From Phycisphaeraceae bacterium (GTDB taxonomy: Bacteria > Planctomycetota > Phycisphaerae > Phycisphaerales > Phycisphaeraceae): a DNA stretch of 46,267 bases. Below the pieces are notes generated by a model, which worked only from the letters and a program-made list of their open reading frames with translations, searched no databases and was not told where the DNA came from. Shown here piece after piece: positions 1-46,267 of the stretch (position 1 is its first letter; each line of letters starts with the position of its first letter). The position numbers and the translations under genes were made by a program. The stretch lies in contig JAJDCU010000038.1 in NCBI GenBank assembly GCA_029260655.1, positions 1-46,267 on the forward strand, read 5' to 3'.

Positions 1-220
1 GACAACCTCACGATGGCGGTTAACCGACTCCCCTGAGCATCCAAAGATTAAAAGGACCTGGACTCGCGGGCTGCCCCCACAAAAAGCCGCGCTCAAAAGG
101 CGTGGCCGGTGACGGGACTTGATGGAGCGCACCGCCCCGGCCAGATGGTGGAACTCAGTACACGGGCCCGACCAGGTCCCGCTGATCCCGTGGCTGCCGC
201 TACCGCCGGAACGTCGTGGG

Positions 221-266
221 GATTTGATGATTTGAGATTTGTGATTGATGAATTGAAGAAAGAAGC
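221..266. repeat. AT-rich low-complexity repeat (gatttga / tgattga words)
   Basis: About 45 bases are built from variants of one 7-8 base word: gatttgatg, atttgagat, ttgtgattg, atgaattga. The composition is far more AT-rich than the flanks. Only one copy of this word family is seen in the window. It lies immediately before the CGCAGA-type palindromic array. Confidence 0.5.
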
Positions 267-270
267 AGAA

Positions 271-471
271 TTCACCGCAGAGGCGCAGAGAGCGCAGAGG
301 AGACAAGGCGGAGAAGATCAAGAAGCGTGATCCGCAGATGACGCAGATTGCGCAGATGGGAATGGCGTGTGAGTCCGCGCGCTGGGTCTTAATCTGCGTC
401 ATCTGCGCAATCTGCGGATGCCTCCCCTCAGAGTTTTTCTCTGCGCCCTCCGCGATCTCTGCGGTTCATCC
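271..471. repeat. nested palindromic array of CGCAGA/TCTGCG words
   Basis: Two inverted pairs are nested. The outer left arm, about 271-311, is made of cgcagag words and mirrors the outer right arm at about 434-471, made of ctctgcg words. The inner arms are at 330-357 and 391-419, where atccgcagat (330-339) is a perfect 10-base inverted match to atctgcggat (410-419). Each arm is itself a run of 9-base variants such as gacgcagat and tgcgcagat. A shorter version of the same architecture lies at 39774-39891. No protein reading is likely. Confidence 0.7.
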
Positions 472-531
472 CCTCTGCCGTTGTTTCGGTGATTGTGTCG
501 TTGTCCCGGTGCCCTGATCTGAAAGGTCGGC

Positions 532-537
532 TACACT
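532..537 (+). promoter_or_regulatory. -10-like TACACT 7 nt before cca start
   Basis: TACACT ends 7 nt before the ATG at 545. There is no Shine-Dalgarno sequence between, so a transcript would begin at or next to the start codon. No good -35 is visible. The same arrangement recurs before many genes here. Confidence 0.45.
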
Positions 538-544
538 CTTTGCC

Positions 545-1816
545 ATGACCGGTCCAGCGACGGATGCGCGTGGTGCGGCGGTCCGCATCATCCGGGAGCT
601 TGGGCGTGCGGGTCACACCGCTTACCTGGCTGGGGGGTGCGTGCGCGATGCACAGTTGGGCGTTGAGCCCAAGGACTACGACGTGGCGACCGAGGCCCGG
701 CCGGAGGTGGTTCGGTCTGTTTTCAAGCGCAGCCAGTACGTCGGAGAGGCGTTCGGGGTGGTGCTGGTTTACATAAACGGTCACGCGATCGAGGTGGCGA
801 CGTTCCGCAGCGAATGGGGCTACGAGGACGGTCGTCGGCCAAGCGGTGTCGAGTTTACGGATGCCCAGCACGATGCGCAGCGGCGCGACTTCACGATCAA
901 CGGCCTGTTCGCCGACCCGTTAGGCGATGACGGTGAGCCGAACGCCGACGGCAAGGACCGGATCATCGATTTTGTCGGCGGGCGCCTGGACCTCCAGGAC
1001 CGGGTGCTGCGTGCGATCGGCAAGCCGGACGAACGGTTCGCTGAGGATTACCTGCGGATGCTTCGTGCGGCGCGTTTCGCGGCGCGTCTCGGTTTTACGA
1101 TCGACCCTGAGACCGCCGAGGCGATCCGCGTGTCCGCCAAACATCTTGGGAAGATCAGCCGCGAGCGCATCGGTCAGGAGGTGATGTTGATGCTGACCGG
1201 GCCTATGCCCGCATTGGCGGCGGGCCTGATCCAGTCGCTTGAGCTCGACGGGACGACCTTCAACGAAGACCACGATGACGTGGCCCTGCCGACGCTCGGC
1301 GCGCTACCGGCCGGCTCATCTTATGCGCTGTCGTTGGCGGCTTGGATGCTGGACCGCCACGGCGCGTCGGGTTCGCTTGACGCCGCCGCCGTTTTTGCGG
1401 ATGAGCAGGCCTGGCCGGTCTTACGCGGCTGGCGAAAGGCCTTGTGCTTGAGCAACGACGACCGCGCCGGCCTTGCCGACGCCCTGTCGCTGCTGAAGCG
1501 GGCGCATGGCTGGTCGGCATTGGGCGTTGCCAAGCGCAAGCGTCTGCTGGCCAGGCCGGGGTGGGCTGGCGCGCTGGCGCTGATCCGCGCGGTCGAGCCC
1601 GACGGGCTTTTCCAGGTCATCGAGGCTCAGGCCCAGCCGCTGATTGCCCAGGGCGTTGAACCCAAGCCGTGGGTGACCGGCGACGACCTTATCGGGATGG
1701 GGCTTAAACCCGGGCCCGGTATCGGCCGGCTGCTTGATCGGGTGTACGACGCGCAGCTTGACGGCCGGGTGTCCAGCCGGGACGAGGCGCTTGCCTGGGC
1801 GAAGGGCCGTCTGTGA
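545..1816 (+). CDS. cca: CCA tRNA nucleotidyltransferase / poly(A) polymerase family protein
   Basis: This is a class II nucleotidyltransferase that adds or repairs the 3' CCA of tRNA using CTP and ATP; related enzymes polyadenylate RNA. The 423-residue protein has the GGCVRD loop at residues 30-35, the catalytic DYD pair at D44/D46, and the RRDFTING motif around 113-120. The tRNA-backbone binding region with EDYLRMLRAARFAARLGF follows. The length fits the family. I see no HD-domain HD pair. The start at 545 is supported by the TACACT box 7 nt upstream. CCA-adding and poly(A) polymerase members cannot be told apart reliably by motif, but in a single-copy setting the CCA role is likelier. Confidence 0.9.
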   Translation: MTGPATDARGAAVRIIRELGRAGHTAYLAGGCVRDAQLGVEPKDYDVATEARPEVVRSVFKRSQYVGEAFGVVLVYINGHAIEVATFRSEWGYEDGRRPSGVEFTDAQHDAQRRDFTINGLFADPLGDDGEPNADGKDRIIDFVGGRLDLQDRVLRAIGKPDERFAEDYLRMLRAARFAARLGFTIDPETAEAIRVSAKHLGKISRERIGQEVMLMLTGPMPALAAGLIQSLELDGTTFNEDHDDVALPTLGALPAGSSYALSLAAWMLDRHGASGSLDAAAVFADEQAWPVLRGWRKALCLSNDDRAGLADALSLLKRAHGWSALGVAKRKRLLARPGWAGALALIRAVEPDGLFQVIEAQAQPLIAQGVEPKPWVTGDDLIGMGLKPGPGIGRLLDRVYDAQLDGRVSSRDEALAWAKGRL

Positions 1817-1867
1817 TGATCGGCGTAAAAAGACACGGACGGCCTGCGCGTGTAGGATCGTCCGCCT

Positions 1868-2485
1868 GTGTTAGACCTGCTGACTCAACTCGGAACGAAC
1901 GCGCCGTACATGCCGTACCTCGTGGTGCTGGGGCTGCTGCTGTTAAGCGGCTTTGGCTTGCCGATCCCCGAGGACATCCCGCTGATCCTGGCGGGGTACC
2001 TGGGGTACTACGGGTACGCGGACCCTTGGGGTCTTTTCCCGCTGACGTTTTTGGCGGTGGTGGGCGCGGACGTGATGGTGTTCGTGCTGGGCAGGCGTTA
2101 CGGGCACCACGTGCCGAAGCTGCCGATGATGCGCCGGTTCCTGACCGAGAAGCGGCTGGCGCGGACCGAGCGTCTGCTGCACCAGCACGGGGGCAAGTTC
2201 ATGTTCGCGGCGCGTTTCCTGCCCGGCCTGCGGGCCCCGGCGATCTTCACAGCGGGGAACTTCAAGCTGCCTTACTGGAAGTTTTTGCTGTACGACGGGG
2301 GTGCGGCGATGCTCAGCGTGCCGTTGATCCTGGGCTTTGCCTACTACTTCGCGGACAGGCTCGAGCAGGTCCGGGTATGGGTCGCCAACGGCGAGAAAGG
2401 TGCGATCGCGTTGATCGTGCTGGCTACGGGGGTGTTCATCGGGTTCAAGCTGCTGGTCGGCCGGCGTCTGGAGCCGGGCCGGTAG
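1868..2485 (+). CDS. DedA family (SNARE-associated/VTT domain) membrane protein
   Basis: This is an inner-membrane protein of the DedA/VTT superfamily, a group linked to phospholipid (undecaprenyl phosphate or phosphatidylethanolamine) flipping and envelope homeostasis. The 205 residues include the re-entrant-loop motif GLPIPEDIPLILAG near residue 30, a glycine/aspartate-rich second helix, and the family signature HGGKFMFAARFLPGLRAP around residue 105-122, with F/R/G positions intact. The last quarter contains two hydrophobic segments. The GTG at 1868 is preceded by AAGACA-17-TAGGAT with 9 nt between the hexamer and the start, giving it its own near-leaderless promoter. The specific substrate cannot be read from sequence. 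Confidence 0.85.
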   Translation: MLDLLTQLGTNAPYMPYLVVLGLLLLSGFGLPIPEDIPLILAGYLGYYGYADPWGLFPLTFLAVVGADVMVFVLGRRYGHHVPKLPMMRRFLTEKRLARTERLLHQHGGKFMFAARFLPGLRAPAIFTAGNFKLPYWKFLLYDGGAAMLSVPLILGFAYYFADRLEQVRVWVANGEKGAIALIVLATGVFIGFKLLVGRRLEPGR

Positions 2486-2532
2486 CCACGGGGTCTGCCC
2501 GGCAAACGGGACACGGGGCGTGAGTGACCGTC

Positions 2533-2561
2533 TTGCAACGCCGGGTCAAACGGCCTAACCT
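2533..2561 (+). promoter_or_regulatory. promoter TTGCAA-17-TAACCT, leaderless for yggS
   Basis: TTGCAA (2533-2538) and TAACCT (2556-2561) are separated by 17 bp. The ATG at 2568 lies 6 nt further on, so transcription would start at the ATG. This is one of the best two-box examples of the leaderless layout in the window. Confidence 0.6.
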
Positions 2562-2567
2562 TCGTGG

Positions 2568-3350
2568 ATGACAATGGAAGGTGTGATGGGCCCAACACAA
2601 CTCAAGGACGCCTACCGGCGTGTGTATGACCGCATCCAGGCCGCGGCGGACAAGTCGGGCCGGAGGGCGAGCGACATCAAGATGGTGGCGGTGACCAAGT
2701 ACGCCAGCCCCGACCAGATCCGCGCGCTGGTGGAGATGGGCCATGCCGAGTTGGGCGAATCCAAGATCCAGCAGTTGGCACAGCGTGTGGCGATGCTCGA
2801 CGAGTTCCTTGCGCGGAAGAAGACCCTGGCCGGGGCCGCGCCGCGATCGTCGGTGGACGACCTGCCCGAGAAGGTCCGCTGGCACATGGTCGGGCACCTT
2901 CAGCGCAACAAGGTCAAGCAGACGATCCCGCTGGTGGGGCTGATCCACAGCGTCGACAGCCTGCGTCTGGCCGAGGAGATCCACAACTACGCGGCGCGTC
3001 TGGACACGGTGGTGGACATCCTGATCCAGGTCAACCCGTCGTCCGAGCCGACCAAGAGCGGGGTCGCGGGCCCGGCTGTGGTCCACCTCGCCGATCAGAT
3101 CGACACGATGATGCACCTGAGGTTGCGCGGGCTGATGACGATGGGTCCAAACACAGACAACCCCGAAGACGCCCGGCAGGTGTTCGCACGCACCGCCGAC
3201 ATCTTCGCCGAGTTGCAGAAGGAAAAGGTCGGAGGCGCCGACTGCAACATCCTGTCGATGGGGATGTCAGACGATATGGAGATCGCGATCGAGGAGGGCG
3301 CCAACGTCCTTCGGATCGGTCGTGCGCTGTTTGGTGAACAGGCGAAGTAA
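2568..3350 (+). CDS. yggS: YggS/PLPBP family pyridoxal phosphate homeostasis protein
   Basis: This cytosolic PLP-binding protein buffers vitamin B6 and amino/keto acid pools and has no known enzyme activity. The 260-residue product has the alanine-racemase-like TIM-barrel fold signatures. K44 in VAVTKY is the expected PLP Schiff-base lysine, followed by GESKIQQL (usually GENR/YVQE), WHMVGHLQRNK, QVNPSSEPTKSG, GLMTMGP and the C-terminal LSMGMSDDMEIAIEEGA with RIGRALFG. The second N-terminal helix carries an insertion (ARKKTLAGAAPRSSVDDLPE) compared with short homologues. The ATG at 2568 is favoured because a leaderless promoter ends 6 nt before it; an internal ATG lies at 2586. Confidence 0.9.
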   Translation: MTMEGVMGPTQLKDAYRRVYDRIQAAADKSGRRASDIKMVAVTKYASPDQIRALVEMGHAELGESKIQQLAQRVAMLDEFLARKKTLAGAAPRSSVDDLPEKVRWHMVGHLQRNKVKQTIPLVGLIHSVDSLRLAEEIHNYAARLDTVVDILIQVNPSSEPTKSGVAGPAVVHLADQIDTMMHLRLRGLMTMGPNTDNPEDARQVFARTADIFAELQKEKVGGADCNILSMGMSDDMEIAIEEGANVLRIGRALFGEQAK

Positions 3351-3494
3351 CAACCGGCCGTTTCACGGGGCGGGCACGGACCACGGATCACAAACAGGCT
3401 AGCTGAGGACCGGAAGATCCACGTCTGCTGAATCTGAAGCGGACGCTTCAAGCGTCGCGGGCCACCAGCCGATAAGTTAAGACCTAAGACGACC

Positions 3495-4976
3495 ATGCCA
3501 GCCCGACCCACGCCCAAACTCACCGTCACCCGCCACCCCGATCGGTTCATCTCCGACGACCGCCGGGTCATCACCCGGTTCTTCCAGGTCGGCGATGAGT
3601 CAAGGGTCATGGCCGTACTCAAGCGGGTCGGCGGCCTCAGCGATACGGAGGTCAAGGATCTGCTGGATCGGCTTCTGAAGGACTTCGGGGACCGCCACCG
3701 CCGGGTCGAGGATATCCTCGAGAACCACTTCGACTACGTCCGCCCCTGCCTGGAAAGGCCCGAGGAACTGTCCCGGGAACGACGGCTGCTGATCGGGTCG
3801 TACTTCACGATGGAGTACTCGATCGAGTCGGCGGCACTGTTCAACCCTTCGATCGTCCCGCACCCCAACCAGGACGGGCTGGCCGACGGGGAGCTGCGGT
3901 TCATCATGAGCCTGCGGGCCACCGGCGAAGGCCACGTCTCTTCGATCGTGTTCCGCACGGGGAAAGTCGACGCCACCGGCGATATCAGCTTCGACCCGCC
4001 CAGCCGATACGCAGCACGCCTTCGGATGCGGACCGACCAGCAGTACGAAAAGAACCTGTTCTTCTTCAAGCTGATCGAGATGGCGGCCTACAACGACACC
4101 GCGCGGATGATCCTCGACGCCCTGCCCAACCACTTCACCTACCGGGACATCAACCACACCGTCGCACAGCTGCGCGAAAAACCAAACAACCCCGCCGCCT
4201 TCAACGAGACGGCCGAGAACATGCTCTGGCTGGCGCGCAGCAACTACCACCTGCTGGTCCCACCCGACGCCGACCCTTCCGAGATCGTCATCTTCCCCAC
4301 CAGCGAAAACGAATCCAAGGGGATCGAAGACCTGCGCATGACACGGTTCGTCGAAGACGACGGACGGGTCACCTACTACGGGACCTACACCGCCTACAAC
4401 GGCTTCCGCATCCTCCCACAACTCCTGGAGACCGAGGACTTCACCGATATCCTGGTCCACACGCTCAACGGCAAGTACGTCCAGAACAAGGGCATGGCCC
4501 TGTTCCCCAGGAAGATCGACGGGATGTACGTCATGGTCTCCCGGCTGGACGGGGAGAACATGTTCCTGATGCGGTCGGACAACACCCACTTCTGGAACGA
4601 AGCGGTCCCGCTTCAGGCGCCGCGCTACCCCTGGGAGTTCGTGCAGATCGGCAACTGCGGCCCGCCGATCGAGACCGAGGCCGGTTGGGTCCTGTTGACC
4701 CACGGCGTGGGGCCGATGAGGCAGTACTGCATCGGCGCGTCGCTCTTGGACCTGGATGACCCGTCCAAGGTGATCGGCCACCTGAAGAATCCGCTGATCG
4801 TTCCGGAAGCCCACGAGCGCGAGGGCTACGTCCCCAACGTCGTCTACACCTGCGGCGCGCTGCTCAACGGCGACCTGCTGATGATCCCCTACGCTGTCAG
4901 TGATTCGGCGACCACCTTCGCCACTGTTGGCATGTCCGAGCTATTGGGCGCGCTGACCGAGAACGGCAGGCTGTAG
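3495..4976 (+). CDS. glycoside hydrolase family 130 (mannooligosaccharide phosphorylase-like)
   Basis: GH130 enzymes are five-bladed beta-propellers that mostly phosphorolyse beta-mannosides to mannose 1-phosphate; some subgroups hydrolyse them. The 493-residue protein has an alpha-helical N-terminal extension (about 1-180) and then the propeller with ENMLWLARSNYHLL, FVEDDGRVTYYGTYTAYNG, NKGMALFPRKIDGMYVMVSR, and the end block LTHGVGPMRQYCIGASLLDL with KNPLIVPEAHEREGYVPNVV. The long N-terminus matches the larger members rather than short phosphorylases. No signal peptide is present, so it is cytoplasmic. The substrate is not determinable here, and no transporter or sugar kinase adjoins it. 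Confidence 0.85.
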   Translation: MPARPTPKLTVTRHPDRFISDDRRVITRFFQVGDESRVMAVLKRVGGLSDTEVKDLLDRLLKDFGDRHRRVEDILENHFDYVRPCLERPEELSRERRLLIGSYFTMEYSIESAALFNPSIVPHPNQDGLADGELRFIMSLRATGEGHVSSIVFRTGKVDATGDISFDPPSRYAARLRMRTDQQYEKNLFFFKLIEMAAYNDTARMILDALPNHFTYRDINHTVAQLREKPNNPAAFNETAENMLWLARSNYHLLVPPDADPSEIVIFPTSENESKGIEDLRMTRFVEDDGRVTYYGTYTAYNGFRILPQLLETEDFTDILVHTLNGKYVQNKGMALFPRKIDGMYVMVSRLDGENMFLMRSDNTHFWNEAVPLQAPRYPWEFVQIGNCGPPIETEAGWVLLTHGVGPMRQYCIGASLLDLDDPSKVIGHLKNPLIVPEAHEREGYVPNVVYTCGALLNGDLLMIPYAVSDSATTFATVGMSELLGALTENGRL

Positions 4977-5522
4977 CGGCTGATCTACTTTAAGGTATCC
5001 ACCTGCTTCGCCCTGCCTCTTGGAGGCCGGGCTGGGGGTCGAGCGATCCCATAAAGACACCGCAGTATCCGTACAGTTAAGCTGGATAATCTGGGTAGAA
5101 CAGATTGTGCCTGCAGCACTGTGTTGTGCGAATTACGTGCTGCATGCGCTGTATTTTCCCCGAAATAGGATTGTTTCTCTTCATCCCTCTGGTACTCTGT
5201 GGGCTCAATTGATCCTGCCGGATTATCGGTTTCGGATCATCATCCGTGAACCCGCATGGGTCGCGGGCTCACGGGGGAGAAAGAAACAAGGAGCGGAGAA
5301 AGCGCAAGCCGCTTGGCAGTATTGCCGAGCGTGGTTTTCGTTGTGTGTTTATACATCTGTTGGGAGCCGAGATTGAATTGGCATACTTACGGCTCATGTT
5401 TCCGCTCTTGGAGTACGCCTTTCTCAAGAGCTGCCGGGTTTAGGCGGGCTGGTGATGATGCGGCGGTTGAGACCGGCCATCACTTGAATCAACTTTTCCA
5501 CTCATCATAAGGAGAGAACACT
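4977..5522 (+). other. 546-bp leader/intergenic region before PEP-CTERM genes
   Basis: No believable gene is seen. The stretch is more AT-rich than its neighbours and holds two strong potential RNA hairpins, listed separately, joined by a purine-rich linker. The segment ends with AAGGAG (5509-5514), the ribosome binding site for the TTG-start gene at 5523. It therefore looks like a long 5' leader rather than decayed coding sequence. Confidence 0.5.
5244..5331 (+). ncRNA. candidate structured leader RNA: two hairpins
   Basis: Hairpin 1 pairs 5244-5255 with 5263-5274 (12 bp, one A-C mismatch, 7-nt loop). Hairpin 2 pairs 5310-5318 with 5323-5331 (9 bp including one G-U, 4-nt loop) and is followed by a short T-rich run. 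A purine-rich linker (agaaagaaacaaggagcgg) lies between. I compared it by eye with c-di-GMP-I, cobalamin, glycine and SAM riboswitch cores and found no match. It could be an unknown leader element for the exported-protein genes or a read-through terminator. Confidence 0.35.
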
Positions 5523-6191
5523 TTGAAGCTATTCATGACCTCGCCCCTGATCGTGGCGGTACTGCTGACCGGGGCGGCCTCGGCCCTGGCTGACGATGTC
5601 GTGCCGGCCCCCTGGAGGGGCACGGGACTGTACACGTTCCAGGAATGGGAGTTTCACACCTCGGATTCATTTCTTCCCCCTGACGGCGAACTGACCGCGT
5701 CCAATCCCAATGGCGCTGCATTCGTTGAGATCGGATCGGGCCTTACATGGGACCCGAGCTTCGAGACAACCGGTCTGGACGGCTGGGTCGGTGATGCTTT
5801 GACGGGCGGGTCGCTGTTCTTCGAGGTCCCCAATTACATCGACTTTGAGCCGGAAAAACTGATCCGCGTCCAGATCAATGGCGTATGGGATGCCACGCCG
5901 ATTCCGTCCGTCGCCTCCATCGTCGCAATCGACAATGTCGTTGGGGAGAGCACTGTGATTGAGTTTATCACCAGCGAGGAGACGTTCCCCGGCTTCCATC
6001 GGTGGGAGGACTGGCGGATCCTGCCGAACCCGGACATTGAAACGATTGAAATCTTTATCCCCGCAGGCACCTTCGTAAACCAGGTGATCATCGAGACGAC
6101 CTCGATCCCCGAGCCGGCGTCGCTGGCGCTGCTTGGCGTGGGTGGGCTGGCGGTGTTGCGTCGGAGACGTCTTGGCTTAGATTGGCCCTAA
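5523..6191 (+). CDS. PEP-CTERM sorting domain protein, unknown function
   Basis: This is a 222-residue exported protein. It has an N-terminal signal peptide (MKLFMTSPLIVAVLLTGAAS, cleavage near ALA-DD), a globular beta-rich middle with no family I recognise, and a C-terminal PEP-CTERM tail made of SIPEPASLALLG, a hydrophobic helix and RRRR. Such tails are processed by exosortase and direct proteins to the cell surface or extracellular matrix. The TTG start is set by AAGGAG at 5509-5514, 8 nt upstream. It lies 18 bp before another PEP-CTERM gene and probably forms an operon with it. No exosortase gene is in the window. Confidence 0.75.
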   Translation: MKLFMTSPLIVAVLLTGAASALADDVVPAPWRGTGLYTFQEWEFHTSDSFLPPDGELTASNPNGAAFVEIGSGLTWDPSFETTGLDGWVGDALTGGSLFFEVPNYIDFEPEKLIRVQINGVWDATPIPSVASIVAIDNVVGESTVIEFITSEETFPGFHRWEDWRILPNPDIETIEIFIPAGTFVNQVIIETTSIPEPASLALLGVGGLAVLRRRRLGLDWP

Positions 6192-6209
6192 AGGCTACGG
6201 AAACCGGAT

Positions 6210-7673
6210 ATGTATCAGGCAACAAAGCTGTTCAGACGGACCGCCTACATCTTTATCATTGGTCTTGGAATCAGCCCGGCCCAAGCGACTATCAGCGTCC
6301 AGTCGTGGCAGCCGCTGTATCATGGCGTGGACACTACGGTGGGCTTCGCGGAGGCATCCGACGGTCGGCCGCAGTTAGTCACCGCTGTCCGCATCGACCT
6401 GCGCGCCGCCGGCATCGGCTTCACCTCAACGCCGTCAAATGGGGCCGCATCGCTTGACGTGGTTTCTCAGACAGCATCTCAGTTTATCAATACCACTTCT
6501 TCGCAGGTGGTAGTCAATACCAGCTTCTACACGCCCTGCTGTACAAGCACCCCACAAAACAAGGACATCGTCGGTCTGGCGGTGACGGATGGCGTTCTCG
6601 TCTCGCCCGCCCAACCGGAAGCGCGAGCCGCGTTGCTGATCAACACGCTCAATAACGCCTCATTTGTAAACACCGTAGATGAGGTGTTCTCACTTACCGG
6701 GATCGACACAGCCTTTGCGGGTTCCAACTTCGTTCTGGGAGTCGGTCGCGATCTGCCAACAAGCTCAGACGTAATCCACCCCGCACGCACGCTGGTCGGG
6801 TTGGGTGACCGTGACACGCACGGAGACAATGGACTGTTGTACCTGGTGACGATCGACACCGGCCTGCCAGGCATTAGCGACGGCGCGACCAGGCGTGAAT
6901 CGGCCCAGTGGCTGATGCGACTGGGCGCTCACACCGGTGTAAACCTGGACGGCGGTGGTTCGACCGTTATGGTTGCGCGCGACCCTGACAATAACAGCGT
7001 CACACGTCTTAACGGCAAACTCGGGTCAGAGCGTTCCAACGCCAATCACCTTGGGGTCTACGCACTGTCCGCCGTCGGGCCGCAGATACCGCTGTTCACC
7101 CCTTTGTGGTTCGCGGGCCTGCCTGATAACTCGGTTGTCGATTTCGCCGCCGAAGATGCACAGATGAACCCAGCCCCCGGGAGTCCCACGCTACTGGACG
7201 ACGATTACTACTTCGCTGGTATCTATCCAAATACGGTCGGCGTCGTCACAGAGGACGAGCCACTTACCAACCTCGAACGTGCCGTAATCAGCTTCGACCC
7301 GCCCAACGACACGGAGTTGCGATTCCACTTCACTCTCACGCCCGAGCAAGCGGACCCGCTGAACGAGTTCCGCTACCTCACCGCCATCTTCCAACAGGAC
7401 GGACAGGGCACAAAGTCCCTTGATATGGAAATTCTACTCAACGGTGTGATGGTTGATGCCGCCACCTTGACCGAGAGTGACGGCTTCACCTCGCTTCGCT
7501 TCAATGGCGCGATTGCCGGCGCCAACACACTGACCGTCCGCCAAGTCGGAGGCGACGCGCTGTGGACCAACTTCGACTTCCACCGTCTGGACATCAAGAC
7601 CATCCCCGAGCCGGCGGCGCTGGCGCTGATGGGCCTGGGTGGGCTGGCGCTGGTGCGGCGGCGTGTAGGCTGA
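6210..7673 (+). CDS. phosphodiester glycosidase (NAGPA) domain protein with PEP-CTERM tail
   Basis: The 487-residue exported protein starts with a signal peptide (residues 1-26, ending ISPAQA). Residues about 30-280 match the phosphodiester glycosidase (NAGPA, formerly DUF2233) fold: VVVNTSFY near residue 97, a GVLVSP strand, NGLLYLVTIDTG, and the signature VNLDGGGSTVMVAR near 247-260. The family removes sugar from phosphodiester-linked glycans, for example the lysosomal uncovering enzyme, and many bacterial members are exported. A C-terminal jelly-roll-like domain of about 170 residues follows, then IPEPAALALMG, a hydrophobic helix and RRRVG, a PEP-CTERM tail. The substrate is unknown; surface polysaccharide or teichoic-like polymer are guesses. 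Confidence 0.8.
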   Translation: MYQATKLFRRTAYIFIIGLGISPAQATISVQSWQPLYHGVDTTVGFAEASDGRPQLVTAVRIDLRAAGIGFTSTPSNGAASLDVVSQTASQFINTTSSQVVVNTSFYTPCCTSTPQNKDIVGLAVTDGVLVSPAQPEARAALLINTLNNASFVNTVDEVFSLTGIDTAFAGSNFVLGVGRDLPTSSDVIHPARTLVGLGDRDTHGDNGLLYLVTIDTGLPGISDGATRRESAQWLMRLGAHTGVNLDGGGSTVMVARDPDNNSVTRLNGKLGSERSNANHLGVYALSAVGPQIPLFTPLWFAGLPDNSVVDFAAEDAQMNPAPGSPTLLDDDYYFAGIYPNTVGVVTEDEPLTNLERAVISFDPPNDTELRFHFTLTPEQADPLNEFRYLTAIFQQDGQGTKSLDMEILLNGVMVDAATLTESDGFTSLRFNGAIAGANTLTVRQVGGDALWTNFDFHRLDIKTIPEPAALALMGLGGLALVRRRVG

Positions 7674-7705
7674 AAAGCCGAGATAGACAAGCGTTGATTT
7701 CATGA

Positions 7706-7730
7706 CCCTCAGGCCTGTGCTGAGGGTTTT
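7706..7730 (+). terminator. intrinsic terminator after PEP-CTERM operon
   Basis: CCCTCAG (7706-7712) pairs perfectly with CTGAGGG (7720-7726) around a 7-nt loop, followed directly by TTTTAT. It lies 33 bp after the stop of the phosphodiester glycosidase gene and before the convergent gene ending at 7767. Confidence 0.85.
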
Positions 7731-7766
7731 ATCTTGGGTACGTATAGGCGGATCAATTCGAACTGC

Positions 7767-9323
7767 TCAGCGTCCTGACCGGTAACGGTGGGCTGAGAGC
7801 GCTATCAGCGCGGCTGTCATCAACGCCACCGACGCGGGCGCGGGGACCAGGGCCGTGATGCCGGACACCGGCGGGGTGCCGACGTTCCAGTTGCCAAGCA
7901 CTTCGTTAAGGTCTTCGATCCCGACGTACCCGTCGCCGGTCACATCGCCGGCCAGCAGGTCGAGCGCGGTGACGGTGGTGTTCCAGTTGCCCAGGATCAG
8001 GCTCAGGTCTTCGATCCCCACGAACCCGTCGCCGTCGAGGTCACCGATCATGGCCGACGTATCGGCGTCACGGACCAGGCGGGCGAAGTTATCGATGCGG
8101 ATGACGTCGCCCTGGGGCCCGTGACCGTAAGGCCAGTCGGCGGCGTTCCCGCTCTTAGGGTCACTTCGCTGGGCACCGGCGCCGTGGACGTCGAGCAACT
8201 GGTATTGGCCAGAGTCCGGCGGCATCTGCATGTAGCCCAGGGCTTCTCCGAAGGCGAAGTACACCGCGGAACTGCCTTGGGTGTCTGCCGGCCCGTCGAG
8301 GTGGGTCGTGTTGGTCCAGTAGAACGGGTAGTCGGTCACGCCGCCCTCGTTCGTGATCGCTGTCGTGCTGAATACCGAGTCGATCGCCGCGGAGTTCGTC
8401 GTGTCCGGGGAGCGTGTGTAATCGAGGATGCTCTGCAATTCCTTGGCGTCGGGCAATCGCCAATCGTCGTGGCCGAGGTAGTTCTCGGCGTTCTTCTGCT
8501 GGACCCAGGCAAGGGCCGTCTCCCAGTCCATCCCCACGCCGCTATCAGATTGAGCCCACATCAGGTCGGTTGCGTGGTCGGTAACCGTGCCATCGGTGTT
8601 GTCGGCGAAGTTATTGACGCCGTAGCCCGTATTGCCGCGGACGTACCGCACATAAAACGTCTTGCCTGCGTTGCTAAGCGGGTCGGGGTCGGTCAGCCCG
8701 TAGCCCTTGATCCGGCCGTCGGCGAAGTTCACGCCGAAAACTGTCGCGTCGCCGTTCATCGTCGTGCTCACATACTGGGTCGTCGTGACCCATTGTGAAT
8801 CGATGAACCGCTCGCCGGCGGACTCATCGCCGTAGGCGAAGTCGAAGTAGTCTGTGTCGATGAAGGGTGTGCTTTCGGCCGCGCTTGTGGCGCCGACACC
8901 GTTGAAGTTCATTAATGAATACAGGTCCTTGATCGTCGGCACCCGCCAGTCGTTGAACCCGCCGTAGTTCGCGGCGTTGAGCGTGTCGGCGTAGGCCACG
9001 GCGTTATCCAGGCTGAGCTTGTCGTTGATGTCGATGACGCCGTCGCCGGTCAGATCCCCGCTTTGCCTCCAGGTCATCCCGGTGACGTTGTCAAGGACGC
9101 TTAGGCCGTCGGCGCTGGTGGTGTAGCTTGGCGCGTTGCCGGTGTGCTGGGCGTCCTGGCCGTAATAGGCTGTGCCGGGAGCCGGCGTGACGATATTGCC
9201 GGTAGCGTCGTAGGAACTGGTCTGCCCGGTGTCGACGATCGTGTAATCCCCCGCGTCGAGTTCGCCACACGGGACAACCAGAGCGATCAGGATCGTTACG
9301 GCCAGGGCTTTGCGGTGTAGCAT
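7767..9323 (-). CDS. exported DUF1566 (Lcl C-terminal-like) protein with dockerin-like repeats
   Basis: The 518-residue secreted protein has a signal peptide (MLHRKALAVTILIALVVPCG) and two DUF1566 modules. The first runs from VLDNVTGMTW to GFNDWRVPTIKDLYSLM; the second from DHATDLMW to GHDDWRLPDAKELQSIL. Two dockerin-like EF-hand repeats follow (GDLDGDGFVGIEDLSLILGN and GDVTGDGYVGIEDLNEVLGN). The protein ends with VPAPASVALMTAALIALSA plus RYRSGR, a divergent PEP-CTERM-like anchor. A third EF-hand-like loop (GDLTGDGVIDINDK) interrupts the first DUF1566 module. I chose the ATG at 9323 because it opens the signal peptide and has GGAG 8 nt upstream; 58 further codons open upstream are unlikely to be used. 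Confidence 0.75.
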   Translation of the reverse strand: MLHRKALAVTILIALVVPCGELDAGDYTIVDTGQTSSYDATGNIVTPAPGTAYYGQDAQHTGNAPSYTTSADGLSVLDNVTGMTWRQSGDLTGDGVIDINDKLSLDNAVAYADTLNAANYGGFNDWRVPTIKDLYSLMNFNGVGATSAAESTPFIDTDYFDFAYGDESAGERFIDSQWVTTTQYVSTTMNGDATVFGVNFADGRIKGYGLTDPDPLSNAGKTFYVRYVRGNTGYGVNNFADNTDGTVTDHATDLMWAQSDSGVGMDWETALAWVQQKNAENYLGHDDWRLPDAKELQSILDYTRSPDTTNSAAIDSVFSTTAITNEGGVTDYPFYWTNTTHLDGPADTQGSSAVYFAFGEALGYMQMPPDSGQYQLLDVHGAGAQRSDPKSGNAADWPYGHGPQGDVIRIDNFARLVRDADTSAMIGDLDGDGFVGIEDLSLILGNWNTTVTALDLLAGDVTGDGYVGIEDLNEVLGNWNVGTPPVSGITALVPAPASVALMTAALIALSAHRYRSGR

Positions 9324-9538
9324 GCGTTTCACTCCAGGCCACCGACGGCGCAGGCGATATCGCACCACACCCACCCGCGGCCTCGGGTTAAGGGAAATAA
9401 GCTCTCCCGCCCGACCACCCCGATCGGACGCGTCAACATGCGGGGGTTGACCCTGGTGTAACGCGGGACATGTCTGCCTATTGCAGGCCGCACACATATC
9501 TTGATAAGAGTCCCCATCTTCACGCCGAGCCGAAGAGG

Positions 9539-11998
9539 CTACAACAGCGCGACGGGGTCGACATCGACGGCGGTTGTGATGTCGGAGATCAGCAGCTTGC
9601 TGTTGCGCAGCGCCGTCATGAGCTTCTGGAGCTTGCCGGCGGCGTTGGGGGGTGTGGCGATCAGCTCGATCTGCTGGCGGTGGTGGTCTGCGATACGGGC
9701 GATCGGGCAGGGCGCAGGGCCGCGCATGCGGATCTCGGTCCCAATCTCACGGTTGGCGGCTTGCAGATGACGGGCCAGCGCCTTGGCGTTTTCGTAACAG
9801 GCGATGTGGTCCTTGTCACGGATGACGATCCGGGCCATGCGGGATACGGGGGGCAGCCCGACCTCGGCGCGCAGGCCGATCTCGCGCCTGGCGAAAGCTT
9901 CGTAGTCGTGCTTGCCGGCCAACACGATCGCCGGGTCGTCTGGGCTAAAGCTCTGGACGATCACCCGCCCGGGATGCTCGCTTCGGCCGGATCGCCCGGC
10001 AACCTGGGAGATCAACTGGAACGTCCGCTCCGACGCGCGGAAGTCCGGCAGGTTAAGCGCCGTATCCGCGCTGATGACCCCGACCAGACGTACGCCGGGG
10101 AAGTCAAGCCCCTTGGCGATCATCTGCGTGCCCAGTAAGACGTCGATCTCGCCGGCGCGGAACTGATCGAGTGTTTGCTGGTAGTCGCGTGCGTTGCGCA
10201 TCGTGTCTGAGTCCATCCGCGCGGCGCGCACGCCGGGGAACTTGTGTGTTAACTCCTCCTGAACCTTCTGCGTGCCCAGGCCGAACACCGTGACCTTGTG
10301 CCCGGAGTCCGGGCAGTTGCCCGGCAGCATCTGCTCGGCATCGCAGTGATGACAACGCACGTATCCGCCGGTAGGCAGATGTTGGTCCCTGTGGTACACC
10401 ACGGTCGCGTCGCAGTGATCGCACCGCATCATCCACCCGCACCGGTGGTCCGGGCAGGCGATGTAGTTGGCGTAGCCCCGGCGGTTGAGCATCAGCATCG
10501 CCTGGCCACGCTCGCTTGGGGTCTTGCCGTTAAGTACGCGGTCCAGTTCCTGCTCGAGCCGGCGGCTCATCAGGTGAACCCCCCTGCGGTGGCGGCGTTC
10601 CTCCTGCATGTCCACGATATGCACCGAGGGCAGCCGCATCCCCGGCACGCGGTCGGGCAGGCGGATGAGGTGGTAGTTGGGGTTTGGGGGTTGGGCGTTG
10701 GGGATTGGGGGTTCGTGCTTCGATGGCTGGGTGCCCTTCTTGTCCCCAACCCCCACCGCATTGGCGTAACTCTCCAGACTCGGCGTCGCCGACCCGAGCA
10801 CCACGGGCACCCCCAGCGCCTGCGCCCGTTTGATGGCCACATCGCGGGCATGGTAGCGCGGGAGTTGGTCCTGCTTGTAGCTGGACTCGTGCTCCTCGTC
10901 GACGATGATCAGGCGGAGGTTGGCAAGCGGCGCGAACACCGCGGAGCGCGCCCCGACGACGATGTAGGCCTCGCCGTCTCGGATCCTGCGCCACTGCGCA
11001 TGGCGCTGCGCCGAGGTGAGCCCCGAATGCAATACGGCCACGAAATCGAACCGGCTGAGGAATCGCCCCACCGTCTGCGGCGTCAGCGCGATTTCGGGGA
11101 CCAGGACAATAGCGCCGGGGGAGGTGGGGGTTGAGGGAGTCTTAGAGTGCGATCCTCCGGTACCCACCTCCAACACCGCTTCAATCAATCGCAGGTAGAC
11201 CTCGGTCTTGCCGCTGCCGGTGACGCCGTGCAGCAGGTGGACGCCGAAGCCTTCGCCTAGGTGATCTGTAAGGTGTTCGAGCGCTTCGCGCTGGCTTGTG
11301 TTAAGCGTGACCCGCCCGACGGGTTCGATCTCCTGCTGGGCGTGTAGGTCCAGGTCCGACTCGACCCGGCTTTGATGCTCGGCCTCCAACAAACCCCGGT
11401 CGATCAGTTGTTTCACCGGCCCGACCGTCTTCGCGCCCGCCAGGTCTGCCAACACCTTGATATCCAACCACCCCCCGCTTTCGCCTTCACCGCTTGCGGC
11501 TTCGCGCTGCTTTTTCGCAACCCCCATCACCGCGCGCTGAAGCTTCGGGAGTTTGACATCCTCCCCGGGCTCCTGCACGAACCGCACCACCTGCCGCTTG
11601 ACCGACCCGGTGCCTCGTTTCACCGCGGCGGGCATCATCGCGCCGAAGACCATCCCAAGCGGGCAGCAGTAGTAGCTGGAGATCCACCGCGCCAGGTCGA
11701 TCAGGTCCGCCGGCAGCGACAGGCCCCCGGGGTCGCGGCCAACGATGCGCTTGACGTTGCCCTTCGTATAGGCGCTGGTATCCGACAAGGCGACGACGTA
11801 GCCGCTGACACGCTTGTCTCCCCGGCCAAGCGGCACTACCACCCGGTCACCCACCGACAGGCCGGCCAGGTCATCGGGCACGGCGTAGGTCAACCCAGCG
11901 CCGGCGGCGTCCACCCCCCGCTCGATCGCCACCGCGGCGTATCCGCCCGCCGCCGGGACGTTTCCTGCTCGCTCGCCGGTGTCGAATAGCTCGGCCAT
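9539..11998 (-). CDS. priA: primosomal protein N' (replication restart helicase PriA)
   Basis: This superfamily 2 DNA helicase recognises stalled forks and reloads the replisome. The 819-residue protein has the 3'-DNA-binding domain (about 20-110), Walker A GVTGSGKT near 257, DEEH near 366, LGSATPSLES, the cysteine-rich domain, and motifs V-VI ending GRSGRSEHPG. Two features are odd. Two low-complexity loops, near residues 277-295 and 414-440, interrupt normally compact stretches and coincide with inverted repeats in the DNA. The zinc sites are irregular: the first pair is C-x4-C, and the last reads CPDSGH where CPxCG is usual. The start is supported by TATACT 6 nt upstream; the gene is divergent from mutS with 55 bp between starts. 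Confidence 0.95.
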   Translation of the reverse strand: MAELFDTGERAGNVPAAGGYAAVAIERGVDAAGAGLTYAVPDDLAGLSVGDRVVVPLGRGDKRVSGYVVALSDTSAYTKGNVKRIVGRDPGGLSLPADLIDLARWISSYYCCPLGMVFGAMMPAAVKRGTGSVKRQVVRFVQEPGEDVKLPKLQRAVMGVAKKQREAASGEGESGGWLDIKVLADLAGAKTVGPVKQLIDRGLLEAEHQSRVESDLDLHAQQEIEPVGRVTLNTSQREALEHLTDHLGEGFGVHLLHGVTGSGKTEVYLRLIEAVLEVGTGGSHSKTPSTPTSPGAIVLVPEIALTPQTVGRFLSRFDFVAVLHSGLTSAQRHAQWRRIRDGEAYIVVGARSAVFAPLANLRLIIVDEEHESSYKQDQLPRYHARDVAIKRAQALGVPVVLGSATPSLESYANAVGVGDKKGTQPSKHEPPIPNAQPPNPNYHLIRLPDRVPGMRLPSVHIVDMQEERRHRRGVHLMSRRLEQELDRVLNGKTPSERGQAMLMLNRRGYANYIACPDHRCGWMMRCDHCDATVVYHRDQHLPTGGYVRCHHCDAEQMLPGNCPDSGHKVTVFGLGTQKVQEELTHKFPGVRAARMDSDTMRNARDYQQTLDQFRAGEIDVLLGTQMIAKGLDFPGVRLVGVISADTALNLPDFRASERTFQLISQVAGRSGRSEHPGRVIVQSFSPDDPAIVLAGKHDYEAFARREIGLRAEVGLPPVSRMARIVIRDKDHIACYENAKALARHLQAANREIGTEIRMRGPAPCPIARIADHHRQQIELIATPPNAAGKLQKLMTALRNSKLLISDITTAVDVDPVALL
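10678..10757. repeat. G-rich/C-rich palindromic repeat inside priA
   Basis: On the + strand a run of ttggg / ggattgggg words (10678-10717) is followed by its C-rich complement (10744-10757). GGGGGTTGGG (10686-10695) is a perfect inverted match to CCCAACCCCC (10745-10754). On the coding strand it encodes the proline/asparagine loop HEPPIPNAQPPNPN, absent from typical PriA. The 10-mer GGGATTGGGG occurs here (10701-10710) and in the mutS repeat. Confidence 0.7.
11120..11171. repeat. second inverted repeat inside priA
   Basis: GGAGGTGGG (11120-11128) and CCCACCTCC (11163-11171) are perfect 9-base inverted arms around 34 bases. The segment encodes the Ser/Thr/Pro-rich loop GGSHSKTPSTPTSPGA, placed between the Walker A helix and the next core strand, where typical PriA is short. 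Confidence 0.6.
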
Positions 11999-12004
11999 CG
12001 CCTG

Positions 12005-12044
12005 AGTATACGCCGGTCAGGCCCCCAGGCGGATCGGTTAAGAT
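12005..12044. promoter_or_regulatory. divergent -10 boxes for priA and mutS
   Basis: On the - strand TATACT (12010-12005) ends 6 nt before the priA ATG at 11998. On the + strand TAAGAT (12039-12044) ends 9 nt before the mutS ATG at 12054. Neither gene has a Shine-Dalgarno sequence in the remaining gap, so both may be leaderless. No clear -35 is seen for either. Confidence 0.5.
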
Positions 12045-12053
12045 GGCGGGCCT

Positions 12054-14786
12054 ATGGCCAAGGCGTCCGACACCAACCTGACCCCGGCGATGAAGCAGTT
12101 TCACCGGTTCAAGCAGCAGCACCCCGGGTGCGTGCTTTTTTTCAGGATGGGCGACTTCTACGAGATGTTCTACGACGACGCCCAGCTGGCCCACAAGGTG
12201 CTTGGGGTGACGCTGACGCAGCGGACCAAGGGCGTGCCGATGGCGGGCGTGCCCTACCACGCGGTCGACGGGTACCTGCGGCGGATGATTCAGGCGGGCT
12301 ACCGCGTCGCGGTCTGTGACCAGGTCGAGGACGCGGCCCAGGCCAAGGGCGTGGTCAAGCGGGACGTGACGCGCGTGGTGACGCCGGGCACGGTCACCGA
12401 CGAATCGCTCCTGGAAGACGGTCGCGAGAACCCGCTGGCGGCGGTGATGTTCCACGGCGATGACCGGGCGTCGCTTGCGTGGGCGGAGTTGAGCACCGGG
12501 TCCTTTGCGCTTTCGACGCTGAGCGCCGATGCCGTGGCCGACGAGCTGGCGCGGATAGCGCCGCGTGAGCTGCTTTACTGTGAGACGGCGACGGGCAATG
12601 TGCCGACACGGGTTGAGGCGCTGGCCACCTCATTAGGCGGCGGCGCACCGATGGGCAGGCCGGCGTGGCAGTTCCGTCAAGGCGAGGCGGTCGAAGTGCT
12701 CAAACGACAGTACCGCGTGGCCGGGCTCGGCGGGTTCGGGCTTGACGATGCGGACCCGGCGCTGGGCGCGGCGTCGGCGGTGGTCCACTACCTCCTGGAG
12801 ACGCAGCGCACGGGCGCAGACGGCCGGATCGCGCACCTGCGCCCGCCGCGTCGTTTCAGCCGGGACAACCACCTGATCATTGACCAGACTTCGCTGCGCA
12901 GTTTGGAGATCGAACGGACGATGCGCAGCGAGTCCGCCGCCGGGTCGCTATTGGGCGTCTTGCAGGGCTGCCACACCGCGATGGGCAAACGCACGCTGCG
13001 CCACTGGCTGTGCTACCCGCTTTGCGAACGCGCGGGAATCGAGCAGCGGCAATCCGTGGTGCAGGCGATGGTCGATGACACGCGGTTCGAGGGGGCGCTC
13101 AGCGAAGCGCTTTCCGGCGTGCAGGATATCCAGCGGATCACGGCCCGTCTGTCTGTCGGTCGTGCCGCGCCGCGCGACCTGGTTGGACTTGGCCGAAGCG
13201 CCGTACGTATCCGGGCGATCGAACAGCTGCTGGAAGGTCGGCAAGCGGTGGCGGTGTATCACCAGAAGCTGACCGAGCTTGCGCCGGCGGTCGAAACCCT
13301 GGGCCGGCTGATCGACGCAGCCTGTGTCGACTGCCCGCCTACGCACATGCGCGACGGCGGGCTGATCGAGGACGGCTATGACAAGCAACTGGATGAGTAC
13401 CGGTCGTTGCAACGCGACAGCCAGGCCTGGCTCGCCCGGTACCAGAAAAAACTGATCGACGAGACCGGCATCCCCTCGCTGAAGCTGGGCTACAACAAGG
13501 TGTTCGGCTATTACATCGAGACGACCGCCGCGCACAAGGACAAGGCCCCGCACGCCTGGACCCGCCGCCAGACGCTCAAGAACGCCGAGCGCTACGTCAC
13601 CGCGGAACTCAAGGCCTACGAGGACAAGGCCCTATCTGCGCAGAGCAAGTCCGTGGCGCGTGAGCAGGCGATCTTTGGTGACCTGTGCGCCAAGGCGTCG
13701 TCGCAGCTGGAGGACCTGCACCACTTCGCTTTGACGGTCGCCGAGTTGGATGTGCTGGCCTGCTTCGCCCGCCGGGCTGTTCGGCACCGTTATGTCTGCC
13801 CGGCCATCGTGGACGAGCCGGTGCTCTCGATTACCGCAGGCAGGCACCCCGTGCTGGACGAGCTGCTGGGCGACCAGTTCGTGGCGAATGATTTGGAGTT
13901 GGGGGCTGGGGATTCGGGATTAGGGATTGGGGAAGACGCTTCGGAATTGGAGCCCAAACCCCCAACATCTAACCCCCAACCCCAAGCCACCCTCGCCCTG
14001 CTCACCGGGCCGAACATGGCGGGCAAATCCACCTACATCCGCCAGGCGGCGCTGCTGACACTCATGGCCCACGCCGGGTCGTTCGTGCCTGCCGAGCGTG
14101 CGACGATCGGTTTGTGCGACCGGATCTTCACCCGGATCGGCGCAAGCGACGAGCTGCATGCCGGGCACTCCACCTTCATGGTCGAGATGACCGAGACGGC
14201 CAACATCTGCCACCACGCCACCAAGCGCAGCCTGGTCATCCTCGATGAGATCGGCCGGGGCACCAGCACGCTCGACGGGCTGAGCCTGGCCTGGGCGATC
14301 GCCGAGCACCTGGCCGTGTTGGGACCGCGTACGCTCTTCGCCACCCATTACCACGAGCTGACCACACTGCCGCAGACGCATAGCAACGTGACCAACCTCA
14401 ACGTCAGCGTCCGCGAGTGGGAAGACCAGATCGTCTTCCTGCACCGGATCGTCCCGGGCGCGACCGACCGCAGCTACGGGATCCACGTCGCCAACCTCGC
14501 CGGCCTGCCCCCGCAAGTCGTCAAGCGCGCTAACGCGCTACTTAGCGAGCTGTCCGTCAGCCATGAAGGCGCCGCCTCGCCGCCGATCTCCGAGGCCGCG
14601 GTCAAGCCCGACACCCAGCAGATGGGCCTGTTCACCGAGTTCGTCCATCACCCCGTCATCGACCAGATCAAGACCCTGGACATCAACACCATCAGCCCGA
14701 TGCGGGCGTTCGAGTTGCTCAGGGAGATGCGCGGGAAGGTGGAGCAGCCCGAGGCCCAAGGCACATCAGATCCCAGCGGCCGGTGA
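12054..14786 (+). CDS. mutS: DNA mismatch repair protein MutS
   Basis: This ATPase recognises mismatches and small loops and recruits MutL. The 910-residue product has the mismatch-binding GDFYEMF (F35/E37) in domain I, the connector, lever and clamp regions, then Walker A GPNMAGKST near residue 652, Walker B ILDEIGRGTSTLDGLS near 727, and ATHYHEL. The C-terminal helix-turn-helix contains GIHVANLAGLPPQVVKRA. An unusual loop at about 614-645 (GAGDSGLGIGEDAS, then PKPPTSNPQPQ) sits just before Walker A, where homologues have only a few residues; in the DNA it is a G-rich/C-rich palindromic repeat. No mutL adjoins it. Confidence 0.96.
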   Translation: MAKASDTNLTPAMKQFHRFKQQHPGCVLFFRMGDFYEMFYDDAQLAHKVLGVTLTQRTKGVPMAGVPYHAVDGYLRRMIQAGYRVAVCDQVEDAAQAKGVVKRDVTRVVTPGTVTDESLLEDGRENPLAAVMFHGDDRASLAWAELSTGSFALSTLSADAVADELARIAPRELLYCETATGNVPTRVEALATSLGGGAPMGRPAWQFRQGEAVEVLKRQYRVAGLGGFGLDDADPALGAASAVVHYLLETQRTGADGRIAHLRPPRRFSRDNHLIIDQTSLRSLEIERTMRSESAAGSLLGVLQGCHTAMGKRTLRHWLCYPLCERAGIEQRQSVVQAMVDDTRFEGALSEALSGVQDIQRITARLSVGRAAPRDLVGLGRSAVRIRAIEQLLEGRQAVAVYHQKLTELAPAVETLGRLIDAACVDCPPTHMRDGGLIEDGYDKQLDEYRSLQRDSQAWLARYQKKLIDETGIPSLKLGYNKVFGYYIETTAAHKDKAPHAWTRRQTLKNAERYVTAELKAYEDKALSAQSKSVAREQAIFGDLCAKASSQLEDLHHFALTVAELDVLACFARRAVRHRYVCPAIVDEPVLSITAGRHPVLDELLGDQFVANDLELGAGDSGLGIGEDASELEPKPPTSNPQPQATLALLTGPNMAGKSTYIRQAALLTLMAHAGSFVPAERATIGLCDRIFTRIGASDELHAGHSTFMVEMTETANICHHATKRSLVILDEIGRGTSTLDGLSLAWAIAEHLAVLGPRTLFATHYHELTTLPQTHSNVTNLNVSVREWEDQIVFLHRIVPGATDRSYGIHVANLAGLPPQVVKRANALLSELSVSHEGAASPPISEAAVKPDTQQMGLFTEFVHHPVIDQIKTLDINTISPMRAFELLREMRGKVEQPEAQGTSDPSGR
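13893..13985. repeat. G-rich/C-rich palindromic repeat in frame inside mutS
   Basis: A run of gttggggg, ctggggatt and gggattgggg words (13893-13932) is followed by the complementary C-rich run cccaaaccccc / aacccccaacccc (13953-13985). The length keeps the reading frame and no stop is created. It resembles the priA repeat at 10678 in both sequence and G-arm/C-arm order. Confidence 0.7.
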
Positions 14787-14799
14787 CCTTGGACATTTC

Positions 14800-14898
14800 T
14801 GCGCACGGCAGCGTGTCTACGTATCCCATCAGCCTCTTGGATGGTCTCCAGCTATTCTCAAAGTCACCGACGCCCACGAACCCATCGCCGGTGCAATC
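14800..14898 (-). pseudogene. remnant of a dockerin-like EF-hand coding segment
   Basis: Read on the - strand from 14898, the sequence gives DCTGDGFVGVGDFENSW, close to the dockerin-like repeats of the exported protein at 7767 (DGDGFVGIEDLSLILGNW). An in-frame TAA lies two codons before the match and no start codon or gene context is present, so it looks like a decayed piece of an exported-protein gene. It could be chance; the calcium-loop D-x-T-G-D-G-x-V-G pattern argues against that. Confidence 0.45.
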
Positions 14899-15017
14899 GT
14901 ATTAACAACAGATCTTCCTGATGCCGCCCCCCCTCACGGCCCGTTTGGCGTGTCCTGCACGTCGGCGGGCCGGTTTATGTGGTCCACTCCCCCAAGCCCT
15001 GGGCTTCTGTGATAAAT

Positions 15018-15040
15018 CCCTTATTGCTATACAATAAGGG
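15018..15040 (+). promoter_or_regulatory. perfect 9-bp hairpin containing the moaE -10 box
   Basis: CCCTTATTG (15018-15026) pairs perfectly with CAATAAGGG (15032-15040) around CTATA. TACAAT (15030-15035) lies inside it and ends 9 nt before the moaE ATG at 15045; the right arm also supplies AAGGGG as a possible ribosome binding site. It could be an operator dyad over the promoter or a start-proximal RNA hairpin. Confidence 0.45.
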
Positions 15041-15044
15041 GCTC

Positions 15045-15548
15045 ATGCATTCAGGCCAACTCACAGACAAACCCCGGATCAGCGTCGCCGTCGAGGACGG
15101 GCCGGTGTCAGCTGTCGCGATGGATTGGCCGGCCGGTTGCGGCGGTGAGTGTGTGTTTCTGGGGCGGACCCGGGACGAAACGCATCCCGAGCTTGGGCCG
15201 TTGGTTTCGCTTGAGTACGAGGTGTACGGGCCGATGGCTGCGAAGGTCTTGGATCAGATGGCGCACGACGCCGCCGAGCGTTTTGGCTGCCGTGCTGTTC
15301 GGATCGTTCACGCTCAGGGCCCGGTTAAGCCCGGCGAGGCGAGCGTGGTGATCCAGGTCGCGACACCGCACCGCGGCGAAGCGTTTAAGGCCTGTCAGTA
15401 CCTGATCGACCGGCTCAAGCACGATCTGCCAGTCTGGAAGCGCGAGATGTGGCGCGACGGGCAGACGTTTGTTCAGGGCAGCTGCGCCGGTGAGCCGAGC
15501 CGGTCATCTGATCGAAATGAGGTTGAGGGTGGTAACAGGGATGGATGA
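15045..15548 (+). CDS. moaE: molybdopterin synthase catalytic subunit MoaE
   Basis: MoaE transfers sulfur from thiocarboxylated MoaD to cyclic pyranopterin monophosphate, making molybdopterin. The 167-residue protein has GGECVFLGRTRDE (usually G-x-V-R at the loop), SLEYEVYGPMA, and the catalytic block HRGEAFKACQYLIDRLK followed by LPVWKREMWRDG, whose His-Arg and Lys match the active site. I chose the ATG at 15045 because homologues start close to the first strand and a TACAAT box precedes it; a frame open to 14979 has no family match. No moaD adjoins it, but moaB lies at 44757. The stop overlaps the next gene by 8 nt. Confidence 0.9.
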   Translation: MHSGQLTDKPRISVAVEDGPVSAVAMDWPAGCGGECVFLGRTRDETHPELGPLVSLEYEVYGPMAAKVLDQMAHDAAERFGCRAVRIVHAQGPVKPGEASVVIQVATPHRGEAFKACQYLIDRLKHDLPVWKREMWRDGQTFVQGSCAGEPSRSSDRNEVEGGNRDG

Positions 15549-16098
15549 AACCCGGTTACGCGAACAACTCTGCCAGGCGGTTGGGCAGCTATGGACGCGC
15601 GGCATGATTGTCGGCGCCGACGGGATGGTCTGCGCCGAGGTCCACCGCCGACGGTACCTGGCGACGCCCGTCGGATTAAGGCGGATCGACCTGACCCCAA
15701 ACGACCTGATCTGTGTGGACATCGGCGGGGAGAACGTCCAAGGCGGCGAAGGGATACCGATCAAGCTCTGGCAGCCCCACCGCGACATCTTCCAGAGCCG
15801 AAGTGACCCGGCGGACGATGTGCTGCGCGCCTCGGCCCTGATCGAGCCGCCGCATATCATGGCCCTATTGGCAAGCCGTGACGGCGTTACCGAGCTGGAC
15901 CTTGGCTTGGGCGCCGCGGTCCCGGTCGTAGAGCAAGACGACGACCCCGCCCTGCGCCAGGCGCTGCAAGACGCCACCGAGGCCGTGCTCCGAGGCCGGG
16001 GGTTGCTGGTCGCCTCGACCGACCTGGCGCAGACGCTCAACCGGATCGAGCGGATCGAGATGGCGGCGTCGATCCAGCTCGCCACACGGCGGGGCTAG
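15541..16098 (+). CDS. class II aldolase/adducin-like protein lacking metal ligands
   Basis: The 185-residue product aligns by eye with the class II aldolase/adducin fold: LWTRGMIVGADGMVCAEV, ATPVGLRRIDLTPNDLICVD, the helix PHRDIFQSRSD and EPPHIMALLA. In active members (for example FucA) zinc is held by HAH in VVHAHPP and a later RGHG histidine, and catalysis needs a Glu in SSEWPLHR. Here these read VLRASALIEPP, RGRG and KLWQPHR, so all three histidines and the Glu appear lost. The fold is likely but the chemistry is not. The start at 15541 overlaps the moaE stop by 8 nt, indicating translational coupling; an earlier ATG exists at 15517. Function is unknown. Confidence 0.65.
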   Translation: MDETRLREQLCQAVGQLWTRGMIVGADGMVCAEVHRRRYLATPVGLRRIDLTPNDLICVDIGGENVQGGEGIPIKLWQPHRDIFQSRSDPADDVLRASALIEPPHIMALLASRDGVTELDLGLGAAVPVVEQDDDPALRQALQDATEAVLRGRGLLVASTDLAQTLNRIERIEMAASIQLATRRG

Positions 16099-16104
16099 AA
16101 CGAT

Positions 16105-16812
16105 ATGCCTCAGGCCCACGCACCGATGGCGAAAAAGAAGTCACCCACGAGTAGCCCCCAGCCGACCCCGGCCGACCCGGCGCTGCGCCGCCGCGCCAAA
16201 CGTATCTACCAGAAGCTCGAGCAGCTCTACCCCGATGCGCACTGCGCGCTAGACCACCGCAGCCCGTTTCAGTTGCTGACCGCGACGATCCTCTCGGCCC
16301 AGTGCACGGATGTGCGCGTCAACCTGGTGACCCCGGCGCTGTTCAAGGCCTACCCGACGGCTAAGAAGATGGCGGCGGCGAAGATCACCGACCTGGAAAG
16401 GCTGGTCAAGACCACCGGGTTCTTCCGCAACAAGGCCAAGTCGATCAAGGGCGCGGCGATGGTAATCGAGCAGGACCACGAAGGAGAAGTGCCCGACACG
16501 ATGGACGAGCTACTCAAGCTCCCGGGTGTGGCGCGCAAGACCGCCAACGTTGTGCTGGGCAACGCCTTCGGCAAGAACATCGGCGTGGTCGTCGATACCC
16601 ACGTCGGCCGGCTGAGCGTTCGGCTGGGCTGGACCGAGCAGACCGATCCGAAAAAGGTCGAACGCGATCTGATGGGCGTGTTCCCGCAGAAAGACTGGAC
16701 GATGCTCAGCCACCTGCTGATCCATTTAGGCCGGGGCCCCTGCCGGGCGCGCAACCCCAAGTGCGACGGATGCGCGCTGCTCAAGTCCTGCCCGCGGGTC
16801 GGCGTGGGATGA
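16105..16812 (+). CDS. nth: endonuclease III (DNA glycosylase/AP lyase)
   Basis: Nth removes oxidised pyrimidines and cleaves the abasic site in base excision repair. The 235-residue protein has the helix-hairpin-helix LPGVARKTANVVL with the catalytic Lys near 144, VDTHVGRLSVRLG with the catalytic Asp near 163, and a complete [4Fe-4S] motif C213-x6-C220-x2-C223-x5-C229. An Ala/Lys/Ser/Pro-rich N-terminal tail of about 30 residues precedes the fold, and a second ATG at 16126 could be the true start. It follows the aldolase-like gene by 6 nt, so it is probably in the moaE transcription unit. Confidence 0.93.
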   Translation: MPQAHAPMAKKKSPTSSPQPTPADPALRRRAKRIYQKLEQLYPDAHCALDHRSPFQLLTATILSAQCTDVRVNLVTPALFKAYPTAKKMAAAKITDLERLVKTTGFFRNKAKSIKGAAMVIEQDHEGEVPDTMDELLKLPGVARKTANVVLGNAFGKNIGVVVDTHVGRLSVRLGWTEQTDPKKVERDLMGVFPQKDWTMLSHLLIHLGRGPCRARNPKCDGCALLKSCPRVGVG

Positions 16813-16860
16813 CCTTGATAAAGTAACCACATCGACACCGACCACACGGAGCCAATCCGG

Positions 16861-17316
16861 ATGCCCCAGCCCGCCGACGACCCCAGACACGGGCCCCGCT
16901 TGCGCAGAGCGATGTGGCTGGTCGTGCTGGCGTTGTTGCTCGCGCGGGGCGGCTGGGTGTCCTCGGTGATATGCCTCAACGCGCTGCACGCCGCGGCCAA
17001 GGTTCCCCAAGAGGACGGGCTGGTCGAGGTGATGCTCCGCCGGCTGGCCCCCGCAGGTGAGGCGCTCGGCGACAGCCAAAGCGTGCGGTACATCCAGCGG
17101 GAGTCGTCCTATTCCAAGGTCACGGCCGAGGCCCGGCGGGCGATCGCCGCCTACGCGCTGGCGCCGATCCGTGTGACCGACGACCCGGCGGAGCCCTTCA
17201 CGCTGGCGGACTTCGCCGACGACCAAGCGCTCGCCGAATACCTCAAGGCGAACGAGGTGGCGCTGATCGCCCACCTGGGGCCGGGCCTGGGTCTGCTAGA
17301 GGCGGTGAAACGATGA
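16861..17316 (+). CDS. small single-pass membrane-anchored protein, unknown
   Basis: I do not recognise a family. The 151 residues begin with a basic segment (RHGPRLRRA) and one hydrophobic helix (about 17-29, MWLVVLALLLARGGW), followed by a soluble, mostly periplasmic-looking domain rich in Ala, Leu and acidic residues. Its stop overlaps the start of the next gene in an ATGA, so the two are translationally coupled. The neighbour is a polytopic GT39-like protein, which suggests this is an accessory subunit or a partner in glycan transfer; that is inference only. Confidence 0.6.
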   Translation: MPQPADDPRHGPRLRRAMWLVVLALLLARGGWVSSVICLNALHAAAKVPQEDGLVEVMLRRLAPAGEALGDSQSVRYIQRESSYSKVTAEARRAIAAYALAPIRVTDDPAEPFTLADFADDQALAEYLKANEVALIAHLGPGLGLLEAVKR

Positions 17317-18767
17317 CCGTTGCGCTGGCACTGCTTGGGTGGCTGGTTGGCGTCGCGTTCGGCATCGCGGCGGTCGCGTGGTGGTGGCCCAGGCAGGCAA
17401 ACAGAAGTAGGCCGTGGCTGATGATCGTCGCCGTGGGGGCGGCCAGCGGGCACGCGCTGACCTCGGCGCTCTACTACGTTTGGCTTAACAGCCTGACCCA
17501 TGCGGGGCTCCCCTACGAGGTGCTGGAGTGGGCGGTACTCGCGGCGGTGTCGCTGGGGTTCTGGCAGACCCATACGAAAGCCTCACGCCCGGCATCGACA
17601 GCGCCCGCGGACAAGTCGAACGACTCGGCGCAAGCCCGCAGGTTCACGGTCGGCTCTGCCGTGGCGGTGTGCGTGTGCCTGGTCGCCGTGCTCACAGCCG
17701 TCTCGCTGATCGCCATGATCGTCGCCGACCCCCACGGCCGATGGGACGCCTGGGCGATGTGGAATCTCAAGGCGAAGTTCATGTACCTGGCCGGGCCGAG
17801 GTGGACCGACCTGTTTATCGCCGCGCCCCACAGCGACTACCCGCTGCTTCATCCGTCGGCGGTCGCGCGGCTGTGGGTCTATGTCGGGATCGACGACCCA
17901 GGGGGACCGCGACTGCTTGCCTGGCTGACGCTGCTTACGGCCGTGGGCATGCTCACCGCAGCGGTTACGCACCTGCGTGGCGCAGTACTGGGCGCCGCGG
18001 CGGGTCTGTTGCTGATGACGACGCCGCAGGTCCTCGAACAGGCCGCCGCTCAATACGTCGACACGACGGTCGGGCTGTTCATAGCCGGGGCGCTGGCGTT
18101 GATCGTCACGGCGTGGCAGAGCGAGCAGGCCCAGGCGCGCCGCGGGCTGCTGCTTTTGGCGGGGCTGATGGCGGGGTCGGCGGCGTGGACCAAGAACGAG
18201 GGAATCGCGTTTTCGGGGATGGCGCTTCTGGCGCTTGGGGCCTTCGGCTTACGCACCGGTGTGCGATCGGCATGGCGCGACTCCGTGGCGTTCGTGCTTG
18301 GGGCGCTGCCGATGGTTGCGTGCCTGTTGAGCCAGAAGCTTCTGTTCGCGGGGCGGACCGAGGTGATCGACCCGGGCTCGCTTGACCGGTTTCTCACACA
18401 GCTAACGGACCTGGACCGGCACCGGCTGATCGGACAAGCGCTTTGGCAGGTGGTGGTTCACGAGCCGGAATGGGTCGGGGTCGCGCTGGCCGGGCTGCTC
18501 GTGGTTGTCGGTGGCCTGCGTCTGGACCGCAAGACCATGCGGGGCGTCGCGCTGGTCGCGGCGGTACTGCTTGGACAGATCGGCTGCTGGTACCTGGTCT
18601 ACCTGACGACCCAGGCGGACCTGCCGTGGCTTCTGAGCACGACGACCGACCGGCTCTTCGTCCAGCTCTGGCCCGGGTTCATCCTGCTGTTATGCCTGCC
18701 GGCACGGCGTCCTGGCGTCACACCTTCGCCGGCTGGAACCGCGGGAACAACGGATCGCCCTTCATAA
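17313..18767 (+). CDS. polytopic membrane protein, GT39/GT83-like glycosyltransferase candidate
   Basis: The 484-residue protein has about 11 hydrophobic segments and short loops. Features reminiscent of the dolichyl-phosphate-mannose mannosyltransferase (GT39/GT83, ArnT-like) group are a first large loop with acidic residues (ADPHGRWDAWAMWNLKAKF), SDYPLLHP after it, and a helix pattern GLMAGSAAWTKNEGIAF, the usual place of the LATLTKE-like motif. The homology is weak, so the call is tentative. Such enzymes use polyprenyl-linked sugars to modify lipids or proteins on the periplasmic side. It starts within the stop of the preceding small gene and its last 50 bases overlap metG, which runs the other way. 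Confidence 0.6.
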   Translation: MTVALALLGWLVGVAFGIAAVAWWWPRQANRSRPWLMIVAVGAASGHALTSALYYVWLNSLTHAGLPYEVLEWAVLAAVSLGFWQTHTKASRPASTAPADKSNDSAQARRFTVGSAVAVCVCLVAVLTAVSLIAMIVADPHGRWDAWAMWNLKAKFMYLAGPRWTDLFIAAPHSDYPLLHPSAVARLWVYVGIDDPGGPRLLAWLTLLTAVGMLTAAVTHLRGAVLGAAAGLLLMTTPQVLEQAAAQYVDTTVGLFIAGALALIVTAWQSEQAQARRGLLLLAGLMAGSAAWTKNEGIAFSGMALLALGAFGLRTGVRSAWRDSVAFVLGALPMVACLLSQKLLFAGRTEVIDPGSLDRFLTQLTDLDRHRLIGQALWQVVVHEPEWVGVALAGLLVVVGGLRLDRKTMRGVALVAAVLLGQIGCWYLVYLTTQADLPWLLSTTTDRLFVQLWPGFILLLCLPARRPGVTPSPAGTAGTTDRPS

Positions 18768-20316
18768 TCTCCGTGCCGGGCTTGCATTGGCCCCAGGTCA
18801 ACCACTGGTCCAGCTCGCCCTTGCCACGGTCGGCCAGGGCATCGGCGTAATGCCCGCAGCCGGTGCGGCGCCAAAGCGCCTCGATCTTTTCAGGCAGGAA
18901 AGGCCACAGCAGCAGCGACGCGACCCGCAGCGCCTCGGCGCAGTTGTACAGGACCGTCCCGACCTCCGGGAGTTTGCCGTCCTGCTTGGCGAGCTGGAAC
19001 GGCTGGGTCGCCTCGATGTACCCGTCGACCGCGCGGACCAGGCCCATCGCGGCGTCGGCGGCCTTGGATAGCTCAAGGCCCTGCATCGCGCGGTGGTAGT
19101 CCCGGACGGCGTGTTCGGCCGTGCGGTCGTGCTCCTGATCGATCCCGGTCTGAGGCTCCGGGCCCGGCTTAGGGAGCCTGCCGTCGAAGTACCGGCCGGT
19201 CATGTTCGACACCCGACTAAAACAGTTGCCCAGCGTGTTCGCCAGGTCCGTGTTGTAGACCTCGATGAACTTGGCCTCGGCGAAGTCCGAGTCGGTCGTG
19301 CCCAGCGGGCCGTTGGTCGTAAGGAAGTAGCGCAGGGCGTCGAGGCCGAAGACTTCAACGTAGTGATCGATCTGCGCCAGGTCGATGAAGTTGCCCAGGG
19401 TCTTGCTCATCTTCTTGCCCTCGGAAATCCACTGCGAGTGGGTGTAGAGCAGGCGAGGCAGCTTCATCCATTCGTTGCCGGGCAATTTGTTCAGCGCCAG
19501 CAACATCGCGGGCCAGATGACGGCGTGGAACCAGAGGATCTCCTTGCCGATCAGGTGGACGTCGGCCGGCCAGTAGTAACGTCGCTCAGGGGTATCGACC
19601 GTGCTGAGGTAGTTGATCAGGGCGTCGATCCAGACGTAGATCGTGTGCTCATCGTCGCCGGGCACCTTGATGCCCCAGTCGCCACTGCCGGTCCGGGAGA
19701 TGGGCACGTCGTTGAGCCCCTCACGGATACGGGCGACGACCTCATTCTTCCGAGCCGTGGGCCGGACGTCGAAGACCTCCCCGGAGCCCAGCAGTTGCAG
19801 CAGCGAATCGCCGTAGGCGCTGAGCTTAAAGAAGTAGTTCTTCTCGGCTTTGCGGACCAGGGGCTGGTCGTTGACCGGGGACTTGTAGCCGAACTCCTTG
19901 GCCTTGTTCTCCGGGATGTATTCTTCCTGGCCGGCGTCGTACCAGCCCTCGTACTCACCGAGGTAGACGTCGCCGCAGTCCAACAGTTGCTTGAAGTAGT
20001 CCTGGACCTTGTCCTTGTGGCGGTCCTGGGTGGTTCGGATGAAGTCGTCGTGGGACATCCCCAGGCGCGTGAAGGTGTCCTGGAAAGCCTTGGCGTTGCG
20101 GTCGGCCCATTCCTGCGGGGAGACGCCGTTCTCGGCGGCCGAATCGACCACCTTCGTGGCGTGCTCGTCGGTCCCGGTGAGGAAGAAGGTGTCGTCGCCC
20201 TTGAGCCGGTGATAGCGGGCCAGGACATCGCCGACGGCGGTGGTATACACGTGGCCGATGTGCGGCTCGCCGTTGACGTAGTAGATCGGCGTGGTGACGT
20301 AGAACTTGCTGGACAT
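18718..20316 (-). CDS. metG: methionyl-tRNA synthetase
   Basis: This class I synthetase charges tRNA-Met. The 532-residue product has HIGH at 19-22, KMSKT at about 302-306 (the usual KMSKS), the connective domain with GWYDAGQEEYIPE, and VWIDALINYLST, then the helical anticodon-binding domain. There is no C-terminal EMAP/Trbp111 domain, and the zinc-knuckle cysteines of the E. coli type are absent, so it is the short zinc-less form. The ATG at 20316 has TACAAT 6 nt upstream. The gene is divergent from waaA and its last 50 bases overlap the end of the convergent membrane protein gene. Confidence 0.95.
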   Translation of the reverse strand: MSSKFYVTTPIYYVNGEPHIGHVYTTAVGDVLARYHRLKGDDTFFLTGTDEHATKVVDSAAENGVSPQEWADRNAKAFQDTFTRLGMSHDDFIRTTQDRHKDKVQDYFKQLLDCGDVYLGEYEGWYDAGQEEYIPENKAKEFGYKSPVNDQPLVRKAEKNYFFKLSAYGDSLLQLLGSGEVFDVRPTARKNEVVARIREGLNDVPISRTGSGDWGIKVPGDDEHTIYVWIDALINYLSTVDTPERRYYWPADVHLIGKEILWFHAVIWPAMLLALNKLPGNEWMKLPRLLYTHSQWISEGKKMSKTLGNFIDLAQIDHYVEVFGLDALRYFLTTNGPLGTTDSDFAEAKFIEVYNTDLANTLGNCFSRVSNMTGRYFDGRLPKPGPEPQTGIDQEHDRTAEHAVRDYHRAMQGLELSKAADAAMGLVRAVDGYIEATQPFQLAKQDGKLPEVGTVLYNCAEALRVASLLLWPFLPEKIEALWRRTGCGHYADALADRGKGELDQWLTWGQCKPGTEIMKGDPLFPRFQPAKV

Positions 20317-20322
20317 CCGGGG

Positions 20323-20363
20323 ATTGTACGGCTTGGCGCGTCGTTCCGCTAAAGCCCTAGAAT
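20323..20363. promoter_or_regulatory. divergent -10 boxes for metG and waaA
   Basis: On the - strand TACAAT (20328-20323) ends 6 nt before the metG ATG. On the + strand TAGAAT (20358-20363) ends 7 nt before the ATG at 20371; a possible -35 TTGGCG lies 19 bp upstream. Because the TAGAAT overlaps the ATG at 20362, the start at 20371 is preferred for waaA. Confidence 0.55.
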
Positions 20364-20370
20364 GTCGGCC

Positions 20371-21690
20371 ATGGGTAAGCCGCTGGACCTTGCATATCTC
20401 GTGGGTGCCGTGACCTCAAGCCCGGTCTGGGGCTACCAACTGCTGCACACCGGCAAGTGGCGGACCGACTGGCGCGGGCGTTTCGGGCGTGTCGGGGCCG
20501 ACGCGGCTGCCCAGCGGCAGGCACAAAAAGCCGGCGGGCAGCGGACCCTGCTGATCCACGCGGTCAGCGTCGGGGAGGTCAACCTGATCTACAAGCTGAT
20601 CGACCACCTCGCCGACGCCCAGCCGGACCTGTCCGTCATCGTCAGCACGACGACCAACACCGGCTTCGCCCGGGCAACCAGGCTATACGGGCCTCACCGG
20701 GTCGTGCGGTTCCCCTTTGATTTCAGCGGCGCGGTCAACCGGTTCCTGGATACGCTCAAACCGGACGCGGTCGCGCTCACCGAGCTGGAGGTCTGGCCGA
20801 ACTTCATGCAGGCCTGCGTCAAGCGGAATATCCCGGTCTCGGTGATCAACGGCCGGCTCAGCGCACGCAGCTTCCGAGGCTACCGCCGGCTGCGCCCGGT
20901 GCTGCGCAAAATGTTCGCTTCGCTCTCGGCGGTCGCGGCCCAGACACAGGCCTACGCCGACCGCTTCATCGAGATGGGCGTTCCAGGCAAGCGGGTCCGG
21001 GTGCTGGACACGATGAAGTGGGACACCGCCCGGATCGCCGACCGGGTCGAAGAGGCCGACCTGCTCGCCGCCGAGATAGGGATCGACCGAAACCGACCGT
21101 TGATCGTCGCCGGGTCGACCGGGGTCGGCGAAGAGAAGATGCTCATCGACGCCTGCCCGGCCAAAGCCCAACTCATGCTCGTGCCGCGCAAGCCCGAACG
21201 CTTCAACGAAGTCGCGGCTTTGACCCCGGGGATCGTGCGGCGGACCATGCCCATCCTCGACAACCCCGCGGCTTCCTCCGGGACCACCGGCGACGCATCG
21301 ATCAAACCCGGGCCGAGGCGGCTGTTCCTGCTGGACACGATGGGCGAGCTGGCCAAGGCCTATTCCTTAGCCGACGCGGTGATCGTGGGGCGCAGCTTCA
21401 ACGGTTGGGGCGGGTCGGACCCGATCGAGCCGGTCGCCCTGGGCAAGCCAACGATCATCGGCCCGGACCACCACAACTTCGCCGAGGTCGTGTCGGCACT
21501 TGAGTCAGCCGGCGGGATCCTTGTGACCGACCAGCCCGGGCAGGCGGTATCCAAACTCCTGACCGACCCAAAGGGCCGCGCCGAACTGGCTAAGAACGGC
21601 CGCGAGGTTATCCTGTCACGCCAAGGCTCGACCGAAAAACACGCCGAACTGCTCACCGAGCTGCTATCCAAACCAACCACCAAACACTAA
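20371..21690 (+). CDS. waaA: 3-deoxy-D-manno-octulosonic acid (KDO) transferase
   Basis: WaaA (KdtA), a GT30 family inner-membrane enzyme, adds KDO from CMP-KDO to lipid IVA, the base of lipopolysaccharide. The 439-residue product has an N-terminal hydrophobic anchor, HAVSVGEVNLIYKLID (the G-E catalytic region), TELEVWPNFM, a Rossmann half with LIVAGSTGVGEE, LVPRKPERF, LFLLDTMGELAKAYSLADA, and GGSDPIEPVALGKPTIIGP near the end. All match the family. A leaderless box favours the ATG at 20371 over one at 20362. proB follows after 17 bp. Its presence is evidence for a Gram-negative outer membrane with KDO-containing lipid A. Confidence 0.92.
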   Translation: MGKPLDLAYLVGAVTSSPVWGYQLLHTGKWRTDWRGRFGRVGADAAAQRQAQKAGGQRTLLIHAVSVGEVNLIYKLIDHLADAQPDLSVIVSTTTNTGFARATRLYGPHRVVRFPFDFSGAVNRFLDTLKPDAVALTELEVWPNFMQACVKRNIPVSVINGRLSARSFRGYRRLRPVLRKMFASLSAVAAQTQAYADRFIEMGVPGKRVRVLDTMKWDTARIADRVEEADLLAAEIGIDRNRPLIVAGSTGVGEEKMLIDACPAKAQLMLVPRKPERFNEVAALTPGIVRRTMPILDNPAASSGTTGDASIKPGPRRLFLLDTMGELAKAYSLADAVIVGRSFNGWGGSDPIEPVALGKPTIIGPDHHNFAEVVSALESAGGILVTDQPGQAVSKLLTDPKGRAELAKNGREVILSRQGSTEKHAELLTELLSKPTTKH

Positions 21691-21707
21691 CCACCAAACA
21701 CCCCCCC

Positions 21708-22850
21708 ATGCCCTCGACCCAGCTACGACAAACCGTCCTGACCGCCGCCACCAATGTGGTGGTGAAGATCGGCACGCAGTTGCTGACATCCGAGGACGGC
21801 GATCAGCAGAGCCTGGACCCGGCGTTCATCCGCCGGATCGCCAAGCAGGTCGCCCAACTACGCAAAGATGGTCGGCAGGTGACACTGGTCTCCAGCGGCG
21901 CGGTCGGCGCGGGGTGCGTCGAGCTTGGGATCACCAAACGTCCCACCGATGTCGCCGAGCTCCAGGCCGTCGCCGCGGTCGGGCAGCGGCAGATGATGAC
22001 CCTGTGGGACAAGGCGTTCTCCAAGTATGGGTTAGGCGTGGGGCAGGTCGTGCTGACACGGACCGACTTCGACGACCGCGTTCGGTTTCTGAATATCCGC
22101 AACTGCATCAACAAACTGCACGAACTAGGCAGCATCCCCGTGCTGAACGAGAACGACGCGGTGGCGGTGGACGAGCTGCGCTTCGGAGACAACGACCTGC
22201 TGGCGGCGATGACGGCCAACGCGCTGCGCGCCGACGCGCTGCTGTTGCTGACGGTCGTGGATGGGCTGTTGGATAACAGCGGCGCGGTGATCGACCTGGT
22301 CGACGATATGTCGGCGTACCAGGGTCTGTCGCGCGGCGGGTCCAGCAAGTGGGGCCGCGGCGGGATGTCCAGCAAGCTGGAGTCTGCGAAACTGGTGACG
22401 GACGCCGGGGAGATAGCCGTGATCGCGTCCGGCCGGGAGAAGGACGTGCTGACCCGGCTGCTCAAGGGCGAGAGGCTGGGGACGGTGTTCCTGCCCGCCG
22501 ATCGTAAGCTCGACAGCCGCCAGCGCTGGATCGCCCTGACCGCCCGTCCTTCCGGCACGCTGGGGATCGACGACGGGGCCGCCAAGGCCGTCTGTGGCCG
22601 GGGCAAGAGCCTGCTGGCCAGCGGGATCATCCAGATCACCGGCCGGTTCCAGCGCGGCGACGTCCTGCTGGTCCGGTCGCAAGCCGGCAAGGAAATCTCA
22701 CGGGGCCTGACCAACTACAGCGCCGAGGAGTTACGGCTGATCATGGGCAAGCGCTCCAGCCAGTTCCAGAAGATCCTGGGCAACGCCGCCTACGACGAGG
22801 TCATCCACCGTGACAACCTCGTGGTGCTGGGCGGCAACGAGCGCTCTTAA
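21708..22850 (+). CDS. proB: glutamate 5-kinase with PUA domain
   Basis: ProB phosphorylates glutamate to gamma-glutamyl phosphate, the first step of proline synthesis, and is normally feedback inhibited by proline. The 380-residue product has the amino-acid-kinase domain (VVVKIGTQLL, LVSSGAVGAG, IPVLNENDAVAVDELRFGDND, GRGGMSSKLESAK) and a C-terminal PUA domain from about residue 275 (GKSLLASGIIQITGRFQRGDV). The length matches the two-domain form. It is 17 bp behind waaA and likely shares its transcript. proA is not in the window. Confidence 0.95.
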   Translation: MPSTQLRQTVLTAATNVVVKIGTQLLTSEDGDQQSLDPAFIRRIAKQVAQLRKDGRQVTLVSSGAVGAGCVELGITKRPTDVAELQAVAAVGQRQMMTLWDKAFSKYGLGVGQVVLTRTDFDDRVRFLNIRNCINKLHELGSIPVLNENDAVAVDELRFGDNDLLAAMTANALRADALLLLTVVDGLLDNSGAVIDLVDDMSAYQGLSRGGSSKWGRGGMSSKLESAKLVTDAGEIAVIASGREKDVLTRLLKGERLGTVFLPADRKLDSRQRWIALTARPSGTLGIDDGAAKAVCGRGKSLLASGIIQITGRFQRGDVLLVRSQAGKEISRGLTNYSAEELRLIMGKRSSQFQKILGNAAYDEVIHRDNLVVLGGNERS

Positions 22851-22935
22851 CCGCCATCTCGGTGTTACCGGACCCGCGCGACCGGCATATTTGCCCCCTC
22901 CCAACTAAACCCCCCAACCATAACAGCCGATCCCC

Positions 22936-23922
22936 ATGATGAATCGGTCGACCCGCCCGCCGCCACGAGCGCGCGGCCGGCCATGGATCAATGATCGCCG
23001 GGGGGCCGGACCCGAATCGATGAAGCCTAACGAAGACAGCCTGGCTCTGATGAAGCGCGTTCAAGCGATGTGCCTGCAAGGCCAACTCGCCGGTGCGGAG
23101 CTCGATCTTCACAACGCCCACCGTCAGGCCGGATGCCCGGCGCTGGTCCGCGTGGTGTTGGCGGCTTTGCTGGCGCGGCGCGGCAAGCACGAAGATGCCC
23201 ACGCGGTGCTGTGTGGGCCCCAGCCGGATGCAGCCAGATCATCGGACGACCTGCACCAGTTCAAGCTGGCGATCAGCATCCTGCTCTCGCTGGACCGCCC
23301 CGAGGACGCCGCCGAGATAGGCAAGGCCTTCCACCGCGCTTACGGCCACGAGGCGACCCGATGGATGCGGCAGATGAGCGTGCCCGGCGCCAACCGGCTG
23401 TCGTGGTCGCCCGATCAGCAGATCGATGAGCTGGCACGCGACTTGGCCCGTGAGCCCAAGGCGATCCCCGCCCTGGTCTTCGCCCAGCAGCAACGCCGAG
23501 ACCTGCAGACCATCGAACTCTTGCGCAAAGCGATCAGACGGATCGTGCCGCTATTTGAGCATGACCCGCAACAGATAACGATGGTGTGCCGTGCGATGGC
23601 CGAGCTCTCGCTGATGGCCGGCGACCACCCCCAGGCGCGCCGCTGGGCCCACCGCGGCCTGGAGGAAGACCCCTACTGTGCCCCGCTGGCGCTGCTGATC
23701 AACCGTCTCCGCGACGACGGCAGCACCACGCTGCCCGCGCGGTCGGTGCTGTCCTGCGTCGCCCAGCAATTCCCGCAATACCCGGACATCCAGGCGGCCT
23801 TGATCCGCCGGGAATCCGCCGAGGGTCGGGACGACGACGCCAAGCGACGCCTCGCCGACTGGCTTGATCGTGAGCCGTACTCCCCGGACGCGCTGAAGCT
23901 GCAAGAGGACCTGGCCGCATGA
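22936..23922 (+). CDS. alpha-helical (TPR-like) repeat protein, unknown
   Basis: The 328-residue protein is almost entirely predicted helical, with degenerate tetratricopeptide-like pairs, for example AELSLMAGDHPQARRWAHRG and AALIRRESAEGRDDDAKRRL. It has no signal peptide or membrane helix. The first 28 residues are Arg/Pro-rich and unlike the rest, so the ATG at 23020 may be the true start. The stop overlaps the next TPR gene in an ATGA, so the two are made together and may form a complex. Function is unknown. Confidence 0.65.
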   Translation: MMNRSTRPPPRARGRPWINDRRGAGPESMKPNEDSLALMKRVQAMCLQGQLAGAELDLHNAHRQAGCPALVRVVLAALLARRGKHEDAHAVLCGPQPDAARSSDDLHQFKLAISILLSLDRPEDAAEIGKAFHRAYGHEATRWMRQMSVPGANRLSWSPDQQIDELARDLAREPKAIPALVFAQQQRRDLQTIELLRKAIRRIVPLFEHDPQQITMVCRAMAELSLMAGDHPQARRWAHRGLEEDPYCAPLALLINRLRDDGSTTLPARSVLSCVAQQFPQYPDIQAALIRRESAEGRDDDAKRRLADWLDREPYSPDALKLQEDLAA

Positions 23923-25199
23923 GCACCAATGTCAACAACCAACAGCAGGCGATGGACCGGCTGGACCTGGCCAAGTCCTCGTACTATGCACGCCGTTACG
24001 ACGAATCGCTGGGGCACATCCGCCGTGCGCTGGAGCTAGACCCGGACAACCTCAACGCCCGCGTGCTCCAGGCCCGTGTCTACCTCAAGCAGAACCGGCC
24101 GAACCTGGCGATGTCGGCGCTGGACGTCCACGACCAGACGGCGCCGGACATGAGGCACACGCCCGAGGTGTCGATGTTGCGCGCCGAGGCCCTGGCCGGC
24201 AGCGGCTTTGACCGGATCGCACGGGGCCAACTCGAGCAACTGGCGTCGCAACTGCCCGACGACGTCCGGCCTTACCGCATGCTCTCGGGCCTGTACGTGA
24301 AACTCAACCGGTTCAACGACGCGATCAACTCGCTGCGAGATGTGGTCCGTCTGACGCCGTCAGATCAGGCGTCGTCCCGGCTTCTGGCCGAGCTGCTTGC
24401 CCAGCGAGATCCACAGGAGGGGTTGGATCTCTTGTTGGCTGGGCGCAGCGACACGAGGGAGCCGGGCGTGCTGCTGCGGGCCGCCAGGCAGTGCCGTGGA
24501 CTGGACCGTTTGCGTGACGCCGACGAGCTGTATGTGTCGCTATTGGATATCCGCCCCGACGACGCGGATGTCTGGCTCGAGGCCGGACAACTCGCCGACG
24601 AGATGGGCGAAGACGCCACGGCGATCGGGCGTCTGAAAACCGCGATCTCTCTAGGTGGCGACACGGACGCGGCGCTGGCGGCTTTGGCGCGTGTCCACAT
24701 ACACGCCGGCCGCTTCCAGGAGGCGGCGCTGTGCTGGCACAAGGCGGTCAGGCTCTCGCCACAGAACTCCGACGCCTGGGCCGGTCTGTTTATCAGCGCC
24801 CGGTCCTGCGGCCGGTCACGATTGGCCGAGCGTGCGCTCGAGGAGCTAGGCCGATACACCGGCAGCCGGCAGCGCAGGAAGATGCTCGCCGAGCACTGGC
24901 AGCACGCGGCCGCGGCGCTTGGGTTCGAGGCCGGGCTCGATGTCGAACCGGGCGACCACCCCGGGCAAACAACCCTTCAGACGATGCTCAAGGCCGCCAC
25001 ACACACACTCAACGCCACCGCCGACGACTACCCCCAGCGCGCCGATGTGCATTACCACCTGGCGGTCTGCCACCACCTGCTGGAAGACCCCACCGCCGCG
25101 ATCATCCAGACCGACGAAGCGCTGGCGATCAACCCCAACTACGCCGCCGCCAACCGCCTGGCCGATCAGATCCAGCAGCGCCTGCCCCACGCCGCGTGA
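23919..25199 (+). CDS. tetratricopeptide repeat protein
   Basis: The 426-residue cytosolic protein contains many TPR units: SYYARRYDESLGHIRRALEL with DPDN near residue 20-45, RMLSGLYVKLNRFNDAINSL, LARVHIHAGRFQEAALCW, and a last unit HYHLAVCHHLLEDPTAAIIQ with NPNYAAANRLAD. Each shows the usual small/large residue pattern (W/L-G-Y-A-F-A-P). TPR proteins are scaffolds for assembly of other proteins. It is translationally coupled to the helical-repeat gene before it. The binding partner cannot be told from the sequence. Confidence 0.8.
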   Translation: MSTNVNNQQQAMDRLDLAKSSYYARRYDESLGHIRRALELDPDNLNARVLQARVYLKQNRPNLAMSALDVHDQTAPDMRHTPEVSMLRAEALAGSGFDRIARGQLEQLASQLPDDVRPYRMLSGLYVKLNRFNDAINSLRDVVRLTPSDQASSRLLAELLAQRDPQEGLDLLLAGRSDTREPGVLLRAARQCRGLDRLRDADELYVSLLDIRPDDADVWLEAGQLADEMGEDATAIGRLKTAISLGGDTDAALAALARVHIHAGRFQEAALCWHKAVRLSPQNSDAWAGLFISARSCGRSRLAERALEELGRYTGSRQRRKMLAEHWQHAAAALGFEAGLDVEPGDHPGQTTLQTMLKAATHTLNATADDYPQRADVHYHLAVCHHLLEDPTAAIIQTDEALAINPNYAAANRLADQIQQRLPHAA

Positions 25200-25331
25200 T
25201 GCGGGCTGGGTTATATCCGCATTTCAGAAAAGCTCGCGCACCGCCGACGCCCACGCTCAACGAAAGTGGGCTTTGCCTTTGGGTGAACAATTGCGGGCAC
25301 AAGGATTCCTCAGGACCCGAATCACCGAGAC

Positions 25332-25694
25332 CTACACCTTTACCTGCGCGGGGTACTTCGAGGAGTCCCAGCGGAAGTCCACCTCCGGGTCCTTGTGAAA
25401 GCCCTTGGCGGCAAGCCGTATGCAGTCCCAGCAAAGGGGCGCCCCGGGGTTGAGCCCCGACGACGGCTTGGGGCCGGGGTGACGCCACATACGGGTCCCT
25501 GCGGGCTTGTCGCTTAGGCAAAGCGTGCCGGTGAAGGGTTCATCCCCAGGCCGGGCCTGGTCCAGCGCCTGCTTAAGACAATCCAGGCACAGCACCGACC
25601 CGCGGTGGCCCTCGATCATCGAAAGACACTGATCCCAGTCGGTCCCGCAGAAATCGCAGGAGATCACCACCTGCCCGTCTTCATCTCGCTGCAT
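25332..25694 (-). CDS. small cysteine-rich protein with ClpX-type zinc finger
   Basis: The 120-residue protein has four paired-cysteine clusters. Residues about 11-45 (ISCDFCGTDWDQC, GHRGSVLCLDCLKQAL) closely resemble the N-terminal C4 zinc-binding domain of ClpX (CSFCGK ... CDECI), which binds adaptors and substrates. A further LCLS / LCWDCI pair follows. No AAA+ ATPase part is present. It may be a free-standing substrate or adaptor recognition domain; this is inference. I chose the ATG at 25694, where the conserved part begins, over one 16 codons upstream. Confidence 0.55.
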   Translation of the reverse strand: MQRDEDGQVVISCDFCGTDWDQCLSMIEGHRGSVLCLDCLKQALDQARPGDEPFTGTLCLSDKPAGTRMWRHPGPKPSSGLNPGAPLCWDCIRLAAKGFHKDPEVDFRWDSSKYPAQVKV

Positions 25695-25796
25695 GTTGCC
25701 TGGTTCCTGAAGCCCGGTCCGTCGTAAATCCCCACGCCGCACTAAGACCCGGTGCTTTCAATTGGTTTGCATGATCGCTTTGAATCGGAGTCTAAC

Positions 25797-26738
25797 TCAT
25801 TCGCGCCGCAATAGCAGCCTGACCTTCAGCTTCAGTTCGCCTTCGAGCTCATCGAACCGCTCGCCGCTGGCGGTCCACTTCAGCAGGCTCGCCCTGACAG
25901 GTGAGTCCCAGTTGTCGGCCCCGGTGGAGCGGGTCAGTTCGACGTTCACGACCTCGCCTTTAGTGTTAAACGTCAAGGTCGCTTCGGGGTTCTTGGGGAT
26001 CGTGCTGATCCCGGCGATGACCGAAGGCCTGGGAACGACCGTCTTGATCTCAACCCCATCGCCGGTGAGCACTTTCCCGGGCTTGATATCCTTGATCCCC
26101 GGGATAATCGTGACAGGCGGGGCCTCGCGATCGGACTTGGGCGCCGCGGTCGGCTTGCCGGAGTCGGCGGGCGCACCGGGGTCGTCCGCCGGCCGATCTG
26201 ACGGCTGCGCTTGCTGCTTGGCGGCATCGGCGTCGCTGGCCTGGGCGTCCCTGAAGACCGAGCCCTTGGGCGCATACGGCATCTGGCCTACGACCTGTGG
26301 ATCGGGCAAAGAAACCGGTGACTGACTTAAGGACGCCGACGACAAAGATGCGCTGCCGCCTGACTCAGAGCCCGGGGACGAGGGCAAGGCGTCGGGGTCG
26401 GCGCTGGGCGTCGGCGGGGTCGGGTCCATCTCGATCGGCGCATCGGGCGCGGGGTCTTCAAGTTTCTGCAAGGCCGGCTGCTCGACGATCGAATGCTCGG
26501 CCAACAGCTCGTGGAAGTCGTCGTACGAGATCCATGCGACGTTCGAGACCGAGGCGTGTGCCCGGCCGGCGTCCAGTTCCTGGGGCTCCGGTAGTGGACG
26601 GTCCTGCTTCGGCGGCGTCGCGTCGGTTCTTTGCGTGCCCGCTAAACCAACGCCCCAGACCGGGACCAGCGCCGCGTGCAGCAGTACCGCGACCACCGTC
26701 CCCACCGCCAACGGCAAGCCCGATTCTCGTTCGATCAC
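25797..26738 (-). CDS. TonB-like energy-transducing protein
   Basis: The 313-residue protein has a short cytoplasmic N-terminus, one membrane helix (about 9-28, LAVGTVVAVLLHAALVPVWG), a long low-complexity periplasmic spacer rich in Pro, Ser, Ala and Asp, and a C-terminal globular domain of about 75 residues (ATLTFNTKGEVVNVELTRST, then LKWTASGERFDEL) resembling the TonB C-terminal fold. TonB carries proton-motive energy from ExbB/ExbD to outer-membrane receptors. The GTG at 26738 has GGAG 8 nt upstream; an earlier GTG at 26771 lacks one. It follows exbD in the same direction, which supports the call. A TolA-like role is possible. Confidence 0.7.
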   Translation of the reverse strand: MIERESGLPLAVGTVVAVLLHAALVPVWGVGLAGTQRTDATPPKQDRPLPEPQELDAGRAHASVSNVAWISYDDFHELLAEHSIVEQPALQKLEDPAPDAPIEMDPTPPTPSADPDALPSSPGSESGGSASLSSASLSQSPVSLPDPQVVGQMPYAPKGSVFRDAQASDADAAKQQAQPSDRPADDPGAPADSGKPTAAPKSDREAPPVTIIPGIKDIKPGKVLTGDGVEIKTVVPRPSVIAGISTIPKNPEATLTFNTKGEVVNVELTRSTGADNWDSPVRASLLKWTASGERFDELEGELKLKVRLLLRRE

Positions 26739-26806
26739 GGCACAGACTCCGATACTTACACCGCACAACACCTCGCCGCGTGGCCGCGGCGGCTAAACAG
26801 AGGGAC

Positions 26807-27247
26807 CTATTGCGGCGATTTCTCACCGACGAAGTTCAGGTCCTCGATCCCCGCGTCACGCACACGCTCGATTAATCTAAGGAGCAGCGGGCCACGGTCG
26901 ACCGATGCCTGGGCGCTGTCCTGTTCGTCGAAATCCTCCATCGCCAGGAACAGCTTGGGCCGGTCCTCGCTCTGCCCGATCTGGGCCAGCCGCTCGTCCA
27001 GCGTCTGGTCTGTGACCGGCAGACGGTTGAGGTACAACGCGCCCTGCTGGTCGATCGTGATCGCAACGATCGCGGCGGGCTTGGCCGCCTCACCGGTGGT
27101 CAGCGGCTGGAGCTGAACCGGGAGCACCTCGGCGCGCACCATCGTGATCAGGCTGTAGATAAAGAACGTCAGCAGCAGGAAAATCACGTCGATCAGGGGC
27201 ATCATCTCGACGCGGGGGGACAGGTCGTGTCGGCGGATAGCTCGCAT
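26807..27247 (-). CDS. exbD: ExbD/TolR family biopolymer transport protein
   Basis: The 146-residue protein has a short basic N-terminus, one membrane helix EMMPLIDVIFLLLTFFIYSL carrying the essential Asp at its N-terminal end, and a periplasmic domain (VAITIDQQGALYLNRLPVT). ExbD works with the ExbB proton channel to drive TonB, or as TolR to drive TolA. It precedes the TonB-like gene by 68 bp. No exbB or tolQ is in the window, so the channel must be encoded elsewhere. TAGGAT lies 6 nt before the start codon. Confidence 0.88.
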   Translation of the reverse strand: MRAIRRHDLSPRVEMMPLIDVIFLLLTFFIYSLITMVRAEVLPVQLQPLTTGEAAKPAAIVAITIDQQGALYLNRLPVTDQTLDERLAQIGQSEDRPKLFLAMEDFDEQDSAQASVDRGPLLLRLIERVRDAGIEDLNFVGEKSPQ

Positions 27248-27253
27248 GTGTAT

Positions 27254-27259
27254 ATCCTA
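27254..27259 (-). promoter_or_regulatory. -10-like TAGGAT 6 nt before exbD start
   Basis: On the - strand TAGGAT (27259-27254) ends 6 nt before the ATG at 27247. No ribosome binding site lies in the gap. A weak -35 candidate, TCGACC, is about 17 bp upstream. Confidence 0.45.
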
Positions 27260-27381
27260 CCGACGAACCGGTCAGGGTCGAGCCGGCTTGACGCGGGGGG
27301 AGCTAAATGAATACTAGTGCCTGAATTGGATCGGACTTGCGGAAGTCATATCACCTTATCCACCCAGGCAAGGAGGGTCAC

Positions 27382-27759
27382 ATGTCTGACGAGCATCAGG
27401 GCACCGCCGGCTCCGAAAACACACCTGTCGGCGAGAAGCCGTCAAAAGAAGCCCGCACGATGGCGATGCTGGCGCACCTGCTGGGCATCTTCACCTGGTT
27501 CATCGGGCCTCTGCTCATCTGGCTGCTCAAGAAAGACGAAGACGCCTTCATCGACGACCAGGGCAAGGAGGCGCTGAACTTCCAGATCACGGTCGGGATT
27601 ATTTATGTCATCTGTGTCGCGACCTCCTGCTTCGTGATCCCGGTCTTCATCATGATGGGTGTGGGTGTCGTGGCGCTTGTGTTAGCTATTTTGGCTGCTG
27701 TGAAAGCGAACGATGGCGAAGCTTACCGTTACCCGTTTGCACTTCGGTTGATCAAGTAG
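27382..27759 (+). CDS. DUF4870 (Tic20-like) small membrane protein
   Basis: The 125-residue protein matches the DUF4870 pattern: ARTMAMLAHLLGIFTWFIGP, LLIWLLKKDEDAFIDDQGKE, ALNFQITVGIIY, then two more hydrophobic stretches and the C-terminal block A-x-x-G-x-x-YRYPFALRLIK. That makes three to four membrane segments. The role of the family is unknown. The start at 27382 is fixed by AGGAGG (27371-27376). It stands alone, between divergent exbD and convergent aroB, with its stop 1 bp from the aroB stop. Confidence 0.85.
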   Translation: MSDEHQGTAGSENTPVGEKPSKEARTMAMLAHLLGIFTWFIGPLLIWLLKKDEDAFIDDQGKEALNFQITVGIIYVICVATSCFVIPVFIMMGVGVVALVLAILAAVKANDGEAYRYPFALRLIK

Positions 27760-27760
27760 G

Positions 27761-28849
27761 TCAGCCCCGTATCGAGTCCCACGACTTGGCGACCACGTCA
27801 TCGGGTGTGTCATCGACGATTGAGACCGCGCCGAGTTTATCCGGTAGGATCAGCCGGACCCGGCCTGCTTTGACCTTCTTGTCGCTGCGCATGATGTCCA
27901 TCAGCTTGTCCGTTTCCGGCAGGCCGTCCGTGGTGGTCGGCAGGCCGATCTTGTTCAATAGCGCAACTAACTGATCGACCAGTCCGCCTTCGCACCGGCC
28001 AAGTTCAACCCCCAGCCGCGCGGCGGCGACCATGCCCAGGGACACCGCCTCGCCGTGGAGGTACCGGCCGTACTCGGTGCCGGCCTCGATCGCGTGGGCG
28101 AAGGTGTGCCCGAAGTTCAGGTGCGCACGCACACCGGCTTCTTTTTCATCTTCCATCACGACGGCGGCCTTGATCCGAACGTTACGCTGAACCAACTCAA
28201 CGAGTGTGCCCGGGTCCAGGTCGAGGATGGGCTGGATGTTCGCGTCGATCCAATCGAAAAGCTCGGGGTCACGGATCACGCCGTGCTTGACACACTCGGC
28301 CAGGCCACAGACAAAATCGCGCCTCGAGAGTGTTTTGAGCGTGTCGGTATCGATCACGACCAGCACGGGCTGATGGAACGCGCCGATCAGGTTCTTGCCC
28401 TGAGGCATGTTGACCCCGACCTTGCCGCCGACCGAGGCGTCGACCATCGCCAGCAGCGTGGTCGGGCACTGCACGAACGGGACGCCGCGGAGGTAGCTGG
28501 CGGCGACGAACCCGCCGGTATCGCCGACGATCCCCCCGCCCAGCGCGACGACCGGGCTCCTGCGTTCGAGGCGCTCGTCCAGCAGCTTGTGGTACAGGGC
28601 TTCAACGGTGCTGAGGTTCTTGTGGTCCTCGCCGCTGGTCATCGTGGTGACAAGCGGGTCGTAGCCGGCGGATTGAAGGGACGCCTCGGCGGCCGGGCCG
28701 TGGGTGCCGGCGATCTTGTCGTCGACAATCAGCGCGGCGCGCTGGTGCGGCGCGGTGGCGCGGACCCTCTGGCCAAGCTCGGACAACAGCCCCGGGCCGA
28801 TGTGGACCGTGTAGCGGTGGTGTGGGAGCACGAGATCGACGGTCGCCAT
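27761..28849 (-). CDS. aroB: 3-dehydroquinate synthase
   Basis: AroB converts DAHP to 3-dehydroquinate, the second step of the shikimate pathway, using NAD+ and a divalent metal. The 362-residue product has SGEDHKNLSTVEALY, the glycine-rich VALGGGIVGDTGGFVAASYL, CPTTLLAMVDASVGGKVGVN, and the metal ligands in LAECVKHGVIRD (E), NFGHTFAHAIE (H) and HGEAVSLGM (H). The ATG at 28849 matches the usual family start (MATVDLVLPHHRYTVHIGPG); an upstream frame of 55 codons has no family similarity. It lies 19 bp after the upstream membrane-protein gene and probably shares its promoter. Confidence 0.95.
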   Translation of the reverse strand: MATVDLVLPHHRYTVHIGPGLLSELGQRVRATAPHQRAALIVDDKIAGTHGPAAEASLQSAGYDPLVTTMTSGEDHKNLSTVEALYHKLLDERLERRSPVVALGGGIVGDTGGFVAASYLRGVPFVQCPTTLLAMVDASVGGKVGVNMPQGKNLIGAFHQPVLVVIDTDTLKTLSRRDFVCGLAECVKHGVIRDPELFDWIDANIQPILDLDPGTLVELVQRNVRIKAAVVMEDEKEAGVRAHLNFGHTFAHAIEAGTEYGRYLHGEAVSLGMVAAARLGVELGRCEGGLVDQLVALLNKIGLPTTTDGLPETDKLMDIMRSDKKVKAGRVRLILPDKLGAVSIVDDTPDDVVAKSWDSIRG

Positions 28850-28868
28850 AGTCGTTTCGCCTGTGGGC

Positions 28869-29600
28869 TTAGGGGTCACGGTGTTGCTCCGCCAACTGGC
28901 GTAGCGCCTCGGCCGGGTCTTGCGACAGCATAGCGTCATCGCCGGGTCCTGACCCGTGCCGGGCCGGTGGCACAGCGCCGGGCGACGGCCGGGCGATACG
29001 TCGCACGAACACATACACCACCGCCAGAGCCAGGATCACACCCATCATCGGGAGAAGCCAGATCGCCTGCCCTGCCGGATCGGCGGCGGCCACCGAAGGC
29101 GACCGGGCCACGAACGTCAGGTAGCGGGCCGGATTTCCCGCTTGATCCCGGTCGGCCCAGACCTTGTAGAACCGGCCGACCACCCGGACATGTGAGCCGG
29201 TGAGCGGCGCTGCCAACCGGTCCTGCGGGTCCACAAAGTAGACCACCGCGACCTCTTGCGGGTCGTCGCGCACCACCAGCACCCACTCGGTCAGGGCGTC
29301 GCCCCACTCACCAGAGCGGACCAGCCCGTAACGCCGAGAGCGCCCGGCGAACCGGCCTTCGATCAGAAATAATCCGCCACGCCCAGTAACCGGGTCCGCC
29401 AGCAGCGCGTCGTAGTCCGGCACACGGGCGCCGGCTTCGTCCTCGGACTCCCATGTCAACGCGCTATCCAACAACGGGTACAGCGCCGCCTCGTCCAGCC
29501 GGGCGCTGTCGTCCACAGCCGTATCCAGCTGCGCCCGCTGCGCGTCGGTCAGCGGCGGCACGCCCATCAACGCGATCAGGATCACGATCCATCCGATCAT
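28869..29600 (-). CDS. membrane protein with exported OB-like domain, unknown
   Basis: I do not recognise a family. The 243-residue protein has an N-terminal signal or anchor (MIGWIVILIALMGVPPLTDA), a periplasmic-side domain of about 140 residues, a membrane helix near residues 180-200 (AIWLLPMMGVILALAVVYVF) and a short cytoplasmic Pro/Arg-rich tail ending in a small helix. The stretch GSHVRVVGRFYKVW resembles the strand pattern of an OB-fold. It is upstream of aroB, probably in one transcript, with a TAGAAT box (29613-29608) 7 nt before the ATG. The pairing with aroB does not by itself suggest a role. Confidence 0.6.
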   Translation of the reverse strand: MIGWIVILIALMGVPPLTDAQRAQLDTAVDDSARLDEAALYPLLDSALTWESEDEAGARVPDYDALLADPVTGRGGLFLIEGRFAGRSRRYGLVRSGEWGDALTEWVLVVRDDPQEVAVVYFVDPQDRLAAPLTGSHVRVVGRFYKVWADRDQAGNPARYLTFVARSPSVAAADPAGQAIWLLPMMGVILALAVVYVFVRRIARPSPGAVPPARHGSGPGDDAMLSQDPAEALRQLAEQHRDP

Positions 29601-29607
29601 ACGCGCT

Positions 29608-29613
29608 ATTCTA
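29608..29613 (-). promoter_or_regulatory. -10-like TAGAAT 7 nt before start of 28869-29600 gene
   Basis: On the - strand TAGAAT (29613-29608) ends 7 nt before the ATG at 29600. It would serve the membrane-protein gene and aroB behind it. No strong -35 is seen. Confidence 0.45.
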
Positions 29614-29715
29614 GACTTAACATCCCTAATTCGCCTCGACGACCGGTGTCCGCAATTCCGCTATCATCCACGCTAACAGCGGGATCCGGCCGCCCCCGGA
29701 TAAGAACCACACGAT

Positions 29716-31314
29716 ATGACCAGCGCGACCGAATCTAAACAAGCCGTCCAGCCCTTGGAACTCCCCGCGGGGGTGGCCGGGCAGGTCGTCCCGATCATCG
29801 ACTTCGGGTCGCAGTACGTGCAACTGATCGCCCGGCGGATCCGTGAGGCCGGGGTCTACAGCGTGCTGGTCGGCCCGGGGGTCAAGCTCGAACAACTCAA
29901 GGCCTTAAGCCCACGGGGGATCATCCTCTCCGGCGGGCCAAGCAGTGTCTACGACGACAACGCCCCGACCTGCGACCCCAGGCTCTTCGAGCTGGGCGTG
30001 CCGGTGCTGGGGATCTGCTACGGGATGCAGGTCGGCTGCACGCTCCTGGGCGCCAAGGTCAAAAACGCCCAGGCCCGTGAGTACGGCGGGGTCCGGCTTA
30101 ACATCACCGATACATGCGACCTGCTCAACGGCGTGCCGGCGAACACCACCGCCTGGATGAGCCACGGCGACCAGGTCCAGCAACTGCCCGATGACTTTCT
30201 CTCACTCGCGGCGACCGGGACCTGCCCCTACGCCGCGGTACGGCATAAGACCAAGCCGTTCTTCGGCGTGCAGTTCCACCCGGAGGTCACCCACACGCCC
30301 CACGGCGCGGACATCCTGGGCAACTTCCTGTTCAACATCTGCCGCTGCGACGGGTCCTGGCGGATGGCCAACTACCTGGACAGCGAGATCGCGCGGATAC
30401 GTCAGACTGTCGGGGACAAGCGCGTGATCTGCGGGCTCTCCGGCGGGGTCGATTCCTCCGTCGTCGCCGCGATGCTCAACCGGGCGGTCGGCAAGCAACT
30501 GACCTGCATCTTCGTCGACAACGGCCTGCTGCGCAAGGGCGAACGCGACTTCGTCGAGAAGACCTTCAAGGGCCACTTCGGCCTGGACCTGCGCGTCGTC
30601 GATGCCGCCGACGAATTCCTAAGCGACCTCAAGGGCGTCACCGACCCGCAGGAAAAGCGCACACGGATCGGCCACCGGTTTATCGACGTCTTCAAGCAGG
30701 CCTCGGCGAACATCGACGGCGCCAACTTCCTGGCCCAGGGCACGCTGTACCCGGACGTGATCGAGTCCGGCCACGGGTACGCCGGTGAGGCCGCGAACAT
30801 CAAATTGCACCACAACGTCGGCGGGCTGCCGGCGGAGCTTGGTTTTGATCTGATCGAGCCGCTGCGCAACCTGTTCAAGGACGAGGCCCGCAAGCTCGGG
30901 GAGGTGCTGGGCCTGCCTAAGCAGATGGTCTGGCGTCACCCGTTCCCCGGGCCGGGCCTGGCGGTCCGCGTGCTAGGCGAGGTCACGCCCGAGCAGCTTG
31001 ACCTGGTGCGCGACGCCGATGAGATCCTGCTCGAAGAGATCGTCGCCAACAACCTCTACCGCCAGACGGCCCAGGTCTTCGCGGTGTTGCTGCCGGTCAA
31101 GGCGGTCGGTGTGATGGGCGACGGGCGGACCCACGAACAAGTCATCGCGATCCGGGCCGTCGAGAGCCGGGACTTCATGACCGCCGACTGGGCGCGTATC
31201 CCTTACGACGTGCTGGCGACGATCAGCAACCGCATCATCAACGAGGTCCGCGGGGTCAACCGGGTGGTGTATGACATAAGCAGCAAGCCGCCGGCGACGA
31301 TCGAGTGGGAGTAG
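29716..31314 (+). CDS. guaA: GMP synthase (glutamine-hydrolysing)
   Basis: GuaA aminates XMP to GMP with glutamine and ATP. The 532-residue protein has the class I amidotransferase domain (GICYGMQ with catalytic Cys at 101; FHPEVTHT with the catalytic His and Glu), the PP-loop ATP pyrophosphatase domain ([11 protein letters not shown] at about 241-251), and the C-terminal dimerisation domain ([15 protein letters not shown], and [15 protein letters not shown] at the end). All are intact and the length is typical. It stands alone with a divergent gene upstream. The N-terminal 25 residues before VPIIDFGSQ are slightly long. Confidence 0.97.
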
Positions 31315-31360
31315 AACCGCGTGATGAGACACTAGAGCATGTCCCCGGTTCCATGCGGGG

Positions 31361-31879
31361 CTAGTCCTGTTCTTTGTCTTGTTCTTTGTCTTGTTCTTTG
31401 TCTTGCTCTTTGTCTTGCTCTAGGTCTTGGTCTTTGTCTTGATCTTGGTATAGGTCTTCATCCACGAACTGCTCGACATCGATCTCCTCGTTGAACTGCA
31501 CGCCGACGTGGTGGGCCATCCCGACCAGTTGTTCGCAGTGGCGCACAACCCCTTCGATACAGACCGCCGACCCGGCCTTGGTCTTGAGGATGATCCGGCA
31601 TGCGGTGTCGGTGTGGAGGTAGCAGCCGTGGATAAAGCCGATGCCACCGGAACTGAGGTTGCGTGACCGGACGACAAACTTGCCCCACTGGGTGTCTTGT
31701 GATTGGATCGCGACCGCGATCTGGGACAGCTTCCTGTGCGAATACCGCTCGTAATCACGCTGGCGGTACACCGACTCGTCCTGTTTGTCGAGGATGCGAG
31801 ATAGCTGATCCCACTGCTGTTTGCTCAGACGAAGCGTATCTAAGACTTCTTGAGTTTTGGCTTGAGGAGGGATGATGAT
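31361..31879 (-). CDS. PilZ domain protein with DKEQ-repeat tail; start uncertain
   Basis: PilZ domains bind cyclic di-GMP. Here RYSHR gives the RxxxR motif and NLSSGGIGF the second motif, followed by typical strands. The C-terminal 29 residues are a Gln/Asp/Lys/Glu repeat, (DKEQ)n, encoded by 12-bp tandem repeats. The first usual start is the GTG at 31771, just before the PilZ domain. However, the frame stays open upstream to a stop at 31919-31921, and reads a plausible helix (EVLDTLRLSKQQWDQLSRIL) without any ATG, GTG or TTG. ATC at 31879 lies 7 nt after TATAAG with TTGGAG 16 bp upstream, so I give it as a candidate start (172 residues); the conservative CDS is 31361-31771. Confidence 0.65.
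   Translation of the reverse strand: MIIPPQAKTQEVLDTLRLSKQQWDQLSRILDKQDESVYRQRDYERYSHRKLSQIAVAIQSQDTQWGKFVVRSRNLSSGGIGFIHGCYLHTDTACRIILKTKAGSAVCIEGVVRHCEQLVGMAHHVGVQFNEEIDVEQFVDEDLYQDQDKDQDLEQDKEQDKEQDKEQDKEQD
31363..31448. repeat. 12-bp tandem repeat coding (DKEQ)n
   Basis: Near-identical copies of tgttctttgtct (+ strand) run from the gene's stop codon inward, becoming degenerate toward 31448 (tgctctaggtct, tggtctttgtct, tgatcttgg). On the coding strand each unit is Asp-Lys-Glu-Gln or a variant. Units are most alike at the 3' end of the gene, suggesting recent expansion by slippage. Confidence 0.85.
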
Positions 31880-32137
31880 GGCCTTTCTTATAGCGAACTC
31901 TGGCCCAACTCCAACTCTTTATGTCGGCATAAACCAGACCGAAAAACAACCGACCCCGACAGACGAGGGCGAACAAACCATGGGCCGATAATACTCCGGT
32001 CCCGCGGCGAGGCAGACCTTCCGATCAACTACAACCACATACCGAATGGATCACCCCCGTCCCACGCAAGGGCGCGATCTCTAGCATGCGCCGAACACGG
32101 GCGGATATGCTCGCGGGGCGTAATACATACAGGAGAA
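31880..32137. other. 258-bp intergenic region between PilZ gene and pyrF
   Basis: No gene is seen. The side next to the PilZ gene holds its probable promoter on the - strand (TTGGAG-16-TATAAG, TATAAG at 31892-31887). The rest has no repeat, hairpin with a T-tract, or recognisable site. Confidence 0.4.
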
Positions 32138-33007
32138 TCATTTTAGGATCGAGGTGACCTGCCGGTTGAACTCGGCGGCGGCCCGCTCGATCGCCGATTG
32201 CCAGCTTGATGAGGTGTTGTTTTCGTGGGCGAAGATCACGGATCTGCTGGCTGTGATGATTGCACCGGTGCCGTCGGGCTTGAAGCAGGCCTTGATGTCG
32301 TCGGGGCCGCCGCCTTGCGCCCCGAAGCCCGGGACCAGGAAAATCTGCTGGGGCATGAGTTCCCGCAGCGCCTGGGCGTCCAGCGGCTTGGTGGCCCCCA
32401 CCACCGCGCCCAGCAGGCTGTAGCCGGACGAACCGACGTACCCTGGCTTGGACGAGCCGAGTTCGGCGACGAGTTGTCCGACCGCCTGGCTAACCGTTCG
32501 ACCGTCGGCCAAGGGCAGTTGCTGCAGCGCATCGCCGCCGGGGTTGCTGGTGCGGACCAGCGCGAACAGACCGGCGCCGGCCTTGGCCGCGGCGTCGGCG
32601 AAGGGTTCCAGCCCGTCGGCGCCCAGGTAGGCGTTGACCGTCAGCGCGTCGGCCGCGTGTTCGCCGCAGAGCATCCCCGCGGCGTAGTGCGCCGAGCTGA
32701 GCCCGATGTCGCCACGTTTGCCGTCAGCAATCACGATCAGGCCCAGCGACCTGGCGCGTGCCGCCACGCGCTGGTAGACCCCATAGCCCTCGGCCCCGTA
32801 GCGCTCGAAGCAGGCGAGCTGCGGCTTCACCGCCGGGATATGCTCTGCGACCGCTTCAAGCATGCCGTCGCACCACGTCTCGATCCGCGCTATCTCGGAC
32901 CCGCCGACCTCGGCCGGCAGGCGTTCGATCACCGGGTCCAGCCCGACGCAGACCGGTGCGCCCTTGTCGGCGATGGCGGCGAGCAGACGGTCGGCGAAGT
33001 GTTGGAT
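32138..33007 (-). CDS. pyrF: orotidine 5'-phosphate decarboxylase (type 2), candidate ATC start
   Basis: PyrF decarboxylates OMP to UMP, the last step of UMP synthesis. The subgroup 2 motifs are present: IADGKRGDIG (catalytic Lys/Asp), VPGFGAQGGG near the phosphate site, and VGSSGYSLLG. The first usual start is the GTG at 32932 (PV-IERLP), but that would remove the first strand with the substrate-binding Asp. The frame continues upstream through HFADRLLAAIADKG and APVCVGLDP, all family-like, with no ATG, GTG or TTG. ATC at 33007 stands 7 nt after AGGAG (33019-33015), so the 289-residue product probably starts there, or there is a recent start-codon change or sequence error. Confidence 0.85.
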   Translation of the reverse strand: MQHFADRLLAAIADKGAPVCVGLDPVIERLPAEVGGSEIARIETWCDGMLEAVAEHIPAVKPQLACFERYGAEGYGVYQRVAARARSLGLIVIADGKRGDIGLSSAHYAAGMLCGEHAADALTVNAYLGADGLEPFADAAAKAGAGLFALVRTSNPGGDALQQLPLADGRTVSQAVGQLVAELGSSKPGYVGSSGYSLLGAVVGATKPLDAQALRELMPQQIFLVPGFGAQGGGPDDIKACFKPDGTGAIITASRSVIFAHENNTSSSWQSAIERAAAEFNRQVTSILK

Positions 33008-33051
33008 GGCCGGGCTCCTGTCAGGCGTGGGTGGATTTCAGACGAAGGCGG

Positions 33052-33079
33052 ATTGTAAACCATTCACGAAGAGCGTCAG
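33052..33079 (-). promoter_or_regulatory. pyrF promoter CTGACG-16-TACAAT
   Basis: On the - strand CTGACG (33079-33074) and TACAAT (33057-33052) are 16 bp apart. A transcript would start near 33045 and carry a leader of about 38 nt with AGGAG at 33019-33015. It overlaps the end of the BtuC-like gene by a few bases. Confidence 0.45.
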
Positions 33080-34077
33080 CCCTGCCCCCTGCCCAGTTGT
33101 GGGCGGAGCATCCACAGGAACGCCGGGCCCCCAACCAGTGCGGTGAACACCCCGATCGGCATCAGCCCGATACCCAGCCCAAGATCCATCGACGCGCTGA
33201 GGGTGTCGGCGGTGATCACCAAAGCCCCGCCCAGCAGCGCCGACCCGATCAGCACCGGCCCGTGGCCCGGCCCAAGCGCCAGCCGGGCGACGTGCGGGCA
33301 GACAAGCCCCACAAACGCGATCGGTCCGGCCAACACGACCGCGCCGGCGGCCAGCACACTCGCCACCACGAACAGCACCGTCCGCAGCCTCGAAAGGTTC
33401 ACGCCCAGGCTCTGCGCCTCGGCGTCCGATGATGACGCCACATCCATCGCCCGAGACAAAAACAGCAGGAGAAATAACCCCGCGAGCGTGACGGCACCAA
33501 CCATCCAGAGGGTTGACCGATTGGTACTTTCATCAAGACTTCCCATCATCCACCTGGCGATGATGTCTCGGCTCATGCCCGGGCCGCTGAGATAATTGAA
33601 AAACATGATGATCGCACCACAGATGGTGCTAAGCACCACACCCGTGAGCAAGAGCCCTAACGGGTCAATCACACCCCTGCGACGCCCCACGACGAAAACG
33701 ATGAACATAGCGGTCCCCGCCCCGATGGCGGCCCCGATCACAGGGTGCTGAACGCTCTGGCCCAGGTAAAGCTGGATCATCATCCCCGCCGCGGCGCCCG
33801 TAGACAGGCCGAGGATAAAAGGTTCCGCCAACGGGTTGCGCAACAGCGTTTGCAAAGACACCCCGCTGACCGATAGCGCCACCCCGACGGTCAGCGCGAT
33901 CAGCAGCCGAAAGGCGCGCTCATCCCAGATCAGCCCGGCGTGTTCACCGGTTGGCCAGCCCAAGGCCGCCGAGCCGATGTACAGCCTCGCCAAGGCGGCC
34001 AACACCAGCACGACCCCCATGACGACCAGCACCATCACGACACGCGACGGGCGAGTTTGTCGGGCCCGGTCACTCAT
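33076..34077 (-). CDS. FecCD/BtuC family ABC transporter permease
   Basis: This inner-membrane permease belongs to the family that imports cobalamin, iron-siderophore and haem. The 333-residue protein has about 9-10 membrane helices and family motifs SGVSLQTLLRNPLAEPFILG, then GLSTGAAAG, and GPIAFVGLVCPHVARLALGP near residue 245-265, followed by GIGLMPIGVFTALVGGPAFL at the end. The ATG at 34077 gives the usual N-terminus; it overlaps the stop of the binding-protein gene by 8 nt, so the two are co-translated. The ATP-binding subunit expected next is missing; the next gene on this strand is pyrF. Confidence 0.9.
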   Translation of the reverse strand: MSDRARQTRPSRVVMVLVVMGVVLVLAALARLYIGSAALGWPTGEHAGLIWDERAFRLLIALTVGVALSVSGVSLQTLLRNPLAEPFILGLSTGAAAGMMIQLYLGQSVQHPVIGAAIGAGTAMFIVFVVGRRRGVIDPLGLLLTGVVLSTICGAIIMFFNYLSGPGMSRDIIARWMMGSLDESTNRSTLWMVGAVTLAGLFLLLFLSRAMDVASSSDAEAQSLGVNLSRLRTVLFVVASVLAAGAVVLAGPIAFVGLVCPHVARLALGPGHGPVLIGSALLGGALVITADTLSASMDLGLGIGLMPIGVFTALVGGPAFLWMLRPQLGRGQG

Positions 34078-35074
34078 TGGGCTGCCCCTTGTGCCCGGTA
34101 TCGGCCGGCGATCCGGCATCTTCCATCAGCCGGTCGATTTCGTCGGCGAGTTCGGGGTGGATCGCTTTCGCCATCTCTGCGCAGATGTGGACGATCGACG
34201 TGCTGGGCAATAGGACAAGCGGGTCGTTGATGACGTAGACCCGCCCGGATTCGATCGCGGGGATCGGCAAGCCGGCGAACCCGTCAAGCCTGGGGTCGTC
34301 CTTGGCAAGGGCCGGTGCGTCAGGCTGTAAGAAAAGGATGACCCGCGGCGCCATGGCCAAGAGCGACTCCCGATCGAACTGCGGAGCGGTCACACGTGCG
34401 CCGGCGGCGGCGTTGACAGCGCCGGCGAAGCCAAGCAATTCATCGTGCACGGTCCCCGGGCCGGACGCCATGATCGGCCGTGTCCCGATGACCAGGAGTA
34501 CGGCGGGCGGTTCACGTCCCGCGGTCAGTTTCTGGATAGACGCCAGTTGACTAAGCATACGATCCTTGAGCACTTTCGCCTGCTGGGGTATCCCAAGCGC
34601 CTCACCGAGGCTTGGGCCTTGTGCGGACGCGTCGCCATGAGCGGGGGATTGGTCGTGGAGCACCTTGGCGATGTCCTCGGTGCTCAGCGGGAAGGGGAAC
34701 GTGACCAGCTCGAAGAGGCCTTGATCCGCGAGGTCCTGTACCCGCCCCGGCGGGCCTGCGGGTCCGACCATCATCAGCACAAGTGTCGGATCGGTCGACA
34801 CGAGCATCTCGGTATTCACCGCGGTGTAGTTCCCGACCACCGGCAGGCCCGGGGGCGCGGCGGCGTCGTACTCGGACACACCGACGATCGAATCGCCCAG
34901 GTCCAGGTCCACCAGCATCTGGCTCAGCGCCGGGGCGAGCGTGACGATCCTCAGTCCGGCCGGTTCGGTTTGGGCCGGCGCGGGGCTAGATGGTGAACCG
35001 TCACCGCAGCCAACGATCAGGCACGCCATCGCGAGGGCACACAGACACATCAATAGACGCCGAACACCAGACAT
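34070..35074 (-). CDS. ABC transporter substrate-binding lipoprotein (BtuF/FhuD-like)
   Basis: The 334-residue protein starts with a lipoprotein signal peptide ending LIVGC (lipobox Cys at about residue 23). The mature part matches the helical-backbone metal receptor/BtuF family: RIVTLAPALSQMLVDLDLGD with IVGVSEYD, then LPVVGNYTAVNTEML, DPTLVLMM, and the second lobe with a long helix and INDPLVLLPSTSIVHICAEM. It would deliver cobalamin, a siderophore or haem to the BtuC-like permease downstream. The ATG at 35074 has TACGAT 6 nt upstream and a consensus TTGACA 18 bp further. The ligand cannot be determined. Confidence 0.88.
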   Translation of the reverse strand: MSGVRRLLMCLCALAMACLIVGCGDGSPSSPAPAQTEPAGLRIVTLAPALSQMLVDLDLGDSIVGVSEYDAAAPPGLPVVGNYTAVNTEMLVSTDPTLVLMMVGPAGPPGRVQDLADQGLFELVTFPFPLSTEDIAKVLHDQSPAHGDASAQGPSLGEALGIPQQAKVLKDRMLSQLASIQKLTAGREPPAVLLVIGTRPIMASGPGTVHDELLGFAGAVNAAAGARVTAPQFDRESLLAMAPRVILFLQPDAPALAKDDPRLDGFAGLPIPAIESGRVYVINDPLVLLPSTSIVHICAEMAKAIHPELADEIDRLMEDAGSPADTGHKGQPNE

Positions 35075-35080
35075 GAGCGG

Positions 35081-35110
35081 ATCGTAGGGGACGGGATTCA
35101 GCGGTGTCAA
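35081..35110 (-). promoter_or_regulatory. promoter TTGACA-18-TACGAT, leaderless for BtuF-like gene
   Basis: On the - strand TTGACA (35110-35105) is a consensus -35, 18 bp from TACGAT (35086-35081). The ATG at 35074 follows after 6 nt. The -35 overlaps the last codons of the membrane-protein gene ending at 35107. It is the best -35 among the leaderless-type promoters. Confidence 0.65.
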
Positions 35111-36465
35111 AGCGGTGCGTCACCGGGCTCGACCTTGTCCTCGGCCGAGGCCTGCTCATCGTCATCCGGCTCGAGGAAGACTTCGTCATAGCCGACCCGG
35201 TCGGCGGCCTTGCGCAGCAGCAGGTAGACCCAGGTCTGTGCGTTGAAGTAGTAGCTCAGCGCGAAGGCGGGGAGGATAGCGATCAGCAGCTTGATCCAGA
35301 CCATGACGATGGCGGCGGCGACCATGCCCGAGCCGCTGAGGTGCTCCCAGTCGGGTGTGGACAGCATCGTGCCCCACTGGGGGGCCGGGAGGATCGCGTC
35401 CAGCCGGGTCTGGCCCGGGGCGACCTCGGCGACGGCCGCGGCGCCCAGGCAGTTCTGGGTGATCCAGATCGTGCTGAAGACCACCAGCCCGATGAGCATG
35501 TAGGTGACCGCGCCGTAGACGATCATCACCGCGGAGTAGAAGAAGTACCGCCAGGGCCGACCGACGACGTAGTTGTAGGCCCGGCTGACGGCGTCGAATG
35601 CGTCGGTGGCCTCGACCGCGATCGCCGGCAGCAGCAGGTTCACCCCAAGCGCCAGCCCGATCAGCAGCATCGCCGCGAGGAACCCGCCGAGCAGGAAAAG
35701 CCCGAAGAAGACCGCGCCGATCACGTCCGTGACCGGGAGGTTAAACAGCACCCAGCCGGCGATCGCCAGGGCCAAACGGATCACGACGACCAGCCCCAGC
35801 GGGATCAGCGGCGCGATCATGAACTGGGCCCAGTGATCCAGGGCGTAGCGGAGCGCGGCGAACGTGGAGGTGTGCCCGCCCCGGCAGGCATCGATGGCGG
35901 CCACGCGGCAGACGGCCCCGCCGACCAGCGCGGTCAGCATAAAGGCGTACAGGAGGTAAAGCACCATGAACCCCGGGTGTGTCGCGTAGAGCCAGCCCGG
36001 GGTACGGACCACCATCGAGGCCAGCGCCCCGATAACCCCGCGGCTGTCGGCGCCCCTGCCGCTTGCCAGGTCGGCCAGGCCGAAGTCCAGCGCGGTCGCG
36101 GAGACGACCAGCCGTTCAAATGCGCCGATCTGCTGTTTCAGCAGGGTGTCGAAGATGTACGTTTTCTTGATGCGTGTCTGATCGACTTGGGCCGGGTCAT
36201 CCTGCGCCCGCATGTTTTCGAGCCAGAGCTCGAACCGCTGGTCCGATTTCTGGGCGTAGGCCTGGACCTCGTTGGGGTAGACACGCGGGCCCCATGCGAA
36301 GTCCATCGCGACCCCGCCGAGGTATAGAAGCAGGACGAGCATCAGCGACAGCAGCAGCCGACCGGGCTGGATCGCCATACGGAAAGCCCCGAACAACCGC
36401 AGGAACGGCAGGGCCGCCAGCCAATCAATCCGCTCGACCGATACGCGGTAGTCTTGTTCAGCCAT
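35107..36465 (-). CDS. large polytopic membrane protein, planctomycete type, unknown
   Basis: The 452-residue protein has about 6-7 hydrophobic segments: one near residue 37-60 (PGRLLLSLMLVLLLYLGGVA), then a long soluble loop with coiled character, then a cluster from about residue 150 to the end, and a highly acidic C-terminal tail (EPDDDEQASAEDK). Within the cluster, VEATDAFDAVSRAYNYVVGRPW is a conserved-looking amphipathic stretch seen in membrane proteins with DUF4013-like or glycerophosphodiester-type membrane domains. I cannot name a family. The ATG at 36465 has GGGAG 6 nt upstream. Its end overlaps the BtuF promoter, but the genes need not be related. Confidence 0.65.
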   Translation of the reverse strand: MAEQDYRVSVERIDWLAALPFLRLFGAFRMAIQPGRLLLSLMLVLLLYLGGVAMDFAWGPRVYPNEVQAYAQKSDQRFELWLENMRAQDDPAQVDQTRIKKTYIFDTLLKQQIGAFERLVVSATALDFGLADLASGRGADSRGVIGALASMVVRTPGWLYATHPGFMVLYLLYAFMLTALVGGAVCRVAAIDACRGGHTSTFAALRYALDHWAQFMIAPLIPLGLVVVIRLALAIAGWVLFNLPVTDVIGAVFFGLFLLGGFLAAMLLIGLALGVNLLLPAIAVEATDAFDAVSRAYNYVVGRPWRYFFYSAVMIVYGAVTYMLIGLVVFSTIWITQNCLGAAAVAEVAPGQTRLDAILPAPQWGTMLSTPDWEHLSGSGMVAAAIVMVWIKLLIAILPAFALSYYFNAQTWVYLLLRKAADRVGYDEVFLEPDDDEQASAEDKVEPGDAPL

Positions 36466-36505
36466 GTCTGCTCCCGTGGCCGTCCGCCCGCCAAAAGGTT
36501 TGTCG

Positions 36506-36991
36506 TTATTCACCGACCGCCGCCTGGCCCAGGGCCGAGGACGAGGGGTCCAACCCCTGCTCGATGGCCGTCACCTTGTCCAGCCGCCGGGCATGCCGTC
36601 CGCCTTCGAAGTCCGTCCGAAGCCATGCGGCAACGATCCGCTCGATCACCTTCACGCCCAGCATATCCGCCGGGAGGCACAGGACGTTGGCGTCGTTGTG
36701 TCGGCGGGAGACCTCGGCGCTGACCTCGTCGTGGACCAGCGCCGCGCGGATGCCCTTGACCTTGTTGGCGGCGATCGACATGCCGATACCCGACCCGCAG
36801 ACCAGGATGCCCCGGTCCGCCTCGCCCCGTGCGACCGACTTTGCGACGGGGAAGGCCATGTCCGGGTAGTCGCAGGACCTGCCCCTGCAATCGCCAAGCG
36901 TCAGGATCTCATAACCCTGTGCCTGCAACGACGAGGTGATCGAACGGATCGCATCTGCCCCGCGGTGGTCGGAACCCATCGCGATTTTCAT
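36506..36991 (-). CDS. rpiB: ribose 5-phosphate isomerase B
   Basis: RpiB interconverts ribose 5-phosphate and ribulose 5-phosphate in the pentose phosphate pathway. The 161-residue product has SDHRG at 7-11, the active-site Cys in LVCGSGIGMSIAANK, then HDEVSAEVSRRHNDANVLCLP with the RRHN catalytic His/Asn, all as expected. It overlaps the stop of the upstream Sua5-phosphatase gene in an ATGA. The Sua5, phosphatase and rpiB order is a conserved neighbourhood in many bacteria (Bacillus ywlC-ywlE-ywlF). Confidence 0.95.
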   Translation of the reverse strand: MKIAMGSDHRGADAIRSITSSLQAQGYEILTLGDCRGRSCDYPDMAFPVAKSVARGEADRGILVCGSGIGMSIAANKVKGIRAALVHDEVSAEVSRRHNDANVLCLPADMLGVKVIERIVAAWLRTDFEGGRHARRLDKVTAIEQGLDPSSSALGQAAVGE

Positions 36992-38130
36992 AGGGGTAAC
37001 TCCTTGAGCCGCCGCGTCAGGCTAAGACGGATCGCCTGGGCCGTCGAACGGTAAACCTCTGTGCCCGCACCGATCGGGTCGCCGATGTCGGTATCGGGAT
37101 CGACCGCGAAGGTCTTATCCGCCGCGCCGGGGGACAGGGCCAGCACGGCCTGAATGTGGACCCTGGTCATGCAATATATCACGTCCGCCTGATCGACAAG
37201 CTCCCGGGTCAGAAGCGTCGATCGGTGGCCGCTGATATCGACCCCCTCGGGCTCAAGGGCCAGGACCGCCTCGTGCGTGACCAGCATGCCCTGGGAAGTG
37301 TACGCCCCGGCCGAGCGAACCACGACCCCCGCCTGTTTCAAGTCCTTTGGATCCACGCTCAAATGCTCGGCGATCAGTTGTGTGGCGATGCCCTGGGCCA
37401 TCGGCGAACGGCAGGTATTGCCGCTACAGACCATCAACACGGTGAACAGGGTCAGTTTGTCGATATAACGTTCATCGTAGACCCCCTCGCGCCGAACGGT
37501 CAAGGCCTGATCCGCCCCTTTGCCGGCCACGTGAACGATCGTCGAGGGTTTGGCGTATCGGCACGGACCGCCGTCGATCACCAGCTCTACACGGTCGCCC
37601 ACGGCCTGGGCTGCCTGGTCGGCGTTGATCGGCGGGCGCTCGCCGGGGAGATTCGCCGAACTGGCGATCACCGGGGTGTCGAGCTCGGCCAAGACCCGCT
37701 GGGCGATCGGGTGATCCGGGCAACGCAGGCCCACGATCCCCCGATGATATATCCGTGATTGCCGATCCTCAGTCAGCCCGATCTGCTTGAGCCTGTCTGC
37801 GATCACCTCGGGGGTGACCTCGATCAGCAAGGTAAGCGGGCCGGGCATCGCCTTGGCCGCCAGCCGCCCCGCCACACCGCCGGTCAGTTCGGCGTAGCGC
37901 TGGATCGCCTCGGGCCCGGGGATATGGACCGTAAACGCGCGCTTGTCGTCGGCATCTTTCAAAGCACGCAGACGCCTGACACCGTCATCAATGAGCGCAG
38001 ACGCCGCGACGCCGTAGACTGTCTCTGTCGGGAAGACGACCAGCCCACCGGCGCGCAGCACATCCGCCGCTTGACGAGCGGCGGCGTCCTGCTGTCGGGC
38101 GTCACCCGGCTTTAGGGTCGTGACCTGCAT
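36988..38130 (-). CDS. threonylcarbamoyl-AMP synthase (Sua5/TsaC) fused to low-molecular-weight protein phosphatase
   Basis: This is a two-domain protein of 380 residues. Residues about 10-210 are YrdC/Sua5: LRAGGLVVFPTETVYGVAA, KRAFTVHIPG, GPLTLLIEV, VGLRCPDHP and TPVIASSANLPGE; it makes threonylcarbamoyl-AMP for the t6A37 modification of tRNA. Residues about 230-380 are a low-molecular-weight phosphatase: MVCSGNTCRSPMAQG is the C-x4-CRS active-site loop (T before C, as in arginine/tyrosine phosphatases), with DPDTDIGDP providing the general acid. The start at 38130 is supported by TTGCAA-17-GATACT just upstream; an ATG at 38172 is the alternative. The stop overlaps rpiB. The fusion joins two genes that are separate in Bacillus. 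Confidence 0.9.
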   Translation of the reverse strand: MQVTTLKPGDARQQDAAARQAADVLRAGGLVVFPTETVYGVAASALIDDGVRRLRALKDADDKRAFTVHIPGPEAIQRYAELTGGVAGRLAAKAMPGPLTLLIEVTPEVIADRLKQIGLTEDRQSRIYHRGIVGLRCPDHPIAQRVLAELDTPVIASSANLPGERPPINADQAAQAVGDRVELVIDGGPCRYAKPSTIVHVAGKGADQALTVRREGVYDERYIDKLTLFTVLMVCSGNTCRSPMAQGIATQLIAEHLSVDPKDLKQAGVVVRSAGAYTSQGMLVTHEAVLALEPEGVDISGHRSTLLTRELVDQADVIYCMTRVHIQAVLALSPGAADKTFAVDPDTDIGDPIGAGTEVYRSTAQAIRLSLTRRLKELPL

Positions 38131-38137
38131 CAAATGT

Positions 38138-38168
38138 ACAGTATCGAAGCTGTCACGGGCGATTGCAA
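38138..38168 (-). promoter_or_regulatory. promoter TTGCAA-17-GATACT before Sua5 fusion gene
   Basis: On the - strand TTGCAA (38168-38163) and GATACT (38145-38140) are 17 bp apart; alternatively TACTGT (38143-38138) ends 7 nt before the ATG at 38130. It overlaps an upstream ATG at 38172, which would then not be in the transcript. Confidence 0.5.
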
Positions 38169-38216
38169 GCATCGTCCACCTGTCCAGCCCCCTCCCGGCG
38201 CACCGCCATCCGACAA

Positions 38217-38699
38217 TTACGTCTCCGGCTCGACCTGGGTCGCCACGGCCTTGAGGAAGTTTTCGAGGTAATCCTTGAGGAACAGGTCCAGCCCCTTGAC
38301 CGTCAGGGCGTGATCGGTGCCCCAGACGCTCACGCGCAGGTCGGTGAACTCCGGGTCGATCTGGATCACGACCTGCTGGTCGCTGGCTTCCTGCTGATGG
38401 ATGCTCTGCGCAAAATGAGATGAGAGCGCGTTGACCCCGGGCCCGCCGATGCTCACGGTCGGTCGGTGGTGCAACTGCTCGTGGTTGAGGTACCAGATAT
38501 CGGTGCAGACCACGGGCAGGATCGGCGTCGCCAGAGCGGCGCGGTGTTTGTTGACCCAGGCCTCGATGCTTTGACACAACCGATACGCCAACGGCCGGTC
38601 CCCCCGCTCGGCGCGCAGGTCCGCGCCAACCACGATCAGCAGCAGGTGCAACGGATCGATCCCGGGGCCGGTGTTGTGGTCAAGGGGCTGGGAAGGCAT
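38217..38699 (-). CDS. conserved-looking hypothetical protein
   Basis: The 160-residue soluble protein has no signal peptide or membrane helix. It starts with a region IDPLHLLLIVVGADLRAERG resembling an alpha/beta core, followed by VCTDIWYLNHEQLHHRP and SIGGPGVNALSSHF, and a C-terminal Asp/Glu-rich helix pair. The GGPG-x-N pattern suggests a small-molecule binding loop, but I recognise no family. It lies between argF and the Sua5 fusion gene on the same strand. Its lower-level relation to either is not evident. Confidence 0.55.
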   Translation of the reverse strand: MPSQPLDHNTGPGIDPLHLLLIVVGADLRAERGDRPLAYRLCQSIEAWVNKHRAALATPILPVVCTDIWYLNHEQLHHRPTVSIGGPGVNALSSHFAQSIHQQEASDQQVVIQIDPEFTDLRVSVWGTDHALTVKGLDLFLKDYLENFLKAVATQVEPET

Positions 38700-38735
38700 A
38701 GGCGAGTGCTTAGCTCTGGGGTCTGAGGTCTGGCA

Positions 38736-38770
38736 GAAGGCTAATAGCTAAAGGCTAACAGCTAATGGCT
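38736..38770. repeat. GGCTAATAGCTAAAG repeat, copy 1
   Basis: Variants of ggctaatagc / taaaggctaac / agctaatggc run over about 35 bases between argF and the hypothetical gene. A second copy of the same word family lies at 44716-44750. AGCTAATAG-like words are partly self-complementary (AGCTATTAGC). Confidence 0.65.
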
Positions 38771-38776
38771 TCTCTC

Positions 38777-39697
38777 TTACGCCCCGCCCATCAGCACGGC
38801 CAGCAGGCCCTTCTGTGCGTGCAGGCGGTTGTGGGCTTCGGGGAAGACCCGGCTGCGCGGGCCGTCCATCACTTCGTCCGTGATCTCCACGCCCCGGTAC
38901 GCCGGCAGGCAGTGAAGCACGATCGCGTGGTCGGCGGCGTGTGACAACAGTTGGTCGTTGACCTGATACCCCTTAAACGCTTCGAGCCGGGCCTGCTTCT
39001 CGCTCTCCTGGCCCATCGAGGTGAACGTATCGGTGAAGACAGCGTCGGCGCCCTTGACGGCCTGGGCGGGATCGTCGATCAGGTCCAACGCGATCCCGGG
39101 CACATCGGCGCGGATCTGCTTCACGGCGGCCGACTCAAAGCTGTAGGCCTGCGGGCTGGCCAGGACGAAACGCACGCCGAGCTTGCCGCAGAGGATGGCG
39201 ACGCTGCGTGCGACGTTGTTGCCGTCGCCGACAAACGCGACGCTGCGCCCGGCGAGGTCCGCCCCGAACTCGTCCTGCAAGGTCATGATGTCCGCCAGCG
39301 CCTGGCAGGGGTGCGACTCGTCGCTGAGCATGTTGATCACCGGGACCCCGCCGTGCTCGGCGAAGTCCACCAGCTTCTGATGCTCAAACACCCGCGCCGC
39401 CACGGCGTGGACCATCCCGCCGAGAACCTTGGCGACATCGCTGACCGCCTCGCGCTTGCCTAAGCCGACCTCCTGGCCCAGGACGATCGAGTGGCCCCCC
39501 AGTTCGATCATAGCCTGCTCGAAACTGACCCGCGTCCGCAGGCTCGGCTTCTCGAAGATCATCGCCAGGGTCTGACCGGCAAGCACGGGGGCATTGGCCT
39601 TGCCGGCGTCACGCTCGTCGCGCAAACAGCGGCCGACCTCCAGCATGTGCTTGAGTTCGTCGGTCGTGGCGTCGGCGATAGATAAGAAATGTTTCAT
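38777..39697 (-). CDS. argF: ornithine carbamoyltransferase
   Basis: ArgF makes citrulline from ornithine and carbamoyl phosphate in arginine synthesis. The 306-residue product has the carbamoyl phosphate site EKPSLRTRVSFEQAM (SxRTR, about residues 52-56), HPCQALADIMTLQDEF (HPxQ), FVGDGNNVARS, DTFTSMGQE, and HCLPAYRGVEITDEV (HCLP) near the end. These match ornithine rather than aspartate carbamoyltransferase. The start at 39697 is the first good ATG. argB lies 200 bp upstream on the same strand, separated by a palindromic repeat, so the two may not share one transcript. Confidence 0.94.
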   Translation of the reverse strand: MKHFLSIADATTDELKHMLEVGRCLRDERDAGKANAPVLAGQTLAMIFEKPSLRTRVSFEQAMIELGGHSIVLGQEVGLGKREAVSDVAKVLGGMVHAVAARVFEHQKLVDFAEHGGVPVINMLSDESHPCQALADIMTLQDEFGADLAGRSVAFVGDGNNVARSVAILCGKLGVRFVLASPQAYSFESAAVKQIRADVPGIALDLIDDPAQAVKGADAVFTDTFTSMGQESEKQARLEAFKGYQVNDQLLSHAADHAIVLHCLPAYRGVEITDEVMDGPRSRVFPEAHNRLHAQKGLLAVLMGGA

Positions 39698-39773
39698 GGG
39701 GTGTTCTTTATTTCTTGAATCTGATACCTGAATGGGTCAGCCGAGAAGAGCGAGAGGGCGAGTCGGAGTATTG

Positions 39774-39891
39774 CCCACAGATTGACGCAGATTACACAGA
39801 CTTCTGAGGGCATTCATACCGATCGTCTCTTAATCTGTGCTATCTGTGGGCCCCCTCTTCTTCGCGCTCTCCGCGGCTTCGCGGTTATCCT
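39774..39891. repeat. palindromic repeat array of CACAGAT/TCTGTG words
   Basis: The left arm cccacagat (39774-39782) continues as gacgcagat and tacacagac words; the right arm taatctgtgc / atctgtggg (39830-39850) mirrors it, with cccacagat and atctgtggg (39842-39850) a perfect 9-base inverted pair. It is followed by a tail cttcgcgctctccgcggcttcgcggtt, the same sort of tail seen after the inner arms of the array at 271-471. The two arrays share arm words, the TCTTAATCTG transition and the tail, so they are one family. Confidence 0.7.
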
Positions 39892-39899
39892 CTCCCCAT

Positions 39900-40787
39900 T
39901 CACAACACGATCTCCGTCCCGATCCCTTTGGCGGTGTAGACCTCCAGCAGCGGCGAGTGCTTGATCCGCCCGTCGACGATGTGGGCCTTGCTGACCCCGC
40001 CCGCCAGCGCGGTGAAGCTTGCCTCGACCTTCGGGAGCATCCCGGCCTGAATCACGCCCGACGCGATCAGGTCCTCGATCTTTTGCTTGGTCAGGTGGCT
40101 GGCCAGGTCGTCGGGGTCGTCGGACTGGCGTATCCCGTGGGTGTCTGAGATCAGTACGAGCTTCTCGGCCTTGACGGCTGCGGCGACATGGCCGGCGACG
40201 CTGTCGGCGTTGACGTTGAGCTTGCCGCCGGAAGCGTCGCGCGCGATCGGTGCGATCACCGGGATGTAGCCCGCCTCGGTCACCGCGCCCAGCAGGTCGG
40301 CGTTGACCCATTCGACCTCGCCGACGAAACCGATGTCGATACGCCGGCCCTCGTCGCCTTCAAGGAACAGCCGCTTGCCGAACACCGCGCAGCTCGCCAG
40401 GCTGTGCAGCGGCATCGGTTTGTGGCCCAGGGTCTGGATGTCGTCGCTGATCTGCTTGTTGATCGTGTTGACCAATACGTGCTCGGCGATCGCCAGGGTC
40501 CGCTCGTCGGTGTACCGCCGGCCCTGCACGAATTGAGCCTCGAGCCCGGCCTGCTTCATCGCCTCGGTGATCCCCTTGCCACCGCCGTGGACGATGACTG
40601 GTCGCATCCCGACCGCCGACATGAAACAGATGTCGCTGACCACACCGCGCAGGTCGTCTGGGTTATCCATGATCGACCCGCCGACCTTCACCACGATCGC
40701 CTTGCCCCGGAACCGGCGCACATATTCGTGCGCCTCCACGAGCGCGGTCGCTTTATCGATGGCGTTCTTCAAGGGCTTAGGCTCCAC
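39900..40787 (-). CDS. argB: acetylglutamate kinase
   Basis: ArgB phosphorylates N-acetylglutamate in arginine synthesis and is usually feedback inhibited by arginine. The 295-residue product has AIVVKVGGSIMD, VIVHGGGKGITEAMKQ, VNADSVAGHVAAAVKAEKL, LISDTHGI and GGVSKAHIVDGR (with the usual M-x-x-K before it), all typical. I chose the GTG at 40787 rather than the ATG at 40835: TACAAT with TTGTGG 17 bp upstream straddles that ATG, so the transcript begins after it, and the GTG start matches the family's N-terminus (EPKPLKNAIDKATALVEA). Confidence 0.92.
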   Translation of the reverse strand: MEPKPLKNAIDKATALVEAHEYVRRFRGKAIVVKVGGSIMDNPDDLRGVVSDICFMSAVGMRPVIVHGGGKGITEAMKQAGLEAQFVQGRRYTDERTLAIAEHVLVNTINKQISDDIQTLGHKPMPLHSLASCAVFGKRLFLEGDEGRRIDIGFVGEVEWVNADLLGAVTEAGYIPVIAPIARDASGGKLNVNADSVAGHVAAAVKAEKLVLISDTHGIRQSDDPDDLASHLTKQKIEDLIASGVIQAGMLPKVEASFTALAGGVSKAHIVDGRIKHSPLLEVYTAKGIGTEIVL

Positions 40788-40808
40788 ACGGGCCGGGCGA
40801 AACGGGGG

Positions 40809-40837
40809 ATTGTACCTGTGTGGATAGTGCCCCACAA
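40809..40837 (-). promoter_or_regulatory. argB promoter TTGTGG-17-TACAAT
   Basis: On the - strand TTGTGG (40837-40832) and TACAAT (40814-40809) are exactly 17 bp apart. They overlap the ATG at 40835, which is therefore unlikely to start ArgB. No clear ArgR-type box was seen. Confidence 0.5.
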
Positions 40838-40877
40838 CCCGCCAGCCGCCGCCGTATCGCCCGCCTGGGCTATGAGG

Positions 40878-42002
40878 TCAGCCGGCCAGGACCCGCTGGT
40901 AGATCTCAAGGTTGGCCCGGGCGGCGTGATCCCAGGTCATAGCGACCGAGCGATCCAGCCCCTGCTGTCGCATCGCCTGGCGCTTGGCCGGATCGCTGAG
41001 GACCTGCAGCATCGCCTCGGCGAGCGCGTCGTGATCATCGGGGTTGTCGATGTAGACGGCTGCGTCCTGGCACTGTTCACGCAGGCCGCCGCGGTCGGTC
41101 AGCACCAAAGGCAGGCCGCACGCCATGGCCTCACCGGTCGCCAGGCAGCATCCCTCCGTCCGGCTTACATGCACCATCGCCTCGGCACCGAGCATGTGCT
41201 TGACCAGCCCGTCGCTGTGGATAAACCCGGCCCGGTGAAGGCGGGCGGTGATCCTAAGTTCATCGGCGGCGTCCTGGACCCGCTTGGCATACGCCGGGTC
41301 TTCACGGCCCAGCAGGACCAGGTGATGCGGGACACGGTCGGCGATTTTCGCCAGCGCACGGACAACCGCGAGCTGGTTCTTCAGCGGGATCACAGACCCC
41401 ACGCAGACGATGTAGGGCGTGCCCGGCTCAAGCTGGTCCGCAGCGCCGCCATGGCTGCGCTGCCTGGCATTGAGGAACATATCGCTGATCCCGTTATGGA
41501 CCACCGTCACTTTGCCCGGGTCGATGCCCAACTTATCGGTGAGGAAATCCCCGACGTACCCCGAGACCGGCATCAGGTGTTTGCTACGGCGATACACCGC
41601 ACAGGCGTACCACGCCCAGTAGAGCCTGGGCCCTAAGGGGATCGGCAGGTCGTCGTCCCCGCCCCGCTTGATCGCGCCGACGATATGGACCTGCGGGCAA
41701 CGCAGCCGAAGCGGCGCACATTGCTTCAGGCCGTGATAAAGGTCCACGGCCTTACGGCCAAGCAGCCGCGGCAGGTTCAGTTCGTTCCAAAGTACTTCCA
41801 GCGGCATCGGCATCCTGGGCACGATGACCGAATCCAGGCTGGCCAGCTCCTTGGGCAAAGACTGCTCTGAGTAACGCACCAGCACAAACCGCATGTCAGC
41901 AGGCGCTAACGAGATCATCCTGCGCGTGAGATTGGTGATGACGTTGCTAGCCCCGCTGGCAACCCGGAACCGTACATCAAGAGCCACGGTCTTCAACGTC
42001 AA
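40878..42002 (-). CDS. glycosyltransferase family 4 (GT-B) protein
   Basis: This 374-residue cytosolic-face glycosyltransferase has an N-terminal acceptor domain (TVALDVRFRVASGASNV, DLYHGLKQCAP) and a C-terminal GT4 nucleotide-sugar domain: VVHNGISDMF, YIVCVGSVIPLKNQLAVVRA, LVLLGREDP, MVHVSRTEG, and GEAMACGLPLVLTDRGGLRE with the E-x7-E motif. The TTG at 42002 is preferred because GGAG stands 6 nt upstream and the conserved LKTVALDVRF follows; the first ATG-like frame opening at 42056 has no ribosome site. It overlaps the next gene by 26 nt, so both are probably in one operon for envelope glycan or lipid synthesis. Confidence 0.85.
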   Translation of the reverse strand: MTLKTVALDVRFRVASGASNVITNLTRRMISLAPADMRFVLVRYSEQSLPKELASLDSVIVPRMPMPLEVLWNELNLPRLLGRKAVDLYHGLKQCAPLRLRCPQVHIVGAIKRGGDDDLPIPLGPRLYWAWYACAVYRRSKHLMPVSGYVGDFLTDKLGIDPGKVTVVHNGISDMFLNARQRSHGGAADQLEPGTPYIVCVGSVIPLKNQLAVVRALAKIADRVPHHLVLLGREDPAYAKRVQDAADELRITARLHRAGFIHSDGLVKHMLGAEAMVHVSRTEGCCLATGEAMACGLPLVLTDRGGLREQCQDAAVYIDNPDDHDALAEAMLQVLSDPAKRQAMRQQGLDRSVAMTWDHAARANLEIYQRVLAG

Positions 42003-43101
42003 GAGATTCTCCGAAAAAACTATCCTCGATCGGCGCCGGGTCCCGCCTACGTCCACGGCCCCGGGTCATCAGCCATAGCCCCACGAACGGGTACGCCAAC
42101 TGATGCAGGTACGTCGTGAAGATACTCATCCCCTTGAGCGACCGCTCGTGAGGGAAACACTCATCAACCACCCCGGTCGGTGGGTACTCATCGTAGCCGG
42201 TCCACTGCGTCCCGAAAAGCCGGTCCCAGAAACTGAACAGCACGGCGAAGTTCTTATCCTGGTGCCTGGGCTCGATCGAATGGTGGATCCTGTGTGACTG
42301 GGGCGTGACCAGCACGTACCGCAACAGGCCGTAGTTCGTCCGCAGGTTCCCGTGGTAGACCCGGGTATAGGATTCGAGCACCAGCGTCAGCCAGAACGCC
42401 AGTTCCACATCCAGCCCCAGCACGAACAGGGGGAACAAGGTCAGCGGCTTGGCGACCACGTACTCGACCAGGTGGACCCTCAGGTCGGTGAACATATTCA
42501 TCTGCCGCTGAGAATGGTGGACCGTGTGGAACAGCCAGAGCATCTGCACCTTGTGGCGGATGAAGTGATGCAGCCAGTTCGTCAGGTCACCGGCCAAGAC
42601 CGCCAGGACCACGCGGACCGCCATCGGCCACCTATCTACGGCCGAAAGACGTGCGCCTGCCAAGTACCGCTGGCAGAAGAAGTACAGACCGGAGACCAGC
42701 ACGCCGATCAGCACCACGCGGAAGACACCACCGAAGATAAACCACCCGATAAAGTCCTGGACCATCCCGACGCTCCAGACGCGCTGGCGGCGGTCCGCCG
42801 GGACGTACTTCTCAGCGATGAATACCACCATCATCAACAGGTAGAGCCACGGCGTGAGAATCACCGAAGCGCCCTTGGATACCAAAGGCTTAAGCGACAC
42901 AGGGCAGTGAGCCTCGAAGAGTTGGATCAACGGCCTGGTGCTAGCGTCCCACCCGTTTATCACCGCGGCGCGGGCTAAAGGCGACACCGCCATCACCAGA
43001 CCACCCGCCGCCAGCAGCAGGACCGTGGCCCAGAACACCCCCCGCCAGCGCCTTTGGGCAGCCGCCGGCTCCGCTGAATGATTTGTATCGGGTTCGGTCA
43101 T
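41977..43101 (-). CDS. sterol desaturase / fatty acid hydroxylase superfamily membrane protein
   Basis: The 374-residue integral membrane di-iron protein has about six helices. Histidine clusters match the family: H-HFIRH near residue 175, HTVHHSQRQMN after it, and HRIHHSIEPRH in the last third. The family oxidises or desaturates hydrocarbon chains, such as sterols, carotenoids, sphingoid bases or alkylglycerols, at di-iron sites. The ATG at 43101 (MTEPDTN) is the likely start. It overlaps the glycosyltransferase gene, and together they may modify a lipid or glycolipid; the substrate is not known. Confidence 0.85.
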   Translation of the reverse strand: MTEPDTNHSAEPAAAQRRWRGVFWATVLLLAAGGLVMAVSPLARAAVINGWDASTRPLIQLFEAHCPVSLKPLVSKGASVILTPWLYLLMMVVFIAEKYVPADRRQRVWSVGMVQDFIGWFIFGGVFRVVLIGVLVSGLYFFCQRYLAGARLSAVDRWPMAVRVVLAVLAGDLTNWLHHFIRHKVQMLWLFHTVHHSQRQMNMFTDLRVHLVEYVVAKPLTLFPLFVLGLDVELAFWLTLVLESYTRVYHGNLRTNYGLLRYVLVTPQSHRIHHSIEPRHQDKNFAVLFSFWDRLFGTQWTGYDEYPPTGVVDECFPHERSLKGMSIFTTYLHQLAYPFVGLWLMTRGRGRRRDPAPIEDSFFGESLDVEDRGS

Positions 43102-43373
43102 CGGTTCACCCAGGCCCCGTCCAAACACACGTATTCACTGCGCCGCTACGGACCATAAGCGGCGTGAGCAAAGGCTTGGCTCTCAGCCTTCCGCACGCCT
43201 AATAAGCCCGGGGTTGTCTCGATTAGAAACGGGACCTGACAGTCGTTCGGTGGCTGCCCGGCGCACTCATCGCCGGAGCTTTCATCGGCACAAACCGTCA
43301 CGCCCACCTAGTCATGCTTTGAAGTCGGGATGATCGAAGCGGCGGCCACCCTCTGCCTGAGAACCGGAAGTAC

Positions 43374-43931
43374 TTATCGGACGAATCCCGGCGAGGGTTC
43401 CACACGCGACAGCGCTTGTGAAAGTCCCAACGCCGCCTCACACAACTCTTCCGTGCGGTGCGCGATGGGGCCTGCGACCAGCTGGTCCTCATCCTTCTGA
43501 AAGTGATCGCCGGTCGCATACACGAATCGGGGCACGATCAGGCATCGAAAGTCCAGCATCAGGCTGTTGGCAAGCGACATCACCGACATGTAGCTGCCCT
43601 GGCCCCCGGCGGCGCAGAGAAAACCGACGACCTTGCCCGTCCACGCACGGCCGGTCAGCTCGATCAGATTCTTGGCCGCGGCGTTGGCGTCGTAGTTGTA
43701 GACCGGGACCGCCAGCAGGATCGGGTCGGCCTGACGGATCAACTCGGTCAACAGCGACACCGATGGATGCGAATACGCCGGGCCCCCGTCGCACATCGGC
43801 AGGTCCACCTCACGCAGGTCGACCCATTCGGCGTCGCTGTGCTGCTGCTTGAGGGTGTTAAACCCGTGCTTGGCGAGCAGGGCCGAACGGCTCTGCGGGT
43901 TCAACGAACAACTGATGACCAGTGGCTTCAT
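43374..43931 (-). CDS. NAD(P)H-dependent FMN reductase family protein
   Basis: The 185-residue flavodoxin-fold protein has VISCSLNPQSRSALLAKHGF (phosphate-binding loop), DLREVDLPMCDGG, VPVYNYDANAAAKNLIEL (the conserved P-x-Y loop that contacts flavin), GKVVGFLCAAGGQGSYMS and a C-terminal helix. Members reduce FMN, quinones or azo dyes with NAD(P)H. A perfect TATAAT lies 6 nt before the ATG at 43931, which gives the start; the longer frame reaching 44039 has no family similarity. No partner gene is evident. Confidence 0.88.
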   Translation of the reverse strand: MKPLVISCSLNPQSRSALLAKHGFNTLKQQHSDAEWVDLREVDLPMCDGGPAYSHPSVSLLTELIRQADPILLAVPVYNYDANAAAKNLIELTGRAWTGKVVGFLCAAGGQGSYMSVMSLANSLMLDFRCLIVPRFVYATGDHFQKDEDQLVAGPIAHRTEELCEAALGLSQALSRVEPSPGFVR

Positions 43932-43937
43932 GCACCG

Positions 43938-43943
43938 ATTATA
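43938..43943 (-). promoter_or_regulatory. consensus TATAAT 6 nt before FMN reductase start
   Basis: On the - strand TATAAT (43943-43938) ends 6 nt before the ATG at 43931. It is the best -10 of the leaderless-type set and its spacing fits a start at the ATG. No strong -35 was seen. Confidence 0.55.
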
Positions 43944-44041
43944 GGCGGTAACACCGGTCCCAGCCGACGGGCGACAGCACATCGGTTTCCGGGCCCCGCG
44001 GCAACTGGTATATTGCGGCCTGATCGGCAAGGAGCCCAACC

Positions 44042-44713
44042 ATGCATCGCACCCATCGACTTACACATTCGTTGTTCGCCGCCGCCTGCCTGCTGACCGC
44101 CGTGCAGATCGGCTTGGCCGACCAGGGCCTCGAGCCTCAGCCGGCCGAAGACACGCAGGTCGAGGTCGAAGCTGAAGCAGCCGAAGCAGAAGCGCTCGAA
44201 GCTCAAGCCGACACAACAGACGCGCAGACGCAGCCTGACGACACCGAGGTCGAAGTTGAAGTTGAAGTTGAAGTTGAGACGGAGGTAGAAGTAGAGGCCG
44301 AGGTCGAGGCCGTCGATACCCAGGAACCGTCAGCCTCAGACGCGGCAACCGAGCCCGCCAACGACAACGACACAACCGACACCCCGGTCGCATCCCAGGC
44401 ACAGCCTGAAACGACGGGGCTTGACCGATCGGGTTGGCCCGTCATCGTCATCACCCCGGCCGACGGCACGGTCACACACCACCCCCACTTCATGGGCGAC
44501 CCGCCGATGGGCGACGACGAGATCAGCCCGCTGCACGCGCCGAACCCGGTGTGGCAGATCCAGGAAGCCCTCGCCGGCGCCAAGTCCGGCAACCTCAACG
44601 GCGAAAACCTCTCCGCGCTGGGCGCCCAGCCGTTCATCGGGCTCGCGCAGTTCCTGGCGATCCCCTTCCGCGCGGTCCTGGATAACCCGCTATCCGAAGC
44701 AACCTCGCCCTAG
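44042..44713 (+). CDS. exported protein with acidic Glu-Val repeats
   Basis: The 223-residue protein has a signal peptide (SLFAAACLLTAVQIGLA), then a strongly acidic spacer (about residues 30-115) of Glu/Val, Glu/Ala and Asp/Thr repeats; one stretch reads VEVEVEVEVET, encoded by repeated gaagtt units. The C-terminal 90 residues (GWPVIVITPADGTVTHHPHF) form a small globular end with no recognised family. The acidic spacer suggests a surface or calcium-binding linker; that is inference. AAGGAG (44029-44034) stands 7 nt before the ATG, and TATATT (44009-44014) may be its -10, so this gene has a short normal leader. Confidence 0.65.
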   Translation: MHRTHRLTHSLFAAACLLTAVQIGLADQGLEPQPAEDTQVEVEAEAAEAEALEAQADTTDAQTQPDDTEVEVEVEVEVETEVEVEAEVEAVDTQEPSASDAATEPANDNDTTDTPVASQAQPETTGLDRSGWPVIVITPADGTVTHHPHFMGDPPMGDDEISPLHAPNPVWQIQEALAGAKSGNLNGENLSALGAQPFIGLAQFLAIPFRAVLDNPLSEATSP

Positions 44714-44715
44714 AC

Positions 44716-44750
44716 AGGCTCATAGCTAAAGGCTCATCGCTAATAGCTTA
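44716..44750. repeat. GGCTAATAGCTAAAG repeat, copy 2
   Basis: The words ggctcatagctaaaggctc / atcgctaatagc repeat over about 35 bases between the acidic exported protein gene and moaB. They are variants of the repeat at 38736-38770. Confidence 0.65.
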
Positions 44751-44756
44751 TCCCCC

Positions 44757-45296
44757 ATGCCCGACCCCGCCGACCAACACCGCGACAACGCCCAGGGCAA
44801 GACCGCCCGCTGCGCCGTGCTCACCGTCAGCGACACCCGCATCGCCGAAACCGACTCCGGCGGCAAGGCCATCATCGACGCCCTCAAACAGGCCGGCCAC
44901 GCCGTCAGCGATTACACACTCGTCAAAGACGAACCCATCCAGATCGAGTCGCAACTCAACTCCTGGCTCTCCCCTTCCGACCAACCCCCAAGCCCCAACC
45001 ACCAACCACTAGACCTGATAGTCACCACCGGCGGCACCGGCATCGCACAACGCGACACCACCGTCGAAGTCGTCCGCCGCCTTTTGGATAAAGAACTCGA
45101 AGGCTTCGGCGAACTCTTCCGCATGCTCAGCTACGAAGAGGTCGGCCCCGCCGCCATGCTCAGCCGAGCCGTCGCGGGCCTCGCCGGCCAAACATTAATC
45201 TTCACTCTCCCCGGCTCCCCAAACGCCATCAAACTCGCCATGGAAAAACTCATCATCCCCGAGTTGCCGCATATGGTTTGGGAGCGCGGAAGGTGA
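44757..45296 (+). CDS. moaB: molybdenum cofactor biosynthesis protein MoaB/Mog family
   Basis: MoaB/Mog proteins bind molybdopterin and, in Mog and eukaryotic homologues, adenylate it for molybdate insertion. The 179-residue product has AVLTVSDTR, DSGGKAIIDALKQAGH, and the substrate pocket VTTGGTGIAQRDTTVE (GGTG, D, E), then ELFRMLSYEEVGPAAMLSRA and FTLPGSPNAIKLAMEKLI. The loop SDQPPSPNHQP near residue 75-85 is low-complexity and falls on a C-rich repeat in the DNA. The paralogue role (MoaB versus Mog) is not resolved. moaE is 29 kb away in this window, so the pathway genes are scattered. Confidence 0.9.
   Translation: MPDPADQHRDNAQGKTARCAVLTVSDTRIAETDSGGKAIIDALKQAGHAVSDYTLVKDEPIQIESQLNSWLSPSDQPPSPNHQPLDLIVTTGGTGIAQRDTTVEVVRRLLDKELEGFGELFRMLSYEEVGPAAMLSRAVAGLAGQTLIFTLPGSPNAIKLAMEKLIIPELPHMVWERGR
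44971..45008. repeat. C-rich repeat inside moaB
   Basis: ccttccgaccaacccccaagccccaaccaccaacca is a run of C-rich words like the C-rich arms of the priA and mutS repeats. It encodes the SDQPPSPNHQP loop in frame. No G-rich left arm is present, so this may be a half copy or chance composition. Confidence 0.5.
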
Positions 45297-45356
45297 TATG
45301 TCGAGTTATCGGCACATGCGGTAAATACTACTTGCTGCAAGTCCGACACTAGTAAT

Positions 45357-45995
45357 ATGCGATCTTCTACTCAAACAGATGCGGTTCGACATTCGATCCG
45401 TTGGTATTGGGCCTTGGGTGCATTACTTGCTTTCCTGTTAGTGTTGATCAACTACCTAACGCGCACGACAGCCTTACGATGGACCGAAGCAGTGACGGAT
45501 GTGTGGTTCGCTATGCTAGCCGTCACGGTGACATGGTTCTTTTGGATATGTCCCTGCCTAATGGCGTGTGATCCTCACGCCAAGTGGAAGTCCGAGCCTG
45601 CCAAGCAATACGCAAGCTTGCGCACAACTACGCACGTACCCGCAATAATACTGTCGATATTCAGCGGATTATCACTCATCATCGTTATCTGTGACATCAG
45701 GGCTGGTGGAGAATTCTTCACGAATATATGGAACGGTCTCTCATACTACGCTCTGCTATACGGGCTAACAACCATTAGTGCCCTGGCTGCTTTGGCTACA
45801 CAGCGTACAATTCGACGAGGCTGCTACCAAGGTGCTTCGATCCGAAAAATCTGCTTCGAGTGTGGCTACGACCTGCGTGGCAATCCCGATGCGGCGGCGT
45901 GCCCGGAGTGTGGTGCTGCTGTGCCGTGGATCGATCAGGAAGAATCCATCGTAGGTGACCCCGGCCAAGGCCCTGCGGGCCATGACCGGGCTTGA
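45357..45995 (+). CDS. four-helix membrane protein with C-terminal zinc ribbon
   Basis: The 212-residue protein has four hydrophobic segments (about 17-35, 50-75, 95-115, 125-145) followed by a cytosolic zinc ribbon CFECGYDLRGNPDAAACPECG near residue 163-183. The CxxCGYDLRG-x(n)-CPxCG ribbon is a planctomycete hallmark on many membrane proteins; its role is unknown. The gene is notably more AT-rich than its neighbours over the membrane part, while the ribbon has normal GC. That suggests a recently acquired or fast-evolving gene, or a fused module. The start ATG at 45357 has no strong ribosome site. Confidence 0.7.
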   Translation: MRSSTQTDAVRHSIRWYWALGALLAFLLVLINYLTRTTALRWTEAVTDVWFAMLAVTVTWFFWICPCLMACDPHAKWKSEPAKQYASLRTTTHVPAIILSIFSGLSLIIVICDIRAGGEFFTNIWNGLSYYALLYGLTTISALAALATQRTIRRGCYQGASIRKICFECGYDLRGNPDAAACPECGAAVPWIDQEESIVGDPGQGPAGHDRA

Positions 45996-46039
45996 GGCCC
46001 GATCTTCCATCCCGCCCATCCTGTCATCCTGTCTAAACC

Positions 46040-46115
46040 GCTTGCCCCCTCCCATCCGCGTTCATCCCTGTTCCACCCCGGCCCCCTTGGCGTCCTTGGC
46101 GTCTTGGCGGTTCAC
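46040..46115. repeat. TTGGCG/CGTTCATCC-type repeat tail before groES
   Basis: The segment holds ccttggcgtccttggcgtcttggcggttc, a run of cttggcg words ending in the same GGCGGTTCA-like tail that closes the arrays at 271-471 and 39774-39891. It may be the decayed or tail-only form of that family. The groES -35 lies inside it. Confidence 0.5.
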
Positions 46116-46133
46116 CCCCTGCCGACCTACAAT
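46104..46133 (+). promoter_or_regulatory. promoter TTGGCG-18-TACAAT, leaderless for groES
   Basis: TTGGCG (46104-46109) and TACAAT (46128-46133) are 18 bp apart, and the ATG at 46140 follows 6 nt later. No CIRCE-type inverted repeat (TTAGCACTC-N9-GAGTGCTAA) is visible in the 150 bp upstream. Confidence 0.5.
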
Positions 46134-46139
46134 AGGCTT

Positions 46140-46267
46140 ATGAGTGACCCAACCTCACAAGCCAGCACACCCGTTCTGGAGACCGTCGAGCCGATCGGCA
46201 AGCGGGTGTTGATCCGCAAGGACCAGGACAAGAAGCAGACCAAGAGCGGGATCCATCTGCCTGACAA
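46140..46267 (+). CDS. groES: co-chaperonin GroES, 5' part (truncated by window end)
   Basis: The first 42 codons read through VEPIGKRVLIRKDQ and TKSGIHLPD, matching the start of GroES (PLGDRVVVK ... GGIVLPD). GroES caps the GroEL chamber in protein folding. An N-terminal extension of about 14 residues precedes the conserved part, longer than typical GroES. The ATG at 46140 is 6 nt after TACAAT. The rest, including the mobile-loop end and any groEL, lies beyond the window. Confidence 0.8.
   Translation, partial: MSDPTSQASTPVLETVEPIGKRVLIRKDQDKKQTKSGIHLPD

Follow-up and report, generated by a model that had tools for sequence, protein, structure and literature searches.

Dispersed palindromes of seven-nucleotide words lie between genes and in frame within protein loops, MutS among them, in Phycisphaeraceae

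Introduction

The mutS gene of a Phycisphaeraceae bacterium carries, just before the sequence of its Walker A motif, an in-frame stretch in which a G-rich segment is followed by a C-rich one. Is this stretch an inserted repeat, or is it an old feature of the protein? The DNA analysed here, referred to as the window, is 46,267 nt long, and positions below are those of the window; its source genome is designated G000, and the congeners G001–G005. An earlier note on this DNA had read the mutS stretch as a coding palindromic insertion resembling the RPE of Rickettsia, which are palindromic units of 105–146 bp found in intergenic DNA and also, in frame, inside conserved protein genes (PMC2229807). 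Heptad repeats of the words GGGAATC and GGGGA(C/T)T are described from Xanthomonas and Nostoc (Rehm et al. 2015, PMC4692102), and heptads of Class I and Class II from the P6b region of the Nostoc tRNA-Leu intron (Kaasalainen et al. 2015, PMC4476775).

Results

The mutS gene (12054..14786, forward strand) is an open reading frame of 910 aa with Pfam MutS domains I–V. The segment 13893-13985, which precedes GPNMAGKST and codes for about residues 614–645, is an in-frame palindrome made of a G-rich array, an interior and a C-rich facing array, its arms being facing arrays of the seven-nucleotide word GGGATTN. On the forward strand, the G-rich arm (13897..13932) reads GGAGTTG GGGGCTG GGGATTC GGGATTA GGGATTG GGG, the interior of about 20 nt spans 13933..13952, and the C-rich arm (13953..13985) begins GGGGTTG GGGGTTA in its reverse complement. 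A repeat search of the window placed the arms at 13893-13925 and 13953-13985, 33 nt each, 73% complementary and with a spacing of 27 nt. The arms start at a host GGG in Leu-Gly codons, and agree with each other in word and register, not as exact mirrors.

With a finder for period-7 GGGNNTN words, the G and C arms of mutS scored 38 and 25, respectively. In 60 order-3 Markov copies of the window, 61 arms were found with a top score of 26, and no facing pair occurred within 100 nt. The C arm alone could therefore be a chance arm, the pair hardly, and we reject chance as the origin of the pair; the palindrome itself, as first described, is borne out. Its hairpin has a stability ordinary for its composition (z of -0.55 for DNA and -1.46 for RNA against shuffles), which leaves a stable hairpin unsupported as a selected feature of the mutS copy. 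An Rfam scan of the window gave no structured-RNA match, ruling out a known structured RNA as the identity of the element. When the protein was aligned with the solved MutS 7ai5_A, which we take to be that of E. coli, residues 10-616 matched 11-603 and residues 640-893 matched 602-850. The alignment breaks at residue 616 and restarts at 640 with no residues lost from 7ai5_A, so that residues 617-639 (23 residues) are extra.

For the mutS comparison, 41 genomes were matched and 30 loci read; a further 80 related MutS loci, all at no more than 49% identity, were left out of the loop comparison (the named ones, at 46–49%, carry the labels Planctomycetota or Phycisphaerales, among others). Paired arms were present in the loop before Walker A in 9 of the 30 loci, all within the family of the window and spread over five genera. 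Seven of these use GGGNNTN words (G000, G001, G002, G003, G005, G011 and G018), while G013 uses GTGAYGA and G023 an 8-nt word, GGGGCCRA. One weak arm each was seen in G004 and G009, and G019 has three inverted 9-mers and no recognised arms. The arm-free loops range from 54 nt (G029, G033) to 189 nt (G019), with 105–165 nt in G010, G012, G014 and G022; among members of the window's family they measure 57 to 189 nt. Since arm-free loops are often long, the loop varies by itself, and its length has sources other than the arms. The interior of the window's mutS element can in part be aligned with the G005 interior (z 3.5). The loop itself is old and length-variable, being present in 5 of 5 congeners. 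It is probably near-neutral for MutS.

Clean insert edges at 13893 and 13985, which had been expected in relatives, did not emerge at mutS. The congeners do not all carry the same loop, which would have spoken for an old protein feature and against an inserted repeat: G001, G002 and G003 have paired arms in other words, G005 in partly other words, and G004 a weak arm only. The first reading of the mutS palindrome is thus partly supported, because arm-free loops are often long too. In the mutS locus of congener G002 (L033), the Walker A motif reads GPNMAGIST instead of GPNMAGKST, for which sequencing error and decay are indistinguishable; the same locus has a palindrome, AAGGCAAGC...GCTTGCCTT, beside its C arm.

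A second element of the window lies in priA (9539..11998, reverse strand; 819 aa), at about residues 415–441. On the forward strand, its G-rich arm is at 10677..10712 and its short C-rich facing arm at 10744..10755. The only occurrences of the 10-mer GGGATTGGGG in the window are at 10701 and 13923, and the sharing of this word and of the G-arm/C-arm order between priA and mutS was confirmed. We searched 20 genomes for priA and read 19, G001 being incomplete. At PriA loop 2, facing arms were found in G000, G002, G004 and G005, a single arm in G003 and a weak pair in G013. The same place is a bare segment of 39–42 nt in G012, G018, G022, G027 and G029, is short by alignment in G010, G011, G015 and G033, holds longer arm-free segments in G008, G014 and G016, and has inverted 9-mers in another word in G023. 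At PriA loop 1, G002 and G011 have facing arms, G003 a weaker pair, and G004 and G005 single arms. PriA loop 2, then, has relatives with a bare segment; at mutS the loop varies and is present in all five congeners.

Two further repeats were noted in the window. A single C-rich arm (44981..45015, forward strand) lies in a gene with a molybdopterin-binding domain (ORF 44757-45296); its score of 23 is within the range of chance arms, and it is possibly one of them. Its right flank matches a G005 locus at 93% across 107 nt. At 330-419, another facing repeat pair is built of 9-nt units starting CGCAGAT, with 28-nt arms that are 86% complementary; units like these also form a nested pair inside the interior of a heptad element at L070, and follow an arm at L064.

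Throughout G000, a pattern of two and a half words with one mismatch allowed gave 219 matches, of which neighbouring ones overlap; about 100 places are among the matches listed. A sample of 266 kb, made up of 40 stretches and the window, contained 82 arms, whereas its Markov-shuffled copies contained 8. Clustering, with 3 duplicate elements removed, gave 53 elements in these 266 kb, single arms included and a few expected by chance. The sampled stretches of G000, G002, G003, G005, G011, G013 and G018 were picked, among the matches listed, for holding words, and those of G018 often for a visible arm pair. One G013 stretch, L226, was removed for its overlap with L039, the number of G013 pairs being 5 before and after. 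A count of 240 words in G000 was led by GGGGTTG (33), GGGATTG (29) and GGGGTTA (24). Across the class, the GGGNNTN pattern had at least one match in 66 of 198 sampled genomes, some with more than 100, and a reversed control also matched in many, this control being contaminated by the word family itself. Eleven GGGGTTA units stand at a contig end (L085 1-93, the start of C64), contig C23 begins within such words, and C50 and C16 carry them within 100–340 nt of the start; since the words sit at or near contig ends, such arrays may break the assembly.

The earlier note had asked for copies within genes to be counted against intergenic ones, and both kinds occur. Of 51 G000 elements, a crude gene caller based on codons placed 17 inside an ORF (60 nt margin), 14 at an ORF end and 20 in intergenic DNA. 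Elements inside predicted ORFs numbered 12/34 in G018, 5/29 in G003, 9/25 in G002 and 11/27 in G005. All inside-ORF counts are upper bounds, because one G018 element sits upstream of the likely start of asnB. The sampled DNA is 79–87% coding, so genes are under-used by the elements. Among single arms inside ORFs, the C-rich strand is the sense strand in 26 of 30. The host genes in G000 code for MutS, PriA, HSP70 (dnaK), queuine tRNA-ribosyltransferase (tgt), the large chain of carbamoyl-phosphate synthase (carB) and RecJ; those in G018 for glycine dehydrogenase (gcvP), lysyl-tRNA synthetase (lysS), TsaD, HisF and an epimerase-family protein.

Several of these copies coincide with extra protein. 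Compared with the best solved homologue in each case, LysRS has 41 extra residues at an element of 127 nt, whose interior belongs to the extra segment, and DnaK has 37. TGT has 43 residues against 4, and HisF 54 against 3, the extra stretch exceeding the detected element in both. At the GcvP element, part of the native loop is still present.

Collectively, these loci form a class of dispersed small palindromic elements. In each full copy, two facing arms of about 30 nt flank a unique interior, the G-rich arm coming first whichever strand is read. Each arm consists of about 3–5 copies of a seven-nucleotide word. Some copies are intergenic; others lie in frame in housekeeping genes, at protein loops, and encode linkers rich first in Gly/Ser and then in Pro/Asn/Gln.

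In seven genomes, neighbouring arms on opposite strands and less than 250 nt apart stood in the order G-then-C in 88 cases and C-then-G in 2, and 16 further cases had neighbouring arms on the same strand. The interiors span 5–160 nt, and among 86 interiors of at least 15 nt none resembled another of the same genome. The arms form terminal inverted repeats, as in MITEs. No target duplication of at least 5 nt was found in the 88 pairs, whose edges are known to about 4 nt only; duplications of 4 nt flanked 5 of 88 against a shuffled mean of 5.6, a test limited by the fuzzy edges. The G013 pairs, at least five of seven being wrongly anchored, were left out of this result.

An arm is more like its partner in the element than like the arms of the genome's other elements (pooled mirror p 8e-5). 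By genome, the mirror p was 0.0038 in G018, 0.005 in G011, 0.014 in G002 and a marginal 0.061 in G005, and was not significant in G000 (0.17), G003 (0.27) and G013 (0.55). The words of an arm can also follow a fixed order: in G018, TCTG was followed by CTTG 32 times and CTTG by TTTG 15 times, against 9 for TCTG-TCTG and 5 for TTTG-TCTG. In G013, 6 of 9 arms retrieved by an 18-nt pattern continue alike past the pattern, give or take a base, an argument weakened because the pattern itself fixes part of the order.

Additional hairpins are not enriched at the edges of GGGNNTN elements (16/397 against 67/1533 with arm 6; 8/397 against 21/1533 with arm 7). Beside the nine GTGAYGA elements of G013 (L331, L333-L340), short perfect hairpins directly adjoin 10 of 18 edges, against 40 of 270 control windows, and in the G013 mutS they stand on both sides of the element; these hairpins may be terminators. 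As judged by eye, elements in the GGGTCTR dialect of G002, G003 and G005 often have one arm next to CCGGA and the other next to TCAGAA on the inner side, whatever their orientation.

The words found at shared sites differ among related species (GGGATTN, GGGTCTR, GGGTATC, GTGAYGA, GGGGCCRA), and the word at a shared site is mostly one that is common in that genome. The dialects are GGGTCTG with GGGCTTG in G018, GGGTATC in G011, GGGTCTG/A in G003 and GGGRTTN in G000, and several words are used in G002 and G005. When mutS arms were scored for likelihood under seven genome dialects derived with mutS excluded, the own genome ranked first in 4 of 6 cases, second for G002 and third for G005; only 1 other of 720 assignments was as good or better. 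A GTGATGA-type pattern had 12 matches in G013 and one in G018, and none in G000, G010 and G011. G010, G012 and G016 have no GGGNNTN pattern match in the genome and no mutS arms, and G029 has matches in its genome and none in mutS.

We compared 77 orthologous element pairs in which both flanks matched, at a median flank identity of 79.7%; the pairs are non-independent. Their word overlap was 0.169; matched non-orthologues reached 0.123 (Wilcoxon p 0.35) and paralogues 0.236. Despite flank identity of about 80%, orthologous arms were thus not significantly more alike than unrelated arms (p 0.35). G002 and G003, whose dialects are close, had an overlap of 0.412 at orthologous sites against 0.205. 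Changes in word and interior were correlated (Spearman 0.42, 42 non-independent pairs), which may reflect replacement of whole elements or the ageing of neutral interiors, and both may occur. Such species-specific turnover of the arms goes beyond what the earlier reading foresaw.

A different picture was found at dnaK, for which 20 genomes were searched and the loop was read in 10. The interior KKADGSVTLSTKLNPEAC is conserved in G000 and G002–G005 and recognisable in G011, G023 and G010, while across G000, G002, G003 and G004, the genomes with DNA compared, the arms differ or one is lost. Arms can therefore change beside a kept interior. The DnaK loop is short in G009, G012 and G027, and the interior is here an old loop of the family. 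In dnaK of the genus (L076, L306-L312), about 18 conserved residues, KKxDGxVSLSTKLNPEAC, lie between the arms, in a loop that is absent from the solved Hsp70 2kho_A.

Discussion

Among the closest known systems are heptad repeats. Those of Xanthomonas and Nostoc belong to the same family of seven-nucleotide words with a G run, GGGATTG being GGGGATT in another register; they are likewise dispersed and often form convergent inverted pairs, with 70 cases in Xcc, and two Xanthomonas species keep 83% of them in the same gene context (PMC4692102). The tandem GGGNATC/GGGGAYT words of at least two units that characterise them are found in mutS (GGGATTC GGGATTA GGGATTG), and so is the convergent pairing, in 88 cases against 2. 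Those heptads are under-represented on the coding strand of ORFs, which parallels the C-rich sense strand of 26 of 30 single arms here. In contrast, 89–93% of the Xanthomonas copies and 68% of the Nostoc copies are intergenic, whereas here many housekeeping genes carry a copy in frame; and a single word type serves both Xanthomonas species, whereas sister species here differ in their words at one site (PMC4692102). In the Nostoc P6b region, a stem is also built of seven-nucleotide motifs, and at one site several replacements of one class by the other have taken place, the origins of the classes being stated to be unknown (PMC4476775). That case concerns one RNA locus and two classes; the present elements occupy many sites, some of them protein-coding, and use five words or more. 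Mitochondrial protein genes of Nematomorpha likewise contain inverted repeats, both arms of which encode conserved protein regions (PMC6649704), unlike the arms here, which code for loop residues.

The resemblance to Rickettsia is of another kind. RPE families have a consensus over the whole element. In the present elements the arm word alone is shared, with no similar interiors among 86. Both have palindromic units that occur in intergenic DNA as well as in frame in conserved genes (PMC2229807), and this side of the proposed likeness is upheld by a dispersed word family, by coding and intergenic copies and by clear extra segments in priA and LysRS; the link itself is one of analogy and not of membership. 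Among the 10–20 entries listed, of up to 774 matches, a literature search showed no planctomycete or protein-coding version of the heptad palindromes; with few subscription journals covered, the result is weak evidence of absence. Convergent heptad pairs in Xanthomonas, class replacement in Nostoc and coding palindromes in Rickettsia are thus known separately, and their combination was, with that weak assurance, not found.

How, then, do the arms come to carry the word of their genome? The explanation that we favour, at a probability of about one half, is that arms are copied as patches between sites of the same genome, together with fold-back template switching. The arms would be the active unit, and a new arm would be a patch of about 30 nt whose donor is another arm of that genome. 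The register of the G runs would guide this copying, by ectopic template switching or by gene conversion, and the locally dominant word would spread with it, while fold-back switching within the palindrome would copy one arm onto the other. Old sites would be overwritten lineage by lineage, the site and sometimes the interior persisting. In yeast, template switching is reported to homogenise the arms of inverted repeats (PMC8604942), which gives the fold-back step a precedent; the copying between sites is our inference. Patch copying is consistent with the dispersal of the elements (219 matches; 53 elements in 266 kb; 82 arms against 8) and their facing order in 88 of 90 cases, and with the extra protein segments at PriA loop 2, LysRS, TGT, HisF and MutS. 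It is further favoured by the likeness of arms within an element (p 8e-5), the ordered patches of G018, the turnover at the 77 orthologous pairs, the fit of mutS arms to own-genome words, and DnaK, where the interior is conserved and the arms are different. However, it is deduced from sequence, and the within-element match is not significant in G000, G013 and G003 and marginal in G005. The G005 mutS arms fit two other genomes better, the overlap of 0.412 against 0.205 for G002 and G003 is as expected from descent, the mutS hairpin is no more stable than shuffles, edge hairpins, a possible mark of fold-back, are not enriched for GGGNNTN elements, and the DnaK arms were perhaps just added beside an old family loop. 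The correlated change of word and interior (Spearman 0.42) fits whole-element replacement better.

Such replacement would follow if the elements were MITE-like, with the arms as terminal inverted repeats served by a transposase in trans, and if families private to a lineage reinserted at the few tolerated sites. The ordered arms of G018, the likeness of 6 of 9 G013 arms beyond the 18-nt pattern, the junction motifs of the GGGTCTR dialect (CCGGA...TCTGA, by eye) and the LysRS interior within the extra segment all point that way. We nevertheless consider this doubtful, given no target duplication of at least 5 nt in 88 pairs, no similar interiors among 86 within one genome, and a DnaK interior that is kept while the arms differ. 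Y1_Tnp genes also occur in G010 and G016, genomes without GGGNNTN matches, and among the matches listed none of the three in G000 is less than 4 kb from a listed site, the nearest being at 4.8 kb. A REP/RAYT system is unsupported, with no inverted repeat within a single arm among the repeats listed and no Y1_Tnp gene near the listed sites. Arrays might instead grow and shrink in place, GGG/CCC runs of the host seeding seven-nucleotide repeats that drift by slippage, with likeness due to a shared mutational bias; variable-length arrays of this period are known in Xanthomonas and Nostoc (PMC4692102), and the mutS arms begin at the host GGG of Leu-Gly codons. Yet bias alone hardly explains why ordered variants recur at unlinked sites, why 88 of 90 pairs face in one order, or why sister species differ in their word at a single site, which makes local slippage improbable. 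That a genome has one word, or a few, dominating at many unlinked sites, and that arms are ordered as if from a template of about 30 nt, would also suit a telomerase-like enzyme that adds the genome's word to hairpin ends from an internal template, a change of template being a change of dialect. Against this, G002 and G005 each use several words, and no RVT_1 match was obtained in G000 or G005, both element carriers (genomes 95% and 93% complete), so that we discard an RVT_1 writer as the partner and regard the whole proposal as very far from probable. In all, two families were tried as enzyme partners, Y1_Tnp and RVT_1, and neither gave one. A G-quadruplex as an essential property is likewise weakened, because the G013 mutS arms use GTGAYGA words, without G runs, in the same architecture at the same site.

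A broader reading can tentatively be put forward, to which we give somewhat less than even chances: that of genome-wide rewriting, in which each species stamps its own seven- or eight-nucleotide word on both arms at shared sites, even in essential proteins. The elements join three observations that had stood apart, namely convergent heptad pairs, whose role Rehm et al. leave open (PMC4692102), the replacement of heptad classes at one site, and palindromes that code for protein. If the reading is true, a repeat of non-coding type would undergo concerted evolution within the coding sequence of MutS, PriA and DnaK, and would be a source of new protein loops. The elements also suggest that in conserved proteins, the mismatch-repair protein MutS being one, the sequence of some linkers is determined by a process at the DNA level and not by the protein.
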